This document shows positions 1 through 64,000 of a DNA stretch of 64,000 nt, piece by piece. Position 1 is the first letter of the stretch, and each line of letters starts with the position of its first letter. Where the stretch lies: assembly GCA_963930775.1 (NCBI GenBank), contig OZ005705.1, forward strand, positions 4,092,001-4,156,000, in the 5' to 3' direction. This stretch comes from Cliona cf. orientalis (Eukaryota > Porifera > Demospongiae > Clionaida > Clionaidae). The notes under the pieces were generated by a model, which was not told where the DNA came from, did not search any database, and worked only from the letters and a program-made list of their open reading frames with translations. The position numbers and the translations under genes are program-made.

Positions 1-3000
1 CATACTTGTCCTCCCGCTATGGGATTCAGCTTTGCTGCTGGTACTACTGATGGTCCGGGGGCCTTCAGCTTCACACAAGGTATTCATAAAGTAGTCTAAG
101 GTGGTCATATTGCCCGTCATTCCTGAGGAAAGCATTTTTCCTTAGTCAAGACAGGTGCATGTACATTTTGTGTATAGTGACTTCCCTCCATAAGTTGCTT
201 GTATGGGTTTCCAGCTTTGCATTTAAAAGCTGTGCATTTAGGGGGTGGGGCACTCCCCCCCCCCCCCCCCCTTGAGAGTAGCACCATCCATATATGCATG
301 AAATACATGTACAAGTAAAAAGTTTGAATGGTGAAAGTGTCCAACAAGCTGAAGCTTTGTGCTATGCGCGGTAGGAGACACATCCCACATCCTTGCAACA
401 TTTGACTTAAAATGGAGGGAACCAGTGGCTATTACTGACAGACTTTCCCATCCAAGTGCCCAGAAGCCACCAGAAACAGTCTCAGAGGTTGAAACTAAAA
501 AATTTACTGGGGGAGCATACCCCCCAGACCCCCTGAATATAATCAAGTTAATGAGCACTACGTGATTCTTTGTGGATGGAAAAACATACTACAGTCTTTG
601 TCCACCCCCCTCATCTCTGCAATTGTCGTGTTTGCCCCCCCCCTTGACGAAAATCCTGAATGAAACCCTGCTCTGGGTGGGATCTTGGTGCTCAAAGATC
701 TTTTCTGTGTACTATATTCGCTCGATCAGACGCCGTGTCTACTATTAAATTTTATTTCATTGCCCGAGTTTGTGTGGCGACTATTCGAGAGCGGACTTTA
801 TTAATACCAGTAGCTGCCAGAGAGGCAATCCATAGAGAAACGGTCGATTGATACCACTTAACTAGGAGATTCTGGGCCCCCTTTGCTTGTTAGATTTTGT
901 CTCTAGAAGACTGCTAAATATTTGTTGTTACTATTCTTGTACCTGCCATCATAGATCGTCATCCCTCCTCTATTATCTATGCTGCCATCGAGAATGAGTC
1001 GCGAGGCATATTCACATGCTGCGTGCCTTTCAAATAGTAGGTGTGGCGCGGCTACTATTCGAGAGGGGCGACTGTATTGTTCAGCATTTTCGGAGGTGCG
1101 GCGACATTCGAGAACGGCTACAAATCGAGAGTGGCGTCTGATCGAGCGAATACGGTATAATGAAACTTTCAGTATTCTTCCTTTTACCTGATAGGAGATA
1201 CCTCTGGTAATGCATTCTGGAAGCTTGTGCGTGATACTCTAAAAGACCCAACACCAGAGCAGGTCCAGTGCCACACACCCAAGCCCATTCTGTTGGATAC
1301 TGGGGAAATGAACTTTCCTTATCCATGGCAACCTAGATGCATACCACTGCAGTTGCTCAGGGTTGGTCAGCTGGTCATCATAGGAGTGCCTGCTGAATTC
1401 AGGTAAATATCAATTAGTGGTAGGGAGAGTGTTTACCTACTACTGTTTGTCTATCTGTTGATATCGTCATCATTATGCACACAGAAATTGTCTCATCATG
1501 ATATTTTGTACATGTAGCTGTGTATGTTCACAACAAATACACTATACGTGCAGCTCCAGCAAGCATGGGATGTGTGCTCTAGCTAGAATGTTTTCTGTGT
1601 GAGGAATTACAATATCATAGTGCTGCGAGTCTTTTCAGTATGATGCACTATCCATGCGGGATAAAATATCAATAATGTTTATTTTCTGTGTGCAATATAT
1701 GTACATGTTAGTATATGAACACATGGTGACTGAAAGACAGTGCAGTGAGCTTGTATCTCACATACCTGCATATGAGACAACGACCCTCACCTATATTGAG
1801 CTCGAGCATACACAGTGCAGCACGACTAGCCATAGATATTATAGACTACGTAAATGGGATTGGAAACTGCTCATGTGAGCAATAGAACGTACGTATACGT
1901 GTATGCGCACTCCGTGTTATGGTTTACATTCTTGGATAGACTCGTTGCTATGACAATTTGAGCAAAAATGGCCGAAAATGGCGATCGTAGTGCACTTATC
2001 GACTAATAGGAGCGAAATAACACTAGTTTCGAACTTGAACAAGGCTTATTCCAGTGAAAGAGCCCCTACTCTAAACGTGGCCAGCAAGTTTGAGTTTCTG
2101 AAGTCTCTCTAGTCTACGCTACAGTCCCACAAAGTCCAAGAAGCAAAAATGTGCTGATCAGGAACTGTGTTTATTTCAATGTGTCGGTGCAGTGGCTTTG
2201 CCCTTGCCACCATTTTGGGATGTACTATCTTATTTGTGACAATTTTAACACTTAATGCGCTGTCTTCTGTGAGTGAGCAGGCTGTGAAAAGGGCCTATCA
2301 AGAGATCACAAGCAGAGAAAGGATAGCTTTTCACCATTTCCAAACCTTTAATTGTCTCTATTGGTCGCCCTGTTGTGCTGACAGACAACAGACAGGTACA
2401 ATATAACAGACAGACAGAACCAATCACTATCCCTTGTGGGGTAATAAACATGATATGACTGGGCACATGTAGTAATGTTAAACATAGCTTGCATATTGCT
2501 CGCACAGATTACATGTAATCGGTAGTCCACAGTCATCGTCCACACAAAGTTAATGTCCTCAAATTGCGTGTGGCATTAAACTGTCAAAAAGGCAAGATTC
2601 AGTGCATGATGCAGGCTGTGAACGCTGCAGATTTATCTTATGACTGCACCGCTGAAACTTGTACTGGTGCTATTGCATGCCCACATAAAAAATGGGTGTG
2701 TTTACTTACAGCATGGTCTGTAAGGTACTGTCTCTAAACAAGTGTGGATTGGCAAAACCACTGCATACATGTACAATGTTTTTATCTTTATGCAACATCC
2801 CGGATCCCACCACAGCACCATGTCAGGTCGAAGATTGAGAAATGTTGTCCGAAAGACTCTGCTAGATAATGGTTTCCCAAGCAATGTGTCAGTGGTGATA
2901 GCTGGACTTTCAAATACTTACTCTGACTATGTGACAACTTTTGAAGAGTATCAGGTACTTACTGAGGTTGACCAAACAAAAGTTCATTTGTGTATTGTTT

Positions 3001-6000
3001 ATTATGAGTGTATAGGTTCAGCGTTATGAGGGTGCTTCCACTGATTATGGACCATACACGCTGGATGCCTACTTGCAAGAATTTGGGAAATTGGCAGTTT
3101 TATTAGCAAAGGTTCATAATCAGTCCATTGTTGTGCACGGCTATGCATGTAACTAGTTCTTGCAGGGAGGCAAAGCAGAACCTGGTTGCACTCCACCTTA
3201 CTATCGGGATAAACAGTGGGCTCTGCATACTCCAGTGGTCTTCGATGCTGTCCCTTCTGGAAAAAAGTTTGGTGATGTCAACACAGATGCCAACAGTAGC
3301 TATAAGTTGGTAGGCCTAGATATATGTATGTGAAAATATTTTGGTTATCATAATTATTATCAATATATCATGCAGAATGAGTCAGTGGTTGTGGAATTTT
3401 GGGCTGGAAATCCTCGCAATAATTTAATGGTAAATACTTATACTCTTAACACCCCTCAGTCTCTACTGATGCAACCAAGTATTGGATGTGGTTACATGTA
3501 TATTATCCAAGGGCACAGAATGTTATATTAAATTGTGTACATGTATATATAGACAGGAAAGACCTTCCTTACTGTTGAGGTGAAGAACAATTCTCAGTGG
3601 ATAGTGGTGCATACTGATGCATCGTGGGAAACAAAGTGAGAATTACTGGCTACAAAATTAAATATATTGAAGATTATGAGATACTCAGTGAAAACTGAAC
3701 TCTTTCAGTATTTCATGTACCGTATTTTCCCGCTATTAAGCGCATGCGCTTATATCTCCACAGGAAGAAAATCTGCGCTTAATAACAAAGCGTGCCTAAC
3801 AGCGAGATGCGCCTAACTAAAAATAGCTACATCAAGAACGCATGTGCGTTCGTGGTATCATTTAAGGGGCATGGCCAATCGATCGATCGTTCACATTGCT
3901 GCATTCCGCCCAGGTCGAAATGGCGTTCATTGCTGGAAAAACCTGAGAATCGACAGTAGCCATCTTGATTTTGACTAACTTGAAAGCCCTGGGCAAGCTA
4001 GCAATGGACTCTGTAATTCAAGTTTTTGTTTAATTCAAATATTTCTCATAGATTTCGAGATTCTATTTAAGTGGACTACACTGTAGCAAGTGCTTAGGCC
4101 AACAAAGTAGCATGCACGCGCTTAACGAATATGCGCTTATAAGCGAGATGCGCCTAATAACGAGAAAATACGGGTATCATAAGTGATGATAGCCTATCTA
4201 TATATACCAGAGGTCATGCAGTGCAAGTAGTAGTGGAACATTTTATTTGCATGTATATTAAACAATATAGTTATACTTTATGATCTTTGCTTAGGTTTTC
4301 TTGGAGGCATACCAGTGTTATTTTGGGTGAGAGCCTTGCTACTGTGACATGGGACATTCCCTCAGATGCTATCCCAGGCACATATCGTATCCAACACTTT
4401 GGTTACCACAAGGAGCTAGGAAAGAGTAAGACTTAGTGTAATCATTTACTTCGACTCTCAAAATGCTGATACATTCAGCCTCATTCCCGGTCGCTCTTTC
4501 CACCGTTTATTGCATGTACTTAAAGATGGGGAGTAGCTGTTAATCTTTGGAACAAGCCCTAGTTAGTATTATAGTCTTACATAATAATTATTATAATACA
4601 TGTTCATTAATATATTATATACCATATAGCGGGAAGTTTTCAAGGGTATTCGTGAAAAGTAAGATTTAGCCTCCAGATTTAAGTTTCATGGGTCTAGATT
4701 TTGTGGCTCTTGACGATTGCACTTGCCACGCCCCGTTCGCCATCATCAAGTAAACCTACCGATGACTGTCACTGAAGTGACAGTAACAGAAATTTTCAGT
4801 CTCATACTATGTTCGATGATCGCAGAGACTCAACAGATATGTTCGATGATCGCAGAGACTCAACAGATTGGAGGCAGATGCCATGCGTTTTGACCACGAT
4901 CACATGCACACTCCGGCAACTTTACCAGACGACCTTTACCTACTGTAGCAAATTTTCGTGGGGTGTAAATTTTGTGACTGTTAGAGCAATCATGAAAATA
5001 ACGAAAATTACCCCCCCCCCCCCCCCATGAAAGTTACCCGCTATATGGTATTAGGTATTATGTGACTGGATTTGGGAAAACTCTATGGTGACCCAGAAGG
5101 GTCATTTCCAAGCGGCAACGAGCGGAGGTGCACCTGCGCTGTGGCAATGAGCGGAAGTGCGCAGACTGGAGCGGCAATGGACAGCCATGCCCGGCAATCA
5201 GCGGAAATTCTCGGATTTGAGCGGAAACAAGCACATTAAGTCGGAAACTCGCGGATAAGTGCGGCTTTGAGCGGATTATCCCGGAAACTCGCGGCAAAGG
5301 GCGGAAACAAGCGGATTGATGTGGAAAAGAGCGGTCATTGGTGGATTCCATCGGAAATTAGTGGCGGCTCTCGGAGCGGTGTGGCAATGGGTGGAGTAAG
5401 GCGGAAAAGAGCGGCAACTGGCGGATTCCATCGGAAACAAGCGGATTAGTCGGGAAACTAGTGGATAAGTGCGGCTTTGAGCTGATTAATCTGGAAACAT
5501 GCTGATTTTTGTGGGATTAATGTCACATCTAACTACTTGTACCATATTTCTTCTAAAAATTCAGCCCTTCTAATTATTTGGCACCCTTTACCGAATGATT
5601 GAATGTAGTCTCTAATTTTTCGGCAAAGGTCATCATGCGTATATGCTATAAATGGGGAATGGAATGCGCACGCAGACAGAATGATGAATATTAACCTCTA
5701 TAAATTCGGCGAAGCTAAAGCAATATTATTTTCATGCTGAATTTTTAGAAGAAATACGGTACCTACTACTAGGTATAATTAAATATTATCAAGTTCGAAG
5801 TTGTCTCTTCCTCAGATCCCAAGGAACAAAATAAAATATGAAAATTGATATCACAAAGCTAGAGAGGGGCTTGCCCCCTGGAAAAACAGCCAGCTTGATG
5901 ACTGATAATCGATAGCTGGTAGCTATGAACAAGCCTCTAAAATTCGCACTCTAAATAGCATTTTTCACATCGATAATTGGCCTAAAACAGTAGCCCGCTA

Positions 6001-6194
6001 TCTTAAATAATGATGGGTGTGGTTAAATTTTCACGCACAAGACAGTAACGCCCATTAAACGTTTGTGGGCGTGACTATCTTGTGCGTGCATGTGACTATT
6101 CTTCACGCTATTGCATTGTGCTAGACAACTTAGCTAATAATTATTTATAGGACCAGCAGTTACTGTCACTAACACTGGCAGAGTATATAATTCG
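1..6194 (+). CDS. ASAH2: Neutral ceramidase, C-terminal half, multi-exon, 5' end outside window
   Basis: Neutral ceramidases hydrolyse the amide bond of ceramide to sphingosine and fatty acid at the cell surface or outside it. Exons read from the sequence: 1-79, 1195-1402, 2816-2954, 3022-3111, 3166-3309, 3376-3429, 3553-3635, 4295-4425 and 6151-6194. All have AG/GT borders and the phases fit at every junction, giving about 324 residues. Family landmarks are GFSFAAGTTDG at the start, KPILLDTGE, TMSGRRLR, SNTYSDYVTTFEEYQ, YGPYTLDAYLQEF, and near the end the Ig-like part TDASWETK and GTYRIQHFG. The N-terminal catalytic half lies upstream. The last exon (PAVTVTNTG) ends at a good donor, so a short final exon is probably missing or unseen; reading through would reach a stop at 6336. 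The introns carry several MITEs. Family call firm, exon 9 less so. Confidence 0.88.
228..670 (-). repeat. hAT-like MITE copy, inverted relative to the copy at 46784-47079
   Basis: Lies in ceramidase intron 1. Read on the minus strand it starts CAGGGTTTCATTCAGGATTT and ends in a C/G-rich tract followed by TAAATGCACAG. The better-bounded copy at 46784 has the same start, the same middle (exchange of AGAAGCCACCAGAA and its complement) and ends in CACTG, which is hAT-like. A 17-base C run occupies 255-271. No clear target duplication is seen here. Confidence 0.5.
710..1157. repeat. MITE with TACCGTA-type inverted ends
   Basis: The left end reads TATTCGCTCGATCAGACGCC and the right end contains its complement followed by TACGGTA. 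The interior has repeated short blocks such as GGCTACTATTCGAGAG. The subterminal blocks resemble the element at 36979-37407, so this is probably a diverged member of that group. It sits in ceramidase intron 1. Confidence 0.6.
3718..4176. repeat. MITE, TACCGTATTTTC ends with reiterated AAGCGCATGCGCTTA units
   Basis: Inverted ends TACCGTATTTTCCCGCTATT and the complement ending GAAAATACGGGTA, flanked by TA. Both arms contain repeated blocks of the type TTAAGCGCATGCGCTTAT. Related arm motifs occur in the elements at 30664-31099 and 56447-56820. Located in ceramidase intron 7. Confidence 0.75.
4620..5050. repeat. MITE, TACCATATAGCGGG ends
   Basis: Left end TACCATATAGCGGGAAGTTT, right end ACCCGCTATATGGTA, so it is TA-flanked with inverted ends. 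It contains a perfect direct duplication of about 30 bp (4809-4838 and 4839-4868, GTTCGATGATCGCAGAGACT core), an exact GACGACCTTTACC motif at 4928-4940 and a 16-base C run at 5011-5026. A truncated relative starts at 10270 (TACCGTATAGCGGG). Confidence 0.75.
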
Positions 6195-6733
6195 GTATGT
6201 ATAGCACGTATGTTTACGTCATGTGCTAGCACGGCCAGCATTGTAGGCACGCATGCGCACTTGGTACATGCTGATTGCCGGATTACTCAGCCCGTTTCCA
6301 CTCAAAGCCGCACGTATCCGCCGAGTTTCCCCGACTAATCTGCTTGTTTCCGCTCAATACCGATGGAATCTGCCAGTTGCCGCTCTTTCCTGCAATCAAC
6401 CGCTTGAATCAGCCTTACTCCGCCCATTGCCACACCGCTCTGAGAGTTGCCACCAGTTTCAGATGGAATCCGCCAATCACCACTCTTTTCCGCATCGATC
6501 CGCTCGTTTCCGCCCTTTGCCGCGAGTTTCCGGGATAATTAGCTCAATGCCGCAGTTATCCGCAAGTTTCCGACTTACATGTAATGCGCTTGTTTCCGCT
6601 CAAATCTGAGCATTTCCGCACATTGCCGGCCAGGGCCGCCCATTGCCACTCCAGCCCGCGCACTTCCGCTCAATGCTGAAGCGCAAGTGCGCCTCCGCTC
6701 ATTGCCGCTCGGAAATGACCCTTCTGGGCCACC
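5086..6733. mobile_element. Foldback-like inverted repeat with arms of 10-bp phased units
   Basis: The left arm (about 5086-5515) and right arm (about 6270-6733) are inverted copies whose outer ends read TGGTGACCCAGAAGGGTCAT and the near-complement. Both arms are built from degenerate decamers of the form GCGGAAACAA, GCGGATTGAT, GTGGAAAAGA and so on. In the left arm about 38 units stay in exact 10-base register from 5141 to 5520. The organisation resembles Drosophila FB elements, whose arms are also short tandem repeats, but no homology is claimed. No transposase frame is present in the middle. The middle instead holds a small MITE (5540-5761) and the likely ninth ceramidase exon. Two separate opposite insertions are therefore an alternative to one element. 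Confidence 0.75.
5540..5761. repeat. Short MITE of 222 bp
   Basis: Terminal inverted repeats of about 26 bp: TACCATATTTCTTCTAAAAA at the left and TTTTTAGAAGAAATACGGTA at the right, each with the adjoining GCTGAA/TTCAGC. It carries a degenerate GACGACCTTTACC-like stretch near 5622 on the minus strand. It lies between the two foldback arms. Confidence 0.8.
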
Positions 6734-7600
6734 ATAAATCTCTGCATGTCACATGATCTGAACGTGCAAACAGCGCAATGCATATGCTTTTAGTACCTCA
6801 GGTCAAAACTGTCAAAGTCCAGTTTTTGTCATATTCATATCAAAGAACCTTTCTACTAACCTTTGCCACCACCTACGGAGGGTGAACGTAAGTTACCAAG
6901 ATGAAATAAACCTTCATTTTGACCTACCTATACAGCTGCCGTACACGGAGCCCATTACTATGGGCACTAATTAGAATTCCCTATCTAGATACAGCTAGAT
7001 TCATCGAACTACTGTACATTCGCTCACCTTTTTAGCTTCTTGGACATCAAGGAACAATTGGCGCTCGTTCTCAACATCGAAATCCGACTCTTGCTCAATC
7101 TTTACGTTCATTTCGAACAGCTCCGCCCAGGTCCATTTTAATTGATTTCTGGTTCATGCGTAGTATACGGAAATGCCATACGCATGCATAGCAATGCCTT
7201 TGGACCGTAATTTCTCGATTATTGTGGGTGTGGCGCGATCGCAAACAAAGTGCTCTATGCGAAGCGTGCGATCGGTCTGAAACTTGGAGGTAGGTTAGCT
7301 CTATGGTAGAGATTATCAAATACATGTATGTAGCTAACTAAAAAAAATCAGAATTCGCTATATGCTGGGTTTTCCCAGATACGGTCACATATTGTGCCTC
7401 CAACAACTACTGTTTTTGCAGTAATATGATAATAGCTTGATAAGGATCGTAAATGCTATGAATTGTTTATAATAGTATACTAGGTATAGACTGAGTACAA
7501 GTGATCCGTGAGTGCTTCGTGCAAAATGTTTCCCCAATCACACTCTACTTTTCTGAGATTGATGATGCAACCTACGGGGTAGTTCAACGAAATTTTGGGG
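6734..7600. other. Mostly unassigned interval between foldback arm and next repeat
   Basis: Apart from the exon candidate at 7028-7111 on the minus strand, no open frame with coding character and no inverted-repeat element was recognised. GCATGCG-type palindromes near 7183 could mark a promoter, but this is weak. Confidence 0.3.
7028..7111 (-). CDS. Candidate first coding exon, unknown protein
   Basis: On the minus strand an ATG at 7111 opens a 28-codon exon ending in a clean donor, AAG|GTGAGC. The peptide is rich in acidic residues (EQESDFDVENERQLFLDVQE) and looks like real coding sequence rather than chance. The frame also stays open upstream of the ATG (residues WAELFE), so this could be an internal exon. 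I could not find the next exon: lower coordinates are occupied by the foldback arms and ceramidase exons on the other strand. No family recognised. Confidence 0.4.
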
Positions 7601-8010
7601 CTATTTAGTACAGGTCGAGAAAATTGGATGCACATGGAGTAACTCCCGCTATTCGAATACTAGCCGCAGCTATTATTAAGTTTAGCCTTGCTGGAATACG
7701 GCTACTAATCGAGGGCGGCTCTTATTCAAGGGTGGCTTTTATTAATTTGGAGTGACACCTCTTGGTGACATTGACACAATAGACTCGATTTGCAGGACTG
7801 ATTTTCGAATGTTTGAGATAGATAACCGATAAATAAGCTACAAAACTAAGCCAAGGACATTTTCTGCCATGTTTTTGTCTCGAACTTAATGATCATTTGT
7901 GGTTTACGATTGTGGCCATACCCACTTAATTGTGTTCGTACATGCTTGCGGCTACTATTCGAGGGCAGTTGCTATTTCTTTCGCAGAGCTCCATGTGCGG
8001 CTACTAATTT
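7600..8010. repeat. Diverged MITE of the GGCTACTATTCGAG family
   Basis: Contains repeated blocks CGGCTACTAATCGAGGGCGG, GCGGCTACTATTCGAGGGCA and TTTCGCAGAGCTCCATGTGC. These match, in opposite orientation, the well-bounded element at 36979-37407. The ends are degraded and no target duplication is visible. Confidence 0.5.
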
Positions 8011-8201
8011 TAGTAAATTAGGCCACACAGAATAAACTGTTTGTTTGAACTAACATGACCACAATTGTAGTATGGTCGGTCGGTCTGGCGGACGATAATT
8101 TAACCAAAGAATTTTAATTACAAGTGTCATTGTTTCTATGTAAGTTTGTAGTATTCCAGTTAAGACAGTCCTATTAAACGTCTGAGTCGGTATAATGTAT
8201 A

Positions 8202-8699
8202 TACAGTGTAGTCCACTTAATTCGAATTTACAAATCCACAGAAATAATTTGAATTAAAGGAAAATTTGAATTACAGCAACATCCACTTAATTCGAATTTA
8301 GCTCATATGAATGATAATTTTGAATTAAAGGGATAATAGCTACCATACATAATAATAATCTTTACATATTCAGATGCAACAACCTTTTTCTTCTTCTCTA
8401 GAGGCAGACTGTCCACTCTACTATTTCTAGCTTTCTTTTAACAGTTTAGAACCTAATACTGCTAGATATAGCTACTTCTGGCTAATGCAGCTGCACTCAG
8501 CTGCAGCCATGTGATGCCCACGTGATCAATTTTCCGTATACTATATGTGCATGTCCGTATACTAGACCTTGTGCGTGTTCTAATTAAGCGAAAGTGCCAT
8601 TTCGAATTTATGTATTAGCTCTATGTGGGGAATTGGAAAGACTTCGAATTAGAAGAAAATTCGTGGTAAGCGGATTCGAATTAGGTGGACTACACTGTA
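8202..8699. repeat. MITE with TACAGTGTAGTCCAC ends
   Basis: The left end TACAGTGTAGTCCACTTAAT and right end GGTGGACTACACTGTA are complementary and TA-flanked. The arms repeat the block CCACTTAATTCGAATT and AATTTGAATTA several times. A lone GTGGACTACACTGTAGC fragment of the same family is at 4071-4087. Confidence 0.75.
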
Positions 8700-9089
8700 T
8701 ATGCCTGTAGTAAACTCAGCTATTGGATGCTTTAAATTTTACAGTCTGTCGGGTTAGTTCAAACAAACATTTAATAATTCTGGGTAGCCTTACAAAAATT
8801 ATTAATTTTAGTATCCCATGACAATTGCCTATACAGTAATGTGATATTATTGCTGACTCAATATCTTCTATTGCAATCATTAGGTGAAGTGATATACTAT
8901 AGTGGTCTTTCAAGTGAGTTCCAGGTAACATCCAAATGAACCAAGAATAATTTTACTTGTGTTGTTTTATTAAACTGCTGTATTATTGTCATACCACTTA
9001 TTCAGTATTCTTTATTTTAATAATTAATATTACATCCTAAGTGGGAAGAAAAATAAAATCAATCGAATGTAATGTAATATAATGTACTG

Positions 9090-9354
9090 TAATGTAAGTA
9101 AACTCAGCCCCAGAACATGCTACGAAGATAATTCAAAGACCAGCAGATAGAGCATAAAAAAAACATAAATTTACACGTTCCAGAATTTTCTATTTCACTT
9201 TCATTGTCGAGTTATAAGCGAAAATGTCCTTGTTAAAACACAAAAGCCACAACTATACTACTGTCCAGATGGTCTAATGGTTAAGCTCTGAGTCTGCCAG
9301 GCAGTGTGAAATGCGCGCCCCGGTTCGAATCCCGCCAGGGCTGATTTTTTTTCC
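9090..9354 (+). repeat. SINE-like repeat with tRNA-derived Pol III box sequences
   Basis: At 9271-9281 TGGTCTAATGG matches an A box and at 9323-9333 GGTTCGAATCC matches a B box. A T run at about 9345-9352 could end Pol III transcription. The acceptor ends do not pair and the A-B spacing is longer than in an ordinary tRNA, so this is a tRNA-like element rather than a functional tRNA gene. The preceding 9090-9250 segment recurs inverted at 27360-27505. Confidence 0.4.
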
Positions 9355-10001
9355 AACTCTTTCTAACAGCCAATGATGCCGGGAAAGGTCGTCTTACATG
9401 TATATTGGGTAGTAAAAGATTAAATACTAGTATGTACAAGGAGTGAGCTTGCTTTGCTCGCTCACTCCTTTGTCCCTGTGCTATTATTGTGCATGTGTGG
9501 TCGACGACCTTTACCTACATATTTATGCGCATGCGCAGAGAGCAAGCTAGCGCACGTGCACATCCTGCCTAATCATGTGACTGTCAATCATCTAGCTAAA
9601 GAATTCGTTAGTTGTCTTGCAGCTTCGCTCGCAAGGGGTCCCAAGAGAAGACGCTTAGAATAGAATCGCCTCCCTCTGCAAAGCATCTATGGGCAACATC
9701 AACTCCAGAATGTCACCCTTTCGCATTCTCCAGGCCGCCATATGTAAGTGTACAGTTCAGTCTAATTCTGTCCTGCCGTTTTTTTTTGAAGCAGCTCACT
9801 TTAGTGGCTGCTGGGCCATAGCCAGCCGCCGTTAGTTGGCTGTCTACTGTATCATCCCAAGTCCAGTGACGCCCAGAAAGAAAACTTTTAGCTCGGGTCA
9901 AATCGCTTCCGGTCACCTCCCGCTCGGACGGACGCACGGACAACTATAATCTTAGTATAATGATACTGATGCATCATCAATACAGTTTAGGCCAATGACA
10001 A

Positions 10002-10204
10002 TACCGTAGGTCGGGTTTTAATTGCGAGTATCTATTAAATGCGAATTGCGAGTTTTTCTACGTTTTGCAATTAATAGATTCGCAAACATAAACGTTCACG
10101 TATACTCTACAGTATGGTACGGGGTCGTCCATCGCAATTATTGGATTCGCAATTTGGCCTGAACGCATTTATTAAACTACGCAATTAAAATCCGTCCTAC
10201 GGTA
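10002..10204. repeat. MITE with TACCGTAGG ends, 203 bp
   Basis: Left end TACCGTAGGTCGGGTTTTAA and right end TTAAAATCCGTCCTACGGTA are inverted repeats with TA flanks. The interior repeats AATTGCGAGT and CGCAATT blocks in both orientations. Confidence 0.8.
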
Positions 10205-10269
10205 ATATTTACCATAGCGAGTGAAGTAAAGTTAGGTAAAGATCGTCATTGGCTGCTTCATGCTCTAGA

Positions 10270-10370
10270 TACCGTATAGCGGGAAACTTGAGGGAGAAAA
10301 CTTTCAAGAATTTCGCGATTTTTCAGCCATCCGCGAAAGTTTTCTCCACGAAATTCTAGGCATGCCACAC
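10270..10370. repeat. Truncated MITE, TACCGTATAGCGGG end
   Basis: Begins TACCGTATAGCGGGAAACTT and continues with self-complementary GAAAACTTTC and GAAAGTTTTC blocks. Only one end is found; the other is lost at the junction with the next repeat at 10385. Related to the complete element at 4620-5050. Confidence 0.5.
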
Positions 10371-10384
10371 CCATTATGCGACCA

Positions 10385-10870
10385 GTTTTAACAGTGCCTC
10401 ATTAACTGACATGGCCTCACCTTTGACCTCCTGTCACGCCCCCAAGCCTCCTCGCGGGGTTCAAAGGTCACCACTGGATCCGGGACACGCCCACCTATCG
10501 CCGCGGCCGAGTCATCGGCCCCGATGTCCAAGCACTGGCCCGTGAAGCCACGCCCAATTGGAAGCAATAAAACCGGCATTAACGCACACGCACACAGTGC
10601 CAGGAACATGCCCACATGCTTAATTAGGCCTAATTAGCTTTTTTTTGTCATTGCGGGTAATATTTAAGAAAGAATGCTTTGATCTTGCTTTGATGTGGGC
10701 AATTACCGGTCTTTTCTTCAGGGGCCACTTCCGGTCGCTAATTACACGCGCATAATCATCCCTGGCCGATTCCGGACACGCCCACCTTCGGCCAAAGCAC
10801 TCGTATGGCCTCTTCGGCCACGCCCCCTCACGATTCGCTAATTAAATTAGCCAATCCTCGCGCTCACGCT
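10385..10870 (-). repeat. Truncated copy of the TTAA element at 12563-14003, lacking its nested insertion
   Basis: Read on the minus strand this matches 12590-12800 followed directly by 13261-13525. The join near 10640-10665 has a short A run in place of the roughly 415-bp insert. It is therefore an empty-site relative that proves the later insertion in the other copy. GC-rich compared with neighbours. The open frame 10388-10615 is a by-product. Confidence 0.75.
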
Positions 10871-11107
10871 GGAGATCGATCAATCGTGTGTCCCAAGTTT
10901 GTGACGTCATCGGTACATGCGTGTCTACTTGCTAGCTATCATGGCAGAAACGGCAGAAGCTTGCTCTTTACGTTCAGCAGCTGGCCCTACAGCGTCCAGC
11001 CCTTCGATGGAGGACACTCCATGTAGGCAGCTAGGGCGTTAAACGAGTCGGGCATGAACAAGAATGGAAACAAGCGGTCCGAAAATCGAAGCGTAACTCA
11101 GGGAAGG

Positions 11108-11175
11108 CTGTATACAATCGGTGGACTGGACTGGTGGACTGGACTAGTGGACTGGACTACTGGACTGATAGATTT
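11108..11175. repeat. Short tandem repeat of GGTGGACTGGACTA type
   Basis: Four to five copies of a unit like GTGGACTGGACTA, preceded by CTGTATACAATC and followed by GATAGATTTTCATTCAAAAA. The same arrangement, inverted, occurs at about 15235-15290, so the array is part of a dispersed repeat. The two copies flank the 11.1-15.3 kb interval head to head. Confidence 0.6.
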
Positions 11176-11832
11176 TCATTCAAAAATGCACGGAGATGCT
11201 CCATAATGTTACCCAAAGTACCACTGTGGTTGATTAGCATGCTGGGTAACACTCTACTAGCGTGTCCAAAGAATTTTGAAAAATTCTGAAAACTGGTACA
11301 AGGATGCTACAGGCATGAAGAGCAGCCGAACAATATGCATATTGCTGGGGATTTACTCCGTTTACAACCTTTTGAAGTTACTCACTACTGTCTCTCTTTT
11401 TGCTCCTTGCATAGTACTCTCTATATATAGACATGGCATGGCACCATGGCACCATACAAACTATGGGCCACCAAGGGTCCCCAGATAATCTACAATATCT
11501 CAGCTCTGGTTAGGAGTTCAATCACGAAACAAATTGCACCAGATAGCTCACAGAATGAGCTTTCAATTGACCTCTTAACCATGTAAATTGGTTGCACAGA
11601 AGCGCCGCTAGCTTCATTTTTGTTTGTATTAAGTTTGTATGGAGAAAGGGGTTTGGACGGGTATGCCACATTGCCTTGCAATGGTTTTATTTACGATTGT
11701 GTTACAAATACTGTTGGATAGCACTTGCAAATAGCATGATAGTGGGACTTCAATACTGCTTTAGGTTACTGCTGAACCTGGGGCCTCTGTATATTAACTA
11801 TCTCTAGAGCCCAGCAGAGTGAGTTTCAAGCT

Positions 11833-12200
11833 CAAGGGCGTAGCCAGAAAATTTTTTATACTGAGGCAGATAATAAAGATTGCGCGCGAATGTTTAGCCA
11901 CGCCCCCTTAGTGGACAAACCACGCCCATTTTCGGGTGTCTACCGCGATCGTAACAACGTAGAAGGTCTTCTCGAGTCTAGAACGGTGCGCAAAGCCGCT
12001 TTGTCGACGTTACTTACATCATCTCAGAGAGCGACATCCGTCCGAGATGGAGCTATACAGTGAAAGTTCGAGTGCTTAGTCAGCAAACAAGCTTGTCATG
12101 GCATGCTCGCGGCTCGGTGAGTGTTGCTGTGTCTATATAGCTGGCTGAATTGATGACCGAGGCAGCTGCCTCGGTTGCCTCAATGGTAGCTACGCCCTTG
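11833..12200. repeat. MITE with CAAGGGCGTAGC ends
   Basis: Inverted ends CAAGGGCGTAGCCAGAAA and GTAGCTACGCCCTTG. A second full copy at 52010-52386 is alignable along its length, including GTTCGAGTGCTTAGTCAGCA. The end sequence is hAT-like. A third fragment of the left end is at 53369. Confidence 0.8.
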
Positions 12201-12562
12201 CAAGTTATAACTATTCTATATCACTAAATCTGAATGAAATTACCTAAAAAGTATATTCCACAAAAAAAAGTAGGCCATCAATGACTTGCAATGATGCATA
12301 TTATTGAAATCAGCACTAGAAAAAACTCACGGTAAGGACCACTAAAAGTTTTGGAGATCATGAATACTCACAAACCCAGGCAGAAACTACAGAGATAAGT
12401 GCCAGAAAAATTATGTATTGACGTTCCTTACTATCAAATCCAGAAAGTACAGCAAAAGAGCTGCCGATTGACGTGCGAAGCATGGAAAACGGTCGAGAAT
12501 TGGCTTGTGGGCGTGAAATTTGTAATATCACTTTAGGCCACACAAACTAAATTCACTGTTAA

Positions 12563-13222
12563 GGTAGCATTAAAGTGCGTGGGCGTGAGCGTCAGGATTG
12601 GCTAATTCAATTAGCGAATCGTGAAGGGGCGTGGCCGAAGAGGCCATACGAGTGCTTTTGGTCGAAGGTGGGCGTGTCTAGAATCGGCCAGGGATGATTA
12701 TGCGCGTGTAATTAGCGACCGGAAGTGGCCCCTGAAGAAAACACCGGTAATTGCCCACTTCAAAGCAAGATCAAAGCATTCTTTCTTAACTATTAACCGC
12801 AACGACATTACACAACAAGTAGAAAAAAAAAGCAAACTTAAATAATTAAATAATTAAATAATCTAATTCATGGGGGGTTTGGGAGCACTTGGGGGGATAA
12901 TTTTTACATGGGCACGCAGAATGGGTCAAAACTAGAATTTTGATGGCGGGAAATTTTGATTCACACCTTACAATTAAAGTTATGGCCCTTTGAAGTTTCC
13001 CCATATGTTTGTATAGGAAGCCATGCATTTGCAATGTTTCCGCCCACGCGCTACGTGAGGGGCGGGGCTACGCGCGCACATAGACTTGACGACCTTTACC
13101 CAATTTGGCCAAAATTGGAGTATAGGCTGCCTGCTTGCATTGTATGGCTCTACTAAGCATCCAGCTCAACTATATCGTGGTTTCCAGACAATTTTTTTTC
13201 TGCTTGTTGTGTGGTCTTCTTG

Positions 13223-13262
<40 letters not shown>

Positions 13263-14003
13263 CCTTATTAGGCCTAATTAAGCATGTGGGCGTGTTCCTG
13301 GCACTGTGTGGAGTGTGTGCGTGTGCGTTAATGCAGGTTTTATTGCTTCCGATTGGGCGTGGCTTCACGGGCCAGTGCTTGGATATCGCCGCCTGGGACT
13401 TGGCCTCGGCGATAGGTGGGCGTATCCCGGAAGCGGTGGTGATTTTTGAACCCGGCGAGGAGGCTTTGGGGGCGTGGCAGGAGGTCAAAGGTGAGGCCAT
13501 GTCTGTTAATGAGGCACTGTACGCCGGTGCGATGGAGGGGACCGTACGGCTGGACGGAAGCTGACGATGGTTTGAAGCGGATGTGGTTGCGATGACGTGT
13601 TGTTACTCCGCCCACACAGGAAATGAGGTGAGCTCTTGTGTGGGCGGTGTGGCAGAATGGCCTCCAAGTGTTTGTGTGTGTTTTGGCCTTGAGGAAGCTG
13701 TGTGTTTTAATTGGGATTGATTGTGGGCTTCCGGTGGACATCCGGTGGTTAGTAGGCACTTGATTGAGAATGGTGGTCCTTGTGGAACAGGGTGGGGCTG
13801 TTTTGGGCGTGGCCTGGCCCCTCCTTCCGGCTCGGCTTCCGGTCCATGGAGGATATTAAATGAACACTTCCGGCTCTAGCAGCCACACCCCTGAGACCTG
13901 TGCAATTAAAAGGGCGTGGTTACACAACAGGCACCTCACTAATGACTTTGATGTGGTTTAGGTGTCATATCCCCACCTCACGCCCACGCAATTTAATGCT
14001 ACC
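12563..14003. mobile_element. Non-autonomous TTAA-target element (piggyBac/Kolobok-like)
   Basis: TTAA at 12559-12562 and 14004-14007 flanks inverted ends GGTAGCATTAAAGTGCGTGG and its near-complement. The interior is GC-rich with many GGGCGTGG blocks. No transposase frame was recognised; frames such as 13211-13564 have no recognisable domain. The element is broken by an insertion at about 12808-13223. The superfamily is inferred only from the TTAA target. Confidence 0.75.
12808..13223. repeat. Nested MITE, CACACTAAGCAG family
   Basis: Ends are CACAACAAGTAGAAAAAAAA on the left and TTTTTTTTCTGCTTGTTGTG on the right. The body holds the family landmarks TTTGGGAGCACTTGGGG, GGGCACGCAGAATGGGTC and CCTGCTTGCATTGTATGG, plus an exact GACGACCTTTACC at 13088-13100. 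A run of about 40 A bases follows the right end. Other copies: 21336-21714 and 35752-37915. Confidence 0.8.
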
Positions 14004-14007
14004 TTAA

Positions 14008-15240
14008 AACTTATCTACTGTACACAGTATATGGCATAGTAGAAAGCTTAAGCGTCACCGCCCGCATGCTATTTTGAAGATCCAGAAAAATTTTCATTGT
14101 TCATTATTGATCACATGAACACTGCACAAAACCTTCAAACGTTCGACATATATTATGCATAGCACGTCCAAAGCGTTTGTTTCCCTTCTAACGACACACT
14201 AACAAGTAGAAAACTTGCCTTAGACTCGCTGTCCTCAATGAAATACGAGCACGCGTGACCTTTAACCTTAGCATTGCTGTTAATGGTAAACCACGCCCCT
14301 TGAGTGAGGGGCGTGGCTCGCAATGACAAAGAAAATGGACAATGAATAATGAATAATGACCGCTCGCCCGCATGGAAATTGGAAAAAGTGGTGACGATAA
14401 ACAGCGAATTTAGTTTGCGTGGCCTTATGGTGCCGCGTTTAGATAGACTATAACGCGTAAAAACAAGCGACGCATTTTTGCGAGTTATAATTATCCTTTG
14501 GACTCGCTAGTAACACGATCTTCGAAGCTTCTAGCCTACACTCAGTGACACTGCTTAGAGCGCCGACTATTCAATAAGTGTGACGATCTTTACCATATTA
14601 TGTTCAGAGGGTATGAACTGGAGATGGGGGAACAAAAAAATGAGGACAGACTGCAGTACTACCATAGATGGCATGCATGCATAAGATTCAGATTATCATA
14701 ATAAAAAAGATGTTTTCTAAATACCCCTGCATGGCCCAGTGCCTATCACTCAGGAAATTACATACTAGGGTCTACATCTGTATCTCAGCCGCCTAGCCTA
14801 GGCTACACCAGAAAGGCATCAGTGTCTTGGATTGTGATACCTAGATTCTCTGTCACATTATCTACCAATGCATGCAAGTTGCATATACTACGGCATATAA
14901 TAAGCTACACGTATGACAGGTAGCTGCTCAAAGAAGGTAGCTTGCCCAAAGTTTCAAGTCTGTGCTGGGGCCACCCAGCATACTGCACGAAGTTGAGGGA
15001 GGAGGGAGCTCTGGTGACAAGGCTGATACAGCTACTGGTAAACCGTTTCAGTTGAGGCTGAAGCCACTAAACGTACAATAACTTGAAACTCAGTCTCATT
15101 TTTGCCTGTGCTTTAAGCCACAATAGTGGGCGTGGTTGATAGGCGGGGGCAGTAAAGCCAAGACAGTCCGAGTGTTTCTACAGTTGGAGCTATTTTCCTC
15201 CATTGCACCTCATTATAGAGCCTCCAAATGTGCATTTTAA
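14008..15240. other. No gene recognised
   Basis: I see no coding exon with domain character here. A one-mismatch copy of the recurrent motif (GACGATCTTTACC) is at 14583-14595, and a short inverted pair around CCACGCCCCTTGAGTGAGGG is at 14291-14313. Confidence 0.3.
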
Positions 15241-15868
15241 ATGAAAATCTATCAGTCCACTAGTCCAGTCCAGTCCACCGATTGTATCCTAGATAATATA
15301 GGTTATGTAGTCTATATTATCTATGATTGTATACAGCCCTCAGGGAAGGAGTATGCAACCAAGAAGCTGAAAATTGTAAGTCCTACAGCTCTACAGCTAG
15401 TGTTTGTGTTGCTCTCATATAAAGAGCAGATATGGGGGTCAGGGTTAGTGCTAGGTCTAGTGTCTAGGGGAGCAGCTATAATCCATTCTTTTTACGTGAT
15501 CCTTTATTCCTGCTAAAAATAAGGCATTCACTCTCCTGTATCTTCCCTCCATTTCTGTTTTAGGTACCAGCAAAGGAGATGGATAACACACCATGCGATT
15601 GTAATCTGAAATGTTTTGAAGTAGTGCCTGAATCTCAAAGAAAGAAACTCTTTCATGGATTCTGGAGAGTTGATAATTTTAAGCTAGCTTGGAATTTGTA
15701 CAGGAACACATCTCCTGCTTTCCTAAGTATAAAAGCCACTACTCACGTTCGGATAATCCTAGCAAGCACTACTTAAACCCTGATCTGACTATCAATAAGA
15801 TGTATCAGCTGTACAAAGAAGAGTGTTTTAAGTAAGCGAAAGCTCCTGTGAGTGAGTGCACTCACTTA

Positions 15869-15918
15869 TTGAACACTTGTCTGTATACCCATGGGTATGT
15901 ATACAGACAAGTGTTCAA
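15869..15918. repeat. Perfect 20-bp palindromic duplication inside the transposase-like gene
   Basis: Arms 15869-15888 and 15899-15918 are exact complements (TTGAACACTTGTCTGTATAC) around a 10-bp centre. The right arm is native coding sequence for YRQVFN, so the left arm looks like a templated inverted copy of it. Confidence 0.85.
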
Positions 15919-16019
15919 CAAGGAGTTCAACCTGTTTCTTTGGAAGGTGTGTTTGGATAGTCCAATACTCTCATACTCACACTACGCATAGAATGTATGG
16001 ATGTATACTTTAATGTACT

Positions 16020-16040
16020 CACACACACACACACACACAC
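16020..16040. repeat. CA microsatellite
   Basis: About ten CA units lie in the degraded intron-like part of the transposase pseudogene. Confidence 0.9.
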
Positions 16041-16202
16041 ATGCAGTTTTACATTCTCTCATACTGCCATCGCTTTAATACAGTGACATGTGACACTCAA
16101 AGTTCGAGTTGATGCTGAGTGAGATGAAGCCAAGCTGGGCCAACTGCAAGGGGAATGGGAGCTTCATCTTTGTAAAGCTGAGCGTTCATACCAGTAGCTT
16201 AA

Positions 16203-16859
16203 GGTTACGGGATAGTATTCGACGCGCTATTTATAAATGATTGTGCACGGGCACAATTCATGTATGTTTTAATGCGGCTTAGTCCGAAACGTGAACGAAC
16301 GTCGACCATTTCCAGTTGTAGATAGTCCAAACTTCTGTGTCAACTTTTGAAGACCAGAGACTCGAACGAACCGACTTTGCCGTCGTTCACGATAGTCCAT
16401 CGATCGAAGCAGGACCAAGTATAAGGTTTCTTTGAAAATTTTAAGATGGTGAATCATCGGACAAGGTTTTGTCCTGGAGGGCCGCCATTAAGCGAGTCAC
16501 ATGGCACCTGAGCAGTAAGTTTTTATGTTCGCTTTCTGTTCGTGTACTCGACCGAGTTCAAACGCTATACTTGGCCCTGTAGAGACTCATAAGCTATCGT
16601 TTCATTTGTATATCATTACATAGAGGCTGTTTACCTTGGCAAAAACTGACGCAGAAAATTGCTGTACTTACCCGCGCTTGCAGACAGACAGTGGCAGGTT
16701 TACTTTTTGTTTTTGTGATCCATGGGGCCAGCATCAGGAAAGCTACTTACCTGTGCCTTGACTGTGCAAAGAACGTGGACAAAAACTGGAATAATCACGG
16801 TCTCATTTATTATTCATGTGAACTTTGACCATGCGTGGGCGGAGCACTATCCCATAACC
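16203..16859. repeat. TTAA-flanked MITE inside the transposase-like pseudogene
   Basis: TTAA at 16199-16202 and 16860-16863 flanks inverted ends GGTTACGGGATAGT and ACTATCCCATAACC. Removing the element together with one TTAA rejoins the family frame across the site (AERSYQ, then one stop, then LKEDTALG). That confirms insertion into an existing gene. The ends differ from the TTAA element at 12563 but share the GGT start. Confidence 0.85.
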
Positions 16860-17851
16860 TTAAGGAAGACACTGCATTGGGGAAGTCAGACCCCAATGTC
16901 CTTGTGATAACATTCGATCTTCAGCAATCTCTACCAACTCCAGTCTTGACGACTAATATCGTATTCTATAAGCGCCAGCTGTGGACATACAACCTACATA
17001 TACACAACTGTGGATCAGGGAGCGGTGACATGCATTCGTGGCATGAGGGAATGGCTTCATATGGAGTACAGGAGATAGCCTCGTGCATTTTGAAGTATGT
17101 CAAAGACACCAGTCCAATAGTAAACCATCTCATCACCTATAGTGACTCATGTGGAGGTCAGAATAGAAATATGTACCTTCTATCCTTGTGGCTCCACATT
17201 GTCGCCATTGATGAGTACGCGATCACCGTAGTGGACCAGAAATTCATGACAGTAGGCCACTCTTACCTTTCCAATGACCGAGACTTCGGTTCTATCGAGA
17301 CAGAGAGACGCAAACATAACACTGTGTTTGTACCTGAAGAGTGGTATGAGCTCATCGTGAATGCCAGAAGAAAAAATCCTTTCATCGTGATGAATATGAC
17401 TCAGGCTGATTTTGTGTCCTTGGCACCAATCTCCAAATCCTTTGTTAATAGGAAGACGAACACAGCTAAACAGGGAGTGCAGTGGCTTCAGATGAAGTGG
17501 ATTAGGGTACAGAAGGATATACCTCTTCAATTTCAGTACCACTACTCATTGAACTCTCTTAAAGCTTGGAAGACGGTCGATCTGAGACGAAGAGCTAAGG
17601 GTAGGCCACCAGACTTGGGGAGGATTCAACTGCCAAGGCTGTACACCACTCCTCGCCCGATCAAGCCTGGAAAGAAGGCTGATCTTCTCTCTCTATTCGA
17701 CTTCGTACCTCCACTGCACCATGTTTTCTACAATAGCCTCCTCTCAACCACATGCGAAGAGTCTGATAGAGGAGACAGTGAAAATGAGAACAGGGATAGT
17801 GATGATAACAAACAGGAGCAATGTTATGATGAGCTCAGTGAATCAGACTAA

Positions 17852-18800
17852 TGTTGAAATACTTGACACACTCTTTATTGCAACTCACAGGCTTTAGCTA
17901 CCCTTTTTTGATCACCAGAGTTATTGACTTCCACGGTGTGGGTCTTGTGTACATACCACATTATTGCAATTAAAAAATTCTTCACACCCTATCACTTCTG
18001 TGGTATCCTGGAACCCATATAAGGTTGCATTGTGGATCGAGAATGCATGTATATTTTATACAAAACCTTGAACTTCAAATCATTGTAGTGAAAATTACAC
18101 TTTTGGGGGTTAGACCACTTTACCTCTCAGCCCTACTTATGAATAATAATATAATAGTCCATTATGCTGGTAAGGCCTACAAGCGTCACAACAGTTCGTT
18201 TTGCTAACAATGTCGACATGTGTCTTGAGTACTTTCTCTGCTTGTGACCCACATGTTAAGACAGTCCTTTTCAGCTGGCATTGCATGTGTGTTCTTTGGG
18301 ACATTACTTGTAACCAAATTAAATCTCTAGAAGTTGCATTCAATAATATTCTTAGGTGTGTGTGTGGAAGTTGCCCAGAAATTTCCACACTTCTTGACAG
18401 TATTTTAATAGACTTGTAAGTTGGTCTAACCATTTCTCAAGTAAGATCTGCCAGTTGAACTCCATTTTGCTAAGTGGCACGTTCTCTAAATTTATCTCCT
18501 GCATTATTACTCTTATCAGACAATCATTACATCGAGCACAAGTATTGGAAAACATACTTCCAAAATCTCATCTGACAGTGTCAACTTTGTGAGATACTTA
18601 CGACTCAAATCTACTATAAACAACCTGGATATGGAGTCAATGATATGCACTGTTTGTTGCGATTATTTAATTAATTCTATATTTTATTTAACTATATTAT
18701 AGCTCTTATACATATTAAATGGTGTGTTCACTGAAATTATTATTACAAGAAAACCACACCGTAGGCAGGAAAAATAAATAGCGAGAGCAACATTTGCATT
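17852..18800. other. No gene recognised
   Basis: AT-rich sequence after the transposase-like frame. The short frames 18025-18207, 18137-18433, 18201-18419 and 18352-18555 have no domain, overlap one another on both strands and lack splice-consistent partners. Confidence 0.3.
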
Positions 18801-19330
18801 AGGCCAAATAAAATTGAATATTAGTTTCTCATCCCCGCCCGCCTCTAGTTTTTCCTCCGCCTGACCACATTTTAATTCATGAATATCATTAAAACTAAAA
18901 TGCACGAGGCATTACGTCATAGACGCGCCAATTTAACCGCAAGGCCACGTGGGTAGCTATTTGCCAGCTGTTTGTCGTCCTTCAACCGTTCGAGCTCGAT
19001 CTATCATGGTTCTTGTGGTCCTCAGAATTCGAGTTGGGGCTAAGATATTGAAAGAATGGTATGCTTGTGGCGTTCCTGAAACGACCACACTTATCGACGT
19101 GTATCTCGAATTCAGCTCAGGCTTCCGCGATAATTCGCTTCCACTAGCAGACTAGTATCGAACAACATCGGTGGAGGCGAGCATCGGCAGAACATTATGG
19201 TTTTTTTAAACGAAATTCATTATGACATTTAATGATATTCATGACAAAAAATAAAATAAAAAGCCACCCTCCCGCCTGGGGAAATTCCTGAACATAGGAT
19301 GAGAAACTAATAATCAATTTTGCTTGGCCT
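18801..19330. repeat. MITE with AGGCCAAATAAAATTG ends and an unrelated core
   Basis: Inverted ends AGGCCAAATAAAATTGAATA and the near-complement ending CAATTTTGCTTGGCCT, flanked by TA. The arms also share GTTTCTCATCC. The core at about 18930-19190 has a different composition: higher GC, a CACGTGG box, and a 68-codon open frame beginning at 18949. It may be captured host sequence. Confidence 0.65.
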
Positions 19331-19589
19331 TAGCTCGCCATTTGTAATGATTGATTATTGAATCTGAATCATTGTTTGCCTCTATTGGTGGCATTCTGAT
19401 TTTTTACTGGTCATTCTGATGTTTTTGCCTACAATTATTACAGTAGCTGCTGACCACAATGTGGCTTCACCTATACTTGAATCCTGTTACAAACCTTATC
19501 ACAGCATCACTGGCAGTGAAAAAGATGTTGGAAAAATGGGTCCAGGCCGGATTTGAACTTGTGTGTACATTTGACATATTATATAGTAG

Positions 19590-19816
19590 TGTTATGGGAA
19601 GCGCAGATATTATGACTGCTATCGTTAGCTACCTATTCATTGATTAATTATTCACACGTGTCAATGCACTATAGTTGTGTCTGTCACCCCTTACTATTAC
19701 TGGGCTCTGTGAAAGCCCCTGACATGTATTCAATTCAGAGGAGAGGAAAGAAACATAATCTCATAAGCTCTGCAACTGGCTAACTCTACGCAAGCCTAGC
19801 AACACAAACCGTAACA
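19590..19816 (+). repeat. 5' LTR of the Gypsy element
   Basis: TG...CA-type ends (TGTTATG, GTAACA). Matches 24914-24971 plus 26397-26577 at the other end with few differences. A CTCTGTGAAAGCCCC stretch precedes GACATGTATTCAATTC. Confidence 0.88.
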
Positions 19817-19921
19817 CTGGTGTCAGGAGTATAAACTGAGAGTGTGCAAATGGAGCCGCCTACAACTAGAAGTATTGCGAGGCAATAGCAGCTTGAGGAG
19901 CAAGTTGGTAGTATACTAGAC

Positions 19922-20638
19922 TTGATGCAGGGAAGAGGCCTGGCAGAGCAAGCTCAACAGAGTGAGAAACGACAGGTACAGCTGATGCACGAGTTGCAAG
20001 AACAGCATCAGCAGCAGATGGCGAGAATGTCTCAAGAATATGAGCGTTGTTGGCATTCTCCGAATACAGCACAAATGGAGACATCTGACGCTGTGACAGC
20101 TTTGGAAAGCAACCTTTCAGACGCGAAATTTGTGATGCAGGGTCGCATTGGTGATACAGAGGTCAGACTCGGACAGTTGCAATCATGGCAGGAGGAGCTG
20201 GCTGACAATCAGAATGACTTTCAAGCAGATGTACGGGAAGAGTTACTTCGCATCAAATCTGCCCTAGAATCGTCCACTTGTCACGAGCCAAAGGAGCAGC
20301 TGCCTATCTGCAAGCCACTGTCGACCACCTTGACCTGCAAACCAGAGTCATCTAGTATAGATGACTCGGGAAAACCTGGGCCTAAGCCATTAAGTGTAAC
20401 TGCACCTGCTTTTATTCCTTCTGCAGGTTCCACGACACTGTGCAGTGGTGGCACTGCAGATGTGGTAACGGAGGGAAGTGGCCCAACCAATGTGCAGCGG
20501 CCATCTCCATTTGATGGGAAGAGCACCTGGGGCAGATCTCTGCTACCATTACTAATACCACTAATACTATTTATAGTAGTAATGCCCCAAACTTGTTTAA
20601 AAATGGATCTGTTTATCATACAGGAATCAGTTTGCTAG
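19922..20638 (+). pseudogene. gag fragment of the Gypsy element
   Basis: The first 100 residues are a glutamine-rich coiled coil (QSEKRQVQLMHELQEQHQQQ), followed by a proline/serine-rich linker and the start of the capsid region, PSPFDGKSTWG. Capsid sequence normally continues from there, but the frame turns directly into an unrelated hydrophobic stretch. This indicates an internal deletion of most of the capsid and nucleocapsid region. It overlaps the protease frame by 46 bases in another frame. Confidence 0.7.
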
Positions 20639-21342
20639 TGGAAGGAAATATTGATGGCAGACGGTGTTCTATCACAATTGATACTGGTAGTGATATTACC
20701 ATTATAAGATCTGATCTGGTCGAAAAAGGGAACATTGACTGTAACCCTGGGATAGAGTGGATGAGCACTGTTACGGGAGAGAAAGCTCCAATTCACGGCC
20801 GAAGGAGACTGACGTTAGAAATTGGGAGTCTCCAGATACAACATGACATGGTTGTTGCAGGTATCAAAGATGAATGTATCTTGGGTACTGATTTTCTCAC
20901 TCCTAACAGATGTGTAGTGGATCTGGAAAACCGCGTGCTCATCCTCAATAACGAACAAGTTCCACTGTTGAGAACGAAGTCGACTACACCAACCTGTAGC
21001 AAGGTGACAATGGACATCACTATTTATCTACCTCCGATGTCTGAGGCAGTTGCCTGTGGAAGACTACTCCACAGATCAGAGAATATGACTTGGGGAATCC
21101 TTGAGCCAGATAACTTGCAATCTAAAGCTCTTGATGGCCTACTAGTTGCCAGAACACTAGTAGATCTTGATACAGGAAAGGTTCCAGTCTGCCTACTAAA
21201 TCTGACCGACCAGCCAAAAAGAATAAAAAAGAAGGCAATTGTTGTAATTTGTAATCCAAAAAGTGTTTATGTTGACCACACTGATGTGGATTGTTGTAGT
21301 GGTTGTTGCTGTGGAGGTGAATGTAAAGAAATTAAACACTAA
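20593..21342 (+). CDS. Retrotransposon aspartic protease region
   Basis: A 249-residue open frame. The active-site triad is in SITIDTGSDITII near residue 28, and the second conserved block, CILGTDFL, is at about residue 95. Such proteases process the element polyprotein and act as dimers. The frame ends in a cysteine-rich segment just where the MITE of 21336-21714 is inserted, so the natural link to reverse transcriptase is cut. The start shown is the first ATG and need not be the biological start. Confidence 0.8.
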   Translation: MFKNGSVYHTGISLLVEGNIDGRRCSITIDTGSDITIIRSDLVEKGNIDCNPGIEWMSTVTGEKAPIHGRRRLTLEIGSLQIQHDMVVAGIKDECILGTDFLTPNRCVVDLENRVLILNNEQVPLLRTKSTTPTCSKVTMDITIYLPPMSEAVACGRLLHRSENMTWGILEPDNLQSKALDGLLVARTLVDLDTGKVPVCLLNLTDQPKRIKKKAIVVICNPKSVYVDHTDVDCCSGCCCGGECKEIKH

Positions 21343-21714
21343 GTAGACTAAGTAGGAAAAAAAAGATTTCCTGCGCGGAAAATGTTTGGGGGAATTGGGA
21401 GCACTTGGGGAGATAATTTTTGTACCGGCACGCAGAATGGGTCGAAACACGAGATTTGACATGAGAAATTTTTGATTTACACCTTAGAATTAAAGTTACG
21501 GCCCTTTGAAGTTTCCACATACGTTTGTATAGGAAGCCATGTATTTGCAATGTTTTCCGCCCATGCGCACATCAACATGACGACCATTATCCACTTCGGT
21601 CAAAATTGATGTATAAGCTGCCTGCTTACATTGTATAGCTCTATTATGCATCCAGCTCGACTATGTGGTGGTTTCTGGACAATTTTTTTTCCTGCTTAGT
21701 CTGTGGTCTCCTTG
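21336..21714. repeat. MITE, CACACTAAGCAG family, inserted in Gypsy pol
   Basis: Left end CACTAAGTAGACTAAGTAGG followed by an A run; right end TTCCTGCTTAGTCTGTGGTC. The body matches the copy at 12808 (TTGGGAGCACTTGGGGAGAT) and holds the motif variant GACGACCATTATC at 21579-21591. It separates the protease frame from the reverse transcriptase. Confidence 0.8.
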
Positions 21715-21939
21715 AAAAGGAATTAGAGAAAATAATTCCTTGTGCAGTCAAGTATTCTTGTTCTTGTACTGATGACGTGCGAGACAGTTACAATATTTGC
21801 GATGACAAGCGAGACAGAATACAAACAAGTGGGGGTGCATGCAAATATGCTAATTGTGTTCAGTTTAATTCCCTAGGTTCTCTACAGGAGGCACTCGACA
21901 ATCACTGTTGTCGCCACAGTTGGATGATCTGTATACCCA

Positions 21940-23582
21940 AAACACAGCTACTCTGAATAAAGAAGCACAAACTACTACTCCATGAATTTGCAGATGTGTT
22001 TTCCGAGGGACACGACGACTTCAGGAAAAAAGACCTGGTGAAACACAATTGACACTGGTGTTGCAGCTCTATACGTCAGCCACCCCGCAGACTTCCACTT
22101 AGCAAGAAGGAAGAAGCACAGAAGGCTGTGCAGGACATGAACCAGCAAGGAGTAATTCAGCCATCATAGAGTGCTTGGTCGTCTCCAGTAGTACTCGTGA
22201 AGAAGAATGATGGTGGAATCCGCTTTTGCATCGACTACCGGAAACTCAATGATGTAACCATCAAAGATTCCTACCCCTTGCCGCATATCGATGACTCCAT
22301 CAAAGCATTATCTGGTGCCAAGTGGTTCTCCACTCTGGACCTGAAGTCGGGCTATTGGCAAGTGGAGCTGGATGCCAAGGACAAAGAGAAGACGGTATTT
22401 TCTATTGGGAGGGGTCTCTGGGAGTTCACAGTTATGCCTTTTGGATTAGCCAATGCACCTGCCACTTTCGAGAGGCTCATGGAACAGGTCCTGGCTGGGC
22501 TACCGTTGTCTACTGCACTTGTCTACCTTGGTGTTCTGGTGGCTTCGGAACAGGTCCTGGCTGGGCTACCGTTGTCTACTGCATTTGTCTACCTTGATGA
22601 TGTTCTGGTGGCTGGAAGAAGCTTTGCTGATCCGATGGCGAACCTCAAAGCCGTTCTACAGAGATTCAAGCAGGCCAATCTGAAGCTATCACCGAAGAAA
22701 TGCTTCCTGTTCCAAAGAGAGGTGAGGTATCTGGGTCACATAATTAGTGAGCATGGGATAGCTACTGACCCAGAGAAAACAGAAGTGGTAAGATGTTGGC
22801 CCATACCAACTGGCACAAAACAGCTTCGTAGTTTTGTTGGTCTTTGCTCTTACTACTGCAGATTTATAGTTGGATTTGCAGATGTTGCACGGCCACTCTA
22901 TGACAGCATGAAGGGAACCTTCCACTGGACCCCTGAGTGTGATAGAGCCTTCCAGAAATTGAAGCATCTACTGACCGAAGCACCTATCCTTGGCTATCCA
23001 ACGGTTGATGACCCTTTTGTGGTTGATACAGATGCCAGTCTTGTGGGAGTGGGAGCGGTTCTCTCACAAATTCAGGATGATAAGGAAAACGTGATCTCTT
23101 ATTTTAGCCACAGGTTGAGTAAAGCTGAGAGCAACTACTGTGTAACAAGGAGAGAGCTGTTGGCTGTGATCAAAGCCCTCTGGAAGTTCCACCCCTACCT
23201 CTATGGCAGACCTTTCACTCTACGCACGGATTATGCTGCTCTGCGCTGGCTCCTAAACTTCAAGTGCCCTGATGGTCAGACGGCAAGATGGCTACAGGAG
23301 CTACAGCAGTACATCTTTACTGTGGAGCACAGGCGCGGCTTGAAGCACAATAATGCTGATGCTCTATCAAGACGTCCTTGCCTACGAGACGACTGCAAGC
23401 ACTGCCACCGATTGGAGGCTAAAGAGGAGCTACAGAGGGAAGAGGAGCATAGTGAGTACTTCTCTTGTAGGTTTGTAAATCTCTATGAGGGGGAAGTGAG
23501 GGCTTGGAACCAGGAGGAGCTAAGGGCAGCACAACAAGGAGACTTGGACCTCAAGCCCCTACTTCACTCTACAGCCAAGTAA
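21940..23582 (+). pseudogene. Reverse transcriptase and RNase H of the Gypsy element
   Basis: The upstream part (21940-22196) is shifted and interrupted by stops; the main frame runs 22197-23582. Reverse transcriptase landmarks are FCIDYRKLN, FSTLDLKSGYWQ, TVMPFGLANAPATF and YLDD at about residues 131-134. RNase H landmarks are DTDASLVGVGAV, ESNYCVTRRELLAV and NADALSRRP. A 66-bp tandem duplication (22481-22546 and 22547-22615) repeats the segment leading to the active site. In the first copy the two aspartates are replaced (YLGVL); the second keeps YLDD. The insertion of 22 residues in the palm probably abolishes activity. Confidence 0.88.
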
Positions 23583-24723
23583 CAAAAGCTTATTGGATGC
23601 AGTGGGAGAGCCTCGAGTTGAAGGATGGAGTCCTCTACCGCCTCTGGGAAACTCCTGCAGGAGATCGAGTCGTGAAACAGCTGATCCTCCCCAAGAAGCT
23701 GAGACCCAGTGTCCTACAGCAACTCCATTGTTCCTCGACAGCTGGTCATCTTGGAGTAAACAAAACTCTAGGAAAAGTACGGGAGCAATTCTACTGGGTA
23801 TCATGCAGCAAAGATGTCAAAGCCTTCTGCAAGAATTGTGACCTATGTGCTTCCAGGTAGGGTCCAGCAAGGAAGATACAAGCCCCACTAAGCCAGTACA
23901 ACATTGGAGCACCCATGGAGCGGCTGGCTATTGACGTTCTCGGACCACTTCTGCAAAGCAAACAAAGCAACAAATACTTCTTGATCGCAGCCGACTACTT
24001 CACCAAGTGGGTGGAAGCCTATCCTCTGGTGAACCAGAAGGCAGTCACAGTGGCTGAAGTTTTAATTCGAGAATTCATCAGCAGATTCGGAGTCCCTCTG
24101 ATCCTGCACTCGGCATTTTGAGAGTGCTGTATTTCAGAGATGTGCAAGCTGTTGGGAGTCACTAAAACCAGGACCCTCCCCTTCATCCACAGTCTGACGG
24201 TATGGTAGAATGCTTTAACCGTACCCTTGAGGCTCAACTCTCAAAGTTTGTCGAGGATCACCAACAAGACTGGGATCTCCACCTGCCACTGCTGCTGATG
24301 GCTTACAGGACTGCTGTCCGTGAAGCTACAGGCTGCACACCGGCTTGTCTCATGCTGGGCCGGGACCTGCGGCTGCCTATTGACCTCGTTTTCGGCCGCC
24401 CCGAAGATGAAATGCCCAACACTACTACCATCTTCTCGGAAGAGCTGGGGAAGAGACCGGAGCAGGTGCACGAGTTTGCACGCGCAAATCTGAAAGTGGC
24501 TACTGACAGAATGAAGGAGAGGTATGACTCCATGGCCGAGGATACTCCCCAAGAGAAAGGAGAGCCAGTGTGGGCCTATATTCCACAACGGAAGAAGGGG
24601 ATCTCACCAAAACTGATGCATCCTTGGAAAGGCCCCTACCTTGTCTTCAAAAGGATCAATGACTTGGTCTACTGTGTGCAACTCACTCCAAGAAGCAAGC
24701 CCAAAGTCCTCCATTGTAACTGA
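23504..24723 (+). pseudogene. Integrase of the Gypsy element, in three broken frames
   Basis: Frame 23504-23860 carries the zinc-binding region (HCSSTAGHLG with CKNCDLC) and ends at a stop. Frame 23915-24121 carries the first catalytic aspartate (LAIDVLGPL) and stops where the second aspartate block (normally a D-N/Q context) is disrupted. Frame 24202-24723 carries the glutamate helix (MVECFNRTLEAQL) and the C-terminal segment TGCTPACLMLGRDLRLP. The core is therefore present in order but disabled by a deletion near 24115-24140 and two frameshifts. Confidence 0.85.
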
Positions 24724-24913
24724 TTGTGGCGGTACACTGGCCTGTCTCCTCCAACCTGGCTAAAAGACCAAGATGGTGTAGAGGGAGGTGTCTCTCCAGC
24801 TACTGCCACACCACTGCAGCCTTGAAGGTCTAATCGCCAGAGGAAGCCTCCTAAGAGACTTTCCTATGACGGTATCTGATGCCTGCCCGAGACGTGCAGA
24901 ACAAGGAGGATAG

Positions 24914-26577
24914 GGTTATGGGAAGCGCAGATATTATGACTGCTATCATTAGTCACCTATTCATTGATTAACTAGAGCTCTGTAGAGCACATACCCCGTG
25001 CACACATTGCGCAATCTATAGAATTGCTTTGTGTGCATGGCTATAATTTTGTGAACTTCAGAAAATTAGTGGAAATGCTGCTTAATTGTACAATGTCATA
25101 GCTACCGGAGGTCCCTGTCACAAAAGCACTCTTTTTGTATTATAGATATAGACTAGTACTAGGAGATATGAACTGATACGTCCAATAGTCTGTTGTAATA
25201 GTATAGCCATCTTACATTATGTTTCTGTTCCATAGGGCTGCAGATTTCAGCTCCGTAAGCGGATTCGGATGAACTATAGATTTCAAGAACATTATTAATG
25301 AACAACTTAGACTACGTCCAGAGTCCCTCATGAATACACTGCCATAATTCGAACTAGGACACATTGACAAACTGTGCATGCTCCGTATACGCGTATATTG
25401 GCGCGCGCGGCTTGACCTTCACCTGCCACGTGCTCGACTGAATAGGGAAACCCCCCCTGAAAGCGAGCTCGCTAAAGAAAGCGAACTGAGAGAATCACCA
25501 TATATCATCGGATAGTCCACAATCTCTTCTACGCTAGGTTTGAATTCTGGGTCCCAACACCCTGTCATGTGAGATAAACATTTTGAAGCAGTCTTCACCC
25601 CAATTTTATCGTAGGTTTCATCATCATTTCATCACAATTACCTCATCGGTCGGCCGAAGCGATTTGTTGATTGGGACTCTGGACGTAATTTCGACGATCT
25701 TTACCAGTCACGATATTATTCTTGGCTACTTAGGCCATACCAATTTGATGTTATGTTTCTCGGACAAACAGAAGCTGGAAACAGACCAGGGTGGTCGGCA
25801 TGAAAATAATAATTAACAGGAGGTGTGGCCTAGTAAATCGTGAGCATCACCAGTCCACAGACAGCCAGCTATCATTTTAGTAGTGAATACTTGCATTCTC
25901 GAGCACTTTTGATGATCGTGTAGCTTATAGCACTATCAGTAGCAGACCAAGAGTGCTCTTTTTGAAAAGTACTCCTGGCCTGTCACTATCATAATGTGAG
26001 GAATGTTAATTAAAACAATTTTATTTTTTTTTCAAATCAGCCAAAAACAGACCCGCCGAATCCGAGAAACAAAAAATTAACTTCCGAGAAACAAAAAATT
26101 AACTTGGTATGGCTTTAGTTGTGCGCATGAGCAGACAACGCAATGGGCATGCATTATGCATTGAGTAGGCACTGTCGATAGGCGTGGCTACGTTAGCTAA
26201 CAAAAAGGCACTATTAGTGACGCCCATGGACCATGTCCATCGATTTGACGGACACTGAAGCCAGTTTTTCGCCGAATTCGATTGACTCGTGCTTACGAGT
26301 CGCTTAGATGTCTACATCTTGAGATATGGCGATTTTTGTGCTCATGACAACGACGATGACGACCGATTACTTTACCCCTTGCGCATGCGCACAGGGTAAT
26401 TATTCACACGTGTTAATGCACTAGTGTCTGTGTCTGTCACCCCTTACAATACAATTACTGGGCTCTATAAAAGCCCCTGACATGTATTCAATTCAGAGAA
26501 AGAGAGAAAAGAAATATAATCCCATAAGCTCTGCAACTGGCAAACTCTACGCAAGCCTAGCAACGCAAACTGTAACA
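24914..26577 (+). repeat. 3' LTR of the Gypsy element, split by an insertion
   Basis: Halves 24914-24971 and 26397-26577. The first base of the LTR is changed from T to G. The join at TTGATTAA|TTATTCACACG reproduces the 5' LTR when the insertion and one TAA are removed. Confidence 0.88.
24972..26396. mobile_element. Harbinger-like non-autonomous element inside the 3' LTR
   Basis: Flanked by TAA at 24969-24971 and 26397-26399, the three-base target type of PIF/Harbinger. The left end CTAGAGCTCTGTAGAGCACA and the right end with CCCCTTGCGCATGCGCACAGGG match the short relatives at 29939-30297 and 61584-61945. This copy is about 1 kb longer. The extra part has no recognisable transposase, a GACGATCTTTACC motif at 25693, and a 22-bp tandem duplication near 26060-26104. 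Confidence 0.7.
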
Positions 26578-27359
26578 GTAGTTATGGCTTCTGTGTTTTG
26601 ACTAGTTGCGGGTCTGGAGCGCTTTCTGGGGCCAGGGCTTGCTGATGCCATGTGGCTTACACGTGTTTATCATGTGATACCGCGCTATAGCCCTAGCCCA
26701 CTATTGCATGCTGCATGCGAGCCATTGATATGTTGCCATGCCAAAATGATGCGTTGTCATGAGAATCACATATTATGACATGCTGCATCCTGTGTGCCCC
26801 CAAAAGCGCTCGCTCTCGATGTGTACTTAGACAGACCCTTTCCTCCTTTTGGGGGTGGGTTCCGGGGATGAGACTACCATAAATCAATAAATTTATGCGT
26901 GCATCTTATTCATGCCAGGTATAGCCTAGGCACATGAACGAAATTAATTGCATTATTTAAATTAATTCAATTTTACCCACACGCATGCGCCAGTGGTTTA
27001 CCACATGGTCACACACCAGTGCATGCTAGTGCTAGTGTGTTGTAGCTGGTCTACCAGCACTATTGATTATGAGTTTGCTCAAGTATTTTTAGAATGGAAG
27101 CTCTCCCTACACAATAGCAGACTGGAATCAGGCAGAGAGAAACAGAGTAGGCTAACAAGTAGTATCAGCAGTATCGCAGCAGTAAACTGATATTACAGAA
27201 GCAATACCCAACCCTGAAAAGATCAATAAAATTAGTGACCCATTCGTGATTCTGAATTGAAAGACTGTATATTATAACATACTCTGTGCAAGTATCCCAA
27301 GGTTGAAATTTGCATGATTTTGATGATTTTTTTTTATCAAAGTGATACTGACTCGGAAC

Positions 27360-27505
27360 CGCATGACTTTAATGCAACACAAATTTCTTGATTTATGCTA
27401 TGTTTTGATAAGGAAGTGAAATTGAAAACTCTGGAATGTGCAAATTTTTAATGCTCTATCTGCTGATCTTTGAATTATATTGTTCTGAGACCGAGCTGAG
27501 TTACA
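27360..27505 (-). repeat. Inverted copy of the 9090-9250 repeat
   Basis: Shares, as complement, AGAGCATTAAAA/TTTATGCTCT-type blocks, the GACCAGCAGATAGAGC core and the TTCCAGAGTTTTC stretch with 9090-9250. No Pol III boxes are visible beside this copy. Confidence 0.5.
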
Positions 27506-27550
27506 TTTCCCCCCTACTTAGTAATTGTTGGCTACACCATCAAGCTCACC

Positions 27551-27710
27551 CCTTGTGCTTGCGCACAAGCAGAGTACATAGGTAAAGGTCGTCAACAAGT
27601 GCATGCAAAATAGTACCACAGCTCTCATCTCTGCAAATATATGCACTGCAGGATGCAGCCATTGCAGGTGCAGCACATGGGGTGTGTGCTCTAGAGAGCT
27701 CTGGTAACAA
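27551..27710 (-). repeat. Truncated CTAGAGCTCT MITE
   Basis: Minus-strand remnant: AGAGCTCTCTAGAGCACACACCCC at one side and a GCGCAAGCAC-type end at the other. An exact GACGACCTTTACC (minus strand) is at 27581-27593, the same relative position as in the copy at 61584. Confidence 0.6.
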
Positions 27711-27887
27711 ATTGATACCTAACAGCAGTTTTTGAATGAGGATGAAGATGATATACAGCATTATGTTATTACACAACCACACTGTCATAATTACAGACAG
27801 AGAAATATCAGTATCACAAAGAGATTACAATAACCTTGATAATTATAATATTGGTGTCGGAGAAGTAGAAAAACAATTTAGTAGTGA

Positions 27888-30800
27888 CTAATTTGGAGAG
27901 AACCACTCCCAAAATCTTTGCAGAGATTCCATGGACGAAAAAGTTATCTCCTCATTTATGCCACTACCTCCCTCTTTAGAGTTCAGTGAATCTTGCTGAA
28001 TCACTTTCTTCACCCACTCTACCTCCAGCACCTCTCCGGCCTATACAACATAATCATAAAAATCACTGCAAGTTCTTGCAACATCCTGATTCCATTAATT
28101 TTGTGGCATTCCTCCACCTTGAATGTAGACTCTGTAAGTAGGGATGGCCTGGATATTGCCATAATATATGCAATACCGTAGAATCCCCCCCTGCATTTTT
28201 AACTCAAGTTCCTGCATAGGTAGTTTTATCTTGCATATAAGTCCCACCTCCCTGACTGTAAAATGGAGTCCATAAGTCAATAAAAACAGTAGCTACGGTT
28301 AGCAAACTAGCTATTTGTGTCATAATATGCCTTACTTTGTCGTTTTTCTCGAGTTTTGCCCATCAAACTGCCAGAGAAAGTACAGAGATCACGCGCCCAT
28401 GCGGCATTCGACGGTCGGTAATGGTCGTCACACAGAAATGTTAGGATCCCGCGTATAAGCCCCCTCCCCACTTTTGTCCAATCCTAGCATGCACAGAGGG
28501 GGGGAGGCATAATCGCGGGATTCTACGGTACATTACTTGCCCAGTAGCAATTTACTTTTCTGCGGTTATTAGGTAATGATGACATAATCTATGAGGTAAT
28601 TGCCAGAAAACTCAGGGCCTCCGTGGAGCCTTTCTGAGACTTGAAAATCGGTATATATGTAGAGTATCTGACGCATGTACCCAGCGAATACATTATAAGC
28701 TGAGCGCTACTTTCTCTGCGAAGTACCGCCGGCCGAACTTCACGCGTTCTCTTGGCTGACGTAATCCCGTGGATAAATAAAGCTAGCCTTGTGCTATATA
28801 TAGCACGCACGCTGTGTGCCATGCCGCAACTAACCTGATGTTCAGAAGCTGTCGAGTTCGTCTCCTGTGATTGAAAATTGTCAGTGTCGAGGTCGAGAGT
28901 CGGCCGCGGTCGACTCTCAGACTCCATCTCTGTGATTGAGGCGCCAGTATCATGAGTATCAATGTGTGTACGCACTATATTGACGACCTTTTACCATATG
29001 AACCATTATGCATGCAGCTACTGGGCAAGTGGTCAAGTGTTCATTACAAAAACATAAATAACTCAGAGCAACTTAAATTTTAAGATTTTTAACTTTCATA
29101 TTCGTCATCTACTCCAGAATACCTATCTATCAAGCCCCCACACATCCATGGAAATAATCAGGTATGCCTGAACCAGTTGTGTAAAATATAGCCAATTGTC
29201 AATCTTTCTTTCTTTTTCATTACCAGGGCTAACTCAAGATTCTCTGGACCGCTCACCTTAGTTCTCACATAAATCCACTCTATTTTGCAACGCGCAGTGC
29301 AGTGTCACACTAGTTTTGTGTTATCATGACCATAATGGTGGGTTTGGTCAGAGCATGCATTGTATGATTGGGTGTGTTTTATATGCCATTTTGTCATATA
29401 ATGCGCATGCTCATAATGTGTTACCATGGTGAAGTCATGTGACAGGAGTTTGTGCTGGCGCCGCACGCCACCACATCGATCGATCACACGCGGTGCACGC
29501 GGGCAGACTAGACCTGACAGAAGCCTGAGAACGCATAGTCCGTGAAAAATTTGTTTAGGGAGAACCGTAGGCCTTAAAAATGAGTAAGTTTAATGTTGGT
29601 AGCAGCTTCTCTGGGTCTGGGAACGAGGCTAGTCACTGAGCTGACGGTTTATATGCTGAGTCTGATCTAGAGCTTGCCTATGAAAAGTGCGGTCGCGGTA
29701 TGACCTAGTGAGGGGCATGGCTATGACTCGCACGCGAGCAATTTCGGCAAGTTATCCTGGATAAGTATACTACAAGTATAAAAAATAATTAAATAAATTG
29801 AAGGATGAAGTAGAGATGGCAGGGTTGAAAAGTACATGAACGAGATTAGGGATAATCACATCCACTATACATCCCTACGTTTACTTTTCTCGATTATCAT
29901 GCGCCTGTGCTATCCTTAATTTGAATCTTTTATAATACTAGAGCTCTGTAGAGCACATACCCCGCGCACTGCAACACTCTTGTGGAAGAGCTGTTTTATG
30001 CCTTGACGACCCTTTCCAACACTGAGCTTGAGCATGCGCAGTCGCATCAGCATGCTAAAAGAGTGGGTGTGGTCGATAAACCACAGGCATGCCGAACAGA
30101 AAATGCACGATTTATATAGCACTAGTAAGTCTTTTTGAGCAATTTAAAGTGCGTACAAACCAGTTTTTCACCGATATCTACCGATTGGTTGTGCTTTCAG
30201 CACGCACAGACGCCTAGAACTCGAGATCTGCGATTTTCATGCTGACAACGACTGACGGACAAACCGATTCCTTTATCCCTTGCGCATGTGCGTGGAGTAA
30301 TCATTATAATATGCATGTGGGATCAAGAAATTCAATATGCTTGTAGGGGGTGGGGGATAATCAGATTTTGATCGTCGCATGGTTTGCCCGTTCAATGCTG
30401 GACTTTTTTGTCAAACTGCGTCTGTATTCATTCACTAGCTATCTTGTAGTTATCTTCAGTAAATGTGTAACTAGTAGTATGTTCAGAAGAAATTTCGTTC
30501 TTGCATAATATTATTGTGACATTGTACGTGTAGCTGATATCATGCATACACTCCCATCAGCATCAAAAGGTTGGCCTAAGTGTATTTACCTTCGATTTTA
30601 GATTACAAAACTACTAGTAGCAAGACTCCAGAGTGCATGGTAATCCTAAAGTTTGTTTATAACTACCGTAAACTCTGGTTATTAAGCGCACCTTGCTATT
30701 AAGCGCACATTATTTATTAAGCGCATGCCCTCTTCTTGTCATAAGCTATTGTTTATTAAGCGCATGTGCTTAATAGGCGTGGCGTTCTATGAACCTGACC

Positions 30801-33800
30801 TTGACTGGCTGGAAAGTATTTGGAGTCCAGCTATCTTTGGAGAAATGATGGCCACGAATAACGTCATGCAAGAAGATCGACAAATTGCCAGCACTCGTCA
30901 TCTTGAGTGGCAACTGTAAACGTTAAAGTGCTCGATCGATCGATCGAGCGCTAGTGCTAGCGGGCCTCGCATCCATCACGTGCCCAAACGTTTGTGGGCG
31001 TGGTTATGTGCCATATAAGCGCATATCCTTTATTAAGCGCATACTGTCATTCCGTTTACCGCTATAAGCGCATGCGCTTATTAACCAGAGTCTACGGTAT
31101 ATGTTTAACATGCTGACCAGACATATCCAGGCACCACAGACAGTGGACACTTGTGTCAAAGAAACATGCATATGCTGTGCTATTAAATTATTTAATATTA
31201 TTCAATGATTGTTCTTCACTTGTACATGTACATGTATATACAATGATACATGTATTTATAGATTGGAATTTCATGGATCCGGAGGTGATGGCTTCTGCCA
31301 AGCACTATGTTAGCTATGCTAAAGGTGTTTTAGCTGTGAGTGCATGCCTTGTCTCCAAACATTGGCTCAGTGGCTAGAGTTCAATACACGTGCACCTTGC
31401 ATAAGCCTGATACCCCGAATACCATACTCAAGAGCTTCAAACCACGGCATTGCTGTACGACTGGATAGATGAGAATGTAGCCACGCCCCTCATCAACTCG
31501 TTCATGGTAGCTGGCTCAGTGACAAAATTGAAAGAAGGCTGTTATGGGCCACGTAGCAATGAGTAGATCTACCTTCTGTTTATGAAGTGAAGTTTAGTGT
31601 TGGCAGCTACCATTCAATAATTGTCGCCAGCACTCGAGCTAGCTAGTTCGTCGTTCAGCGGAGCGGTCGATTGCTAGGCTAGACGCTAGCGCTAGCTAGC
31701 TATATGAGCTCTATGCGCCGGCGCGCGCCACTAGCACTGCACTGGCATCATTTGTCGCATGATTTCACCATGGCAACACTATACGAGCATGCGCATTATA
31801 TAACAAAATGGCGTATTGGAGATGACCAATTGTGTGAAATGCGCTGCACCAAGGTATACCAACTGTCACGATAACGCAAAAGTAGTGTACCACAAACATA
31901 CGCTTAACAAAATGGAGTGGATTTATACTTGAACTAAGCTGAGAGGTAGAAGTAGTCTTGAGTTAGCCTTGGATAAAATGAAAGAAGATTGACAATTTGC
32001 ACTTTTATAAATAGCTGGTTCAGGCATACCTAATTGTTTCCATGGATGTTTCAGGCCTTGATACATAGCTATTCTGGCATAAATCGTGAATATATAAGTT
32101 AAATAAACCTTAATATTTTATTTGCTCTGAGTTATTAACTTTTTTGTAATGTAGTACATATATGGTATATCCGGGCCATCCCTACTTAACTCTATTATTA
32201 TACCACTACACCATTGAAATGAAGTTAAGAGTTAATGAGAACATCATAATAGATAGCATTGACGAATTACGCTAAAGGGGAACAAAAAACAGAAACATGT
32301 ACAAAAAACAATGAAATTGAAGGGTGAAGTAGGGATGGGAGGGCTAAAAAGTATACAAACAAGATTTGTAGGCATAATCATGTCCACTATACATCCCTAC
32401 GCTTGCTTTTGGGTAAGAGCAGGAATAGACCGTAACCAGGCAGTATTGCGACAGTCAATCCCCCAACCCTACATACGAGCCATAATAATAGCTAGGGGAT
32501 AACATGAATTTCCCTTGGTTAAGGATAGCACCAATGAATCATCGTCAACCGGCACATGATAGCTATATTCGAGAAAAGCAAGAGTAGGGATGTATAGAGG
32601 ACATGATTACCCCTACATATCTTGTTTGTATACTTTTTAGCCCTCCCATCCCTACTTCACCCTTCCATTTCATTGTTTTTTTATACTTGTATAACAAGCA
32701 TGGTGGAAAGTGCATAATATAATACCTGCAGAGGCCATACAGTGATTTCCCAGCCAGATGCATCAGTATGATGACAAAGTTCATCATCAATTTCCCGAAT
32801 TTCCTCCCTTTTTTTGCCAAAATTGTCGAAGTGTTTACACAGTTCAATGTGTAGTACACTTGCCTTGCCAACAAACACCTACATACATGGTGACTTTATG
32901 ATAGTGCAGAACTTCAGGTTAGGGGTGCATGTATTTCCTTCCATCACCGCCCCCCCCTCCCAAAAAACCCACCAAGTAGCAGGGTGGATTCTGTCCATGC
33001 CAGTATTCCATGAGAAGGCTAAGAGCCAGAGGGCCACGACTCGGAAAGGGGCTACAGGTCTCAAAAAAATAGATTCTACCTACAAAGGAGCAAGATTGTG
33101 GATGGGGCTAGATCACATTGCAGATGGTAGGCTCCAGCCACCGCTTCGCCCTATTTAACTTGTTAATTATTCTCAAGGGAGCCACAATGTGACAAAGGAG
33201 GTACACATAGTACATTATTGATATTCAAGAGGAACACTACATGTCTGGCAGCAAAAAGGGCCTACAAACGTTTGGCACATATACAGTAGTGGCCAATAAA
33301 AAGTTAACATTCAGTTTCATTGTATGATCATTTTTAGGTGAGATTGTTTCCATTTTCACACCACTCTGCAATATGCAGGAATACGCACACGCGCATCCAT
33401 TGTTTTTTTATGCACATTGTGTAATAACATCTAGCAGTAAATATGTGATGCATATAAATGGAACAAAAAGGACAGTTGTAAGGAGACATGTAAAAATAAA
33501 TAAAATTTCTCAGTGAATTTGACCTTCCATCAGTTGGAGGCCAATTGGTCCATGACAGGTGCTGCATGATGTCTTGAGGACCTTGCTCTCTTGCATCCAT
33601 CGTTTTTAATTGATCGTTCTTGATGTCATATGGAAGAAACAAGCTCTCGAGAAGCCATGAGCGACAGAGAAACACAAACAATCCTCGTACAGACTCGATA
33701 ATGTAGCAGACGTCAAAAGAAAGCTGTACTTTTGCGTGTTGTCAATCGCCAGGTACGTTTCACACAAGTAGTTTTAGTGATCATGAAGCTAAAAGCTATC

Positions 33801-36800
33801 GGCTTGGCTTCCAGTGAGCAGCCGAGTAGAGTAGCCTTGCAATCGTAGAAGCCAGCGCAGCAAGCAACTAAGCCTATCTTAGTATGCACCATGCTTACTA
33901 AAAATGTTTCTCATCTGCCATAAGAACGCTTGTCACATTTTGTCCATACCGTTCAGCTACTGTTTCATTCTCGCAATTGCCACCATTCTATGATTGTAGA
34001 ATTGGACACGGAACGTCAAATTGAGAGGTCTAAATATCTTGCATGCATGTAGTTTGGTTGTCAGGATAACCTGTTCTATCACTGTTAGTTACATATTGTC
34101 ATCGTCCACACAAAACTGATTTTCAATGTCCCGGTGTATTAGTGAGTGGCCTGAAACAGTACAAAACCGTTAGTAGGCTTGGCTGATCAAAAAGTACTAG
34201 GAGTACACATGGTGCAAATAGTGCCTCACGTGAGCAAAGGAATGAGTGAGCGTGCATGAGCCATTCTTCACAGTTGGCACAGACTCTTGCTCTGCTAGTT
34301 TAATACTTCACAAGTACTAAGCTAGTCTGTAATTGTCGAACCTTGGTACATGTGAGAAGATGAGACTGCTGCTACTACCACACAATTTTTCAGTATGGGA
34401 TTTATCAGACCCAGTGCCTCTATGATTCTTTAGAAAGGAAAGCTGGGCAGACTTCATCTTGTCTCCGTCTCTCTAGCCTCATCTCTAGGCCTTTGAGGAG
34501 AATTAAGGGCCTGGGGACAACCAAACTTCGAAGACAGAGGCAAAGGGATGAGGCTAAGTCTTATCTTAAAAGACTGGATATCCTCAAATTATTCTTCCTC
34601 TGCTTTAGAGTTTTTCTGGTTACGGGCTGTTGCTCTAGTATGACAGGTACCTCTTCCAAGGTCCTCCCGTCTTTCTATGCCACATTAATTTTTCTAGTAG
34701 CGAGCTCAACCAGAGTGGAGTGCAACGTGGCACACATTTCTGAATCCCGAATGATCTTTACCAAAAATTAATTGCATTCCAAAAGCATAAAAACTATATC
34801 AACTGAAGGGAGCCCAATATTTGCCTAACCTTTTCTCCTTGCATGAAGTTAAATGCATATACTGCTTCCTTTGTCTCCAAGAACTGCTCATAGCTGAATC
34901 GACACTTTTTAGCCAACAAGTAAGGCAGTGCTGCCTTATCCTGAGGCATGCCTGGAAATGTGAACCATCCAGACTGGCTTTTGAACTCATTCTGGTCTAT
35001 AATGTCAATATTAGCTAATGGTAGTTATTGAAACTTGGGCGATTTACCTTCATACAATCGATCATGGATTTCTTTGGATTCCTCACTACATAAGTATACA
35101 ATTTTATAATACGTAGTTACTATTAAAAGTATTACAGCTCACGTGACTGGTACTCCATCATCCTCTATTAAGGAAGCAATAATACATACCACAAAAAAAG
35201 TAAGTACCAAGTCTGCCTACCATCATCTGAAATGTACACCAGTCGGACATGTGAAATTGGAATATTTCCCTTTTTGTCTGGTTCCTCAGTTTTTTGTGCC
35301 ATATACCAGCACAGATCCTGAACATAGGTCAGAGTCAACATAACATTATAGCACCTATGTGGTACGTACTCAATATGTAAACTCACAGGTAGAGGATTGA
35401 TTATATGCATTTCCTCATAAACATCAAAGGGTAAGTCCTGCAATAGTAAATAAAGTAATAGTTATACCACGGTCACCAGGAATTTAATGTGAAAACCACA
35501 CAATCCTGAGGGTGCAACCTGAGGGAGAGGTGTGGTTTTCCGTGATAAATCCATGGTGACCGTGGTATATGTGTTATATATCCTGCTTGTGATTGGTCCA
35601 CAGAATTCTCTCGATAGAAACTCAAACAAGATCAATGTTTGTGAGATCAACTCCCACGTGATAAATTCTTATAAGAGCAATAATTATTTTTTGTCAACTA
35701 TCAGAAAATCAACTTCCATAAACCAACTGCTTTTTAATTACACAATAATCACACACTAAGTAGTTGTACACTAAGCAGAAAAAAAAACAAACTATTAAAT
35801 AAATAATTTAATTCATGGAGGGTTTGGGAATACTTGGGGGGGGGGGGGATAATTTTACATGGGCACGCAGAATGGGTCAAATTTAAATTAGAGATTTGAC
35901 CTGAAAGAATTTTGATTCACGCCTCATAATTAAAGTTATTGAAGTTTTCCCATATGTTTGTATAGGAAGCAATGCATTTGCAATGTTTTCTGCCCATGCG
36001 CTATGTGAGGGGCGGGGCTACGTACGCACATAAACGTGACAACCATTACCCACTTTGGTCAAAATTGAAGTCAAGGCTATCTGCTTGCATTGTATGGGTC
36101 TATAATTCCAGCTCAACTATGTGGTGGTTTCTGGACTAGTTTTTTTCTGTTTATTGTGTCCTCTTGTTGTTACACACTAAGTAGAAAAAAAAATTAAATA
36201 AAAATTCACGGGGGTTTGGGAGCACTTGGGGAGATAATATTTACATGGGCACACAGAATGGGTCGAAACTAGAGATTTGACCCTGGGGAATTTTGATTCA
36301 TGCCTTAGAATTAAAGTTACGGCCCTTTAAAGTGTTTGTATAGGGAAGCCATGCGTTTGCAATGTTTTCCACCCACATGTTGCGTGAAAAACGGGGAATA
36401 CCCATGGTGTGCGTTACTTAGAAAATTTCTCAAAATTGGAGTATTGGCTGTTTGCTTGCTTTGTATGAATCTACTGTGCATCCTAGGTTGTTTGCTTGCT
36501 TTGTATGGCTCTACTGTGCATCCTAGGTGTATTATGTGGTTTTCTGGACAATTTTTTCTGCTTATAGTGTGCACGCTAGCTTGAAAATAAAAAAAAACAG
36601 AATTTAAATAATGTAATTCATGAGGGGTTTGGGAGTACTTGGGGACATAATTTTTACATGGGCATGCAGAATGGGTCGAAACTAGAGATTTGACCTGAAA
36701 GAATTTTGATTCACGCCATAGAAATAAAGTTACGGCCCTTTGAAGCTTTCCCACATGTTTGTATAGGGAAGCCCTGCATTTGCAATGTTTTCAGCCCACG

Positions 36801-39800
36801 CGCTACGTGAAGTGTGGGGCTTCGCGTGCACATAAGCGTGACGACCTTTACCAACCTTTGATAAAATTGAAGTTTAGGCTGCCTGCTTGTATTGTATGGT
36901 TCTACTATGCATCCAGCTCGTAATTTTTTTCTGCTTGGTGTGTGGTCTCCTTGATAAAGTAGAAAAAAAGATTTTAATTACCGTATTTATTCGAAAAGAA
37001 GCCGCACCCCGAATAGTAGCCGCCCTCGAATAGTAGCCGCACCTGGAGCTCCGCCAAAGAAATAGTAGCCGCCCTCGAATAGTAGCCGCACGCATGCGTG
37101 AACACAATTAAGTGGGTGTGGCCACGTTCGCACGCCATGAACGATCGTCAATTCGAGGCAAAAGCATGACAGAAGACGTCCCTGGCTTGGTTCTGCTGCT
37201 GTTTTTCGATCACAATTTCTCGAATATTCGAAAAATAGTCCTGAAAAACTAGTCTATCACAAGAAGATACCACCGGATCGGCCCAAAGGTATCCCTCCAA
37301 AATAAATAAAAGCCGCCCTCGAATAAGAGCCGCCCTCGATTAGTAGCCGCACTCCAGCAAGGCTGAAATTAATAGTAGCCGCGGCTACTATTCGAATAAA
37401 TACGGTATTAGGACTCTGGGGAACGGTTGAGTCTGTAATTTTGTACCGTAAAGGTACATTTTCTGCACGTAAAAAAATTATGCGAATCGGTCAAAACGAG
37501 CCTTTAAAGAAATTTTTGTGATATTTATGCGTTTAAACGTTGCATGTATTTCAAACGTATGGCGTGATAATATTTATGCATATACAAATTTATGCGACCG
37601 CCGCTTGACTCGCATAATTCGCATAAATAAAACTTGCGCAGAAAAATGTCGCTTTACAGTATATGCATGGGCATGCAGAATGGTTCAAATCACAAACTTT
37701 GATGTAAAGACTTGCGATTCACGCCCTAGAATTCAAGTTATGGCTCTTTAAAGTTTGTATAGGAAGCCATTTACTTGCAATGTTTGCCAAAAAAATTTTA
37801 TGGGCACGCGGGGTACGTTGACGACCCTTTACCGAATATTGTGCATGCATCCAGATCAATTGTGTGGTGGTTTTCGGAACATTTTTTTCTGCTTAGTGTG
37901 TGGTTCCCTTGAAAAAAAAAAGAAAAAAGGGACTATTAGATACATAGTTTAAAGTCCAGTAAGGTGCTTGATGGCTGCCAGGTACTCGAGAGTCAAGTTT
38001 CCTGCATTGAAATGGTCGAAGAGTCTGTATCTGCTTTTCTTCTCCCTCATACGACGTCTCCGTGGCTGAGCAGTAGCTCCACATCTGAAGTTTTGAATTT
38101 TTGCTTTGGTCACTTATCTTCATGTAGATATATTCCTCAAGGTGAAGGGTCTTTCCTCCTCAGTTGGTATCGACAAACTGAACCATTGCAGAAAATGATA
38201 CTGAGGAGTGTGCATTGTGCTCAGAATGTCAATAGAAAAACCTCATTACTCAAATGATACATAAGCCCCGCTTACACTAGGCCTTTAAAGCGATTTGGAA
38301 GCCAGCTTAAACTAAGCCAGCTTTGTGTCAACGCGCTAAATCGATTTAGTAACCGGCTTACGTAAACCACCTCCCGGATGTGGTTTGAAGCCGGCTTGAA
38401 GGCAGTTTGAGCGCAAGCGCATTGCGTGTAAACAGCTGAATCGGCTTAACACTCCAGTGAGTAGGTAGGCTAAGAAACCACAGAATAATGAGTCGTGGCA
38501 GTGCTTGGTCAGACAATGAGATGTCGGCTCTGACAACCATATTATGGGGAGATGAAGACATCCAAGAACAGTTTGATGGTGCAACCAGGAATAGGACCAT
38601 CTTTGAAACCATTGCAAAGAGGCTTCAGGAAAGTGGCTACAACAGGGACTGGCAGCAATGTAGAGCTAAATTAAAGAACTTAAAAGCAGAATACAAAAAA
38701 ATCAAGATCATAATGGGGTGACAGGTAATGGGAGGAAGACATTTAAGTTCTACAACAAGTTAGACGAAACTCTTGGACATTGGCCAGTATCAGCTTCAGC
38801 TTTCTTGGTTGACACGGGCTCACCAACCAATGGAATGACAACTGCACAAGGCTGGTTTTATAGTATAAGTTTGTTCATTCTCACTGTGCAATGTAATATA
38901 TTACAGGAGACAAATTTGCTTGAGCGCTTCTTTGCAGAAAAATGCTACTTTCACTTGTTTCTATGGAGAGAATTCTGTGGACCAATCACGAGCAGGACAA
39001 CACTTATACCACGACCATGGATTTATCATGGAAAACCACCCGATCCCGAGGGTGCAGTGACTGTGGTATAACTATTACAAACATTCAGTCTATCAAGCAA
39101 CTTACTCCAGGCTGTTCCCCTGGGAAAGCACATGTACCCATAACCAGTGTTCCTGGCCGAAGTCTACGGCGCTTCTCCTTTTCTTGTAGCTGCAACAGTT
39201 CCTAGAATACAATAACAATAATGGTACAGTGTGGTCTTATATTTTTATACATGTAGATAGTGTCTATACACTTAAAAGGTCTACAACTAATGTTATTCAC
39301 CCACTCGTATTCTGTTAGAACTATTATTAAATATGGCTAATCTGGGTGTACTACGGAAGCTTCCGGACAATTTTTTCTGCTTAGTGTGTCCGCCTGCTTG
39401 TTAAATGAAACTGAAGGATAAAATAGGGATGGCAGGGCCAATAAGTACACAAATAAGATTTATAGGGATAAACACGTCCACTATTATTACCATTATTAAT
39501 ATTGAATTGAAATACACACCACAATAGGTGTAGCAGCATAGGTAGTAATACAAGACGGACGATAATTTTTATTCGAATAGTTTACAAGACATCATAGCAT
39601 TCCGGGGGAGGAGAAAGCATCACAACTCAAGCGTGCCCGAATACAGAAAGCAACCGGTACCCAAAAAGCATCATCATCATGAGTCTCAATCTCAAAATCA
39701 GGGACACCAGACCGACTCTCAAAAACCATTGTAGCAATCTGTGATGGCTTCAGGTCTTCAGAGTCCGAAGATGAATCCTTAGCTGACTCAGAGTCATGAT

Positions 39801-42800
39801 GACTGGCAGCATCTATTCTTTCACACAGGACCTGGTTATTTTGACTGATGACCAAGTCAACTTCCCATCATCGCTAACAACACACACACCAGGAGTGCTA
39901 CTGTCCAACTCATGATAGCTAGTAGACATCATGCAGCGGCCCCGAGTCTCCAGAGATAGTAGTATCACTCAGATTGGTCCTTTTTGCAAGTATCATTTCA
40001 GGTTCAATAACAATATCCTGCATGTCATGTTAATCATTCAATGGGGAAGACTGATTCAGAGTGTTTTATGTAACAGCATCAGTGGATACAATAGAATCAG
40101 GAGAGCCAACAGCAGTTGAATGATGGCAAGATCCAAGGTGGGCATCAACTGGAATGGGTGAACTAGCTGGCCCAGTGTCCGAGAATGAACCATACATCCC
40201 GGCCTGGGTGGCAAAACCGGGCCAGGCTCAGCAACACCTGGTTTCTTCAACTTATTCCTCTGTCTTCTTCTTCTCCTACTCTTAGGCTTTAGCCTTGTTC
40301 CCAGGCTCTCCCCTCCTCTTTTTTATACGCGCAATCTTATTTACGTGAAATTATTGTGCAGAGAGAAGGAAGAGGGAGAACCTGGGAGGCTTTGATCATG
40401 TGCGGACACTGATGACACGTTCAGTGTCTATTGTGTCCACGTATGAGAGTCCAAAAGAACGAGAAGGAAGCCCGGGTCAGCGTGCTAGTAGGCTTTTTGC
40501 TCTATAGATGGCTCGATCGACGGACAAGATTACCAGCCAACTTTTTGACGCCTCTCGCTCTTGAATCTCATACAATGCCAGTGAGTTGGCTGCCATGATC
40601 CAATGATGATCGTTCTCAGAGATTCAAGAGTGTGAGGCGTCAAAAAGTTGGCTGACAGTCTTGTCCATTGATCGAGCCATCTGTAGAGCACTCCAAAAAG
40701 CCTACTAGCACGCTGATACGGGCTTCTTTCTCGTTTATTTGGACTGGACACAATGCAATGGACACTGAATGCATCTTCAGTGTCTGCACATTATCAAAGC
40801 CTCCCAGGTTCTACCCCTCCCTTCTCTCTGCACAATAATTTCATGTAAATAAAATTGCGCGTATAAAATAAAGAGGCAGGGGAGAGCCTGGGAATGAGGC
40901 TACTTTGGCTTAGTATTCACAAGAGAATTTTAGTTAAGTTAGCTGGAGTTTCACTCAAAGCCAACGTTGGCCAGAAAAAAACTCACAGAAAGGCCGGTGC
41001 ATGACTTTCAAATGTCCCAAGAGGCGTCACATAGTTACAAAACCTGCATATTGCATAGCAGCAACTAAGAGCAGGGAAGGGAAATCCAAGTCTGTGTAAG
41101 GCGGAAAACTCTTCTTCAACAACAACCACGGAAATGCTACTCTTCTAGTTGACCATTTTTTACATCCCTATGCTTGCTTTTCTTGATTATCATGCATGTG
41201 CCGATGGTGATCCATTGGTGCTATCCTTCATTTGAATCTTCTATGCAAGTGGGAGAAATTCATGTATCCCCGATTATTATCATGGCTTGTAAATAGGGGT
41301 GGGGGATAATTAGCTTTGATTGTCGTCATTACTGCCTGGTTATAGTTTATTACTGTACCTACTCAAAAAAGCAAGCGTAGGGATAGTAGATGTACAAATC
41401 TTGTTTGTGTACCTTTTGGACCTGCCATCCCTACTTCATCCTTCAATTTCATTGTTTTTGTTACACAAATGTATACTTGTTTCCTTGTTTCTGCTCCTTT
41501 TTTTTACTAATTCATCAATGCCATCTGACATGATTTTCCCATTAACTCTCAAATTCATTGGCAATGGTACAGTAGCATGTACATATCAAGGATGACAAAT
41601 GCCACAAAAGTCGTAGCCATGCTCCTCATTACTTTGTCGTTACCACACTGCATAGGTGTGACTCCTCAGCTCTAGATGTCGGCATATAAACAGTCAGCTC
41701 AGTCACTAGCCTCATTTCCAGACCCAGCTAGAGCTCTGCTCGCATGCATACGATCGATGCAGTGGCATACGGTGCCACTGACTCCTGTCACATGACTTCA
41801 CCATGCCAGATACACATAATCGTAGAATGCGCTGACCAAACCTACCACCATGTACATGTAGCTGTCATGACACACAAAACTAGTGTGCCATGGATCTGTG
41901 TACTACAAAATGGAGTGGATTTATATAAGAGCTAAGGTGAGTGGTCCAGAGATCTCTTGACAATTTCAAAACAGCTTGTTCAGGCATACACTGTACCTGA
42001 TCATTTCCATGGATGTGTGGGGGCTTGATAGACAGATATTCTGGCATAGATCATGAATATGGAAGTTAAAAAACTTAAATTTTAAGTTGCTCTGAATTAT
42101 TATGTTTTTGTAACGTATTACGTACATGTATATGGCATATCCGGGCCATCCCTACTTATAGTCTACCAACTCTATGATGAAGCACTATTGTGTGAAACCC
42201 TCGGCGCAGTTGCCTGCATGTAGTCAAGTCATTAGCACAAGCATGCACTGGAGTGAATGTGTACTGCACACTCGTGCATGTGCACATTTATCAAATCACG
42301 TGATTGATGAGTCAGCAAAAGGGCATCAGCCATGAAGCCAAGATAGTCAAAGATATTCGTTCTATGTTAGGTAGTAGTCACTTCTAGCTAGCAGCTAGTA
42401 GTTCAAATACGATGTCGTTAGCAGTTCTGTCAAGAACCACTGGTATGTTTTTCGTCAAGAGAGCCGAATCACCAATCAACGTGATAAGCAATTCAATGCC
42501 ATAGGTCTTGGACAAAACATTTTCAGCGAAGTTCATCTTTAAAAGCCTACAAGGAACTCTATGACATCTCATTTTTGCTAGGTATGAGGCCTGTAGCGTG
42601 GCAACAGACACACACACAAACGACTAAGTACTGTAACCCTCACGTACATGTGTGTACATGTATGCATCAAAGGTTAAAAATAAACTTAAGATAGAATATG
42701 TACTAGTTTGATAGTTAGGTGGCCAACGCTTCAGGCAATTACTCAATCAATATGCTAACTAAGAGCTACATGTAACAGCATCATTAGATATTGGGTACAT

Positions 42801-45800
42801 GTATACTTAGCATAAAATTAGCTCATACTTGGTCAACATAGTTTCCTCCAGTGGCCATGCTGAGATAACCACCACCAGCACCAGAACTTCCCTTCGTTCC
42901 AGTGCTCATATCAATATACCCAACTGATTCACGATGGCTAGATGGTTTAGCATGTCCATGTGGCTGAGTCTGATGAGGTGTAGGATCTGGATATATAGAA
43001 TACAGGAGAATTCTCTTCCAGTCATATGTAGAATCCTGCGATTATGCACCCCCCCCCCCCCCCCCCCCCCCCCCCCGTGCATGCTATATAGCATTAGGGA
43101 AAAGTGGGGATGGGGTTTATTCACGGGATCGTTACATTTCCGCGTGACGACCATTACCGACCATTGAATGCCACGTGGGCCTGCGATCTCTGTACTTTCT
43201 CTGGCTGTTTGATGGACAAAACTCGAGAAAAATGACAAAGTAATGCACCTATTAATATTATGCCCCACTGTCCCCTGTACGGTGGGCTGACAGGGAATTT
43301 GATGTTTTCTAAAAACAAATGCTCCCCTACAGGGGCAATATTTTCGAGTCAAAATGCTAGTGTAAAGAATGCAGTTTAACCCTTGGGTTAAACGAAGTTA
43401 ATAGGAATGATCTTCATGGGGGTGTGGGCTCCAATGGCATTGCATGACAGAACTTGTGGATGGGTAAGGGTCGCCAGGGCTGGAGGGCCGTGGAGTGTGT
43501 GGCAGAGCCTGAGCATGCGCACACTAGCAGAGTTATTGGCGGCCTTGTGGCTACATGTACAACGTTTGGCTCCGTAATTTTGCGAATCAGTCTCTATCGA
43601 AGAGAGCACAAGTGGAGCTTACTCTTAACGGACCCGAGTGAAATAGAGATGAGTGAGTAAGAGGAGACTAGTCAACTCTCGGAGGAGGTGATCCATGCGG
43701 TACAGGAAAGGATCTTAAAAAAGCTGCAAGTCCAATTGGAAGCTCAGTACAAAGTCAAGGAGGGAGGTAGGTAGGGCTTGCGTAGGGGGAAGGAGGCATT
43801 AAGGGGGTAGTATCACGTGAGGGTTACTACAGTCTTGGGGAGGATAGCAGGAGGGCATGAACCTCGCACAGGTTGCGAGGCCCATCAGTCTGATATTGCC
43901 AGAAACGTAGGAAAGCAGGGTGAGCTCTCACAGGTTGCGAGCCAAGTACGGCCCAATGGAAGGAGGCTCACACAGGTTGTGTCAGATTCTGCGAGGGGAA
44001 GGCAGCTATGGGCAGTTAGGAACTGCCAGGGGAAGGGAAGCTTACGCAGGGGGCAGTGAGGTACTGCCAAGGGAAGGAGGCTCACACAGGTTGCGAGGAG
44101 AGGCAGTCAGACACTGCCAGTGGTGGGGAAGTTACCCAGGTACTGCCAATGGACGGAGCCTCACATAGGTTGTGAGGGGAGGCAGTCCGGTACTGTCAGT
44201 GGAAGGGAAGCTCACATAGGTGGTGAGGAGAGGCAGTCAGGTACTGCCAGTGGTAGGGAAGTTACCCAGGGGGGCAGTCAGGTACTGCCAATGGACGGAG
44301 GCTCACACAGGTTGTGAGGGGGACAGTCCGGTACTGCCAGTGGAAGGGAAGCTCACACGGGTTGTGAGGAGGGGCGGTCATGATCAGGTACTGCCAGTGG
44401 AAGAAGTCTCACACAGGTTGAGAGGAAAGGCAGTCAGATACTGCCAGCGGAAACGAAGCACACACAACTGGGGCAGTTACTGCCAGTAGAAAGGGGGGTT
44501 CACACAGGTGGGGGGAGAGGCAGTTAGGTACTGCCAGTGGAAAGGTGGGCTCTCACAGTTGATTTGAGTCGGGAAGAGTAAGGGGTGGGGAGGTACAACC
44601 AGGGGGGCAAACCTCACAGAGTGTGGGAAAGCCACAAACAGCTGGAGAGGAGGAGGGAAGCTTCGGGGAAGGTGTGAGGAGGGAAGTCAGGGATTGCCTA
44701 AGGGTGCTCTCTAAACGGGGAAGATCACAGCTGGGGGTGTGAGGGCCTAGGGGCAGGGGAGCAGGGGGAGGCTCCCTAGCGTTCTAAAATGGATTACCAC
44801 ATCCTATTCCACTTCCCTTCTAATCTTTAGTGTCATTGGGAAAGTTCCCATCAGAGGGCGATTTGGAGGGAGTCCCTACTTTCTCCAAGGACGGCTCCAG
44901 TCGTCGTACTGATGCCGGAAGCACCAAGGGGAAGGAGGAAGGGGCGGTGGCGGAACAGGGAACGAGTACTCTGATGTCCCTTTTTGCCTCACAGTCGGCC
45001 CTTGCCTCAGCTGCCCAGGCGGCTAGGTGATGGTCTTGGTTCGGTCACAGCAAAAGTCCATGAAAGAATGTGGAAATGGGAATTTGTAAACATGGAGGAG
45101 TTTCGCCCAAGATCAACCCAGGAGAAGATTACCCCTGGGAATGACACGGAGAAGCTGGTGGTCTTTCCAGGAACCCTGGAAGTCTCACAACCCTGGAAGC
45201 GCCCAATAACAGGTATCATTACATGGGTTCAATGCTACGCGCGGTACACAGCTGGGATGGCAGAGAAGTACCCAGAGGCAGTACCAGGCTTCACGAGCCA
45301 CCTAATTGTGGTGTTGAAGGCGTATTCGGAAGTGGAAGGCCTGTGGTGGAGGGACTATGATGTGGCGTTTCGAAACAAGATGGCCGCGCAGGGGGTGAAG
45401 AAGTGGACAGGAATGGACGTATCACTCTACCAGGACCTGGTGGATTCCAAGCCCCACTGGAGTGCAACATCAGCAACAGTTTCCCAGTCAGCAGGGGAGC
45501 AGAGGAGGAAGGGACCAGTGAAACGTCACGCAGCTGATGGTCATGAGAAAGTCTGCTGGCTGTACAATGACAGTGTTTGCTCTTATAACCCATGCAAATT
45601 CCCGCATTTATGCGAGACATGCCTTGGTCCTCATCCGAAGAGGGCCTGCGCTCGCAACGTGGCCAGGAGACCCACGGGTCCACCCAATGTTGGTACCTAG
45701 TTGAAAGGGGAAACGTCGGACATCCAGTAGTTGTAATCAATTGAATTGAATGGACAATAAGAGTAATTTAGTTAGCAGGAGTCATGTACACCTCGATGGT

Positions 45801-48800
45801 TGTGGTTAAAGTTATAATCATTCAGAATCGTTAATGTGGGATACAGCACGACTTGCATGTGTGCATGGCATAAATTTAGAGGTACCGTAGATCTAGGGGA
45901 AGCATGCCTTAACCATACACAGGCTGTCCACTGGTTGGCTTCTCCACCTTCACTGTTGGTGTAGGTGTGACTGTGGTAGAACACTGGGCTGGTGGTGGTC
46001 AGTCTTGTGTTTTATAAAGAGGAGGGGAAGAATATAAGGGGAGGGGGGTCATACAGATAGCCATAGGTTATCGGGCTGAAGCGGGGGTGGGTAGGAAAGA
46101 GGAAGGGTTTTGTGTGGGGTGGTTGTAATCTGCCCATCTCTGTAGGTGCTGCTCCAATGTTAGAGGTTCACTCGACACAGGCACTATTGAAGTTGGCATC
46201 ATTTACACCACTGGAGGCGGAGAGCACACAGGTCCCTTGGTCCTCAATGGTGACCCCGTACAACACTGCTGAATGGGAAAGAGGTTTGGCCTCTCATCCA
46301 GACCAAAAGTTTGCGAGATATGTGTGCTCAGGAATCCGAGAAGGGTTTCGCATTGGGTATGACTACAATGAGCCTCCATTTCCCAGGCTCCGACTTCGGG
46401 CGGGATCACTCCGAATGGACTAGCGTGCACCTGTGGAAAGTTTCCACTCTTCAATGGCCCCACTAATCGCTTTGCCTCACACTCTGCCCCTAAATATGAC
46501 TCTACCACCTGCCTGTGCTCCAGGGCTGACTTCCTGTTCCTTTTCGAGGATCTGCTGCAGTGCTGACAGTATCCCCACGCGGCAAAAGTATTAATGACGG
46601 CATCAACAATGAACTCTGTTCAGTGAGTTACCTTCCGATTGATGAGGTGGCCTCCTGGGTGGTACAAGCAGGGAGGGGTGCACTAATGGCTAAGTTTGAT
46701 TTGAAGTCAGCCTACAGGCAAGTGCCAGTACATCCACATGATCGCAAACTGCTGGGAATGGAGTGGTAGGGACACATCTATGTCAGGGTTTTATACAGAA
46801 TTTTTCATCAGAGGGGGGAAATCATAGCGTGCGGCAATATACTCAAACTAGGGGGGTCTGGGGGCATGCCCCCCCAGGAAGATTTTGAAATTTATGACCT
46901 CTGAGACTGCTTCTGGTGGCTTCTGAGACTACTTTCACAAGCAAAAAGATTGATTATTGGACAAAAAACTATGAGTATTATTATGATAGTTGGCAAATTT
47001 CAGGGGGGGGGGGGGGAAATGCCAGGCAGGGGGGGGGGGATATCCCCTGGTTCCCCCCCCCTCTAAATAAATCACTGTATGTGGATACCACGCTGCCATT
47101 CGGCCTCAGGTCACCTCCTACAATCTTTAGTGCAGTGGCTGACGCCTTGGCCTATATGATCCGGCAGAAGATACGTGACAAGGTGAAGCTAGGCCACTAC
47201 CTAGATGATTATGTGGTGGTTACTAGTGCTGACTGGAAGGTGGCAAGGGAGGCCTTGTCATATGCATAGGAAGTTTGAGAGACTACCGGGTCTCCCGTAG
47301 CAGAAGAGAAAACAGAGGGCCCGGCCACGGAAATCACACTGTTGGGTATCGAACTTGACTCAGTGAAGAGGCAGCTACGGCTTCCCTCAGACAAGCTGAG
47401 AAAAATGCGAGAGTTGGTGGAGAAGTGGAGCAAACGCAAGGCCTGCCAGAAACGTGAATTACAATCGCTGGCCGGCTATCTGTGCCACGCTTGTAAAGTG
47501 GTAAGGCCCGGGAGACGGTTCCTGCGGGGCGTGTTCAGCTTGCTGTCTCAGTTTCGGCGGGATGATCACATGATTCGCTTGAATGCAGCATTCCGTGCTG
47601 GTCTGGAGTGGTGGCATGCATTTGCTAGCTCATGGAATGGGATTTCCATGATGGATGAGAGTGTAACATTCCCTGAAGCACAAGTTTGATGGGATGCCTC
47701 CGGCAGCTGGGGGTGTGGGGCACTGTGGGGAACGGAGTGGTTGCAAATAGCTTGGGAAGACTGCAGGTGGTTTGAAGCTACCCCCATTGCAGCAAAGGAA
47801 CTGCTGCCAATTATACTGTCGGTTGTAGAGTGGGGCATGCGTTGGCACGGTCGGAGGGTTCTGTTTCACTGTGATAATGAAGCGGTAGTTGCGACATTAA
47901 AAGGTGGCTACAGAGTTAGCTATCCAGGCAGTTCATGTGCCAGGGGTTGAAAATGGGGCAGCAGATAGTGTTTCAAGGAATAATTTGAAACGTTTTTTCT
48001 CTCTCACGAAATGAGTATATATATCGGGGCAGAGACGTTATCTGACATTCTGTACTAAACTGGGCATCACCCCATTTCCATTGGTGGAACTCCAGTTGTG
48101 CAAGTTTGTGGCCCATTTGGAGGAAGATGTCCTTCAGTTCTCCTCGATAAAGGGATATCTGTCAGCTATTCGGCGCTTGCAGATTCTTGGAGGAATGGGA
48201 GATCCGTTTGTAGCCTCTTGGCCATTGCTAGAGGCAGCACTCCATGGTGTCAAGCTTCGCAGGGCAAAGTCCAAGGAGTCACGCCCCCGTACAAGGATGC
48301 CGGTTACCCCCACAGTGTTGCACAATCTTAGGGGTGTATGGGAGAAGGAAGGACAGAAGTTTGATAACATCATGCTCTGGGCAGCATGCTGTATGTGTTT
48401 TTTTGGCTTCCTTCGTTCAGGGGAGGTATGCGTCCCATCCATGAAGGAATATGACGCCGAGCAACATCTGAGTGTTGGAGATGTGGCATTGGACTCTGTA
48501 AAATCTCCCTCTCTAGTTAGGGTTTCAATAAAGGCCTCAAAGACGGACCCCTTTCGCAGGGGTATGAACGTGTTCCTGGGAAAGACAAACAATGACCTGT
48601 GTCCGGTGGCAGCAGTGGGTGCGTATCTGGCCTGTCATGGGAGTAAACCAGGGCTTTTCTTTATCTTCCAGTCTAGCTCACCCCTGTCAAGAGAGATGTT
48701 TGTTCGTCGTGTGAGGGCAGCTCGGAGTGAAGCAGGAGTTGAGGCAACCCAGTACTTGGGTCATAGCTTTCGAATTGGAGCGGCCACGGTAGCTGCAGCT

Positions 48801-51800
48801 GTTAGGATTGAAGATTGTATGATCAAGGCCCTGGGACGGTGGGATAGTGCTGCTTACCTGTCGTACATACACATTCCCAGGGAGCGGTTGGCTGCAGTGT
48901 CAGGGAGGTTGGCCCAGTGATGTCGTGTACCCAACTCTTACTGTTTTCCAGTTTGTATACGTTAATATTATGTTGTGTATGATTTGGCTGTTGTCAGATT
49001 ACAGTAATAATTTCTCTAATACTATTATGTGCTGGATGGTTGGGGAAGGGCTATAGGGCTAGGGGGGCCGGGTGGGGTTATTCCTGTCGGCTTGGGGGAG
49101 AAGCCTTAGGGGCTCCCTTTTGGTGGCCGCTGGGAGCCTGGGGGGTACTGAGCATTAGTGGGCTCCCCATGTTGGCACCCAAGCCTGGGGGTGGGTATAG
49201 GGGGCTTGACCACAACCTGATGGGAGTGGGGGCGGAGATTCCCCCCCACGGAGAAATCCCTGGCTACCTTCCGCCAACCCTATAGCTTTGGTGAGGTGTT
49301 GTCTGAATGAACTGTTAAATGCAATTTAACCCTTGGGTTAAAAGGAATGATCTTCATGGGGGTGTGGGCTCCAATGGCATTGCATGACAGAACTTGTGGA
49401 TGGGTAAGGGTCGCCAGGGCTGGAGGGCTGTGGAGTGTGTGGCAGAGCCTGAGCATGCGCACACTAGCAGAGTTATTGGCGGCCTTGTGGCTACATGTAC
49501 AACGTTTGGCTCTGTGATTTTCCCGCCCGCCTGCCGTGTCAGAGAGGGTAGGGTGTTAGTTCTTAGCACTTGCTTTCTCCACTGGGCTCCTACCAGGGTT
49601 GCCTAGTGTGACTGGGGCTAGGGGTAGGTTATGGTGGCCGCTGGGAGCCTGGGGGGCAATGAGCATTAGGGGGCTCCCCGCGTTGGCCCCCAAGCCTGGG
49701 GGTGGGTATAGGGGGCTTGATCACAGCCTGATGGGAGTGGGGGCGGAAATTCCCCCCCCCCCCCCCCCCCCCCACGGAGAAACCCCTAGCTACCTTCCGC
49801 CAACCCTTTAGCTTGGGTGAGGTGTTGTCTGAATGAATGAACTGTTAACAGATAAAATCATTTCTTTCATTGTATTTAGGTGATTTTCTGATTTATACTA
49901 GATAGCTCAGTGATTTATAAAAATCAAAAGCTCCACCCCTAGGGCGAGGTCAAGACGTCCATTCCCCCAACAATCCCCTGTCTTCCCCCACCTATGCCCG
50001 TACAGGGGGTAGTGGGGCATAACATGTACTGACAGGTGCATAAGGCTTACTATATAATATGACACAAATAGCTAATTTGCTAGCTGTAGCTACTGTTTTT
50101 ATTGCCTTATGTACTCTAAATATCTACATTTTACTGTTAGTGAGGGGGGGCTTATACACGAGATAAAACTACCTATGCAGAAACTTGAGCTAACATTGCA
50201 GGGGGGGGGCAAAATTGCGGGATTCTACAGTATAATCAAAACTTAAAGTACTAAATAAAATTATCACTGATTGTCATTCTCCATATCTATTCTATAAACC
50301 AGGAGCATATGCTGCTTGCGGTAACTATCCAAACGAAATTGGCCAGATATTGATATCTAAAAACCCGGAGTGAATGCTTACTCACCACCAATCTTCTTTT
50401 AGCAGCTGTGCACAGTGTTAGAGTGAAATAAATGCAAACATTTGAAGCTGGGTTACATACCTTGGCCCCCCTCCCATGGGCAGTTCACTTTACATGTGCA
50501 TTAGGCTCAAACAAGGGGCGGGCTGACATTCGAGGTATCATCTATACTGTGCTCTATGAAGCACACAAAATGGTGCGAATAGTGGGTGACATCTTAGGTT
50601 CAGCATCCTGTACCATGGCAAAGCAGTGTTATTTGCAGCTCACAGTGTGTGCGTGCAAATCAGTCTCACCACATCATCAGGCTGAGAAAATCTTAGTCTT
50701 GCAGACGAGGGCCCACTATGGATTGTCTACCCATCCCAAAGTTATGCTTCAATATCCTGCTAAGGTCTAAGACTTATTTGAAAGAGTGCCCACCTAGCGC
50801 AAAATACATGCACATGCTATAGTTTACATTGCTGCACATGAAAAGGACACACATTTCTGCAGTTTCAAGTACAATTCTAAAATTTATATTCAACCACTGC
50901 AATTTAATTAAGACTTTGGGTACAACTATGATCATAACAGTTGGATACAATTTAATTGGTTGCTCTCTCAGAACACAGTGCATCACTACCTTTCAGCGGT
51001 TTAAGAAAATTTCCCGGAACCATTCCCTTCCTGCCTTTCTCATCTTTGGCAATATACCAGTACATCTCCTGTATACAGACATATCAATACCCATACACTG
51101 AATAACTGCTTCTTTAAAGGTTCTGCAACAGAAATTGCACATAATATTATGTAGGAAGCTGATGCATACTTGCCAAAGCACTGTGACTAACAGGAGTTAA
51201 TTGCTGGGTTGTCCCCGCTTGCCCTGTTCTATCTAGAGTTCCGCTGGTTCATGACCAGAGTTAAGTGTTGGTGGAAGGGCCTGTGTGGTAAGCTGGCTGC
51301 CGGACCTCTACCATGCACCGTGCTGGGGGCCCACCGAGATGGATGCCGAGCGGGCCCCCAGACCCCGTGTGTCGGCGGCGCCTCCTAACGCAGAAGGCTT
51401 GGGGTCCACATAACCAGGGGGAGTGGCGCCACTTCCCCCACATCCAACATCACCACACAGGGCTAATCACGCCGACTATGTCGGCGGAGGTAACAAAAAT
51501 AAGCAAACAACCAAAGAAACAAAAGAGCACACAGCCCCACACACCCACATACACACACACACGCACGCACACACACCCACAACCATACGACCATACAGGA
51601 GGAGGGAGGGCGGGGCAACGAACGATTCTCTGCACTCCCTCTTCCTGATGCTTCAGCTGAGTTAAGCTGGTAGCCAAGCCAAGATACCCAAGACCTGCAG
51701 TCAAGCAGCTTTATGTAGGACGGGCTACTTCCTGCCAAACCGGTTGTAACCTGCTGAGGGCCATGTATCGATATGGCACCGAACTTATGTTTGGCGCCAT

Positions 51801-54800
51801 GCTGGCCCTTGCATGTGCAAGTCGCTTAGCGCGCCTGCGCGCGCAGGGCAGGGGACTCCCCGATTAATTAACCTGCTTTAAATGTGACCATTAAAACCTC
51901 ATAAAATGCAGTTGTCATCTATTAACCATGATTATTAAAATGCTTACCTCACAAGGACTGACAATAGTAATCTTATCCCCCAGCTTGAATGAGAGATCCT
52001 ACAGATAGACAAGGGCGTAACTAGAAATTCTTATATACTGACGCAGGTAATAAAGATTGCATGCGAAGTTTTAGCCACACCCCTTTAGGGGTCAAACCAC
52101 GCCCATTTTCAGATGTTCTACCACGATCGTAGTAACGTAGCAAGGCTTCTTCAGTCTAGAATGGTATGAAAATCCAGATCATATGATATTACTTACATCA
52201 TCTCAGAGAGAGATACATGTATCTGTCTAGCTCTCTTACGGAGCTACATGTATACCTTCTGCCATAGCAAAAGTTCGAGTGCTTAGTCAGCAAACAAACT
52301 TGTCATGGCATGCACGTGGCACAGTGAGTATACAGCTGATGACTGAGGCAGCTGCCTTGGTTGCCTCAATGGTAGATGCGCCCTTGGATAGATAATACAC
52401 ACTTAGGAACTTATGATGCAGCACTTGTAGTAGCATGAAGTCTAACTACAAAGTGCTTCAATCAAAGAACTTTAACTAAGTACATGAGCCTATAGCAGGT
52501 ACCTACTGCACTCTCTATACACACTGTAGCACTAACTGAATGAAGTACTATCGTGCAAAACCCTTGGCACAATGCAATAGCTAGCCTACATTTTGTAAAT
52601 AGCAAATTGGTATTTTTTGTAAGCTAAGCTAACTCAAGGGCACTCAAGCACCCCCCCCCCCAGCCAAGATAGCATACAGGCTTCTAGTTCTATAGACACA
52701 GCTAGCTCTAGCATCCCCCTTCTAGCCAAAATGACATACATTTATGTAAATTCTGACTGATAAACCCGACTGTAGGGGCAAAAATCAAAAATTCGAGTTT
52801 CACCGACTTTTCCATGCTCTTTGGTTGCATGTTTGCCTCGTTTCACAGCAATTAAGTAGGTGTGGATTCACAAAGCGTGGCGTAGTCAAAATTTTCGCAC
52901 GCGCTTATTTAATTTAGCACCCCCTTAATTTTTTTTGCACGCCATTACACAATAGTACCATGTGCATGCCAGATCAGCAGATCTAGTGCATACAAAGAAA
53001 GTAAAGCCAATAAGCATAGTTAATTGTCCACTATAACCAGTGATGAGTCATCCAGTTATAAGAACTATCGCTATATGTACACACTAGTCTTCATGAAAGG
53101 AGGTGATCGCCGTCTCTTTTATCCATTTGGAGCTCGTCAAGAAGCGAAGAAGGCAGCAGTGGTCAGCAAATGTCACCAGAACTTTTAAACAAAGCGTTTT
53201 CAACGAAATCCACACAATACATAGGTTGAAAATAACATGAGAAGCCTAACGGTACCTTGTTTTCAACATAATATAAACCTGTATGTTACAGGAGCTAGCT
53301 TGATAACAGACAGACAGATACACACACAGAATGACTATTGTAACCTTCACGCATGCGTCAAGGGCGTAAATACAGAAATTTTGTTATAAGAAATAATATT
53401 ATGTTTGTGTTAAAAAATTTCGTGAGAAGAATACAATGCCACGTTAGCAAAAACACATAGCTTTGCAGCTGCCATCGCTATAAAAATATTTTCACAAAAA
53501 AGTTTTAGAGTTATATCACTATTATAGAGTCCAATTCTTGTAAATATAATGTATAACGTTAACGCTCAAAATATCTTAGCTGTGTGCCATACAAAAAGTC
53601 CAACCACTATCCATGCATGCAGACACACGGCTGGATAATTAGCTACATAGCATAGGTCGGTAGACTCTATAACTAGGGATGGCCTGGATATGCCATAATA
53701 TATGTAATACGTTACAAAAACGTGAATAACTAGTAACTTAAACTTTAATTATACTACACAGCAAAATATCCACATGTCCGTACACGGCTGTGTAATTATA
53801 CGGCTCCATAAGGATCCGTATATGGAAGTGTAACGGCCCGTGGACGACTACGGCCAAGAACGTAGACGTAGCTTACGGCTTGCCTACAGGCTGTGGACCT
53901 CCACGGGCGCAGTACAGGCCGTACATTCACGTTGTAACTGACATGGAATATATACGTAGACGTACGTGAGCGTATTTAGGAGCAATGTAACAGCCTGTGG
54001 TACCTACATCCATGCTACGGACTGTATCTTCAGCGCTGGAAAAGACCGTGGGATGCATGGTCAAGTGGGCGGAGCAGCCGTTGCCAGGCCAACTATCTAT
54101 GGGCCAGAATTGGATAAAATCTTTTGACTAGGGGTGCATTCGGAGGTGAGGCTTCCATGCATGATATTTGCACGCCAGGACAGAGTGGCTGAGTGTATAT
54201 GCATTCTCTCCTCACACTCAGCTAGCTGCAAACTGCATCTTTGAAGGCTCAAGCACAAAAATGGAGGTGAGCAATGAGACTCTAAATAATGCACGCCATA
54301 ATAGTTGGCAGGTTTCCCATGGTGTGATTCTAGATGAACAATACTTTAATACGGTAAACAAAGGATAAGTAATAGTAAATTTGATATAATATAGACCTAT
54401 TGTAAATATTTGCAGTGATATACTGGAGTACCAGACGTGTCACCTGGGATTTATGTGATCATAAACAGTACGTTTTTGTCGCTACAATAGTTTATAAAGC
54501 ATGGCTGTACTCAAGCCTGTATGTATTTGTGCTCTAGATCCATTGAACATACATGTGAAACTGTAACAGTAGCCATGGGCGGAGGACACGCGTCTATGTA
54601 TAACTTGTACTAGCAGCTAGGGTTCTCTCCACACTGGTCGGTTCTGGTAAAGGGACGACCAGTTCTGGTACAGGGCCGACCAGTTGCTAGCTCAAAATTA
54701 CTCAAATTTACCACCATTCACCTATAGCTGTGGTGCACTACAAATGGCTACATAGACTCTTGGTCACACTTTGGGCACGCTATATAACCACTAATTTCAT

Positions 54801-57800
54801 AGTAACCACAGTTTACAAGTACATTACTACAGCCACCACTAGGCTTGTCTGCATACACATCTCAAGATTTACCACCTCTCAAAATTTCTGGGGAGAACCC
54901 TGTACTAGTGAGCGCTAAATGGTGCTATTGCTCAATCATTGTGTATGGGCGCCAGCCAACTAAGTGATATGTTGAAGCACACTGGGGTTAGTCTAACATA
55001 CATGTATGAAACCTTGAGAAAACGGATGCTTGCCTTCTTAGCAAACGAGCAGCAAAGGCAACCTCTGTACATTTTCACCATAGAGTCTTCTATATCCAAA
55101 GGAATGTTAATTTATTCGCATTTAATTCTTATTCACGGACACCATAAATACGTGGCATCATACATTCCTCAGTGACACGGGCCCGATACACGTTTAGCCA
55201 GACCCCTTCTCTCCGCGTGCGTGAAAGGGGGCTGGGCACGAGACTAGTTGGGACTATATAGAGTGCCTTAGATATAGAATGATAGTAGTTCTCATTAGCC
55301 TTGTCCACTGGGATAGTCTAATTCCTAATGTTTCTGTGCGTTAGCTGATCATTTTTGCGATGTTTGGTGATCCCTACACAACCCTATCGTTTTTACTGTA
55401 TTGGCGAAAACTATTCCACCAAATGCAAAGGTAGCGGGACTTGGCGAAAGTTTTATCCAGCAAAAATTTCTTATCCACACAAAAGAAGTACGAAGATATT
55501 ATCCAAGTCTATATATAGTCACAGTGTACTGCAACGAGGTGCACATAATGCAACACATCGCAGGGCTACGTTTAGGACTTCGGGGTTGAAATGGCTTTTT
55601 CTGTGTACCGCAAGGAGCATATCAAAGCCACACTACAAACCTCAATTGCCCCCCCCCCCCCACCACCACCCTAGTCTCGTGGAGCCAGATCCTTACTAGT
55701 CTCGTGCCCAGCCCCCTTCATGCATGCGCGAGAAAGGGTCTGGTCAAAAGGGTCGCACTTCCTTGTCCTCGAGGTATGTATACTGCGGCCCAACCAGATT
55801 GCAGAACCATGGTCACATGACATTAGTGGAATATACATGTAATTATGCGTGGTCCGTAAGCACGCACGTGTGATCGGTCTATACGGTACGGTACGGATCG
55901 CGGAAGTGGCGGTTAGTTTCTATTTTACGCATACCAGAATTGCCAATTATTGCATTCCAGCCGAACGCGTTAGTGCAACCCTTTTGATCAGACCCTTTCT
56001 CGCGCGTGCATGAAGGGGGCTGGGCACGAGACTAGATCCTTACATGTACGTGGGGGGAGGGGGGGGGTGGTTTGATGACTTCAGTTTTTCTGCATTACAT
56101 ATCTGCAATAACCATGCGTTGTCATTGCACGCTCATTAAAAAAATGACAGGCAAGCATGTGCCATGCATTGCATTTCAGCAGCACAACTCTGAGTATAGC
56201 AAGTCACCAGACCCTCTCCCCCTGCGTAAGGGTTTGGCTCCGCACTCCCCCTCCCAACCACCACACACACAAATGCAGCCCAGCATGGTGTTGACTTACA
56301 ACGCTTTGTGTCATAATGTTAAGGCCATGCAAAGTTAATCTTCTATTTCTCGTCCCCACCCGCACATACATTAATCCCTCCGTGTGTAGGGATGGCCCGG
56401 ATATGCCATACATGTAATACATTACAAATACCCAAGTATCTCAAAATACCGTAGAAACTGGTTGTTAAGCGAATGCGCTTATAACACGCGGCAGCAAGAA
56501 AATATGCGCTTAACAGGAAGCATGCGCTTAATTAAAAGTGCTAAAACACGGTAGGTGGGGCGTGCGTAAAGAACGTGTCGAGGGTAGAAAGGCATACAGC
56601 GATGGCCAAGAAGCGACCAGAGAGCGTAATTCTCGACGTTTTCTTCTCCAGCCTACTTTTAGCCTTCTTTCTGGGCTCGTGTAACCCATCGCTCGTCATT
56701 CAGGTGGCTTGTTGGGCATGTGCACCTAACAAAGAGCGGTAAAGCTCGCACAAAACTATGCGCTTAATAAAAAGTATGCGCTTAATAGCGAGCAGCGCTT
56801 AACAACCAGTTTCTACAGTATGTACAGTGCAACCAAGCTAGAGAGCAAAACTTTTTAAAACCATATTTTTGGGTTAAAAACTACACAGACAAACCTACTT
56901 GATATCAAAATGGCCACAACAATCATTTTTATTGTGTTTTATAAAATTGCAAATTTCCCATATATAGCTAATACAGAAGCCACATATGTGCAGGCCAGTT
57001 TTCATAGATTTTTCACTGATTTTGGATAAAAGTGGTTATATCTCGGAAGTGGTAAGGAGTCAAGACTTCAAATTTGGGATTTAGTAACTTTATTACAAGT
57101 GCTATCAGCCCACCAAGTGGAATTTCTTAACTAGAACTAAATAGGAAAATATGTGCCTAACATATTTGGCCCTCCGAAGGGGATTTACGGATAATATCTG
57201 GTTAGCAATGCACTGCACAGCCTCTACACTCATGTCCAATTAACTTCATATGGATGTGCATGACTGGGTAGAGTGTACACCCTTAACCGAAAACAATACT
57301 CTTTTAATGTGCCTAACATATTTTGGAGAGCCGTGTTATCTTATGAAGCCATAAAAATGGAAGTATTCATGGTTACATCCCATAATTTAAATTCTAAGTA
57401 GAGTTTGTGTTGAAGAAGATTGGTACAAAATTTCAAACTCTTATCTATAATAGATTTTTTTATGAGTCAAAATAGGCTCAAATTCTGAAATAAAAAAGTT
57501 TTGCTCTCTTGCTTGGTTGCACTGTAGTTTTGTGAAATTTCTAAGTGTGAAAATCAGAATCTCCAGCAAATTATCTATCTAACAAGACCAAGATCATTCA
57601 TCAAATCAATTGTACACTTGTACAAGAGATAATCGTATCTACTATACATCCCTACGCTTGCTCTTTGGGAGGTACAAAAATAACCATGCAGTAATAATGC
57701 GATTGAATCAAAACTGATAAACTCGAACCATTATGACAACTAGGGAGCAACCTGAATATCTCGCACATATTGCACTCAACAAACACGTTGACATTAATAC

Positions 57801-60800
57801 ACATGTAGGTGCATAATACTCGAGAAAAGCAAGCGTAGGGATGTATAGTAGATACAATTATCTCTTGTTTGTGTACTTTTTGATCCTGCCATCCCTACTT
57901 CATTCTTCAATTTTATTCAATTGTTTTTATACTTGTATAATAAAGGGGTGGGGTGTTGACACCATGATTATTATTGACATGCAGTAGAGGCCCTTCAGTA
58001 GGTAGTAATATTTACAGGTGATTTTTGCTTTTTTCTCTGTAGGTGACAGTCCATCGGATCCGCAATCACTTGTACAGTCACTCAAGTTGCCAACATGAAG
58101 GCTCGAACCAACTGGACAGATTGAAGTATAGTGTATATACAGGTCATTTTTATTGCTGCTAGCGCTAGCTGTTATTGATGTTTCTTGTCTTGTATTCAGT
58201 TTAGACTTTATAGAGTCACTGTATCAATATATACCTTCTAGTTTTGTGTTGTACTCTATACACGTCTTCATAACTGATTCAATATTGCTGTACAGTATTG
58301 CTATGTAGAGCGCGAAAATTACAAACAATCAATAGCGCAATTATAGCAATTATGTGCATATGGACATGTGTATATGGGTGAACACAGATATGTATGCCCA
58401 TGGGTGCATACATAGCAACTAAACGAGACTTTGCATACGTGTCCGTACCTAACCATGCTGTAACGGCCTGTAAGTTTTCTTACGGGTCCGTAACAGTGTG
58501 TGGATATTTTGTTGTGTATATACAACGAAAATTTTTTTTAGATGGTCATTTTTCTTATATAGTCCGTGTCATTACATGAGGGCATGGATACGCGTCTTGG
58601 ATGCGCCTGATTGCTATGAACGCGTGGCGCAGGCGGAGAGAAAGTCCGCACTATAAAGCTCAGGATTGGTCAGAACTGTAGGGCCGCGTGCACAAAGAAG
58701 AGTGGCCTTAATGCCTTGGGCCATAGCTACAGCTAGAGACGCATTGTTGAACGATCGGCCGTGCATTTCGAAAAGCCTGCTAAGCAGGCGCTGGCCCTAG
58801 TCACCGAGCCTCAAGCGAAGCGAGAGGCGAGGTCTGTTCTTTGTCATACCTGTCGGCAGTCCGGTAGCAACGTTTGAGCAGAGCGAGAACGTCGCCATTG
58901 CACACTTAGTTAGAACTGCGTGCTATGAGGGGTGTGGCCTCTGCAACCACTTCCATCTGCGCATGTGCATGGTAATCATGGGCATCCTACCAAGGCAGGA
59001 TACTATTTGTACATGGAGTACGTCTCTATGGTTTGTGAGCATATCTTGTTAATAGATGATCATGCATGCTAGCCATATTATCCCATGATTGCAGTGACAT
59101 TAAACATACTTGTTTTCATAATATTCATGATCTACGCCAGAATACCTAAGCCCCCATATGTCCATGAAAACGATCAGGTATGCCTGAATAAGCTGTCTCT
59201 AAAAAAGGTGTATTTTGTCAAGGTTTCTTTCTTTCTGTTTTCCAGGGCTAACTCAAAACTGCTTTGACCACTCACCTTGGTTCGAGTATAAATCCACTCC
59301 ATTTTGTAGTGCATATCTGTGGCACACTTATTATCAGGACAGTGATTTAATCGTGGGTGTGTACAGCATATTTTGCGAGTGGGTGTGTATGATTCACCAT
59401 TTTATCTTATAATGTGCATGTTCATAATGTGTCGCCATGGTGAAATCATGTGACAGGAGTCAGTAGTGCCGCGCATGACCACATTGATCGTGTGCGCACA
59501 AGCAGAGCTGACAGAAGGCGCTAGGCCGTGAAGAATTTCTGTTTAGGGGCGAATCTTAGAAGCCAGTAAGTTTATTATTGGTAGTACATGTAGCTTCTCT
59601 GGGCCTGAGAATGAGGATAGTCACCGTCTGAGATGACTGTTCTAGAGCTGAGGGGCCGCACCTGTCGTTATGAATGTTGCGTGCTCGTCATCCTGGATAG
59701 AGCAGAGTTGGCATAATTCAGACAGCTAAGGAAAGGTAGTGCTATATCGCCAACAAAATGAGCAGCACTAGCTCGCAAATAATTATGCCACCTATACGTA
59801 AGACTAAGATACTGCCTACCGAATGAGCCCTTAACCGTGGCTCCACCCACCTCCATGTTTGTGCAGGTGCACACACAAAGCACCGCTAGTAGTGAGAGGA
59901 CAATGGTGCACGTCATTACTGGACAAGGGTGAAAAAACTACTGCTGCTATTATGAATGCATGACATGTAGCCATTGATAATAGATCTATAATGTAGCTAA
60001 ATGGCATCCAATGCATCATAGAAGAAGGCATTCTCCTTGCAATCAAATTTTAGATCATCTCAAAATTGTGAAACAGAGTATGAATACATAAAGTCAGGAG
60101 CACACAAAGAGAAGGAGTGTACATTTAGAAATTATAGTAAATTGTAGCAATATCCTCAACAAATAAATCTAACTACACCTAAAGATAATTGTAGTGGGTG
60201 CTATACTATACCAAGAATAGCATAGTGTGCCATGAACACTGTAATCACAAGTTTTTGGTGAAATGTTTAAAACTTCCATATATGGCAGTTTTCTAACTTG
60301 CCAACCATGACATATTGGAATTTTAGTCAAAATGTTTCTACCTGCTATGCATTAGCAGGAATAAGAATCTGCCAGCGTTACTTTATTTTTCGATATTACC
60401 ATTGTACATATGTGACTTATACGCTCCTTCTCTTCAGGTGCTCCTGGTAAAGTAATGTAATATTCGTATTGTCCAGAAACTATACCTCCAATGGTTCTTT
60501 CCAAAAAAATTCTGGGATCAAAAATTGCGGAAAAATTCCTCATATTCTCCATGCATTCTAGTAAATGTATATACATGACTATTAAAAATTGATGGGTTGG
60601 CGTGGTCTGTTAATTGTGAGAAATCTTAGCCATGATCGGAGAATAGCTTTTAGACTACAGTGAAACAAAAGTTGCAACTGTTTAGAGTGGTGCTCAGCTG
60701 TGCAGATTCTGTGTGGATGCACCTTGGGCCCACCAAAAATGAGGTGCAGATAGTACTTATATTTCCTCTGCCTTATGGCAAGTGGAGGTCTACACTATAC

Positions 60801-63255
60801 TGTTGACTGTATAAACATAATTATTATGTGTGAGCTCAAGGCGTCCGTTAACTGCCTCTGTCTGGAATACCCTAGCCAACTCTTAGTTAATGGGAAAATC
60901 ATGTCAGATGGCATTGAAGAATTGCCCTAAAGAGGAATAAAAAAGAACAGAAACAAGTATAAAAAACAATGAACTTGAGGGATGGAGTAGGGATGGCAGG
61001 GTCAAAAAGTACACAAACAAGATTTGTAGGGATAATCACATCCACTATACATCCCTACGCTTGCTTCTTGAGTAGGTGCAGGAATAAAGTAACCGGGCAG
61101 TAATGCAACAATGATTATGCCCCCACCCCCTATCTACGAGCCCGCAGGGGATATTGTTAATAATATTTCTCCCACATGCATGCATAGAAGATTCAAATAA
61201 GGATAGCACCAATGGGTCACCATCAATAGGCACATGATAATTGAGAAAACCAAGCGTAGGGATGTATAGTGGATGTGATTATCCCTACAAATCTTATTTG
61301 TATACTTTTTGACCCTGCCATTCATTGTTTTTTATACTTGTATAGTATAGGAGCGCATTACAGTTTTTATTGGGACTGATAATCTTGTTAACCAACAACC
61401 ATATTCCCCCAGGGACTCAGTATTAACTACATATTATTATACTGATTATTGCAATAGCTATAATGCACACTTCCTATCAACACAAGGTTGATTATGGATC
61501 TTCAGCTTTCACTTTGCTATCATTCTACGTATCATAGTAAATGCTACCTAAAGGTTGGAGTTTGCCATAGAAAACCTGTATAACTAGAGCTCTATAGAGC
61601 ACATATCCCGCGCGCTGCAGTGTCGATGTGAGAGCTCAAACTCCATGCATGCCATCTGCTGTCTGTTGACGACCTTTACCTATATATTGTGCCAGGTTGT
61701 GCGCATGAGCAGAAAGCACATGGTGGGTAGTGTTGATAGGCGTGGCCAACAGAATGCAGTATTTGCGACGCTCATGGACCTTGCCAAACGATTTGAAGCA
61801 TGCATGATGAAGCCAGTTTTTCGACGATATGCTGTACTTACGTGTCACTCAGACGCCTAGATCTCCAGATCTGGTGATTTTTGTCCTGACGACGACAGAT
61901 GACAGACAAAACCGATTACTTTACCCCTTGCACATGCGTGCGAGGTAGTATAGTGTCATTGTGTGCTGTCCACCCCCCCCCCCCTCAGAGGCCCCCACAC
62001 TACATGTACAGTGTATCAACTTCCCATGGCAATGAGTTATTATTGAACAATTTTGTATGCCTCCGCGTGGATTCTGTCACTTAATATAGATATGAAGATG
62101 CAACAAAGTTGTATGGCAGCCACTAAACTGTAGCATCATACCAGGCTCTCACCTTATACGACTTGATACTTCGTCCAAGGTGCAGACTGACTATATTGGG
62201 TGAATAATCACGCAACAAATAATCTAGATCCTTTTAGCCATCAAAATATAGGCATAAGGGTATAATTAAATAATTAGATCACAGGGGGAGGGGTCACTTG
62301 CAATCCATCCCCACAACAAACTGACACTGCATGTTTTGAGACAGTCTGACACTATCGTGGATATCTGTTAGGCTGTGCAGATCTTTAATCTAAGATATAC
62401 GATGAATGGTAGTCTCGTCAGCCACACCCTCACACTCCGCAGCATTTAGTTCCTTCAGAATAAACACACAAAGGGAGGATCTGGCTCACTGCCTACGCCT
62501 GTTTTGAACCGTGACTATGTAACATTTTGATACATGATACTCAACTGCATGATGTAATTCAAAATCTTGCTAGAAAACGCTGGCTATGATGGAAGCACAA
62601 AAAACAAATGTAAGCGACGCTACTCTTTCGATAGTAGAGAATGCCCAAACGGGAAGTTAACTTCCCAAAAACCTCACCGTTCACAAGCTACAGTGTATAT
62701 ATATGCAGGATAAAAATTTAACGTGACATAATCATACACAACGTACTTCTTTGAATCTGATTGGCCAGTCAATATCTTATCTGGCTGGGGATCCAAACAG
62801 GTATAGGCAGTGGGCCAGACCCTCCCTCTTATCCTGAAAGAACGGAACACTGTGGTATGTGAGGGTCTGGTTCACGAGACTAGGTGAACAGTTACACCAT
62901 TAGACTATCAGCCCAAGTACATAATAGCGTATGCTATAATATTATAGTGAGTGGGCATGTTCGATCATACCGATATTATTATTATTATATGCATAATAAA
63001 CACGTCTGTCAGAGTTTGGGTGGAGGCTCGGGGTTGGTTGGAGAGGTGCCCAAAACTGGTGGGGGGGGGGGGGGGGCATACTATGACCATAATTTAATAA
63101 TTCTTGAATGGAGGACTCATGGGGAGATACAAATGTAAGAACACAAACCAAACATAATTAAATTTTACTAAAGTATCCAGTACCCTTACCCCATCTTGTT
63201 GGGCACTGAAGTTCTGCGTGGCTATACAGAGCTGGTCAGGGTAAAGCGGACTTTC
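27888..63255 (-). CDS. Two-SH3-domain adaptor-like protein, ten exons, 5' end outside window
   Basis: Exons in transcript order: 63190-63255, 51948-51998, 50990-51068, 42829-42986, 39106-39201, 35387-35437, 35221-35317, 34830-34996, 32726-32878, 27888-28040 (stop TAG). All borders are AG/GT and phases match at all nine junctions, giving about 356 residues. SH3-A reads CIATQNFSAQQDG, DLSFKLGDKITIV, YWYIAKDEKG, GMVPGNFLKPLK. The linker has tyrosines in YIDM, YLSM and YVDQ contexts, like SH2-docking sites. SH3-B reads MGTCAFPGEQPG, DLPFDVYEEMHII, CWYMAQKTEE, GNIPISHVRLV. The last 157 residues (WFTFPGMPQDK, GWEITVWPLQ, FWEWFSPN) were not recognised. SH3 domains bind proline-rich peptides, so a signalling scaffold is likely. 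The 20-kb span of three introns is filled with TEs. Confidence 0.8.
28174..28530. repeat. MITE with TACCGTAGAATCCC ends, 357 bp
   Basis: Inverted ends TACCGTAGAATCCCCCCCTG and CGCGGGATTCTACGGTA, TA target. Contains GACGACCATTACC on the minus strand at 28417-28429. A second, heavily interrupted copy is the outer layer of the nest at 43025-50232. Confidence 0.85.
28537..29041. repeat. Insertion with TTGCCCAGTAG ends and gene-like core
   Basis: CATTAC is duplicated at 28531-28536 and 29042-29047. TTGCCCAGTAG at the left is complementary to CTACTGGGCAA near the right end. The core includes a 129-codon minus-strand frame and a GACGACCTTTTACC motif at 28982-28995. Confidence 0.55.
28835..28975 (-). 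CDS. Candidate first exon inside a repeat, unknown protein
   Basis: On the minus strand an ATG at 28975 (or an internal one at 28927) opens a serine/threonine- and acid-rich peptide (SRPRPTLDLDTDNFQSQETN). It ends at a fair donor, CAG|GTTAGT. The recurrent motif lies only a few bases upstream of the first ATG. No downstream exon was found. It could be a captured host promoter plus first exon, or a chance frame. Confidence 0.3.
29760..30470. repeat. Copy of the ACAAGTATAAAAAACAATGA MITE family carrying a nested MITE
   Basis: The left arm (29767-29895) holds AAGTATAAAAAATAATTAAA, GTAGAGATGGCAGGGTTGAA and ACTATACATCCCTACG. The sequence resumes after the nested element with GGGGGTGGGGGATAATCAGA, as in 41290-41330. 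The right arm is lost. Confidence 0.55.
29939..30297 (+). repeat. CTAGAGCTCT MITE, 359 bp, nested
   Basis: Starts CTAGAGCTCTGTAGAGCACA and ends near CTTGCGCATGTGCGTGGAG, followed by TAA. Contains the motif variant GACGACCCTTTCC at 30005-30017. Confidence 0.75.
30664..31099. repeat. MITE with TACCGTAAACTCTGG ends and TTAAGCGCA repeats
   Basis: Inverted ends TACCGTAAACTCTGGTTATT and AACCAGAGTCTACGGTA. Each arm repeats TATTAAGCGCA-type units three or more times. The frame at 30725-30919 is internal to the element and not a gene. Confidence 0.85.
31262..31566 (+). CDS. Candidate two terminal exons of an unknown plus-strand gene
   Basis: Exon 31262-31335 follows TATAG and ends GCT|GTGAGT; it encodes DWNFMDPEVMASAKHYVSYA and a few more residues. 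A second exon, 31435-31566, begins in the compatible phase and encodes LYDWIDENVATPLINSFMVA within 43 residues before a stop. Codon character and clean borders favour a real gene, lying within an intron of the opposite-strand SH3 gene. Upstream exons were not found and no family was recognised. The acceptor of the second exon (AAGAG) is less certain. Confidence 0.4.
31640..32190 (-). repeat. Inverted copy of the GTAGGGATGGCC repeat
   Basis: Minus-strand match to 59080-59640: GGTTCAGGCATACCTAATTG, AAATGGAGTGGATTTATAC, and the end TATCCGGGCCATCCCTACTT at 32168-32187. Confidence 0.6.
32287..32697. repeat. MITE with about 125-bp inverted arms (ACAAGTATAAAAAACAATGA family)
   Basis: The left arm (about 32287-32415) and right arm (about 32572-32697) are complements: AACAATGAAATTGAAGGGTG, AAAAGTATACAAACAAGATT, ACTATACATCCCTACGCTTG. 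Other copies lie at 41150-41470, 57590-57955 and 60945-61345, with a partial copy at 39405-39490. Confidence 0.75.
33000..34800. other. No gene recognised; possible Tc1/mariner remnant end
   Basis: At 33283 TACAGTAGTGGCCAATAAAA resembles the terminus of Tc1-like elements, but no partner end or transposase was found. The minus-strand frame 33334-33681 has no domain. At 34476-34556 a hairpin TAGCCTCATC...GATGAGGCTA recalls the ends of the palindrome at 40297. Confidence 0.3.
35464..35571. repeat. Small palindromic MITE, TACCACGGTCACC ends
   Basis: TACCACGGTCACCAGGAATT at the left and ATCCATGGTGACCGTGGTA at the right are nearly complementary. A shorter inverted relative is at 38999-39071, and the homology extends into flanking CACAGAATTCTCTC. 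Confidence 0.6.
35752..37915 (+). repeat. Cluster of CACACTAAGCAG-family MITEs in the same orientation
   Basis: Copies at about 35752-36160, 36173-36580, 36583-36960 and a partial one at 37661-37915, the last two separated by another MITE (36979-37407). Each has the landmarks TTTGGGAGCACTTGGGG, GGGCACGCAGAATGGGTC, TTTGTATAGGAAGCCATGC and the GACGACCTTTACC motif or a variant (36038, 36840, 37820). The second copy contains a 43-bp duplication at about 36441-36527. The frame 36317-36754 is a by-product. Confidence 0.75.
36979..37407. repeat. MITE with TACCGTATTTATTCGAA ends and reiterated GAATAGTAGCCGC units
   Basis: Inverted ends TACCGTATTTATTCGAAAAG and CTATTCGAATAAATACGGTA. Each arm contains several copies of CCCTCGAATAGTAGCCGC. 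Degraded relatives lie at 710-1157 and 7600-8010. Confidence 0.85.
38266..38830 (+). pseudogene. Myb/SANT-like DNA-binding domain gene with frameshift
   Basis: The frame from 38488 encodes a Myb/SANT-like domain: WSDNEMSALTTILWGDED, then FETIAKRLQESGYNRDWQQC and KLKNLKAEYKKIK. A shift near 38714 moves the continuation GNGRKTFKFYNKLDETLGH to another frame (38718 onward). This domain type is found in the second protein of PIF/Harbinger transposons and in trihelix-like regulators. The upstream TTACACTAGGCC sequence at 38272 resembles a Harbinger-type end. It lies in an intron of the SH3 gene on the opposite strand. Domain call good, transposon origin inferred. Confidence 0.65.
39595..40250 (-). 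pseudogene. Decayed minus-strand coding region with acidic tail
   Basis: Two frames look coding. From about 40205 down, a serine-rich peptide (GSFSDTGPASSPIPVD) continues in one frame, through two stops, to DIVIEPEMILAKRTNLSDTT near 39990. After a shift, frame 39855-39592 encodes SESAKDSSSDSEDLKPSQ and VPDFEIETHDDDAFWVPVAF, then stops shortly before AATAAA. Stops within an otherwise continuous frame suggest a pseudogene or the 3' end of a retroelement. No family recognised. Confidence 0.4.
40297..40912. repeat. Near-complete 616-bp palindrome (foldback MITE)
   Basis: Arms of about 290 bp meet near 40595-40605. Landmarks on the left are GCAGAGAGAAGGAAGAGG, GCGTGCTAGTAGGCTTTTTG and TTTTTGACGCCTC; on the right, their complements in reverse order. 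The outer ends are AGCCTTGTTCCCAGGCTCTC and GAGAGCCTGGGAATGAGGCT. Similar short ends occur at 29617, 34476, 41708 and 59596. Confidence 0.8.
41150..42156. repeat. Two adjacent repeat copies
   Basis: 41150-41470 is a member of the ACAAGTATAAAAAACAATGA family (TACATCCCTATGCTTGCTTT through TTCAATTTCATTGTTTTT). 41698-42156 is an inverted copy of the GTAGGGATGGCC repeat, from ACTAGCCTCATTTCCAGACC to TATCCGGGCCATCCCTACTT. Confidence 0.65.
42170..42660. repeat. Diverged dispersed repeat shared with 52520-53370
   Basis: Shared blocks include GAAGCACTATTGTGTGAAACC versus GAAGTACTATCGTGCAAAACC, and the CAGACACACACACAAA region followed by TGTAACCCTCACG. A 77-codon minus-strand frame at 42384-42617 includes LLITLIGDSALLTKN and may be a repeat-borne coding remnant; no family recognised. 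Confidence 0.45.
43900..44560 (+). repeat. Tandem repeat of about 50-70 bp near the 5' end of the Ngaro-like element
   Basis: About ten imperfect units of the type GGAAGGGAAGCTCACACAGG, TTGTGAGGGGAGGCAGTC, GGTACTGCCAGT. Spacing varies from about 45 to 75 bp. Overlapping frames (43817-44489) are translations of this array and not separate genes. Confidence 0.8.
44830..45700 (+). pseudogene. gag-like ORF1 of the Ngaro-like element
   Basis: Frames 44830-45030 and 44984-45700 overlap; a single shift near 45020 would join them. The second encodes a helical region (WEFVNMEEF, PITGIITWVQCYARYTAGMA) and a cysteine/histidine finger, CSYNPCKFPHLCETC with HPKRAC. Such fingers occur in gag-like proteins of DIRS-order elements and probably bind RNA. 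The frame ends at 45700, about 400 bases before the reverse transcriptase begins. Confidence 0.7.
46388..46535 (-). other. Inverted segment of the reverse transcriptase
   Basis: The minus strand here encodes SALEHRQVVESYLGAE, RLVGPLKSGNFPQ and VHASPFGVIPPEV. This is the segment expected on the plus strand between the GFRIGY block before it and the RGKSINDGI block after it. The order in the element is otherwise normal, so the block appears flipped in place. Breakpoints are approximate. Confidence 0.75.
46784..47079 (+). repeat. hAT-like MITE inserted in the Ngaro-like reverse transcriptase
   Basis: Starts CAGGGTTTTATACAGAATTT and ends TAAATAAATCACTG. TATGT is repeated at both borders, and removing the insert rejoins GHIYV to DTTLPFG. 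Two G runs (47003-47016 and about 47029) lie inside. A relative, inverted, is at 228-670. Confidence 0.75.
48081..48920 (+). CDS. Tyrosine recombinase of the Ngaro-like element
   Basis: An intact 279-residue frame. The catalytic set is visible in order: arginine 112 in FLRSGEV, a lysine in IKASKTD (about 151-154), H228-x-x-R231 in GHSFR, W254 in ALGRWDS, and the tyrosine of AYLSYIHIP (259 or 262). The N-terminal part (SSIKGYLSAIRRL) matches the SAM-like DNA-binding region. These enzymes integrate a circular DNA intermediate by strand exchange without target duplication, consistent with the lack of an obvious duplication at 43369/49848. The first ATG is used; the frame may begin earlier. Confidence 0.88.
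   Translation: MVELQLCKFVAHLEEDVLQFSSIKGYLSAIRRLQILGGMGDPFVASWPLLEAALHGVKLRRAKSKESRPRTRMPVTPTVLHNLRGVWEKEGQKFDNIMLWAACCMCFFGFLRSGEVCVPSMKEYDAEQHLSVGDVALDSVKSPSLVRVSIKASKTDPFRRGMNVFLGKTNNDLCPVAAVGAYLACHGSKPGLFFIFQSSSPLSREMFVRRVRAARSEAGVEATQYLGHSFRIGAATVAAAVRIEDCMIKALGRWDSAAYLSYIHIPRERLAAVSGRLAQ
50233..50989. other. Intron sequence of the SH3 gene, no repeat recognised
   Basis: A 112-codon plus-strand frame at 50432-50770 (RADIRGIIYTVLYEAHKMVR) has some coding look but no recognisable domain or matching splice partner. Confidence 0.3.
51180..51870. repeat. GC-rich repeat-like interval
   Basis: Composition shifts to GC-rich between two SH3 exons. It includes a CACA-rich stretch (51537-51584) and a CGCGCCTGCGCGCGCAG block near 51830. 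Several overlapping frames on both strands have low-complexity translations. Possibly the 3' end of a LINE or another retroelement; not resolved. Confidence 0.4.
52010..52386. repeat. MITE with CAAGGGCGTAAC ends
   Basis: Full-length relative of 11833-12200. GATAGA occurs on both sides (52003-52008 before, 52387-52392 after), a probable target duplication. Confidence 0.8.
52520..53370. repeat. Diverged dispersed repeat shared with 42170-42660
   Basis: Contains CATCGTGCAAAACCCTTGGC-type and CAGACAGATACACACACAGA blocks with an insert in the middle. No coding exon seen. Confidence 0.4.
53755..54030. repeat. Repeat rich in TACGG/CCGTA dyads
   Basis: Starts ACAGCAAAATATCCACATGT and contains many CCGTA and TACGG pentamers in both orientations. 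An inverted relative ends at 58515 (GTGTGGATATTTTGTTGTGT) with similar pentamers. Confidence 0.5.
54031..55690. other. No gene established
   Basis: A plus-strand ATG at 54259 opens a 31-codon stretch (NARHNSWQVSHGVILDEQYF) with a possible donor at 54353. A following segment, 54415-54466 (TGVPDVSPGIYVII), has good borders. However, the two do not join in phase, so this is only a hint of a gene. Confidence 0.25.
55697..56034. repeat. Mutator-like MITE with 9-bp target duplication
   Basis: GATCCTTAC is repeated exactly at 55688-55696 and 56035-56043. Inverted ends of about 58 bp start TAGTCTCGTGCCCAGCCCCC. Other single ends of the family are at 55196-55247 and 62813-62881. A 9-bp duplication and long inverted ends are Mutator-type features. 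Confidence 0.85.
56447..56820. repeat. MITE with TACCGTAGAAACTGG ends
   Basis: Inverted ends TACCGTAGAAACTGGTTGTT and AACAACCAGTTTCTACAGTA. The arms repeat TGCGCTTA(A/T) units, as in 3718-4176 and 30664-31099. Confidence 0.85.
56823..57526. repeat. MITE with TACAGTGCAACCAAGC ends, 704 bp
   Basis: Left end TACAGTGCAACCAAGCTAGA with GAGCAAAACTTTTT; right end its complement, CTTGCTTGGTTGCACTGTA. The interior is AT-rich with no coding frame. It begins two bases after the preceding element. Confidence 0.85.
57590..57955. repeat. Copy of the ACAAGTATAAAAAACAATGA family
   Basis: The left arm is truncated (GAGATAATCGTATCTACTAT, ACATCCCTACGCTTGCT). The right arm is complete from AAAAGCAAGCGTAGGGATGT to TTGTTTTTATACTTGTATAA. 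Confidence 0.65.
57956..59080. other. No gene recognised
   Basis: Holds the dyad-rich repeat ending near 58530. Otherwise unassigned; 58590-58930 is richer in GC and CG dinucleotides than its neighbours but has no open frame of note. Confidence 0.3.
59080..59640 (+). repeat. Copy of the GTAGGGATGGCC repeat, left end missing
   Basis: Matches 29090-29640: CCATGAAAACGATCAGGTATGC, CCAGGGCTAACTCAAA, AAATCCACTCCATTTTG, CATGGTGAAATCATGTGACA, ending CTTCTCTGGGCCTGAGAATG. Confidence 0.65.
59820..59916 (-). CDS. Candidate first exon with signal peptide, unknown secreted protein
   Basis: The minus-strand ATG at 59916 opens MTCTIVLSLLAVLCVCTC, a typical signal peptide core, followed by a short mature start (NMEVGGATVKGSFG). 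It ends at a clean donor, TCG|GTAGGC, in phase 1. The next exons would lie at lower coordinates, where a repeat begins; none was found. The frame continues openly past the donor, which weakens the case slightly. Confidence 0.4.
60352..60557 (-). CDS. Candidate terminal exon, unknown protein
   Basis: The minus strand after acceptor TACTAG (exon from 60557) is open for 68 codons to a TAA. It contains FSAIFDPRIFLERTIGG, GQYEYYITLPGAPEEKERI and HICTMVISKNKVTLADSY. Composition looks coding. No partner exon or family was identified; it lies on the same strand as the SH3 gene, inside its second visible intron. Confidence 0.4.
60945..61345. repeat. Complete copy of the ACAAGTATAAAAAACAATGA family
   Basis: The left arm (60954-61070: AACAAGTATAAAAAACAATG, GTAGGGATGGCAGGGTCAAA) and right arm (61235-61345, complement) enclose the shared interior with CAGTAATGCAACAATGATTA. 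Confidence 0.75.
61584..61945 (+). repeat. CTAGAGCTCT MITE, 362 bp
   Basis: Starts CTAGAGCTCTATAGAGCACA after TAA (61581-61583) and ends CTTGCACATGCGTGCGAGG before TAG. Exact GACGACCTTTACC at 61668-61680. Frames 61636-61848 and 61645-61860 are products of the repeat. Confidence 0.8.
61946..63189. other. Intron sequence of the SH3 gene, no gene recognised
   Basis: Contains a 12-base C run (61973), a Mutator-like end pair near 62813-62881 and a 16-base G run (63061-63076). A 37-base minus-strand segment at about 62150-62187 has intron-like borders but no clear role. Confidence 0.3.
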
Positions 63256-63342
63256 CTGTGTATATTGAAGTTAGTACGTGAAAATTGCATCTCAATCTAT
63301 TATCTTTATACCTCAAATTGCTGATCGGTTACTACTGCCATT

Positions 63343-64000
63343 ATGATTGAACGATTGTTGTTTCGCGAGGTATGGGCGACCTTTACCAACTTGGAGGTGA
63401 GGCGGGTAGGATATTCCTATGAGCGGATGGAGAGAGTATTGCATGAGGTGGTGAAATCGAAGCCATCGGCTAATGGACTGGCAATCATTGTAGGTAATGA
63501 AATCAGCTATAAGCCTGAACATCAACCCCTTTCTGGAACGATTAAGGATCTCAAGGCTGCCAGAGATGCATTCGAGTCGTTGAAGTTTACTACAGTCCCC
63601 ATCCGGAATGCTTCAGCAAGAGAGATCATAGATATAGTCCAAGTTGCTTCACAATACACCTATCCAAGCTGCTACAGGAGATTGGCTTTCGTTTTCAGTG
63701 GCCATGGAGATGCAAAATACATTTATGCTCATGATTCAGAAGTTCCTTTACAAACATGTATATTTGATCCTTGGATGCCGAAGAAATCACCAAATCTTGC
63801 CCATATACCCAAACTCTTCTTTTTGGATGCTTGCCGAGGAGATGCTGTAGATCAAGGTGTATTCACACCAAGTGGACCAGTTCCTAAGGGTGCAGGGCGA
63901 GCCCCTAGTGTGGGGAATTACCTGTTGGCTAACTCGACTCTTCCTACAATGAAGGCATTTGAAAAGCCATTTGCTGGTGGCGGCTACTGGATGCAACACT
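63343..64000 (+). CDS. Caspase-like cysteine peptidase (C14 fold), 3' end outside window
   Basis: From the ATG at 63343 (an in-frame TGA lies about 20 bases upstream) the frame is open to the window end, 219 codons. The p20-type landmarks are NGLAIIVGNEISY, SGTIKDLKAARDAFESL, the catalytic histidine in FVFSGHGD (about residue 125) and the catalytic cysteine in FFLDACRGD (about residue 165). Caspases cleave after aspartate in cell death and inflammation. The spacing fits a caspase better than a metacaspase, but the specificity pocket (small subunit) is not reached. No death-fold prodomain is seen in the 50 residues before the catalytic domain. The ORF starts 88 bases from the opposite-strand SH3 exon. 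Confidence 0.82.
   Translation, partial: MIERLLFREVWATFTNLEVRRVGYSYERMERVLHEVVKSKPSANGLAIIVGNEISYKPEHQPLSGTIKDLKAARDAFESLKFTTVPIRNASAREIIDIVQVASQYTYPSCYRRLAFVFSGHGDAKYIYAHDSEVPLQTCIFDPWMPKKSPNLAHIPKLFFLDACRGDAVDQGVFTPSGPVPKGAGRAPSVGNYLLANSTLPTMKAFEKPFAGGGYWMQH

Follow-up and report, generated by a model that had tools for sequence, protein, structure and literature searches.

A non-autonomous, IS3EU-like transposon with arms of ten-base-pair repeats in the genome of Cliona cf. orientalis

The element and its decamer arms

The window, the whole 64-kb stretch of DNA analysed here, contains an old, decayed, gene-less non-autonomous DNA transposon of 1653 bp (Table 1). Its true ends, TATGG...CCATA, lie at 5084 and 6736 and correct the 5086-6733 of the original prediction, which had rightly recognised an inverted-repeat transposon with tandem-repeat arms. 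The left terminal head includes a dyad (TGACCC-AGAA-GGGTCA), and two blocks of the right arm show 86-87% complementarity to the left. Within the interior, 5539-5565 and 5736-5762 form an inverted repeat of 27 bp, and 6032-6054 and 6066-6088 make up a hairpin.

Table 1. Parts of the element and its target-site duplication (positions within the window)
Feature	Position	Strand	Remark
Left target-site duplication copy, 6 bp, AAACTC	5078..5083		5/6 positions match AATCTC at 6737-6742
Left terminal head TATGGTGACCCAGAAGGGTCATTTCCA	5084..5110	+	Right terminus matches at 28/30 bases
Left subterminal array, ~40 decamers, core NCGG(A/C)WW	5111..5520	+	Register strict from 5141
Duplicated block, first copy	5192..5288	+	In-register copy 210 bp further in, 75/97 identical
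Duplicated block, second copy (210-bp offset)	5402..5498	+	Pairs with 5192..5288
Interior, ~750 bp	5521..6270		Two inverted repeats
Right subterminal array, complementary decamers, some register slips	6271..6710	-	z = 14.8
Right terminal head, ends CCATA	6711..6736	-	Matches left terminus
Right target-site duplication copy, AATCTC	6737..6742		Pairs with AAACTC

As had been predicted from the letters alone, the left arm carries 38 consecutive decamers in exact register (5141-5520). The anchor GG is in register in 33 of these and its last G in 37, while an exact CGG occupies 23/38 and CGG, TGG or CAG 34/38. Information content over phases 1-10 is 0.81/1.05/1.31/1.82/0.84/0.39/0.63/0.16/0.19/0.10 bits. 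Autocorrelation confirms the period: averaged over lags 10-60, 5084-5520 matches itself at 0.468 (z = 23 against a null of 0.264 with sd 0.009) and 6271-6736 at 0.391 (z = 14.8), the null being 1000 dinucleotide shuffles for each arm. The complementary array described for the opposite arm is therefore real, but it is less strict: its register slips, and its lag-10 match is 0.40 vs 0.43 for the left arm. The two outermost left units (CGG at 5113 and 5123) stand one base off the register of 5141.

No comparable decamer array was found elsewhere in the 64-kb window. When matches at lags 10, 20 and 30 were scored in 300-bp segments, the element peaked at 0.514, compared with at most 0.35 elsewhere. 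The longest in-register GG run, with some misses allowed, spans 30 units in the element, and the corresponding CC run on the right up to 11, against 4 outside in either case.

Copies, sister families and the growth of the arrays

The ~217-Mb genome was searched with two queries, the left arm of the window element and the C19 right arm; both gave the same six loci, so that, among the matches listed, five other loci carry related decamer arms and the element is not a local expansion. The 10-bp period is also present in other copies, although it is weak in copy F, where lag 29 is the strongest over the first 300 bp and lag 10 comes second. Neither of the outcomes that would have spoken against the original prediction, copies lacking the period or a single local expansion, has occurred. 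Both heads are present at two of the six loci (A and C); B, D, E and F are without two intact ends. Copy A has a target duplication matching at 5/6 positions. At copy C no direct 6-bp duplication was found; its left 6-mer, CACAAG, recurs on the right, but shifted outwards by 2 bp. Genome-wide, a 20-bp head pattern with up to 3 mismatches has 182 matches, compared with 17 for a reversed-pattern control.

Nearly the same 22-bp head is borne by sister elements with other arrays. Among 20 fetched sister loci, 17 have TAYGG end pairs and 17 have 6-bp duplications (14 with 6/6 and 3 with 5/6 positions matching). The array period is 7.3 bp in 30 sister arms and 7.9-8.0 bp in 10. In both sister families with the common head the array begins directly behind it, and the unit sequences are unrelated between families. 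The genome also has a separate IS3EU-like family, whose motif recurs at irregular 15-35-bp spacing.

These spacings bear on the claim that every CGG faces the same side of the DNA, so that a 10-bp period would present all cores on one face to a protein filament or nucleosome. In its favour, the period holds at exactly 10.0 for 380 bp and recurs in other copies, and in each decamer an A/T-rich stretch follows the G/C-rich core, which is the look of rotational nucleosome signals. At 10.5 bp per turn, however, a 10.0-bp unit covers 343 degrees and drifts by ~17 degrees. Over 38 units this adds up to almost two rounds, so the CGGs would leave one face in ordinary B-DNA. As the related families have periods of 7.3 and 7.9-8.0 bp or irregular spacing, same-face phasing is not supported as a rule, and we regard helical phasing as unlikely. 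This argues against taking a period of 10 bp, by itself, as evidence of helical design.

The arrays could also be satellite-like and have no binding role, having arisen in a foldback structure as by-products of slippage and unequal recombination. Copies do differ largely by whole decamers: in pairwise comparison of eight arms, 87 of 184 gaps of at least 4 nt are multiples of 10 (71 being exactly 10), and the 210-bp block duplication is in register. Neutral divergence should nevertheless erode all phases alike, whereas conservation across the 38 units centres on the core (chi-square 61.6, p = 7e-10). The anchor G agrees at 0.94-0.95 for lags 10-40, and phases 8-10, near chance, at only 0.19-0.42. 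Outside the 210-bp block the units have mainly the anchor in common, which disfavours the pure replication-slippage growth suggested originally. Core CpG would be expected to erode somewhat faster (CpG sites have a mismatch of 0.121, other C/G 0.093 and A/T 0.055), yet the core is the part retained, and families whose units differ again have arrays behind the same head. Neutral growth with no binding role is rather improbable. CpG decay was also considered as a strong signal and rejected, since 0.121 vs 0.093 at other C/G is a weak difference.

Placement of the element and the search for a transposase

The marks of IS3EU given in the portions of the sources drawn on here are 6-bp TSDs with ends TAYGG..CCRTA (PMC12730594), and termini that are always TA..TA with TSDs usually of 6 bp (PMC10045372). 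The window element ends in TATGG...CCATA and is flanked by a 6-bp duplication, AAACTC/AATCTC, matching at 5/6 positions. Together, termini and target duplication place it with IS3EU and not with the foldback elements. Drosophila FB arms hold 10-, 20- and 31-bp repeats, and the likeness to FB drawn in the original prediction is fair as architecture alone. Elements of the foldback type, among them nematode Tm1 as well as FB, share with the window element TIRs of short tandem repeats; as excerpted from PMC3169594, Tm1 units are 13-15 bp long and variable in number, and Tm1 differs in its 9-bp duplications and Phantom-like (Mutator-type) transposase.

IS3EU / GingerRoot (Repbase; PMC10045372 and PMC12730594, as far as excerpted) has the same TA..TA, TAYGG..CCRTA termini and 6-bp duplication. 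The likeness extends to integrase-core genes in this genome and their remnants in a sister element. Unlike IS3EU / GingerRoot, the decamer family is non-autonomous and has arms of ~435 bp of strict decamers.

Across the genome, 137 matches to an integrase-core model, rva_4, were found. This model presumably represents the IS3EU transposase, and the element was filed as non-autonomous by its ends. One rva_4 match lies within a sister element (L034) of 9245 bp with the duplication GGATTC, where a 28-aa piece matches at E = 6.8e-07. The transposase of this element is fragmentary, comprising a 36-residue piece with a stop and a second piece that matches no Pfam model; when the latter was aligned with three rva_4 proteins, 0, 2 and 4 of 500 shuffles reached its scores. 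One rva_4 protein (L036) has a helix-turn-helix-like region upstream (HTH_23, E = 4.4e-4, which does not reach the curated cut-off).

Three rva_4 proteins and one fragment, used as tblastn queries, showed no similarity to the decamer elements, interior included; a DDE integrase-core transposase such as autonomous IS3EU members encode was not found there, as expected of a non-autonomous family. Searching the genome with the left arm and the C19 right arm revealed no autonomous decamer-armed element, and the decamer arms lie hundreds of kb from the nearest rva_4 match, among the matches listed. Around rva_4 (12 loci with 1.5-kb flanks and two 8-kb stretches) no TAYGG pair with a duplication was found, the best reaching 3/6, so no intact rva_4 gene sits inside proven ends at the loci examined.

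A KDZ (Zisupton-type) identity was also considered, because a KDZ fragment lies between decamer arms at C2:7.42-7.43 Mb (L012/L013; PF18758 KDZ E = 3.2e-13, CxC3 E = 8.4e-13). A match of equal extent (profile 54-169, 149-aa frame) recurs at C1:35811362 and C16:5838161, with no decamer arms there among the matches listed. The fragment therefore looks like a nested insertion, and KDZ was rejected as transposase partner. Target duplications are 8 bp in Zisupton and 7 bp in Kyakuja according to an excerpt of PMC12730594, against 6 bp here, and a KDZ origin is barely credible.

A possible role for the arrays

Taken as a whole, the evidence is probably best read as a non-autonomous IS3EU element whose family-specific arrays, on the model of Galileo and Ac/Ds, consist of putative transposase-binding units. 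The 22-bp head (TAYGG...) would be the site at which the transposase cuts and joins, yielding the 6-bp duplication. Behind each head, some 40 short degenerate units would offer the NCGG core as recognition site. We infer that these units are bound and that binding helps transposition: an IS3EU transposase supplied in trans may use its N-terminal helix-turn-helix to bind many of them weakly and cooperatively, or an accessory protein may do so. Such multi-unit binding could load and pair the two ends and provide specificity beyond one short site. Unit spacing would then reflect the growth of a master element's array by whole-unit gain and loss and block duplication, perhaps also a protein footprint, but not helix rotation. 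Of the protein array along one face proposed originally, a transposase array is thus the part best supported, by analogy, and the one-face geometry is unsupported. As a counterpoint to a binding reading, conservation of the core only could also stem from very old duplication combined with biased mutation.

Ac/Ds of maize belongs to the hAT superfamily, makes an 8-bp duplication and has sites without strict register. In the portion of PMC3260210 used here, the Ac transposase binds AAACGG subterminal repeats cooperatively; multiple short CGG-containing subterminal sites common to many non-autonomous members are the likeness, and TIRs of 11 bp the difference. Galileo (P superfamily, Drosophila) combines a short conserved terminal segment with long, family-specific, internally repetitive TIRs, and the THAP domain of its transposase binds sites in these, tandem repeats included (PMC3688188, in part). 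It differs in transposase superfamily and in having three THAP sites per end located, against some forty units here. The same portion of PMC3688188 describes Foldback and Phantom repeats as untested as binding sites. Long repetitive TIRs are already known in several superfamilies. In the literature searched, no report was found joining IS3EU with subterminal repeats, or of 10-bp repeats in the terminal inverted repeats of a transposon; literature on helical spacing of transposase sites and on Spm/TnpA added nothing.

The arms might instead bind a host transcription factor and act in expression or silencing, not in recognition of the ends. GGAA, contained in the core GCGGAAA, resembles ETS- or NFAT-type sites and occurs in part of the units. 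Because unrelated units stand behind nearly the same head in sister families, a fixed host factor is no common requirement; transposase-like coding was not found in the element either, and a host-factor role appears very unlikely.

Within this one genome, nearly the same head is combined with three strict array periods, and a separate family has irregular sites; in this natural series helical phasing, binding-site number and neutral growth can be tested against each other. More tentatively, IS3EU may here have kept one nearly invariant 22-bp head while its array was replaced wholesale several times (7.3, 8 and 10 bp), a swappable address code that would isolate families if the transposase's DNA-binding domain changed along with it. 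Were this so, unit length would read out the footprint of each binding protein.

The window element and its genomic copies

The left arm of the window element holds decamers in strict register (commonest-base counts by phase of 28, 28, 33, 37, 26, 19, 21, 14, 16 and 16 of 38; GCGGAAATGA), with an exact CGG in 23 units and CGG, TGG or CAG in 34. The in-register match is 0.468 in the left arm (z = 23; the mean of 1000 dinucleotide shuffles is 0.264 +/- 0.009) and 0.391 in the right arm (z = 14.8, dinucleotide shuffles), confirming both the exact register and the complementary 10-bp pattern in the opposite arm described in the original prediction. Within the 64-kb window, a lag 10/20/30 measure reaches 0.514 in the element versus at most 0.35 elsewhere, and the longest run of GG in register, some misses allowed, is 30 units versus 4.

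Features of the window and genomic loci with decamer arms
Feature	Location	Description
Window element	window 5084-6736	inverted-repeat element, 1653 bp
Left-arm strict array	window 5141-5520	38 decamers in register
Head dyad	window 5089-5104	TGACCC-AGAA-GGGTCA, left end of window copy
Copy A	C17 (window at C17:4092001-4156000)	window element
Copy B	C2:5.95 Mb	
Copy C	C19:3.47 Mb	
Copy D	C2:7.42-7.43 Mb	
Copy E	C5:6.59 Mb	
Copy F	C7:5.81 Mb	
Putative Gypsy-type LTR retroelement	window 19922-24723	
Perhaps DIRS- or Crypton-like element	window 44984-48920	
Upstream frame of the same	window 44984-45697	
Weak tyrosine-recombinase match	window 48081-48917	Phage_integrase

Genome searches covering 216.8 Mb, in which common words were skipped and counts are lower bounds, returned at least 12 matches with the left arm as query and at least 13 with the right arm of copy C, both sets falling at an identical group of six loci. 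Every one of these contains stretches of 10-bp periodicity, which is weak in copy F, where lag 29 outranks lag 10 in the first 300 bp. Neither a single local expansion nor copies devoid of the period, the two contrary outcomes raised beforehand, was encountered. The decamers of A to E (F has diverged) can be aligned in one order, indicating that the array is an inherited family feature, and the arm identity of ~66-88% between copies marks it as an old family. When eight arms were aligned in pairs (28 pairs, not independent of one another; the two F arms left out), 184 gaps of at least 4 nt resulted; 87 have a length divisible by 10, and in 71 it is exactly 10. The arms have thus changed largely by whole units. 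Two results count against the classification given below: copy C has no direct 6-bp duplication, and four of the six loci do not have both ends intact.

The window element ends in TATGG...CCATA and is flanked by AAACTC and AATCTC (5/6 matching). The genome-wide search for the outer 20 bp that had been proposed found 182 occurrences of the head pattern with up to three mismatches, versus 17 for a reversed control. Among 20 fetched sister loci with the head at both ends, 17 have a 6-bp duplication flanking a TAYGG..CCRTA pair (14 with 6/6, three with 5/6); L020, L021 and L022 fail the strict ends-plus-duplication test, the last through a right end of TACAG. Such ends and 6-bp duplications, both seen in the window element (the duplication in 5/6 positions), are described for IS3EU elements in one source (PMC12730594), and another gives their termini as always TA..TA (PMC10045372). 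Since a search with rva_4 transposase queries (below) found no similarity in the decamer elements, they are classed by their ends, and the window element is taken as a non-autonomous transposon of IS3EU type whose subterminal array is specific to its family. It is of moderate interest because a single conserved head is followed by arrays of several periods, which form a natural series.

Array periods and unit cores

The 22-bp head TACGGTGGCCCAGAAGGGCCAT is common to the sister elements; the arms are not. The best period is 7.3 bp in 30 sister arms whose array begins GTCCATTAC (peak lags 7, 15, 22, 29, 36-37, 44, 51, 58, 66 and 73) and 7.9-8.0 bp in 10 whose array begins CCATCTTTG, while the L021 arm, with a top lag of 16, falls outside both groups. 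An element nested in L033 (1027-2311, duplication CTGGGC) has a different head, and in each arm TGGTCAAA, one mismatch allowed, occurs nine times at spacings of 15-35 bp; a search with its arm gave at least 41 nearly full-length matches that are 95-100% identical, with 40 of the 185 candidates scored. Short-unit arrays near the end are present in four families, with strict periods of 10.0, 8 or 7.3 bp, or none.

These periods bear on whether binding along one DNA face explains the array. Against a 10.5-bp turn, each unit rotates by 343 (10.0), 274 (8) or 251 (7.3) degrees, and the decamer cores themselves spiral nearly twice round over 38 units, so the idea that every CGG faces the same side is not supported. 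With periods this varied among the four families, one-face binding cannot be a shared principle, and helical phasing lacks support as a general rule.

When units 10, 20, 30 or 40 bp apart are compared, the matching fraction is 0.94-0.95 at the anchor G and 0.73-0.86 at the second G, versus 0.19-0.42, near chance, at phases 8-10 (phase heterogeneity chi-square 61.6, p = 7e-10, the units not being fully independent owing to a block duplication). That duplication, a single block with 75/97 identical positions, makes lag 210 an exception at which every phase is raised. If units duplicated by replication slippage decayed neutrally, a CpG-holding core should not be spared. Mismatch among copies is indeed somewhat higher at CpG sites (0.121, 79/651) than at other C/G (0.093, 111/1192) or A/T (0.055, 70/1276). 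The simplest account, and the preferred one, is selection on a short core in the master element, the units being putative binding sites. The closest tested parallels to such an array are Galileo, described as having a conserved tip of ~40 bp followed by family-specific long TIRs with further THAP-domain sites (PMC3688188), and Ac, whose transposase is reported to bind AAACGG repeats cooperatively (PMC3260210). The TIRs of nematode Tm1 are described as consisting for the most part of 13-15-bp units (PMC3169594).

The head also contains a dyad, TGGCCC-AGAA-GGGCCA in the sister families, which is possibly a dimer site.

Transposase matches and other elements

The Pfam integrase-core model rva_4, chosen as the likely IS3EU transposase, has at least 137 matches in the genome. 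One lies in L034, a 9245-bp sister element (C4:4593432-4602676, duplication GGATTC), and comprises 36 residues with a stop, a 28-residue part giving E = 6.8e-07. A second L034 piece of 47 residues, matched by no Pfam model, is similar to the stretch surrounding the second catalytic D in other rva_4 proteins, its alignment scores being reached by 0/500 (L043), 2/500 (L036) and 4/500 (L039) shuffles. A tblastn search of the decamer elements with three rva_4 proteins and this piece found nothing, genome searches (lower bounds) found no autonomous decamer copy, and none of the intact rva_4 genes could be assigned to an element with proven TAYGG ends. The last two results also speak against the IS3EU-type reading.

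A KDZ transposase fragment lies between the arms at the D locus. It is read as nested and not as the element's own, since equally long KDZ matches occur at two sites that have no decamer arms among the matches listed. Near the KDZ fragment, in locus L012, a minus-strand frame (8685-9488) ends in a cysteine-rich stretch that by eye resembles a CXXC zinc finger, for which Pfam gave no match.

L034 also carries a protein-kinase-like gene in pieces on the minus strand (3267-3671 and 4541-4732; first-piece Pkinase E = 1.7e-12); an alpha-kinase gene is reported in the account of TET-carrying fungal IS3EU families (PMC12730594). A HECT-domain frame adjoins the rva_4 match in locus L046 (1-1008, E = 8.9e-07), in L047 and, by eye, in L037. 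It may be a passenger of the L046/L047 transposon, as these two loci are 94.7% identical over ~3.5 kb.

Elsewhere in the window, matches to an aspartyl protease, reverse transcriptase, RNase H and integrase C-terminal domain underlie our Gypsy-type label. The tyrosine-recombinase match is below the cut-off (E = 0.015) and the frame upstream of it has no Pfam match; together they would perhaps represent a DIRS- or Crypton-like element.
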